Origin: Atopobium sp.
GTDB taxonomy: Bacteria; Actinomycetota; Coriobacteriia; Coriobacteriales; Atopobiaceae
Assembly (NCBI GenBank): GCA_015259045.1
Contig: JABZHD010000008.1
Coordinates: 1-19,295, forward strand
DNA: 19,295 nucleotides
Direction of reading: 5' to 3'
In this document: piece by piece, positions 1-19,295 of the stretch
Layout: each line of letters opens with the position of its first letter
Position numbering within the stretch: the first letter of the stretch is position 1
Program-made: the position numbers and the translations under genes
Notes under the pieces: model-generated
Seen by the model: the letters and a program-made list of their open reading frames with translations, nothing else
Told to the model about the DNA's origin: nothing
Database searches by the model: none

Positions 1-599
1 GTTCCTGCATCGCCGAGCTGGCGAATGATCTGGAAGATTTCCTCAATCAGAATAGGAGCCAGACCCATGGAAGGCTCGTCGAGCATCAAAAGCTTTGGCC
101 TGCTCATCAGAGCACGACCCATAGCAAGCATCTGCTGCTCGCCACCAGACAGCGTTCCTGCCAGCTGATTCTTGCGCTCACGAAGACGTGGGAAATGCTC
201 GTAGACCATCTTAACGGTCTTAGCGTTCTGGGAATCGGACTGAGTATAGCCGCCCATCTCAAGGTTTTCGGCAACACTCATGCGAGAAAACACGCGGCGA
301 CCTTCAGGACATAGCGCCAAACCAGCCTCAACAATCTTGTGTGCTCGCTGGCCTACAAGGTTTTTCTCGTCAAGTGTAATGGTGCCAGAGTCAGGCTTTA
401 CCAGACCAGCAATGGTGTTCAGCGTAGTTGATTTACCTGCGCCATTAGCACCAATAAGGGTAACAATCTCACCCTCGTGGATGTCAAAAGAGATACCCTG
501 AACTGCGTGGATTGCACCGTAAGAAACGTTAAGGTCCTTGACGGATAGCAGGGTTTTCCCAGCGCCAACTGCCTGGATGTTTGTAGTTTCAGCGGCCAT
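1..599 (-). CDS. livF: LivF-type branched-chain amino acid ABC transporter ATPase (partial, C-terminus outside window)
   Basis: One of the two ATPases that power the Liv importer at the inner face of the membrane. I translated it by hand because the gene runs off the left edge; 199 residues are present of roughly 235-250 usual for the family. Visible motifs are Walker A GANGAGKS (residues 50-57), the ABC signature LSGGEQ (150-155) and Walker B LLMLDEPS (170-177). The run after Walker B (MGLAPILIEEIF) is typical of LivF. The ATG at 597-599 follows a strong AGGAGGTG ribosome-binding site and overlaps the TAA stop of livG by one base (TAATG), so the two genes are translationally coupled. It is the last gene seen in livJHMGF. 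LivF rather than LivG is chosen for its shorter N-terminus and for the lack of the LivG-type DEPAAGMNP sequence. Confidence 0.95.
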   Translation of the reverse strand, partial: MAAETTNIQAVGAGKTLLSVKDLNVSYGAIHAVQGISFDIHEGEIVTLIGANGAGKSTTLNTIAGLVKPDSGTITLDEKNLVGQRAHKIVEAGLALCPEGRRVFSRMSVAENLEMGGYTQSDSQNAKTVKMVYEHFPRLRERKNQLAGTLSGGEQQMLAMGRALMSRPKLLMLDEPSMGLAPILIEEIFQIIRQLGDAG

Positions 600-1444
600 T
601 AGCGCACCTCCTGCTTTCCAAGATAAGCCTCGATAACGCGAGGATTGTTCTGAACTTCTTCTGGCGTACCTTTTGCGATGATGTTGCCGTGATCAAGAAC
701 GGCCAGGCCCTCGCAGATACCCATAACAAACTTCATGTCGTGCTCGATGAGAAGAACGGCAATCTTGAAGTCGTCACGAATCTTAAGGACATTCTCCATA
801 AGCTCGTCGGTCTCTGCTGGGTTCATACCTGCAGCTGGCTCATCGAGCAGCAAAATCTTTGGCTGTGTTGCTAGAGCGCGAAGAATCTCAAGCTTGCGCT
901 GAGCGCCATAAGGCAGGTTACCTGCAAGGGTATTTGCAAGGTTCTCCATGCCAAAAATACGCAGAAGCTCTCGAGCGTTATCAGCGCTCTCTTTTTCCTG
1001 CTTCCAATGAGCCGGAAGGCGGAAGACGTCCTCCAAGAAGTGAGACGTCATGTGGCTTCCCTGACCAACCTGAATGTTCTCCATAACGGTCATGTTGTTG
1101 AACAGGCGAATGTTCTGGAAGGTGCGGGCAATACCCATATGATTTGCTTCAACAACGCTTTTACCAGCAAGGTCGTAGCCGTCAATCATTACGGTACCAC
1201 GGGTTGGCTTATAGACACAGGTAAGCAAGTTAAAAACAGTTGTTTTACCTGCACCGTTAGGACCAATGATGCCAGAGATCTCGGTAGGACCAAGAGCAAT
1301 GTTGAAGTCGTTAACAGCAGTCAAGCCACCAAAGTCAATGCCAAGGTGCTCAGCCTGAAGAACTGGAATTGCACCAAGGTCTCGCTCAGGAATGAGGTTA
1401 GGAGACTCTTGCCTAATAAGTTTTGTAGTGTTTTTAGTTGCCAT
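599..1444 (-). CDS. livG: LivG-type branched-chain amino acid ABC transporter ATPase
   Basis: Second ATPase of the Liv importer, pairing with LivF on the cytoplasmic side of LivH/LivM. It has 281 residues: Walker A GPNGAGKT at 61-68, a LivG-type variant signature (LPYGAQRKLEI instead of LSGGQ) and Walker B ILLLDEPAAGMNP, all characteristic of LivG. The first 28 residues are a charged extension before the ABC domain and are longer than in many LivG proteins. The ATG lies 5 bases after the livM TAA stop, with GGAGG about 10 bases upstream inside the end of livM. The 3' end overlaps the livF start by one base. Family assignment is firm; the exact substrate is not shown by the ATPase. Confidence 0.96.
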   Translation of the reverse strand: MATKNTTKLIRQESPNLIPERDLGAIPVLQAEHLGIDFGGLTAVNDFNIALGPTEISGIIGPNGAGKTTVFNLLTCVYKPTRGTVMIDGYDLAGKSVVEANHMGIARTFQNIRLFNNMTVMENIQVGQGSHMTSHFLEDVFRLPAHWKQEKESADNARELLRIFGMENLANTLAGNLPYGAQRKLEILRALATQPKILLLDEPAAGMNPAETDELMENVLKIRDDFKIAVLLIEHDMKFVMGICEGLAVLDHGNIIAKGTPEEVQNNPRVIEAYLGKQEVR

Positions 1445-1449
1445 CGCTC

Positions 1450-2667
1450 TTACGCCTCCTTCGAATCAGTTGTGGCTTCTACCTGCGTATCCGCCTGCTC
1501 ATTTGCCTGAACGCCTGCCTTCGCGTTGACCTGCACGTCTGTCTGCTCGTCCGAGTCATCCTTGTTCCAAGGGAAGTCTCTGTTCATGACTCGCTCAATA
1601 ATGCGGGACAGCGAGAAGTCATACGAGCCAAACAGACCCTCTGGTCTAAAGATCATAACCAGAATCAGCACGATTGCATAAGCAACCATGCGGTAGTCAG
1701 CAAAGGCACGTAGAGCCTCTGGGAGTACGGTCAGGACAGTTGCGGACACAACGGAACCAAACATAGAGCCCATGCCACCAAGAACAACCATAACCAGAAT
1801 CTCAACAGACTTCATGAAGCCAAACTTGGCAGGCGCCATAACGCCAATGCAGCCTGCGTAGAGGCCACCCGCAATACCTGCGAGAAACGCGGAGAAGACA
1901 AAGGCCAAAGTCTTGTAGTACGTAGTGTTGACGCCTGATGCCTCTGCTGCAATCTCGTTATCGCGGATGGCGAGAATAGCACGTCCGTGCCTAGACTTCA
2001 TAAGAGTATGAATGGCAAAGATGGCAAGAGAAACGACAATTGCCGTGTTCAGATAACCCGTATAAGCAGGAATACCCGTGAGACCAGATGCGCCACCAGT
2101 AAGCTTGAATCCAAGAGCGGAGTCAATGTTAACCAGGACAACGCGGATGATCTCTGCAAAGCCCAGGGTAATGATGGCCAGGTAATCACCACGAAGACGC
2201 AGTGCTGGAATACCGATAACCACACCCATAAGAGCAGCGCAAATACCGCCGAATAAAAGGCCAACAACAAAGAGAATTACTGCTGGCGTGGAGCCGGAAG
2301 CCATGGATTGAGCATCCAGTCCAAAGAGTGGCATCATGCGAATAATAAAGATTGCGCAGGCATAACCACCAATGGACATAAAACCAGCGTGACCCAGAGG
2401 AAGCTGTCCAAGATATCCGGTAACAATGTTCAGAGAAACGGTCATCAGAACATAGACGCCGATTTGCTCAAAAACAACGGTCTGATAGCGAGAAATAAGG
2501 CCCTCTCCTACCAGGAAGTTTCCGCCAAAGACAAAGAGTGCAACAAGAATTGCATTGATGGCATAGCGAGCAGGCATAGTAAGCTCACGGCGCTGACCAT
2601 CTTTTCCACCAAAACCAGTGACAATTACTGGGTTGTGATTGTTATCGCGTGGATACATTTTAGTCAT
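1450..2667 (-). CDS. livM: LivM-type branched-chain amino acid ABC transporter permease
   Basis: One of the two membrane permeases of the Liv importer (BPD_transp_2 family). From the chosen start it has 405 residues: a polar N-terminus of about 30 residues, many hydrophobic segments, and the conserved cytoplasmic-loop sequence LRGDYLAIITLGFAEIIR that contacts the ATPases. The last roughly 45 residues, after FPWNKDD, form an unusual acidic, Gln/Ala-rich hydrophilic tail. The start is the ATG giving MTKMYPRD, placed 5 bases after a perfect AGGAGG that itself overlaps the livH stop (TAAGGAGG). A longer reading frame from 2736 exists, but it would run well into livH and has no better ribosome-binding site. 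Only 10 bases separate it from livH and 5 from livG. Confidence 0.95.
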   Translation of the reverse strand: MTKMYPRDNNHNPVIVTGFGGKDGQRRELTMPARYAINAILVALFVFGGNFLVGEGLISRYQTVVFEQIGVYVLMTVSLNIVTGYLGQLPLGHAGFMSIGGYACAIFIIRMMPLFGLDAQSMASGSTPAVILFVVGLLFGGICAALMGVVIGIPALRLRGDYLAIITLGFAEIIRVVLVNIDSALGFKLTGGASGLTGIPAYTGYLNTAIVVSLAIFAIHTLMKSRHGRAILAIRDNEIAAEASGVNTTYYKTLAFVFSAFLAGIAGGLYAGCIGVMAPAKFGFMKSVEILVMVVLGGMGSMFGSVVSATVLTVLPEALRAFADYRMVAYAIVLILVMIFRPEGLFGSYDFSLSRIIERVMNRDFPWNKDDSDEQTDVQVNAKAGVQANEQADTQVEATTDSKEA

Positions 2668-2677
2668 GTGAGCCTCC

Positions 2678-3550
2678 TTACACTTTCTCGGTAACTGGTC
2701 GACCAAGCAGGCCAGTTGGTTTGACAACAAGAACAAGAATCAAGAGTAAGAAGACTACCGCGTCCTGCCAGACGGACAGACCAAAGGCAGCAACAAAGAC
2801 CTCGGAGAAGCCAACAATAAGGCCGCCAATAACAGCGCCTGGAATGGACCCAATGCCGCCAAGAACTGCTGCAACAAATGCCTTGGTGCCCAGCATGACG
2901 CCCATGGTAGGAGAAACCTGCTGGTATGCCATGGAGTACAGAATAGCTGCAATGCCTGCCAGAGCGGAACCAACTGCAAAGGTAAAGCTAATGGTGCTAT
3001 TGACGTTAACGCCCATCAGACGAGCGGCGCCCATATCCTCAGAAACGGCACGCATTGCCTTACCAAGACGAGTCTTCTGAACCAAAAGGGTCAGAACAAC
3101 GGTTGCCACAATAGTAACGGCAACAGTCAAAAGCGCAGTGCCAGAGAGCGTCGAACCAAGTACCTGAACAGTTCCCAGGTCAATGATGCTTGGAACAACC
3201 TTAGCGTCAGCACCAAGAAGTAGCTGAACTCCATTTTCAAGCAGGTAAGAAACACCAATTGCGGTAATCAGAATAGAAAGCCTTGGAGCTTCTCTGAGTG
3301 GTGCATAGGCAACCTTGTCGATAAGAACGCCCAGCAAAACGCAGCCAAAAATGGCGAGAAGAACGGCGATTGCAGGATTGAGTCCTAACTGAACAAGCGC
3401 AATCCAAGCAACGTAGGAACCAAACATGATGATGTCACCATGTGCAAAGTTAAGAAGCAAGATGATGCCGTACACCATTGTGTAACCAAGCGCCACCAGT
3501 GCGTAAATACTGCCCAATTGAAGTCCATTGAGCACCTGAGTCAAAAACAT
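2678..3550 (-). CDS. livH: LivH-type branched-chain amino acid ABC transporter permease
   Basis: Membrane permease partner of LivM. It has 290 residues, the usual size for LivH. Recognisable family sequences are the N-terminal LNGLQLGSIYALVALGYTMVYG, with NFAHGDIIMFGSY just after it, plus the loop KTRLGKAMRAVSED and the C-terminal VLVVKPTGLLGRP typical of LivH. About eight or nine hydrophobic segments are visible. The ATG at 3548-3550 has only a weak purine-rich ribosome-binding site (AAAAGAGAA) and lies 15 bases after the livJ TAG, so re-initiation or coupling from livJ is likely. Its stop codon overlaps the ribosome-binding site of livM. Confidence 0.96.
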   Translation of the reverse strand: MFLTQVLNGLQLGSIYALVALGYTMVYGIILLLNFAHGDIIMFGSYVAWIALVQLGLNPAIAVLLAIFGCVLLGVLIDKVAYAPLREAPRLSILITAIGVSYLLENGVQLLLGADAKVVPSIIDLGTVQVLGSTLSGTALLTVAVTIVATVVLTLLVQKTRLGKAMRAVSEDMGAARLMGVNVNSTISFTFAVGSALAGIAAILYSMAYQQVSPTMGVMLGTKAFVAAVLGGIGSIPGAVIGGLIVGFSEVFVAAFGLSVWQDAVVFLLLILVLVVKPTGLLGRPVTEKV

Positions 3551-3565
3551 CTGAGGTTCTCTTTT

Positions 3566-4747
3566 CTATGAAGGATTGATCGTGTCATAGATGGACTCTT
3601 TGCCATCTTTAAAGGTAATAATCAAGGTGGACTTCACTGGGTCACCTGTTCCCTGATATGAAAGGGTTCCAGTAACACCTTCGACCACACCAGATGCAAT
3701 AGCGTCAATAATTGCCTGCCTATACTCATTAGAGTTGTAGGTATAACCGCGTTTCTCGACAGTCTTAAGAGCGGAGCAAAGAATCATTGCTGCGTCATAG
3801 CCCAAAGAACAGAAGTTAGTTGGAGCCTCACCGTATTCCTCGGTGTAAGCCTTAACAAAATGCTGAACTTTTTCATCTGGGTTTGAAGCAACAAAGGCAG
3901 AGCAATAGAAGCATCCTTCAAGGTCAGCCGCAGAAGCATAGTCCTGCTCGCCGCCAATAATGCCTGCCCAACCATCTGCGCCCATAAAAGGCTTTTTGCA
4001 GCCAAGCTGACGAGCCTGCGTCACAATCTTGCCGTTATCCTGGTAATAGTTTGGAGCCAAAATGGCATCAGGATCCAGTCCAATAATGCTGGTAAGCTGG
4101 GCGTTAAAGTCAACAGCTCCCGTTGGATAGCCCTGCTGGGATACAACCTCAATGCCCAACTCACGAGCCCTCTGGACAAATGCGTTGTTTACGCCAATCT
4201 CGTAATCGCCACCAGAGTTAAAGATGGTTCCTACACGCTGATAGCCTTGCTTTTTAGCAAACTCTGCAAGAACAACGCCCTGGAATGGGTCGGTGACAGT
4301 AGCGCGGAACATGTTATTGCCGTGAGCAACAACGTCTTCTGCTGTTGCAGATGCCGTTACGCAAGGAATGTTGTCCAGAACCGATTTCTGTGCCAGTGCA
4401 ATGGTTGGCGTAGAGGTAACGTCGCCTAGAATTGCACAGACATTCTCGTCAAGCAGCTTGTTGTAGACAAGAATAGCCTCGGTTGAATCGCCCTTCTCGT
4501 CCTCTGCAATAGGGACAATCTGGCGGCCACCAGCTCCACCATTCTTGTTGAATTCCTTGAGGTACAGCAAAATGCCGCTACGCACCGCAAGGCCATACTG
4601 GGCAACGTCGCCGGTATACGGTCCCATCACGCCAACGTAAATGGAGTTAGGGTCTTGGTTCTTTGGCGAACAGCCTGCTAGAGCAAACGACCCCGCAATG
4701 GTCCCGGCCACCTCCAAAAAGCGTCGTCGCGTTAGCTTATGTGCCAT
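3566..4747 (-). CDS. livJ: LivJ-type branched-chain amino acid ABC transporter substrate-binding lipoprotein
   Basis: Extracytoplasmic receptor of the Liv importer (type I periplasmic-binding fold, Leu/Ile/Val-binding family), 393 residues from the chosen start. The N-terminus MAHKLTRRRFLEVAG has a twin-arginine RRxFL motif. It is followed by a hydrophobic stretch and a lipobox LAGC, so the mature protein would begin at Cys26, be lipidated, and probably be exported folded by Tat. The mature part has family-typical sequences such as IYVGVMGPYTGDVAQYG, ILGDVTSTPT and FCSLGYDAAMIL. The second ATG (MAHK) is preferred because AAGGAG lies 6 bases before it; the upstream MNMAHK start would leave no spacer. 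First gene of livJHMGF. A ligand other than Leu/Ile/Val (amide, urea, other amino acids) cannot be excluded. Confidence 0.93.
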   Translation of the reverse strand: MAHKLTRRRFLEVAGTIAGSFALAGCSPKNQDPNSIYVGVMGPYTGDVAQYGLAVRSGILLYLKEFNKNGGAGGRQIVPIAEDEKGDSTEAILVYNKLLDENVCAILGDVTSTPTIALAQKSVLDNIPCVTASATAEDVVAHGNNMFRATVTDPFQGVVLAEFAKKQGYQRVGTIFNSGGDYEIGVNNAFVQRARELGIEVVSQQGYPTGAVDFNAQLTSIIGLDPDAILAPNYYQDNGKIVTQARQLGCKKPFMGADGWAGIIGGEQDYASAADLEGCFYCSAFVASNPDEKVQHFVKAYTEEYGEAPTNFCSLGYDAAMILCSALKTVEKRGYTYNSNEYRQAIIDAIASGVVEGVTGTLSYQGTGDPVKSTLIITFKDGKESIYDTINPS

Positions 4748-4796
4748 ATTCATCTCCTTTTCTCCATAGCGTTGAATATGTGACACAACACAATAT

Positions 4797-4826
4797 GGCT
4801 GCAGTCCTTAAAAAAGAACCACAGCC
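4797..4826 (-). promoter_or_regulatory. Hairpin in the liv operon leader
   Basis: Read on the minus strand, two 13-base arms (GGCTGTGGTTCTT and AAGGACTGCAGCC) flank a TTTT loop, about 50 bases upstream of the livJ start. All 13 positions pair in the minus-strand RNA, three of them as G-U wobbles. In the plus-strand RNA the same three positions are mismatches. This points to an RNA structure in the liv leader rather than a DNA palindrome. It is not followed by a T run, so it is not a canonical terminator. Confidence 0.55.
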
Positions 4827-4833
4827 AAAAAAT

Positions 4834-4867
4834 GTTATCTAACTTGAAATAATTTTAGAGAAACCGG
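4834..4867 (-). promoter_or_regulatory. Possible liv operon promoter (weak)
   Basis: Upstream of the leader hairpin, the minus strand has TAGATA as a candidate -10 element in AT-rich DNA. No good -35 hexamer lies 16-18 bases upstream. It is proposed mainly because the operon needs a start between 4747 and the preceding gene, and no other better match was seen. The exact site is uncertain. Confidence 0.25.
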
Positions 4868-4946
4868 ATGTTTCTACGAGCTCCAGCCTTTCGCGACGGT
4901 TGCGCGGTTGTCTTCTGACTACCCGCAGCTGGTCTACGTGTGCTAC

Positions 4947-6350
4947 TTACGCCTCACGTACCAGCGGAAGCTCACCAGCAAAGTGACGAGGCTTGTAAGA
5001 GGCCTTGTCTGCGCTGGTCTTCTCGCCAAGATCAAGCGAAGAAATCTTCTTCATCTTGCTGGTGCCACCCTCAATGAGGCGAAGCAGCTCGCGCGTTGGT
5101 CTCTCGTCAGCCGCCTGAAGCTCAGCTGCCATCTCACGCTCAACCGCGTCAAAGATGTCCTGAACATGCGATGACGTATCGTTTGTAGCCTTGATCAGCG
5201 GCATTGCGGTTGATTGTGCAACCACACCAGCGTAGTTTGGCTCGCGAGAAGGACGCATCTGAGCTGCGGCAACCTTGTGAGACGCAGCGGGTTTTGCACC
5301 CGACAACTCCACCGAGCTTGCAACTTCAGCCTCAGCAGCGGCCTGACCGATGAGCGGCAGCTGCACTGGATGATACTTGCGCATCTGCTGCTGATCATGG
5401 CGAGCTAAATGCTCGTCCATTGCAGCCAGTGCAAGCGTCCAATCATCAGCATGCTCAAGCTCGTCAATCGTACGCTTCTCAGGGAAGACTCCCTGGTCAA
5501 CGTAAGAAATGCGACTGGAAATATCAGCAGCATGATTAGTGAAGTCTTCAGGAATAGCCTCGGCACCAATCTCGGCAATACCAAAATCGCGCGTAATGGA
5601 CTCTTCGCCCACAGCCTTAGTCCACCAAGCTGTACCAACGTCACCAACGGTTCCGTCAGCACGCTCGATAATAGGCAGGCCGTCCATAGGATCTTGTCCT
5701 AGGCGCTCAAGAAGTACGGCAGCAGCACCCTTTGCACGTGCAACGGTGCGCTCACGCCAGCTCAAAAGCTTGGTGTAGTTCTCTGCAATCTGCGCGTAGT
5801 CGTTTGTGGAGTGCGCAGGAGCCTTCTTTGCACGAACGGGAAGCACGCCCTCTGCAGCCGTGCTTACAACCTGCGTCTTCTTTGCAAGTGACTCGGCAGG
5901 CTGGACAGGCAGCTCAGTAGACTGAACACGAATAGAGCCGGTTACGTCCCACTGAGAAGCCTTCATGTGCTTTGGCTTGTATGCAGCAATCGAGCGCCTT
6001 GGAGAGTCCAGCGGAATCACAATGCTCTCTTCTGGCGAGAAGTTCGATGCAGCTGAGACCTGCTTTGGAGATAGAGCCTTATCTGAGCTCTGGAACGTTG
6101 CAGCTGACTGGCTCTTTGCTTCTACCTCATCGATTTTCTCGCCACGATTTACCGAGCGAGAGACTACCAAGGCCGCACCAGAAATGACTGCAACCGCAGC
6201 AAGTCCCACTCCAATGCCGGTAAAGATTGCACCAAGAGGCGTTTGACGAATTTCGTTTGCTGTAAGGGCATACGCAGATGCTGGCTCTGCTACCAGAACC
6301 AGTCCACTGAGCAGGCCGGCGACTACTGCCGGATTCCTACCTTCTGTCAT
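4947..6350 (-). CDS. Unrecognised protein with two N-terminal hydrophobic segments and a long polar tail
   Basis: I do not recognise a family. From the chosen start it has 467 residues. Residues about 8-27 are hydrophobic and end in EPASAYA, which could be a signal-peptide cleavage site or a first membrane helix. Residues about 38-63 form a second helix rich in Ala, Gly and Val, followed by SRSVNRGEK. The remaining roughly 400 residues are polar, Ala/Glu-rich and of low complexity in places, with a more ordered-looking centre (around DGLPIIERADGTVGDVGTAWW). Two similar motifs, AYKPKH and SYKPRH, occur near residue 120 and at the C-terminus. The ATG at 6348-6350 follows AGGGGGAG at good spacing and is preferred over an upstream ATG 14 codons earlier. 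It lies between the rho terminator and the liv operon, with no clear terminator after it. Possibly a lineage-specific envelope protein; no function is claimed. Confidence 0.8.
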   Translation of the reverse strand: MTEGRNPAVVAGLLSGLVLVAEPASAYALTANEIRQTPLGAIFTGIGVGLAAVAVISGAALVVSRSVNRGEKIDEVEAKSQSAATFQSSDKALSPKQVSAASNFSPEESIVIPLDSPRRSIAAYKPKHMKASQWDVTGSIRVQSTELPVQPAESLAKKTQVVSTAAEGVLPVRAKKAPAHSTNDYAQIAENYTKLLSWRERTVARAKGAAAVLLERLGQDPMDGLPIIERADGTVGDVGTAWWTKAVGEESITRDFGIAEIGAEAIPEDFTNHAADISSRISYVDQGVFPEKRTIDELEHADDWTLALAAMDEHLARHDQQQMRKYHPVQLPLIGQAAAEAEVASSVELSGAKPAASHKVAAAQMRPSREPNYAGVVAQSTAMPLIKATNDTSSHVQDIFDAVEREMAAELQAADERPTRELLRLIEGGTSKMKKISSLDLGEKTSADKASYKPRHFAGELPLVREA

Positions 6351-6499
6351 ACAAACTCCCCCTACAAACGCTAAGAAGATGTATGAAGACACACGCTAAA
6401 TTTGCATATGCTACTAAACCCAATACGGGCGACGTGAGCAACGGGTGGGCTTCATTTCATCTTTGTATAATCCGCTGCAACACATAATTGTGCTGTTAG

Positions 6500-6535
6500 A
6501 AATGACTATAGCGTAATTCGTTATTTTTTACAGCG
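6500..6535 (-). promoter_or_regulatory. Candidate promoter for the 467-residue membrane protein gene
   Basis: The minus strand has TATAGT (5 of 6 to the -10 consensus) inside GCTATAGTCATTTC, upstream of the gene starting at 6350 and downstream of the rho terminator. The -35 region is poor (CTGTAA at 17 bases). The leader would be about 150 bases long. Weak support. Confidence 0.3.
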
Positions 6536-6585
6536 TCTTTAAAACTTTTTCATAATTCTTTGGCAGTTATTCAACAAAAATGGCG

Positions 6586-6629
6586 AGAAAAAAGAAGTGC
6601 CTCCCAACATAGATTGGAAAGCACTTCTT
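6586..6629 (-). terminator. Intrinsic terminator of rho
   Basis: On the minus strand, beginning 20 bases after the rho stop, a 16-base-pair stem has outer arms AAGAAGTGC and GCACTTCTT. The inner TTTCCAA/TTGGGAG arms contain two G-U pairs, and the loop has 6 bases. The tail is TTTTCTCGCC, so its U tract is also a copy of the recurrent TTTCTCGCC motif. The wobble pairs fit minus-strand transcription. Confidence 0.85.
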
Positions 6630-6648
6630 GCGTCATCTTTAAATCTGA

Positions 6649-8754
6649 CTAATTCTGTGGATAGTCAGACTGTGCAGCCTTCTTTGCAGATCTAATCAGG
6701 AAGTCCTGGTTATTGTCGGTCTGCTTAAGACCACTGATAAGAGCAGTAGTTGCACGCTCAGTGTTATTGAAGCCTGCAAGAATACGGCGAACGCCCCATA
6801 CCATAGGCTGAAGCTCTGGCTTAATAAGCAGATCCTCATTACGAGTACCAGAAGAAACAGGATCAATAGCTGGGAAGATACGGCGATCTGCCAGGTCTCG
6901 ATCAAGCTTGAGCTCCATGTTACCAGTGCCCTTGAACTCCTCGAAGATGACCTCATCCATCTTAGAGCCTGTATCTACCAGGGCAGACGCAATAATAGTG
7001 AGCGAGCCGCCGTTCTCGATGTTTCGAGCTGCACCCAAGAACTTCTTTGGTGGATACAGAGCTGCGGAGTCAACACCACCAGAAAGAATACGACCAGAAG
7101 CAGGAATAGCCAGGTTGTATGCACGAGCAAGACGTGTGATGGAGTCCAGGATAACCACAACATCCTGGCCCATCTCAACCAGACGCTTTGCTCGCTCAAT
7201 GACGAGCTCCGAGACAACGGTGTGATTCTCTGCTGGCATATCAAAAGTTGAAGCAACAACGGTGCCCTTGATGGAGCGCTCCATATCTGTAACTTCCTCA
7301 GGGCGCTCGTCTACCAAGAGGCAGAAGAGGTGGACCTCAGGATTGTTGGTGGTAATAGACTGGCAAATGCGCTTCAAAATGGTGGTCTTACCTGCCTTTG
7401 GAGGCGAGACAATCAAACCACGCTGACCCTTACCAATAGGAGCCACCAGATCAATTGCACGGCCCGTAATGGAGTCTTTACCGTGCTCCATAGTAAGAGG
7501 CTGGTCTGGGAAAATAGGGGTCAGGTCTTTGAAGCGAGGACGGTCCTTAAGACCCTCAACTTCCCCACCGTTGACCTGGGTAACCTTAAGCAGTGGTGGA
7601 TACTTGCTATTTACGCGTGCAGGTCCCACCATACCCAAGACGCTATCACCCGGGCGCAGACCAAGATTTCTAATAATCTGCTGGTGGACAAAGGCGTCGT
7701 CATCGCCTTCCATATAATTGCCTGTACGAATCCAGCCGTAGCCTTCGTTACTAATCTGAAGAATACCCTCAACAGTCTTAAAACCCTCAGCAGCTGCAGA
7801 TGCAGCGTATACAAGCTCAATTAAATCGGACTTATGAACGCCTGCGTACTCAATGCCCAGCTCAGTTGCTTTAGCACGAAGCTCAGAAAGCTTCATCTCT
7901 TGCAGAGCCTCTTTGGAAAGCGATGGCTCGCTTGCCTGGCCCTGCTTGCGATTCTTGTTACGCTGGTTGTTCTGTCTACGATCGCGAGAAGGACGCTCCT
8001 GGTTGTTGGCGTGTGCGTTTTCCTGTGTCTTCTCGCCCTCCTGAGCCGCTTCTTTTGGCTCAGCATTACGATGTCGACGACGTGCTGCACCCGTACGAGA
8101 ACGCCCTGGACGCTCTACTGGAGCTGCATCGGAATCTGCTACTGCACCAGAAGCCTGCTCCTGAGCTGCACCATCCTGCTGCTCAACACTACCCTGCTCT
8201 TCAGCAAAGTTCTTTTGAGCCGCATTGTCATTCTGGCAAGCTGCAAGCTCTGCCTCTGCTTTAGTAAAGGCAGGAGCCGGGGTTACCTCTGCAGAAGGCT
8301 GAGTTGCATCCTGAACAATCTTGGTAAGGCGATCAGTGTCTACAACGTCAGAAGAAACCTTGCCACCTGCCTGGACCTGAGCCAGAACCTCTGCCTGAAG
8401 AGCCTCAAGAGTCTGCTCCTGTAAAGCGCGCTCCTCCATCTCCTCTTTGCTTGGACGGCCACGGCGACGTTTAGGAGGCTCTGCAATGCCAGCTGCATTT
8501 AAAGCCTCAGCCATAACTGCCTCTACTGCACGACGAGCCTCGGTCTCTTTTTTAGTTGGACGACCGCGACGACGCTTAGCAGCAGATGAATTAGAGGCCT
8601 TTTCTTCAGTTGCCTCAGAATTGGTATTTTCTGAAGTTGAATTTTCTGAATTACTATTTTCACTCTTACGAGGTCTACCACGTCTACGTGGTGCTGGAGT
8701 ATTTTCTACATCATTTAAAGAATCATTTTGGACCGAAGATGTTTCGTCCGACAT
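6649..8754 (-). CDS. rho: Transcription termination factor Rho with long N-terminal extension
   Basis: ATP-dependent RNA helicase that ends transcription at factor-dependent sites. From the chosen start it has 701 residues, well above the roughly 420 of E. coli Rho. Residues 1-275 are a low-complexity extension with three AT-hook-like motifs (RRRGRPRK near 23-30, RRRGRPTKK near 61-69, RRRGRPSKE near 97-104) and an Arg/Asn-rich stretch at 215-272. Then come the Rho N-terminal domain (about 278-320), the cold-shock-like RNA-binding domain (about 325-400) and the RecA-type motor with Walker [10 protein letters not shown] (450-458) and Walker B DVVVILD (531-537). Conserved [17 protein letters not shown] is present. 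The ATG giving MSDETSS follows GAGAGG at 7 bases. An upstream ATG 24 codons earlier has no ribosome-binding site. Long basic insertions occur in other actinobacterial Rho proteins. The gene has its own terminator and about 120 bases of leader. Confidence 0.97.
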
Positions 8755-8865
8755 GTACAAACCTCTCTGTTTGCTCATCAAAATAATCTGTAAAAATACG
8801 TGAGAAATATGATGAAGGGATAACAAACAAAATCAAATAGGTGCAAATCCAAAAGGAATATACCA

Positions 8866-8919
8866 CGAAAATGCCCGCCTTATGATGAAAAAATAATAAA
8901 TTTCACCATAAAACGGGCA
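8866..8919 (-). terminator. Intrinsic terminator of the MarR-type regulator gene
   Basis: On the minus strand two 19-base arms at 8872-8890 and 8901-8919 pair, with G-C outer pairs TGCCCG/CGGGCA and three G-U wobbles within. They close a 10-base AT loop and are followed by TTTT. It lies about 76 bases after the stop codon at 8996. The wobble pattern supports minus-strand use. Beyond it toward rho lies only the rho leader. Confidence 0.85.
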
Positions 8920-8995
8920 AATGGGGATTTATAACCACTAACCCTTAAACCTCGAGAAACCCATCTTCTAGATTTCTTTAATCTGCATAAATCAT

Positions 8996-9676
8996 TTAAA
9001 CAGCTGTACGGCTCTTTCTTTTAACAATAATATCTTCAATTTGCTGAACGATTTCTTTGATATATGTCTTGCCTTGAGGCGTGAGCTCAACCATAGTTAC
9101 TCTTCTTGAAAGAGCATCATCATGTTTGCGCTGCACCAAGCCACTTTCTGCCAAAGCAGTAAGAGACATAGAAACCGTTGGCTGTAAAAGACCAAGTGCG
9201 TCAACAATCTCTGTAATTGAAAGAGCGTCTTTAGGAGAATCTAGAATTGCAAGAAGGACCATATCTGCTGCCCTGCAATACAGAGCTCCCATAGCGTCAA
9301 CATACATGACAATACGCTCAAACGAAGTACGTGAAAGCGCCTGGCCGGGTGCAATACGAGCACAGGTAAGCTTGGACAGCTCCTCAACTGCTTCTACACC
9401 CTTTTCTGTGATGATACACACTACGTTGCGTCGATCAATGGCGCCTTCATCTCTCTTGATGAAACCAAGCCTTGCCAGGTGCGAGGTACGATGAGTAATC
9501 GTAGGACGAAGAGCACTCTGATACTCGGCAATTTCTGAAGTCTTAACAGGAGCACCCTTCACATTGAGGCGACACAAAATAGCAAACTCTTCAAACGTGA
9601 GTCGTCTGTTAGCAGGCACCACTCTTCTAACCAAGTTGTAAGACCTGCGAATGGACATGTACTCGCGAAGTTCCAT
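8996..9676 (-). CDS. Double winged-helix MarR-type transcriptional regulator
   Basis: DNA-binding regulator of 226 residues from the chosen start. Two winged-helix units are visible. The first spans about residues 25-100, with recognition-helix region RPTITHRTSHLARLGFIKR (57-75) and wing DRRNVVCIITEKG. The second spans about 138-212, with QPTVSMSLTALAESGLVQR (165-183) and wing SRRVTMVELTPQG. The two halves align with each other, so this is an internal duplication in which one chain could supply both DNA-binding units that ordinary MarR proteins (about 140-160 residues) supply as a dimer. The ATG at 9674-9676 lies 5 bases after TGGAGG. A longer frame from 9769 would read through the promoter and is rejected. 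It is monocistronic, with its own promoter and terminator, so the target genes cannot be told from context. Confidence 0.85.
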   Translation of the reverse strand: MELREYMSIRRSYNLVRRVVPANRRLTFEEFAILCRLNVKGAPVKTSEIAEYQSALRPTITHRTSHLARLGFIKRDEGAIDRRNVVCIITEKGVEAVEELSKLTCARIAPGQALSRTSFERIVMYVDAMGALYCRAADMVLLAILDSPKDALSITEIVDALGLLQPTVSMSLTALAESGLVQRKHDDALSRRVTMVELTPQGKTYIKEIVQQIEDIIVKRKSRTAV

Positions 9677-9726
9677 AGAGACCTCCACTCTTATGCCCGA
9701 ACCATTTACTATTTGCTCGCATAATG

Positions 9727-9756
9727 AGTATACCCCTAAAAAACACGTGTTAACGT
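9727..9756 (-). promoter_or_regulatory. Promoter and palindromic candidate operator of the MarR-type gene
   Basis: The minus strand has TATACT at 9727-9732 (-10, 5 of 6), with a weak TTAACA-like -35 at 15-16 bases. Overlapping the spacer is a perfect 10-bp palindrome, AACACGTGTT (9742-9751), joined to GTTAAC. A palindrome inside the core promoter is where an autoregulating MarR protein would bind; that role is inferred. Confidence 0.45.
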
Positions 9757-9769
9757 GGGGACAAAACAA

Positions 9770-9930
9770 TAGTTAGTCAAAAATATGTTAGAAAATGGTG
9801 CTTATATGACATCAAAATAGGCTTTTATATGCTGAAATATAAAATTTAAGTAATAAATATTAATTTTATTATCTCTTTTATACATTAAAAAAATTTTTTA
9901 CATAACGGAGAAATATGTAAATTATCTGGA
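9770..9930. other. AT-rich intergenic stretch
   Basis: This is the remainder of the 330-bp gap between argS and the MarR-type gene. It is very AT-rich, with runs such as AAAAAAATTTTTTA, has no reading frame worth reporting and no recognisable RNA. It may act as a curved or upstream-activating segment for the MarR promoter; I see nothing else in it. Confidence 0.4.
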
Positions 9931-9978
9931 GAAATTCACTAAAGATACCATGCAGGTATTCAATACTTGCACGGTATC
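9931..9978 (-). terminator. Terminator-like hairpin after argS
   Basis: On the minus strand 28 bases after the argS stop, arms GATACCGTGCAAGTAT and ATACCTGCATGGTATC pair over 16 positions with one mismatch and one G-U wobble around a TGA loop. The tail TTTAGTGAATTTC is a weak T tract, so efficiency may be moderate. It would close the pflX-pncB-argS transcript. Confidence 0.7.
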
Positions 9979-10006
9979 ATGACAAAACAACATAGTTAGC
10001 TATCGT

Positions 10007-11851
10007 TTACATTGCCTCAGGAGCAGAAACACCAATCAGATCAAGAGCAATTGCAAGTACACGACGAGTTGCATCACACGCAGCAAGACGAGCCTTCGAA
10101 AGCTCTGCGTCCAGTGGGCGTCCTTCAGAAGGAAGTACCTGGCAAACGGTATAGAATGCGTGGAACTGACCAGCAAGCTCTTCAATATAATGCGTAATGC
10201 GGAATGGTGCCCTATCGCGAGCACAACCCTCAACAAGACCTGGGAACTCAAAGAGTTTACGAGCAAGAGCCTGCTCGGCGTCTTCAGAGAGCAGCCCAAG
10301 ATCAACCTCAGAGCCAATAGCCTTATCTGCAACAGCGTCCATACCAAGTGCCTTTGCCTCATCAAGGTCAACGCCAGCAGCGCGGCGCAAAATAGAGCAA
10401 ATACGAGCGTGAGCATACTGAACGTAATACACAGGATTAGAGCTGTCCTGACGCTTTACCTGCTCAATGTCAAAGTCAATCATCTGGTTGGAAGACTTTG
10501 AAACAAGGGTGTAGCGGGTTGCATCAACACCAACCTCAGCGAGAAGTTCGTCAAAGTGGATGCCAGTTCCCTTACGCTTGGACATTCTAACAGCAACACC
10601 GTTTCTAAGCAGGTTAACCAGCTGACCAAGCAGAACCTCAAACTGAGTTGGGTAGCCAAGGGCTGTTGCAGCAGAGCGAACACGCTGAATATATCCGTGG
10701 TGATCTGCTCCCCAGATATCAATAACGTGGTCGACGCGCTGGAACTTATTCCAGTGGTAGGCTACGTCGGAAGCAAAATAGGTATACTCGCCATTTGTTT
10801 TGATGAGTACGCGGTCCTTATCGTCACCAAAATCAGTAGAACGGAAGAAAAGTGCGCCCTCGTCAGAACGATAGAGGTAGCCAAGCTTATCAAGAGCATC
10901 AAGCGCGCGATCGACAGCATCTTTGCCCTGGTCATCCTTAACGTAGAGAGAGCGCTCAGAGAACCACACATCAAAGTCAGCGCGGGCGTTGTGGCAGGTG
11001 TTTTTGATGGACTCAAGCATCATCTTGTAACCGCGCTCACGGAACTCAACCATGCGCTCATCTTCGGACTTGTCTGCCCAGACCTCTCCGTCATTTTTGA
11101 GGAAGAAAAGACCCAGGTCAACAATGTAGTCTCCGGCGTATGCATTGCCGCCAAGAGAGTTGATAAACTCGTCAGTAAATGGATGCTCATCGGGATGTGC
11201 ATCCTCTTCATCTGCAACGTAAGCATTGCGATCTTCAGCCAACACCTGAGCAGCAGCATCAGCGTCAATGCCGCGCTCCTGCATGATGTCAATAAGCTGC
11301 AGGTAGCGCTTAGAGATGGAGTGACCAAAGACATCCATCTGTGAGCCGTGATCGTTTACGTAGTACTCGCGCTCAACCTCGTAGCCTGCGAATGCAAGAA
11401 TGCGGCTCAGAGAGTCTCCCAGCGCTGCCCAGCGACCGTGACCAATATGCAGAGGGCCAACAGGGTTTGCAGAAACGTACTCTACCTGAACCTTCTGGCC
11501 AGCACCAAAGGTAGAGCGACCAAAATCGGCGCCCTGCTCGCGAACGGTGTTAAAAATCTCATTGCCCGCAGCAGTTGACAGATAGAAGTTTACAAAGCCA
11601 GGACCAGCAACCTCAACGCGCTCAATCTGCGCGTCCTCGGCAATATGAGCTACAAGAGCTGTCGCAATATCACGAGGAGCCTTGTGTGCTAGCTTTGCAG
11701 AACGCATTGCGACCGTAGAAGACCAGTCACCATTTGATGAATCCTGTGGGCGCTCAAGTCCCACATCATCAATCTGGAATTCAGGCAACTCACCCGCGGC
11801 CTGGGCATCTGCCAAGGCTTGACGTACAAGTTCCTCGATCTTCTCGCGCAT
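10007..11851 (-). CDS. argS: Arginine--tRNA ligase
   Basis: Class I aminoacyl-tRNA synthetase that charges tRNA-Arg with arginine using ATP, in the cytoplasm. It has 614 residues, slightly longer than the usual 550-590. The order is the N-terminal Add-1 domain (about 1-95), the catalytic core with VSANPVGPLHIGHGR (HIGH at residues 135-138), the KMSKS-equivalent MSKRKG (423-428) and the C-terminal DALR anticodon-binding domain ending in IGVSAPEAM. The loop around DADAAAQVLAEDRNAY is an acidic insert typical of bacterial ArgRS. The ATG follows AAAGGAGAACC, a good ribosome-binding site. It lies 80 bases after pncB with no terminator between, so the two are probably co-transcribed. A terminator-like hairpin follows the gene. 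Confidence 0.98.
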   Translation of the reverse strand: MREKIEELVRQALADAQAAGELPEFQIDDVGLERPQDSSNGDWSSTVAMRSAKLAHKAPRDIATALVAHIAEDAQIERVEVAGPGFVNFYLSTAAGNEIFNTVREQGADFGRSTFGAGQKVQVEYVSANPVGPLHIGHGRWAALGDSLSRILAFAGYEVEREYYVNDHGSQMDVFGHSISKRYLQLIDIMQERGIDADAAAQVLAEDRNAYVADEEDAHPDEHPFTDEFINSLGGNAYAGDYIVDLGLFFLKNDGEVWADKSEDERMVEFRERGYKMMLESIKNTCHNARADFDVWFSERSLYVKDDQGKDAVDRALDALDKLGYLYRSDEGALFFRSTDFGDDKDRVLIKTNGEYTYFASDVAYHWNKFQRVDHVIDIWGADHHGYIQRVRSAATALGYPTQFEVLLGQLVNLLRNGVAVRMSKRKGTGIHFDELLAEVGVDATRYTLVSKSSNQMIDFDIEQVKRQDSSNPVYYVQYAHARICSILRRAAGVDLDEAKALGMDAVADKAIGSEVDLGLLSEDAEQALARKLFEFPGLVEGCARDRAPFRITHYIEELAGQFHAFYTVCQVLPSEGRPLDAELSKARLAACDATRRVLAIALDLIGVSAPEAM

Positions 11852-11931
11852 GGTTCTCCTTTAAATTCAGTGCACGTGTGCAGCGTAATTACGTGGTAGG
11901 TTGTGTAGTTGGTTGCGTAGCTTCTAGAGGA

Positions 11932-13428
11932 CTACTCAGTTTCCTCGGAAGATTTTACCTGATGTTGAGCAGCAAGTTCATGACGCAAATTGGCCAGACC
12001 ACGCTCGAGACCCACAGGATAAATCTGAGGGTTCAAGAAACGTGTATACGCTGCATCCAGGCGCATAAGCGCAGCGTGGCAGCGATCGCGAGCAACCTCA
12101 ATAGACTCGCTCTCCCCTACACGCTTACCTCCTTCTACCAGCCTTACCATCAGCTCGCGAGAAGTTCCTTCAAGCTTGTGAGTTGAATACGGGTCAATGA
12201 TGTCGACAACAGTTGCCTTAGACTCTGGACTCTTGGTTACCAGGTAATCTGGGTCAAAAATCATGTCGCCTGCAGGGCAGCCGTTTGCATCGTAGAAGCG
12301 GCGAATGTGCTGAATGCCTGGGACGGTACGCTTGTAAGCCATCTCGGACAGCTTGATAACAGGAGTCCAAGGCTCAGTGGAAGACTGACGACGAGCGGTC
12401 AGCTTGTAGACGCCGCCAAGCGAAGGCTGAGGATCGCAGGTGGCAAGCTTGGTGCCAACACCAAAAGCGTCAATAGGTGCTCCCTGAGCAAAGAGAGACT
12501 GGATGGTGTACTCGTCAAGATCATTTGAAACAGAAATCTTGATGTAAGGAAGGCCAGCTTCGTCGAAAGCCTTGCGAGCTTCCTTAGAAAGGCGTGCAAG
12601 GTCTCCGGAGTCAATACGAACAGCACTTAAGCGCTCGCCACGCTCTTCCATCTCTTTTGCCACAATGATGGCGTCCTTGATGCCCTCATGAACGTCATAG
12701 GTATCAAGCAAAAGTGAGCAGTTGGTTGGACTAGACTTTGCAAATGCTCTGAAGGCATCAAGCTCAGTATCAAACGACATTACCCAAGAGTGTGCGTGGG
12801 TACCAAAGACAGGAATGCCGTAAATTTTGCCAGCAAGGACATTTGAAGTGCTTGAAGCACCTGCAATATAAGAAGCGCGAGCAACTGCCAAGCCGCCGTC
12901 TGGACCCTGTGCACGACGCAGGCCAAAGTCAGAGACGGGATTGCCCTGAGCAGCCTTGATAACGCGAGCACACTTAGTTGCGGCCAAGGTCTGGAAGTTT
13001 ACCAAGTTTAGCAGGGCGGTCTCAATGAGCTGACAATCAACAATAGAACCCTCAACGCGGACCATAGGCTCACGTGGGAAAACAAGCTCTCCCTCGGGGA
13101 TTGCATCAATGGTTACATTGAGCTTGTGGTTGCGCAAAAACTCGAGAAATGCTGGCTTAAAGAGACGGCCACCACCAGGAGAGTTAATGCTTGCCAGGTA
13201 GTCGATGTCGTCATCTTCATAGATAAAGTTTTCAACTAAGTCAGCAATTTGACCAGTACCACAAGAAATTGCAAATCCGCCATTAAAGGGATTCTCGCGG
13301 AAGAATGCGGTAAAGCATGCCTCTGCATCAACAAGACCGGCTTCCCAATAACCTTGAGCCATCGTGAGCTCATACAAGTCTGTATTAAGGCTAACGTCTG
13401 AGGGTTTGGTACGATCAGTGAGTGACAT
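11932..13428 (-). CDS. pncB: Nicotinate phosphoribosyltransferase
   Basis: Converts nicotinate and PRPP to nicotinate mononucleotide (Preiss-Handler route to NAD), with ATP hydrolysis coupled through a phosphohistidine. It has 498 residues, within the long bacterial NAPRTase range. Family sequences are DLYELTMAQGYWEAG near the N-terminus, FRENPFNGGFAISCGTGQI, the PRPP/substrate region LVNFQTLAATKCARV and DFGLRRAQGPDGG, the histidine region FGTHAHSWVMSFD, RIDSGDLARLSK, and GVGTKLATCDPQPSLGGVYKL. The ATG at 13426-13428 has only a weak ribosome-binding site (AAAAGAG), 60 bases after the upstream small gene. Its neighbours (pflX-like, coiled-coil protein, argS) are not a known NAD pathway cluster, so the operon looks mixed. 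Confidence 0.96.
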   Translation of the reverse strand: MSLTDRTKPSDVSLNTDLYELTMAQGYWEAGLVDAEACFTAFFRENPFNGGFAISCGTGQIADLVENFIYEDDDIDYLASINSPGGGRLFKPAFLEFLRNHKLNVTIDAIPEGELVFPREPMVRVEGSIVDCQLIETALLNLVNFQTLAATKCARVIKAAQGNPVSDFGLRRAQGPDGGLAVARASYIAGASSTSNVLAGKIYGIPVFGTHAHSWVMSFDTELDAFRAFAKSSPTNCSLLLDTYDVHEGIKDAIIVAKEMEERGERLSAVRIDSGDLARLSKEARKAFDEAGLPYIKISVSNDLDEYTIQSLFAQGAPIDAFGVGTKLATCDPQPSLGGVYKLTARRQSSTEPWTPVIKLSEMAYKRTVPGIQHIRRFYDANGCPAGDMIFDPDYLVTKSPESKATVVDIIDPYSTHKLEGTSRELMVRLVEGGKRVGESESIEVARDRCHAALMRLDAAYTRFLNPQIYPVGLERGLANLRHELAAQHQVKSSEETE

Positions 13429-13488
13429 AGTTGCTCTTTTCGATTGGTCAAAAACTGACAGTGAGACGATATATCTAGAGTAGCAGTC

Positions 13489-13941
13489 CTACAAAATAAA
13501 TTGGCTTACAACAAAAATAACTGCGAGAATTACCACAGTTCCAATAACAATTTTTTGCCCCAGAGGCATTTTGATGTCTTCGTCGTCTTCATCTGGCTCC
13601 ATGAGAGCACGGCCCTTTGCGCGCTGCTCCTGAATGCGACGAATTTGCTCGGCCTCCTGCTGAGCTGCCTGACGTGCAGCACGCTGCTGAGCTGCAACAA
13701 GCTGAGCGTCTTCAGCGGCGGCTGCCTCTGCTTGCGCTTGCGCTTCTGCTTGGACTGCACGGGTCTTCTCGGCACGAAGCGCCTCGAGCTCAGCGCGCTC
13801 CTTCTCTGCGCGAAGAGCCTCGAGCTCCCTGCGCTCTTTCTCTGCGCGGAGCGCTTCCAGCTCGGCGCGCTCTGCGTCCGTGAGCGCAGCCGCCTGTGGC
13901 GCTGGGGTGGTTTGGAGCTCTTCGGGTTTCTCGACAGACAT
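13489..13941 (-). CDS. Small coiled-coil protein with C-terminal membrane anchor
   Basis: No family is recognised. It has 150 residues: a short N-terminus, then three almost identical 12-residue repeats (ERAELEALRAEK, ERRELEALRAEK, ERAELEALRAEK at 24-59). An Ala/Gln/Glu-rich helix runs to about 108, followed by an acidic DEDDED segment (117-122). One hydrophobic segment, IVIGTVVILAVIFVVSQFIL (131-150), ends the protein. There is no N-terminal signal, so it is probably tail-anchored with a long cytoplasmic coiled coil. The repeats are also a 36-bp DNA repeat (13765-13872), more GC-rich than the flanks. The ATG lies two bases after the TAA of the radical SAM gene, and its GAGGAG ribosome-binding site sits inside that gene, so they are coupled. 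A role as a membrane tether or spacer is speculation. Confidence 0.85.
   Translation of the reverse strand: MSVEKPEELQTTPAPQAAALTDAERAELEALRAEKERRELEALRAEKERAELEALRAEKTRAVQAEAQAQAEAAAAEDAQLVAAQQRAARQAAQQEAEQIRRIQEQRAKGRALMEPDEDDEDIKMPLGQKIVIGTVVILAVIFVVSQFIL
13765..13872 (-). repeat. Three 36-bp in-frame repeats encoding ELEALRAEK
   Basis: Three tandem 36-bp units lie in the small coiled-coil gene, each coding 12 residues with only Ala/Arg substitution at one position. Such a tract can change copy number by slippage without breaking the frame, so length variation between strains is expected. Confidence 0.85.
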
Positions 13942-13943
13942 GG

Positions 13944-14999
13944 TTACTCCTCGGTTTGCGTATCGGGGATGCTGGTGGTGGCGTCGTTGGCGGCATGGCC
14001 AGCGGCACAGGCGTCGGTGGCGTTGCCGCGAACCGTGCGAAGCTTGAGCGCGGGACCCTCAACGCCTGTTGCGTCAAAGGCTGGCACAAAACTCTCGGAG
14101 ACGGTTCCACCCTCCTGCCACCACAGGTTCTCAAAGCCCAGGTCATCCGCATGACAGAGCACCAACTCGTACTCCTCGTCAGAAAGCGTTCCAGAAAGAG
14201 GTCCGCCAGCCGCGCGCATGCGCTCGTTGGGCGTGTACTGATTCATGATTGATACGTCTACATCATTATGACAAAGATTCCAGACGCGGTTGAGTACCTC
14301 GCAGGAATCGTCCGCGTGCGTGGGCATGACCAGGTGGCGCACAATGATGCCCTGCAACATGCGACCGTCGTCGTCCAGCTTGCGACCGCCGTGACTCATC
14401 ACTGAGTCATGCATAACCTCAAGTGTCGCCATAGACATCTCTGGATAATCTGCTGCGTACGAGAGCTCTTTTGCCAGCGCGGGATCTGCGTACTTGACGT
14501 CCGTCAGCCAAATATCAATGACGCTCGAGACTTTCCGTACCACCTCTGGCAACTCATATCCCGAGGTATTACACACAATCGGAAGCGTAAGTCCCGCTTC
14601 TTTTGCCAGCGTCACTGCTTCAATTATGTGTGGCGAGAAGTGCAAGGGAGTTACAAGGTTGATGTTGAGCGCACCCTGAGCTTCAAGCTCAAGCATCATC
14701 TGGGCAAGGCGTTCAGTTGTGACTGGCTTACCAAAACCCTCTTGCGAGATTTGATGGTTCTGACAAAACACGCATCTGAGCGGGCAACCCGTGAAAAATA
14801 TGGCACCTGATCCGGCCTCGCCCGAGATGGGAGGCTCCTCCCAAAAGTGCAGCGCTGAACGAGCCACACGAATGGTGCTTGAAGCTCCACAAAGGCCCGC
14901 TTTACCAGCGTTTCTTTGAGCATGACAACGCCTTGGGCAGAGTTCACAGACGTCGTAGGCAGAAAACGTAAGGGTATTAGGTGATGGTGCACTACCCAA
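13944..14999 (-). CDS. Radical SAM protein, PflX-like (COG1313)
   Basis: Radical S-adenosylmethionine enzyme resembling the PflX group of pyruvate-formate-lyase-activating-enzyme relatives, whose substrate is not established. It has 351 residues. The N-terminus has a separate cysteine set CELCPRRC (Cys18, 21, 25) and GLC (Cys37). GCPLRCVFC then gives the CxxxCxxC 4Fe-4S motif (Cys72, 76, 79), within the family-typical ISGEAGSGAIFFTGCPLRC and QNHQISQ. Downstream are NINLVTP, VCNTSGYE and IWLTDVKYAD, followed by a C-terminal Ala/Thr-rich extension of about 50 residues not needed for the barrel. The start appears to be TTG (14997-14999), with GGGAGG 10 bases upstream; the spacer is a copy of the recurrent GGCGAGAAACCC motif. 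No in-frame ATG fits. First gene after tRNA-Ala, coupled to the coiled-coil gene. Confidence 0.88.
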   Translation of the reverse strand: MGSAPSPNTLTFSAYDVCELCPRRCHAQRNAGKAGLCGASSTIRVARSALHFWEEPPISGEAGSGAIFFTGCPLRCVFCQNHQISQEGFGKPVTTERLAQMMLELEAQGALNINLVTPLHFSPHIIEAVTLAKEAGLTLPIVCNTSGYELPEVVRKVSSVIDIWLTDVKYADPALAKELSYAADYPEMSMATLEVMHDSVMSHGGRKLDDDGRMLQGIIVRHLVMPTHADDSCEVLNRVWNLCHNDVDVSIMNQYTPNERMRAAGGPLSGTLSDEEYELVLCHADDLGFENLWWQEGGTVSESFVPAFDATGVEGPALKLRTVRGNATDACAAGHAANDATTSIPDTQTEE

Positions 15000-15020
15000 G
15001 GGTTTCTCGCCTCCCGTCGT

Positions 15021-15036
15021 ATCTGCCCAGGCAGAT
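15021..15036. promoter_or_regulatory. Perfect inverted repeat before the radical SAM gene
   Basis: Arms ATCTGCC and GGCAGAT flank a 2-base centre, between the tRNA-Ala terminator and the radical SAM start (22 bases before the start codon). It may be an operator; the 2-base centre is too short for a stable RNA loop without opening the inner pairs. Function unknown. Confidence 0.4.
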
Positions 15037-15044
15037 GGTGGTAT

Positions 15045-15069
15045 AAAAAACGCGCAGGGTCTCTGCGCG
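15045..15069 (-). terminator. Intrinsic terminator of tRNA-Ala
   Basis: On the minus strand, arms CGCGCAG and CTGCGCG with a 5-base loop are followed by TTTTTT, 12 bases after the encoded CCA end of the tRNA. This is a strong, compact terminator. The radical SAM gene 45 bases further on would need read-through or a promoter I could not identify. Confidence 0.9.
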
Positions 15070-15080
15070 CGTCAAAGTCA

Positions 15081-15156
15081 TGGTGGAGATAAAGGGATTC
15101 GAACCCTCGGCCTCTGCCTTGCGAAGGCAGCGCTCTCCCAACTGAGCTATATCCCC
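15081..15156 (-). tRNA. tRNA-Ala, anticodon CGC
   Basis: It is 76 nt with the CCA end encoded. The acceptor arms GGGGATA and TATCTCC pair with one G-U, followed by discriminator A and CCA. The D-arm is AGCTCAGTTGGGAGAGC, the anticodon stem is CTGCC/GGCAG with loop TTCGCAA (anticodon CGC at 15121-15123, reads GCG), and the T-arm contains GGTTCGAATCC. A promoter lies just upstream and a terminator just downstream, so it is a single-gene unit. Confidence 0.97.
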
Positions 15157-15168
15157 GTTGCGGTACTT

Positions 15169-15197
15169 ATTGTGGCAATCAGGAGCAGGTATGTCAA
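15169..15197 (-). promoter_or_regulatory. Promoter of tRNA-Ala
   Basis: The minus strand has a perfect TTGACA -35 (15192-15197), a 17-base spacer and CACAAT as -10 (15169-15174, 4 of 6). The mature tRNA begins 13 bases after the -10. Spacing and position are ideal for a stable-RNA promoter. Confidence 0.8.
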
Positions 15198-15246
15198 TGA
15201 TTATGCGAGCGGAATGAGCGGCTGTAGGCTTGCGAGGAGGCGCGCA

Positions 15247-15330
15247 ACGCTTCCACGGACCATTGCGGCTCTTCCGCGGACTGTCAGTGCTCTTCCGTGA
15301 GCCGTCGCGACTCTTCCGCGAGCCATCACA
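15247..15330. repeat. Four 21-bp tandem repeats between divergent transcription units
   Basis: Units start at 15247, 15268, 15289 and 15310. Each contains CTCTTCCGCG or a close variant, followed by GACC/GAGCC; the first unit (GCTTCCACGGACC) is the most diverged. The 21-bp period equals about two helical turns. A degenerate fifth unit may precede at about 15226. The array lies upstream of the tRNA-Ala promoter and upstream of the plus-strand 6S-like segment and wecA. No coding role is credible although the minus strand reads as a 7-residue repeat. Confidence 0.75.
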
Positions 15331-15488
15331 ATTTAAACACAGACTGCCTAGGCACAAAAATATCCTTCCCCGCAGTCATCTATGAACCCACCTTCATAAG
15401 GTGGGCGCCGCGCTCGAGCGTTCCAGCTTCCTTAACAACGAAGGATGCCTGTACTGAACACGAGATTAGGCTCCCTGAAAAAACTTGT
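15328..15488 (+). ncRNA. ssrS: Candidate structured RNA resembling 6S RNA
   Basis: A rod-like fold is visible. Ends ACAA (15328-15331) and TTGT (15485-15488) can pair, then CAG/CTG, a 3x3 loop and GCCTA (15346-15350) with TAGGC (15467-15471), then ATCCTTC (15362-15368) with GAAGGAT (15440-15446). Inside is a perfect hairpin CCCACCTT-CAT-AAGGTGGG (15387-15405) and a terminal palindrome CGCTCGAGCG (15411-15420). The layout hairpin, then GGCGCC-GCG, palindromic apical stem and a CTTCCTTAA strand resembles my memory of 6S RNA, as does the length of about 160. Strand and identity are inferred; the fold alone would work on either strand. Another structured leader or ncRNA is possible. Confidence 0.4.
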
Positions 15489-15559
15489 CGGTTCACCCAG
15501 TTTTGACCGCGGGAAAAGGACAATTCTTACTATAAAGAGATTATAAAAAGATTAAAGTC

Positions 15560-15588
15560 TTGACTTGTTTTTTAATGAGCAGCACAAT
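15560..15588 (+). promoter_or_regulatory. Promoter of the wecA/tagO-type gene
   Basis: TTGACT (15560-15565, 5 of 6), a 17-base spacer and CACAAT (15583-15588) lie about 55 bases upstream of the start codon. The same -10 sequence and spacing are used at the tRNA-Ala promoter, which supports both calls. Confidence 0.65.
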
Positions 15589-15643
15589 TAAATGGTATGG
15601 ATTTTAGCAGTTAAATACTGTTTTTTATTGAAGGGTAAGCGGC

Positions 15644-16864
15644 TTGAACCTCTGGGTAACCATGTTTTGTGTTTTCCTCTCAGCTGGTCTTGGTTCAGCT
15701 CTGATTACCCCTGCCGTTCGTCAACTAGCTTGGAAACTTGGAGTTGTCGATAAACCCTCTGCACGTCGAGTCAATAAAAAACCTATTCCTCGCATGGGTG
15801 GCGTTGCAATTTTCTTTGGGTTAGCCGTTGCTATGCTGGTACGTTATGGCGTTGAAGCAATTATTGGACACGCCGAAATTACGCTTTCTTCTCGCTATTA
15901 CCTGAACGTTAATTTTTGGGTTGTTGGCGCAGCCTTTGTGGTCATCTTCTTGACCGGCCTGTTAGATGATATTTTTTCTCTCAAGCCAATCCAGAAACTC
16001 GCTGGTCAAATTATTGCTGCATGCATCGCTGCTGCGGGCGGCCTGATTATCGGTAACGTTGTTGATCCGTTTTCCGCGTACGGCTTTGTGGATCTTGGAT
16101 GGCTCGCCTACCCAGCAACCGTCATTTACCTGGTTGCTTACGCCAACATCATCAACCTTATCGACGGCCTTGATGGACTTTCTTCAGGTATTACGTGCAT
16201 TGCCTCTACCACTATGTTTGTGCTTTCCATTTGGGCGGGTCGCTTTGACGCAGCGCTTTTAAGTGCAGCCATCGCTGGCACCACGCTGGGATTCTTAGTT
16301 CACAACTCCTATCCTGCAACAATCTTCATGGGCGACTCCGGTTCTCTAACCTTGGGATTTGCCCTAGGAACAATTTCGCTTTTGTCTGTCACTCGTTGGG
16401 CAGGACTCACAACCATCATTGTTCCTCTCGTCGTTGCAGGTATTCCGATCATCGATACCTTCTCCGCGATTGTTCGCCGTACCCGCGCGCACGTCAGTTT
16501 TGCCACAGCTGATCGTGGACACATCCATCACCGCTTAATGGCTCACGGTTATAACCAGCGCCAAGCAGTTCTTTTGATGTACGGTTGGACTGCCCTTCTG
16601 TGCGTTGGTTCGCTCATTATGACGCAGGTCAATACGCTGCCTCGTATTGCAATTTTTGTCATGCTGCTTACCATGTCTGCATTCTTTGCAAAGTACCTGC
16701 ACCTCTTTGAGCCTGTTCTGCTTCACCATACTGATCCAAAGACTGGTGAGGACGAGCTCATTACGCCTAAAGATCCAGGCTTCGATGAAGAGATTAAGCA
16801 GCTCCATGAAGAAGAGCATGAACACATCGAAGAGCTCATTCACAGAGATTATAAGAGCGAATAA
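15644..16864 (+). CDS. Undecaprenyl-phosphate sugar-1-phosphate transferase (MraY/WecA/TagO family)
   Basis: Polytopic membrane enzyme that moves a sugar-1-phosphate (usually N-acetylglucosamine-1-phosphate) from its UDP form to undecaprenyl phosphate, the first step of wall-linked polysaccharide or teichoic-acid-like polymer synthesis. It has 406 residues with about ten or eleven hydrophobic segments. Hallmarks are KPIPRMGGVAI, the aspartate pair in GLLDDIFSLKPIQKL, NLIDGLDGLSSG, IFMGDSGSLTLGF and the loop ADRGHIHHRLMAHG. The HIHHRL loop fits WecA/TagO better than MraY. The C-terminus is a polar Glu/His-rich tail of about 60 residues. The start is TTG at 15644, with AAGGG 8 bases upstream; the next in-frame ATG (15662) has no ribosome-binding site. 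It is the only plus-strand gene, and no terminator is seen after it. Confidence 0.93.
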   Translation: MNLWVTMFCVFLSAGLGSALITPAVRQLAWKLGVVDKPSARRVNKKPIPRMGGVAIFFGLAVAMLVRYGVEAIIGHAEITLSSRYYLNVNFWVVGAAFVVIFLTGLLDDIFSLKPIQKLAGQIIAACIAAAGGLIIGNVVDPFSAYGFVDLGWLAYPATVIYLVAYANIINLIDGLDGLSSGITCIASTTMFVLSIWAGRFDAALLSAAIAGTTLGFLVHNSYPATIFMGDSGSLTLGFALGTISLLSVTRWAGLTTIIVPLVVAGIPIIDTFSAIVRRTRAHVSFATADRGHIHHRLMAHGYNQRQAVLLMYGWTALLCVGSLIMTQVNTLPRIAIFVMLLTMSAFFAKYLHLFEPVLLHHTDPKTGEDELITPKDPGFDEEIKQLHEEEHEHIEELIHRDYKSE

Positions 16865-16927
16865 CCTGGGGAAACGACTGAGCTCTTCCCGCACCCACAT
16901 CGATCGCCATATAAGCTGTGACTACAC

Positions 16928-16939
16928 GGGTTTCTCGCC
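16928..16939. repeat. Copy of the GGGTTTCTCGCC motif after wecA
   Basis: Exact 12-base match to copies at 15000-15011 and 17272-17283. The rest of 16865-16962 shows no gene and no clear terminator. A GCTCTTCC at 16882 echoes the 21-bp repeats near 15268. Confidence 0.7.
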
Positions 16940-16962
16940 AGGTGCGCCATAACAGCATACGC

Positions 16963-17236
16963 GCCTAAAAAGTGCAAAGAATCTGTATTTGAGGTACAGA
17001 ATCTTTAACAAAAACAGGCAAATCCACAGATTCTTTTACATTTTTAGGCAAAATTTACAGATTCTTTGATGAAATCAGGCGCATGAAAGATAGGCGCTTC
17101 GGCCCTGAATTTTTGAGCCTGAAAGCTGCATCATGTCTGAGTGAATTCACTCAGACATGGCGAGAAAAACCGGCAAATAGCTCAGATATGGTGCACTTTT
17201 CCGGCAAATCGTTCAGACATGGCGAGAAAATCAGGC
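16963..17236. repeat. Two-block array of eight degenerate 23-bp units in the convergent wecA/rplT gap
   Basis: Each unit is exactly 23 bp, begins CAGA and ends GGC, with a variable centre often like GCACTTTT. Block 1: inverted 16963-16985, then direct 16997-17019, 17027-17049 and 17058-17080. Block 2: inverted 17117-17139, then direct 17152-17174, 17183-17205 and 17214-17236. Direct units repeat every 30 or 31 bp, about three helical turns. Units in block 1 share CAGATTCTTT; those in block 2 share CAGACATGG. Direct units are mostly followed by AAA or AAAT. The position between converging genes and the mixed orientation recall REP/BIME elements; iteron-like protein binding is an alternative. 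No reading frame worth reporting lies here. Confidence 0.8.
17132..17159. repeat. Perfect 28-bp palindrome at the junction of repeat units
   Basis: Each half reads CATGTCTGAGTGAA inward, with GAATTC at the centre, so the site is fully symmetric with no spacer. It joins the inverted and first direct unit of block 2. As RNA it would form a hairpin on either strand; as DNA it is a strong candidate for a dimeric protein site or a cruciform. Confidence 0.9.
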
Positions 17237-17283
17237 ACGCTGGGACTTCGACCGGTCGTACCCCCCCCACCGGGTTTCTCGCC

Positions 17284-17317
17284 AAAAGAAAACCCCGCAC
17301 ATCCGGGATGTACGGGG
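17284..17317 (-). terminator. Intrinsic terminator of infC-rpmI-rplT
   Basis: On the minus strand two 11-base arms (CCCCGTACATC and GATGTGCGGGG) around a 3-base loop are followed by TTTTCTTTT. One pair is G-U in the minus RNA and C-A in the plus RNA, which sets the direction. The GGCGAGAAACCC motif follows the T tract directly and can pair with part of it. Confidence 0.92.
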
Positions 17318-17336
17318 TGTAGCTATCTAGCTGCGA

Positions 17337-17420
17337 AGAAATCGCTTGGCTGAAGCCGCTTAGCTTGAGCCGCTTAGCTTGAGCCGCTTAGCTGGAGCCT
17401 CTTAGCTGAGGTTACTCAGC
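17337..17420. repeat. Six 14-bp tandem repeats spanning the end of rplT
   Basis: Consecutive 14-bp units (plus-strand consensus TTGAGCCGCTTAGC) start at 17337, 17351, 17365, 17379, 17393 and 17407. The two central units are identical, and the outer ones diverge gradually. The last unit includes the rplT stop codon (17412-17414) and its last two sense codons, so the tract may have grown out of the gene end. It lies between the stop and the terminator, that is, in the 3' untranslated region. Confidence 0.85.
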
Positions 17421-17771
17421 GAGAGCCTTCTTAGCGATCTCTGCAAGATCTGCGAAGCCCTGCTCGTCAGAGTAAGCAATCTCTGCGAGAACCTTGCGGT
17501 CAAGCTCAACACCAGCGAGCTTGAGGCCATGCATGAACTTGCTGTAAGAAAGGTCGTTGATGCGTGCTGCAGCGTTGATACGCTGAATCCACAGTGCGCG
17601 GAAATCACGCTTCTTGTTACGACGGTCACGGTAAGCATACTGACCAGAATGCTGTGCCTGCTCCTTCATACCACGGAAGGTACGAGAGGAAGTTCCGTAA
17701 TAACCCTTTGTGCGCTCGACGAGCGTCTGACGCTTCTTGCGGCCAGCAACTGCGCGCTTAACTCTTGCCAT
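17412..17771 (-). CDS. rplT: 50S ribosomal protein L20
   Basis: Binds 23S rRNA early in assembly of the large ribosomal subunit; in many bacteria it also represses its own operon. It has 119 residues, the usual length. Family sequences are [15 protein letters not shown], the long basic helix [37 protein letters not shown] and [20 protein letters not shown]. The ATG follows AAGGAG at 9 bases. It lies 41 bases after rpmI as the last gene of infC-rpmI-rplT, which ends at a strong terminator. The stop codon sits inside a 14-bp tandem repeat. Confidence 0.99.
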
Positions 17772-17812
17772 ATCTAATCACTCCTTGTTATTTGATCTGG
17801 TGGGTGGCGCGC

Positions 17813-18013
17813 TTAGTTCTTAGCGCCCATACGCTGAGAAACTACTGCTGCATCGCCAGCGGAAAGAACAGCTTCTTTACGGAAGCCACGGATACGCTTC
17901 TGGGACTTCTTGGTAAGAATGTGGCTCTTAAAAGCCTTAGCACGCATAATCTTGCCAGTACCGGTGCGGCGGAAACGCTTAGCCGAACCCTTGTGCGTCT
18001 TCATCTTAGGCAT
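17813..18013 (-). CDS. rpmI: 50S ribosomal protein L35
   Basis: Small basic protein of the large ribosomal subunit. It has 66 residues from the ATG giving [14 protein letters not shown], which is the family's standard start and length; the sequence continues [26 protein letters not shown] as expected. A longer open frame to 18142 only reads through infC and is not used. AGGAGG lies 8 bases before the ATG, inside the last codons of infC; the infC TAG ends one base before the rpmI ATG, so the two are translationally coupled. Confidence 0.98.
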
Positions 18014-18014
18014 A

Positions 18015-18587
18015 CTACTTCTCCTCCTGTGTGGTGCCATCCTCAGCACCCTCGGGCTTCTCGTCAAACGCTCCCTTGATTGGAGCAACGAGCATGTGCA
18101 TGTTACGGCCTTCAATGAGCGGTTTCTGCTCAATTGTGGCAAAAGGCTTCAAATCTTCAGCAAGGCGATCAAGTACAATACGGCCCTGCTCTGGGTGAGC
18201 CATCTCGCGTCCACGGAACATGATGGTGATCTTGACGCGTGCTCCCTTCTTGAGGAAGCGCAGTACGTGACCCTTCTTGGTCTCGTAATCGCCCACATCA
18301 ATCTTTGGGCGGAACTTCATCTCTTTGACTTCGATCTTGACCTGGTTCTTGCGAGCTGCCTTGGCCTTGCGAGCCTGCTCATACTTGAACTTACTGTAAT
18401 CAAGAATCTTGCATACAGGAGGCTCGGCATTTGGAGCAATCTCTACGAGATCAAGACCGTGCTCACGAGCTCTCTTCATTGCATCATTGACGCCAAAAAG
18501 ACCAAGCTGACTACCATCAGCGTCAATAAGACGGCACGTGCGAGCAGTGATTTCCTCATTAATGCGAGGACCATCGTTCTTGGCTAT
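18015..18587 (-). CDS. infC: Translation initiation factor IF-3, probably starting at ATA
   Basis: Binds the 30S subunit and rejects wrong start codons and mismatched initiator tRNA. It has 190 residues from the proposed start: an N-terminal domain with [20 protein letters not shown], a basic linker [14 protein letters not shown] and a C-terminal domain with [12 protein letters not shown] and [23 protein letters not shown], then an acidic tail after AFDEKPEG. The reading begins best at ATA (18585-18587; AKNDGPRIN), six bases after AAGGTG. In-frame GTG at 18594-18596 sits inside that ribosome-binding site, and an ATG at 18668 lies within the leader terminator region. IF-3 genes classically use rare starts such as AUU for autoregulation, so ATA is plausible but unproven. 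Confidence 0.93.
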
Positions 18588-18606
18588 CTTGTACACCTTC
18601 CCTCTT

Positions 18607-18622
18607 GGACAATTGCTTGTCC
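18607..18622 (-). promoter_or_regulatory. GNRA-capped hairpin before the infC ribosome-binding site
   Basis: On the minus strand GGACAA-GCAA-TTGTCC forms a 6-base-pair hairpin with a GCAA tetraloop, ending 4 bases before GGGAAGGTG. Its ACAAGCAA part can instead pair with TTGCTTGT in the upstream terminator, and AATTGTC with GACAATT further upstream, so it looks like one state of a switch. Confidence 0.6.
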
Positions 18623-18628
18623 GCCAAT

Positions 18629-18655
18629 AAAAAACCCAGTGCACAAGCAACTGGG
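18629..18655 (-). terminator. Leader attenuator of the infC-rpmI-rplT operon
   Basis: On the minus strand, CCCAGT pairs with ACTGGG; the inner GC/GC pairs leave a bulged T and a TTGT loop. TTTTTT follows, and all of this lies 42 bases upstream of the proposed infC start. An intrinsic terminator in front of infC is the arrangement known from L20-controlled leaders in Firmicutes; the ligand here is not shown by the sequence. Confidence 0.75.
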
Positions 18656-18690
18656 AGACAATACGCACAGGTAGCGTGCAAAGGTTAAAT

Positions 18691-18704
18691 TGTCTGACCA
18701 GACA
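18691..18704 (-). promoter_or_regulatory. Inverted repeat in the infC leader
   Basis: TGTCTG and CAGACA flank a 2-base centre. It precedes GACAATT, which can pair either with ATTGTC near 18657 or with AATTGTC near 18608. Probably part of the leader folding pathway. The rest of 18705-18840 is unassigned leader or promoter DNA; no convincing promoter hexamers were found. Confidence 0.4.
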
Positions 18705-18844
18705 GCTGCTTTTGCGCTGTGTAGGTGGGGACTCACGTTCAATCCCGCTTCAAAAGTACTTTGTAAGGTTACCTCTAACAAGAAGACATTACAAGTACCA
18801 AGTTAGATATGACGAGAAATTCACATCTAGCTTAAACTTTTAGC

Positions 18845-18928
18845 TGGTGCCCGAGGTGGGACTTGAACCCACACGAGTTTCCTCAAAGGTTTTTGAGACC
18901 TCCGCGTCTGCCATTCCGCCACTCGGGC
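18845..18928 (-). tRNA. tRNA-Leu, anticodon CAA
   Basis: It is 84 nt with the CCA end encoded and a long variable arm, as in class II tRNAs. Acceptor arms are GCCCGAG and CTCGGGC, the D region is TGGCGGAATGGCAGACGC, and the anticodon stem is GAGGT/ACCTT with loop CTCAAAA (anticodon CAA at 18893-18895, reads TTG). The variable arm is TGAGGAAACTCG and the T-arm contains GGGTTCAAGTCCC. No clear terminator follows, so the transcript may continue toward infC. Confidence 0.97.
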
Positions 18929-18929
18929 T

Positions 18930-18967
18930 AAAAAGTTTGCATAGGTACTATACCGCACCTATGCAAA
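18930..18967 (-). terminator. Intrinsic terminator of the MBL-fold hydrolase gene
   Basis: On the minus strand, perfect 11-base arms TTTGCATAGGT and ACCTATGCAAA with a 10-base loop are followed by CTTTTT, about 35 bases after the stop codon. It overlaps the tRNA-Leu promoter. Confidence 0.85.
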
Positions 18968-18975
18968 TCTGTCTT
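18947..18975 (-). promoter_or_regulatory. Promoter of tRNA-Leu
   Basis: The minus strand has AAGACA (-35, 18970-18975, 4 of 6), a 17-base spacer and TATAGT (-10, 18947-18952, 5 of 6), with the tRNA starting 19 bases after the -10. The -10 lies in the loop of the upstream gene's terminator. Confidence 0.6.
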
Positions 18976-19001
18976 GCTAAATCATCAAAGTTATAGCTGA
19001 T

Positions 19002-19295
19002 TTAATCCTGCAAGAATGGATTAGTTGCTATCTCTGCCTCAAGAGACGTTTGATTTCCATGTCCTGACAAAATAATGGAGGTTGGGTCAAGCTCTGTCTT
19101 GATACGGTTCAAAGAAGCCTTAAGTGTCTCAAAGTTGCCGCCTGGAAGGTCTGTTCTTCCTGCAGAGCCCTGGAAAAGCGTATCGCCTACAAAAACGGCG
19201 CCAGTAGCAGTTCCCTCACCCACCAAAACAATGCCGCCAGGAGTGTGACCAGGAGTTTCCATAATCTTGAACTGTGCTGTTCCAATGGTCAGAAC
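19002..19295 (-). CDS. Metallo-beta-lactamase-fold hydrolase, glyoxalase II/YcbL-like (partial, N-terminus outside window)
   Basis: C-terminal 97 residues of an MBL-fold metal-dependent hydrolase; the frame stays open to the right edge, so the internal ATG at 19262 is not the true start. Visible metal-site motifs are TPGHTPGG (metal-binding His), FVGDTLFQGSAGRTDLPGG (bridging Asp) and ILSGHGNQTSLEAE (last metal His), then NPFL near the end as in YcbL/GloB-like proteins. Such enzymes hydrolyse thioesters such as S-lactoylglutathione or related compounds; the true substrate is unknown here. The gene ends 74 bases before tRNA-Leu, with a clear terminator between. Confidence 0.93.
   Translation of the reverse strand, partial: VLTIGTAQFKIMETPGHTPGGIVLVGEGTATGAVFVGDTLFQGSAGRTDLPGGNFETLKASLNRIKTELDPTSIILSGHGNQTSLEAEIATNPFLQD

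Follow-up and report, generated by a model that had tools for sequence, protein, structure and literature searches.

Phased two-block repeat arrays dispersed between genes in Atopobium and related bacteria: candidate multi-site platforms for DNA-binding proteins

INTRODUCTION

The REP/BIME elements of Enterobacteria and Pseudomonas are short units that lie between genes in two orientations, occur in tens of dispersed copies, and combine in mosaics of modules. REP units are palindromic, bear a GTAG or CGTC tag (PMC3733652, title), and are tied to the RAYT transposase (PF01797). The BOX elements of Streptococcus pneumoniae, compared here by description, are modular, dispersed, intergenic repeats; we know of no phased, multi-site design among them. 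Transposon ends of the Tn7, Mu and Tn552 types present several transposase sites in fixed order. Chromosomal address sequences—uptake sequences, Chi, KOPS and matS—are short and frequent, and occur in all compartments of the genome; Chi and KOPS also have strand polarity.

The array described here lies in a stretch of 19,295 nucleotides of DNA, termed ‘the window’, from Atopobium sp., an oral bacterium of the Atopobium/Lancefieldella type. The array resembles REP/BIMEs in the traits listed above for the whole elements, and BOX elements in its modular dispersal between genes. It differs from REP/BIMEs in that its units are non-palindromic, untagged and helically phased, have no tie to a RAYT gene, and occupy loci that are kept between two species. 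Like the transposon ends, its blocks offer several sites of 22–23 bp in fixed order; unlike them, they have no transposase or cargo found with them, and their copies are constrained after insertion. The array is a real, constrained and dispersed multi-site element: its dispersal, its rigid geometry, its conservation above that of its flanks, and the recurrence of the same fixed and free positions were observed directly. The reading that we favor, with a probability of roughly 0.55, is that such arrays serve as dispersed intergenic platforms, each with multiple sites for one or more candidate DNA-binding proteins. Among the titles listed by our literature searches, which mostly do not extend to subscription papers, we saw neither these arrays described nor GGCGAGAARNNC, a word found in and near them.

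THE ARRAY AND ITS SURROUNDINGS

Eight exact 23-bp units of the form CAGA-N16-GGC occupy positions 16963–17236 in two blocks, A and B, each composed of one inverted unit and three direct units, as a preliminary description of this DNA had stated. From first unit to last, block A spans 118 bp on the forward strand (16963–17080; inverted U1, 16963–16985; U2, 16997–17019; U3, 17027–17049; U4, 17058–17080) and block B spans 120 bp on the same strand (17117–17236; inverted U1, 17117–17139; U2, 17152–17174; U3, 17183–17205; U4, 17214–17236). The linker that joins them, assigned to no strand, runs from 17081 to 17116, and places the start of U1 of block B 59 bp beyond that of U4 of block A. Direct units follow one another at steps of 30 and 31 bp in block A, and of 31 and 31 bp in block B, exactly the spacing first described; the inverted unit starts 34 bp (A) or 35 bp (B) before the next. 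Some three helical turns separate successive sites, which places them roughly on one face of the helix. CAGA-N16-GGC matches 14 times across the whole window (shuffles: mean 3.2, maximum 9), and eight times in the gap at 16863–17411, where 5000 dinucleotide shuffles gave a mean of 0.098 and a maximum of 2. Since the 7–8 bp spacers between direct units are conserved among copies, rather than variable and unique, a CRISPR array was rejected. In the genome paper of A. parvulum, the number of CRISPR repeats is given as 0 (PMC3035223).

Two features go beyond the preliminary description: the array is one member of a family with dispersed copies, and the interiors of its units alternate. In the consensus of copies, positions 15–17 read TTT in U1 and U3, and AAA in U2 and U4, of both blocks, so that the true period is a pair of units; U1 of block B in the window departs from this, and reads CTT. 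Blocks A and B have their ends, their layout and this alternation in common, which supports the suggestion that they arose by duplication of a whole block followed by divergence.

The array’s neighbors in the window are convergent: a glycosyl transferase family 4 gene (PF00953; 15644–16864, forward strand) on the left, and rplT (PF00453; 17412–17771, reverse strand) on the right. A consensus scan places a terminator-like hairpin with a T run on the rplT side, between that gene and the array (17292–17318, reverse strand), one of 2 terminator-like sites found in 16500–17800 where shuffles led us to expect 1.1. Between rplT and this hairpin, at 17343–17398, lie four 14-bp tandem repeats near CGCTTAGCTTGAGC. 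The arrays might themselves act at the level of RNA, as hairpins, attenuators or terminators in 3′ ends, and both window blocks fold better than shuffles do, on both strands (z −3.5 to −4.3). These good scores stem from the inverted units, however. Matching letters between U1 and U2 show no excess in block A (p 0.49) and a weak one in block B (p 0.027, one of six comparisons); no Rfam match falls at the array, the window’s matches being two tRNAs only; and the array lies beyond the terminator-like hairpin as seen from rplT. We regard a role of this kind as very improbable.

A DISPERSED FAMILY OF MODULES

The nearest genome examined, Atopobium sp. BS2 (G001), has blocks at about 20 loci. A phased two-unit pattern has 45 matches there and the same pattern reversed, as a control, has 0; the check on whether phased units are no commoner than chance thus came out in favor of the preliminary reading. 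Grouped by hand, the matches taken up as loci fall in 23 contig places, with a single locus split between two of them (C6 and C45). The closed genome G003 (1,543,805 bases) has blocks at 10 loci, every one of which is block-bearing in BS2 too. Dispersal like that of REP/BIMEs, suspected at the outset, is thus borne out, and the spacing, which might not have been kept in relatives, is kept in G003. Among 60 relatives (G001 included) the pair pattern matched G001 and G003 only, as did a three-unit pattern among 396 genomes of the class. A collection of named species, which is without A. parvulum and may be missing near records, matched in BS2 and in a Lachnospiraceae MAG (L064); the latter match was rejected as an array, and is an unrelated tandem repeat. 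Blocks were not detected in G002 and G005, two of the five species examined in the genus, and whatever function the arrays have is therefore dispensable. The rplT gap of these two genomes gave only short two-copy matches, and G004 matches the A and B blocks solely at the pfkB locus, in a remnant of 58 bp.

Copies are arranged as AB, BA, A alone, B alone, and ABA. In eight of the nine AB copies read (the window and eight from BS2), U1 of block B starts 58–59 bp after the start of U4 of block A; in the seven BA copies read the step between blocks varies from 60 to 86 bp.

The placement of the array between converging genes had been likened to that of REP/BIMEs. This likeness held in the BS2 sample, where four of five array gaps are convergent versus 26 of 133 array-free gaps (Fisher p 0.008), and was not significant in the G003 sample (3/9 versus 21/121; p 0.37). 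Pooled, 7/14 array gaps are convergent (p 0.01, the loci being partly shared). The lean of array gaps to convergent genes is a tendency and not a rule: by crude ORF calls, five non-convergent array gaps are tandem in G003, and one in each sample is divergent. Genes were called as longest ORFs, not taken from annotation, for these gap contexts and for the motif counts by compartment given below. In G003, a tendency of the arrays towards the origin was not significant (KS p 0.08).

Dispersal, intergenic location, the mixture of inverted and direct units, and some enrichment in convergent gaps would all suit classical REP/BIMEs moved by a RAYT transposase. Against this, the 23-bp units lack the palindrome, and their ends the GTAG or CGTC tag, and a REP-type transposase finds no support as a partner of the arrays: PF01797 (Y1 transposase) numbers 0 in array-bearing G003 and G004, and 1 in G005, in which arrays were not detected. 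This explanation is already contradicted, and we give it next to no credence. BS2 has one PF01797 protein, the matched part of which scores above the NCBIfam IS200/IS605 cut-off and below that of the REP model.

CONSERVATION AND CONSTRAINT

Compared at the same locus in the window and BS2, block A is identical at 113 of 118 positions and block B at 116 of 120, without gap columns. These identities, 96–97%, stand against 61–65% in the adjoining, gapped intergenic DNA (58/95 on the left, where 13 columns are gaps, and 31/48 on the right, where 18 are). Selection on sequence and geometry is supported, the latter as proposed in the preliminary description. The neighboring genes are 94% and 99% identical, and the linker between A and B is ungapped and identical at 33 of 36 positions. 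Between BS2 and G003, ungapped A blocks are 0.81–0.92 identical in eight pairs, versus 0.42–0.59 for 60-bp flanks and 0.42–0.50 for shuffled flanks. Eight of the 10 ortholog pairs were used for this comparison; the partner of L090 is split by an insertion element, and L091 has no ungapped match. Orthologous A copies (identity 0.854) are no closer to one another than non-orthologous ones (0.853; permutation p 0.46), and so it is a consensus that is conserved, and not the history of the locus.

Among 88 A units from 22 blocks, positions 1, 3, 6, 7, 10 and 22 are invariant, and positions 12–14 are widely variable. Conservation profiles correlate from unit to unit, with Spearman coefficients of 0.40–0.82 in block A and of 0.25–0.61 in block B (16 blocks), not every pair being significant. 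In a scan of 24 loci for ungapped A blocks, L089 showed a 1-bp deletion and L091 gave no match; the A profiles represent 22 of the 23 blocks found, L089 being left out, and exclude partial or interrupted BS2 copies (the second copy at L032, and L037, L040, L042, L052, L054 and L059). The B profiles represent 16 of 18 blocks, two (L033 and L038) being left out for a 1-bp insertion in a spacer. Taken together, the fixed and free positions are the pattern of a putative bipartite protein site, approximately C[AC]GATTCTTT-N4-WWWT[CT]AGGC, repeated every three helical turns or so.

Block A is present at all 10 G003 loci, and block B is decayed or missing at those with B in BS2, which indicates that the modules are lost separately. 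Ungapped identity to block B is below 50% at nine of the 10, and reached 0.50 at L084. Among the matches listed, B is missing at L088 (L050 in BS2) and L093 (L036 in BS2), and a decayed part is present at L084. Outer ends of A blocks at two G001 loci (L042 and L059) have short tandem duplications of the unit end, suggestive of slippage at the block edge.

MOBILE ORIGIN OR PROTEIN PLATFORM

A mobile origin is the main rival to the platform. The blocks could be MITE-like, non-autonomous elements, with U1 and U4 as terminal inverted repeats and U2 and U3 as extra transposase sites, which spread and were in some places lost. In most copies inspected the ends are inverted (GCCTGA...TCAGGC, in U1 and U4) and the edges fixed, as they are in terminal inverted repeats; the number of BS2 loci, the absence of block B from G003 at common loci such as L050/L088 and L036/L093, and a 348-amino acid gene flanked by two oppositely oriented B blocks also agree with mobility. 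A dead MITE, however, should not retain constrained unit interiors at loci common to two species whose flanks are scrambled. No target duplication was seen by eye in 70-bp block flanks, the sites being old and the flanks scrambled; the three-unit pattern matched 0 viral contigs, and the array had no phage or plasmid match. We consider a mobile origin possible, and rather doubtful. Single-unit matches to viral contigs (10 for A, at least 120 for B) were rejected as signs of viral origin; they are isolated, one per contig in the 10 (A) and 80 (B) contigs listed, and were taken as chance.

The gene between opposed B blocks (L061:4066–5721, on contig C22 of G001) may mark a parent or cargo element. 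Its 348-amino acid product has no match in Pfam, PADLOC or NCBIfam; one of the 40 relatives listed is named Lancefieldella parvula, and from our reading of the alignment it is possibly a nuclease. An IS30-type element (below the NCBIfam IS30 cut-off; HTH_38) lies inside A blocks at five G001 loci (L040, L042, L052, L054 and L059), in one copy separating U1 from U2, with TAC to either side of it, and in other copies adjoining the end of U3. Repeated insertion of this kind makes the arrays look like a preferred target.

According to the platform reading, each block would offer four 23-bp bipartite sites to a sequence-specific DNA-binding protein, which probably oligomerizes along them. Cooperative binding, anticipated in the preliminary description, is the likeliest reason for the phasing. 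Blocks A and B might be read by two related specificities, and the one that reads B may have disappeared from the lineage of G003, in which A was kept. That the identity of A copies is independent of orthology signifies that they are held to one consensus, and supports the platform, as do the separate loss of modules in G003 and the existence of a different phased family in G004. Homogenization by recombination between copies could contribute to this consensus, though it should level the variable positions too. The conserved A–B linker counts against the platform, since constraint on the sites alone does not explain it; the species in which blocks were not detected and the 1-bp changes in a few blocks count against it as well. 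As to function, our guess is that the platforms could be chromosome-architecture anchors, or roadblocks between transcription units. If arrays are protein platforms, the 118-bp block is a bait for a nucleoid or regulatory protein, with built-in controls: one species in which A is kept and B lost, a sister species with another type of array, and two in which none was found.

A GENOME-WIDE WORD

When 400-kb samples of G001, G003, G005 and G008 (L170–L189, L099–L118, L130–L149 and L150–L169), four genomes with GC contents of 46% to 69%, are ranked for over-represented 8-, 10- and 12-mers, words of GGCGAGAARNNC come first. The samples hold 185, 135, 118 and 244 copies in that order of genomes, against 2 to 5 of the reversed word and 14 to 26 with another last letter; densities in G003 are biased upward because its sample was picked around motif and array sites, that of G005 was evenly spaced (about 24 kb is N), and those of G008 and BS2 were runs of contig stretches. 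With a leading T, the word occurs 236 to 424 times per genome in five Lancefieldella genomes (control, 3 to 6). Some further genera of the family also carry this form often, and most of the 296 genomes surveyed across the class are close to background. It behaves alike in sense, antisense and intergenic DNA. Codon usage was rejected as its cause, as the antisense and intergenic copies have the same final C. We found no leading-strand bias in G003 (51 to 43) or G005 (30 to 33), replication strand being assigned from GC skew per 20-kb stretch. GGCGAGAARNNC thus resembles the known address sequences in being short, frequent and present in all compartments, and differs from Chi and KOPS in having no strand polarity; it is a candidate genome-wide address sequence in Actinobacteria. 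Among the titles listed for the word GGCGAGAA in a literature search that mostly did not extend to subscription papers, none concerned Atopobiaceae.

In the window, GGCGAGAARNNC occurs at 3352, 5016, 6033, 6132, 14631, 16928, 17158, 17220 and 17272. The motif TGGCGAGAARNNC is found within units U2 (17158–17170) and U4 (17220–17232) of block B on the forward strand, and on the reverse strand to the left of the array (16928–16940, as TGGCGAGAAACCC) and to its right (17272–17284). The flanking TGGCGAGAAACCC copies were rejected as a target duplication; they belong to the dispersed motif. Elsewhere, too, GGCGAGAARNNC occurs inside B units. Of the 14 BS2 arrays whose two flanks could both be read, 11 have the motif no more than 150 bp away, as do 6 of 10 G003 arrays. 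It is present in 19 of 72 array-free BS2 gaps of at least 200 bp (Fisher p 0.0004 versus the arrays, unequal lengths being compared), and, in G003, in 5/9 array gaps versus 11/63 array-free gaps (p 0.02, again with unequal lengths).

This proximity raises the possibility that DNA exchange carries the arrays along or is served by them: GGCGAGAARNNC would be an uptake-type signal, and arrays would spread or be kept by carrying or attracting it. Like DNA uptake sequences, GGCGAGAARNNC is the leading over-represented word, lies in coding and intergenic DNA, and has no polarity; an uptake signal would look like this. Enrichment of the motif near BS2 and G003 arrays, its presence in B units, the lack of replication-strand bias, and the presence of GCGAGAARNNC inside all six G004 arrays described below (as an inverted pair in four) are in keeping with exchange. 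The two genes searched for, PilM and ComEC, lean the other way: PilM (PF11104) is found in 0 of 5 Lancefieldella genomes, and, among the genomes tested, in 1 of the 12 that are rich in the motif (at least 59 copies of TGGCGAGAARNNC) and 3 of the 12 that are poor in it, and ComEC is in 24/24 regardless of motif. Block A, moreover, is without the motif, and it is A that G003 has kept. We judge exchange an unlikely explanation of the arrays.

PHASED ARRAYS IN OTHER GENOMES

G004 has exact CTGTGAGGTACTTTT words at six loci (L119, L121, L122, L123, L125 and L128), in dyad-like arrays of CTGTGAKGTACTTTT units. The unit is 15 bp and the steps are mostly 21 bp, with one of 33 bp; L119 has an additional cluster of variant units at 2891–2974. 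This 15-bp phased array is unrelated to the 23-bp A/B family, and the exact 15-mer CTGTGAGGTACTTTT is absent from the other 19 genomes searched. Three of the six loci (L119, L122 and L125) occupy the same gap as a BS2 or G003 array; L128 is one gene away from such a gap, so the shared loci number three. The chance of sharing at least three of six is 0.0003, 0.004 or 0.02 for 870, 350 or 200 eligible gaps, assuming 22 arrays; the totals of gaps and arrays are estimates. G008, which belongs to another genus, has its own dispersed repeats.

A broader and tentative reading joins these observations. Atopobiaceae chromosomes might combine the address word GGCGAGAARNNC, at ~300 to 600 copies per million bases in the sampled genomes, with phased, protein-binding arrays of each species’ own around subsets of the word: 23-bp units in steps of 31 bp, 15-bp units in steps of 21 bp (G004), and other motif-bearing repeats in the GC-rich genus. 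Together these would form a hitherto undescribed system of chromosome organization or DNA exchange that partly preserves the positions of arrays and swaps their sequence and presumed protein. From sequence comparison, we think this conceivable, and somewhat doubtful.

The repeats of G008, the representative of the GC-rich genus, are of two kinds (stretches L151, L155, L161 and L167, and L160, L162, L165 and L166). This genome carries the palindrome GCACAATTCCGGAATTGTGC and variants of it, paired ~100 bp apart, and also inverted repeats of GCGATTGGGTGGCATCCTTGATG. By eye, GCGAGAARNNC lies in or beside seven of the eight repeat stretches inspected.
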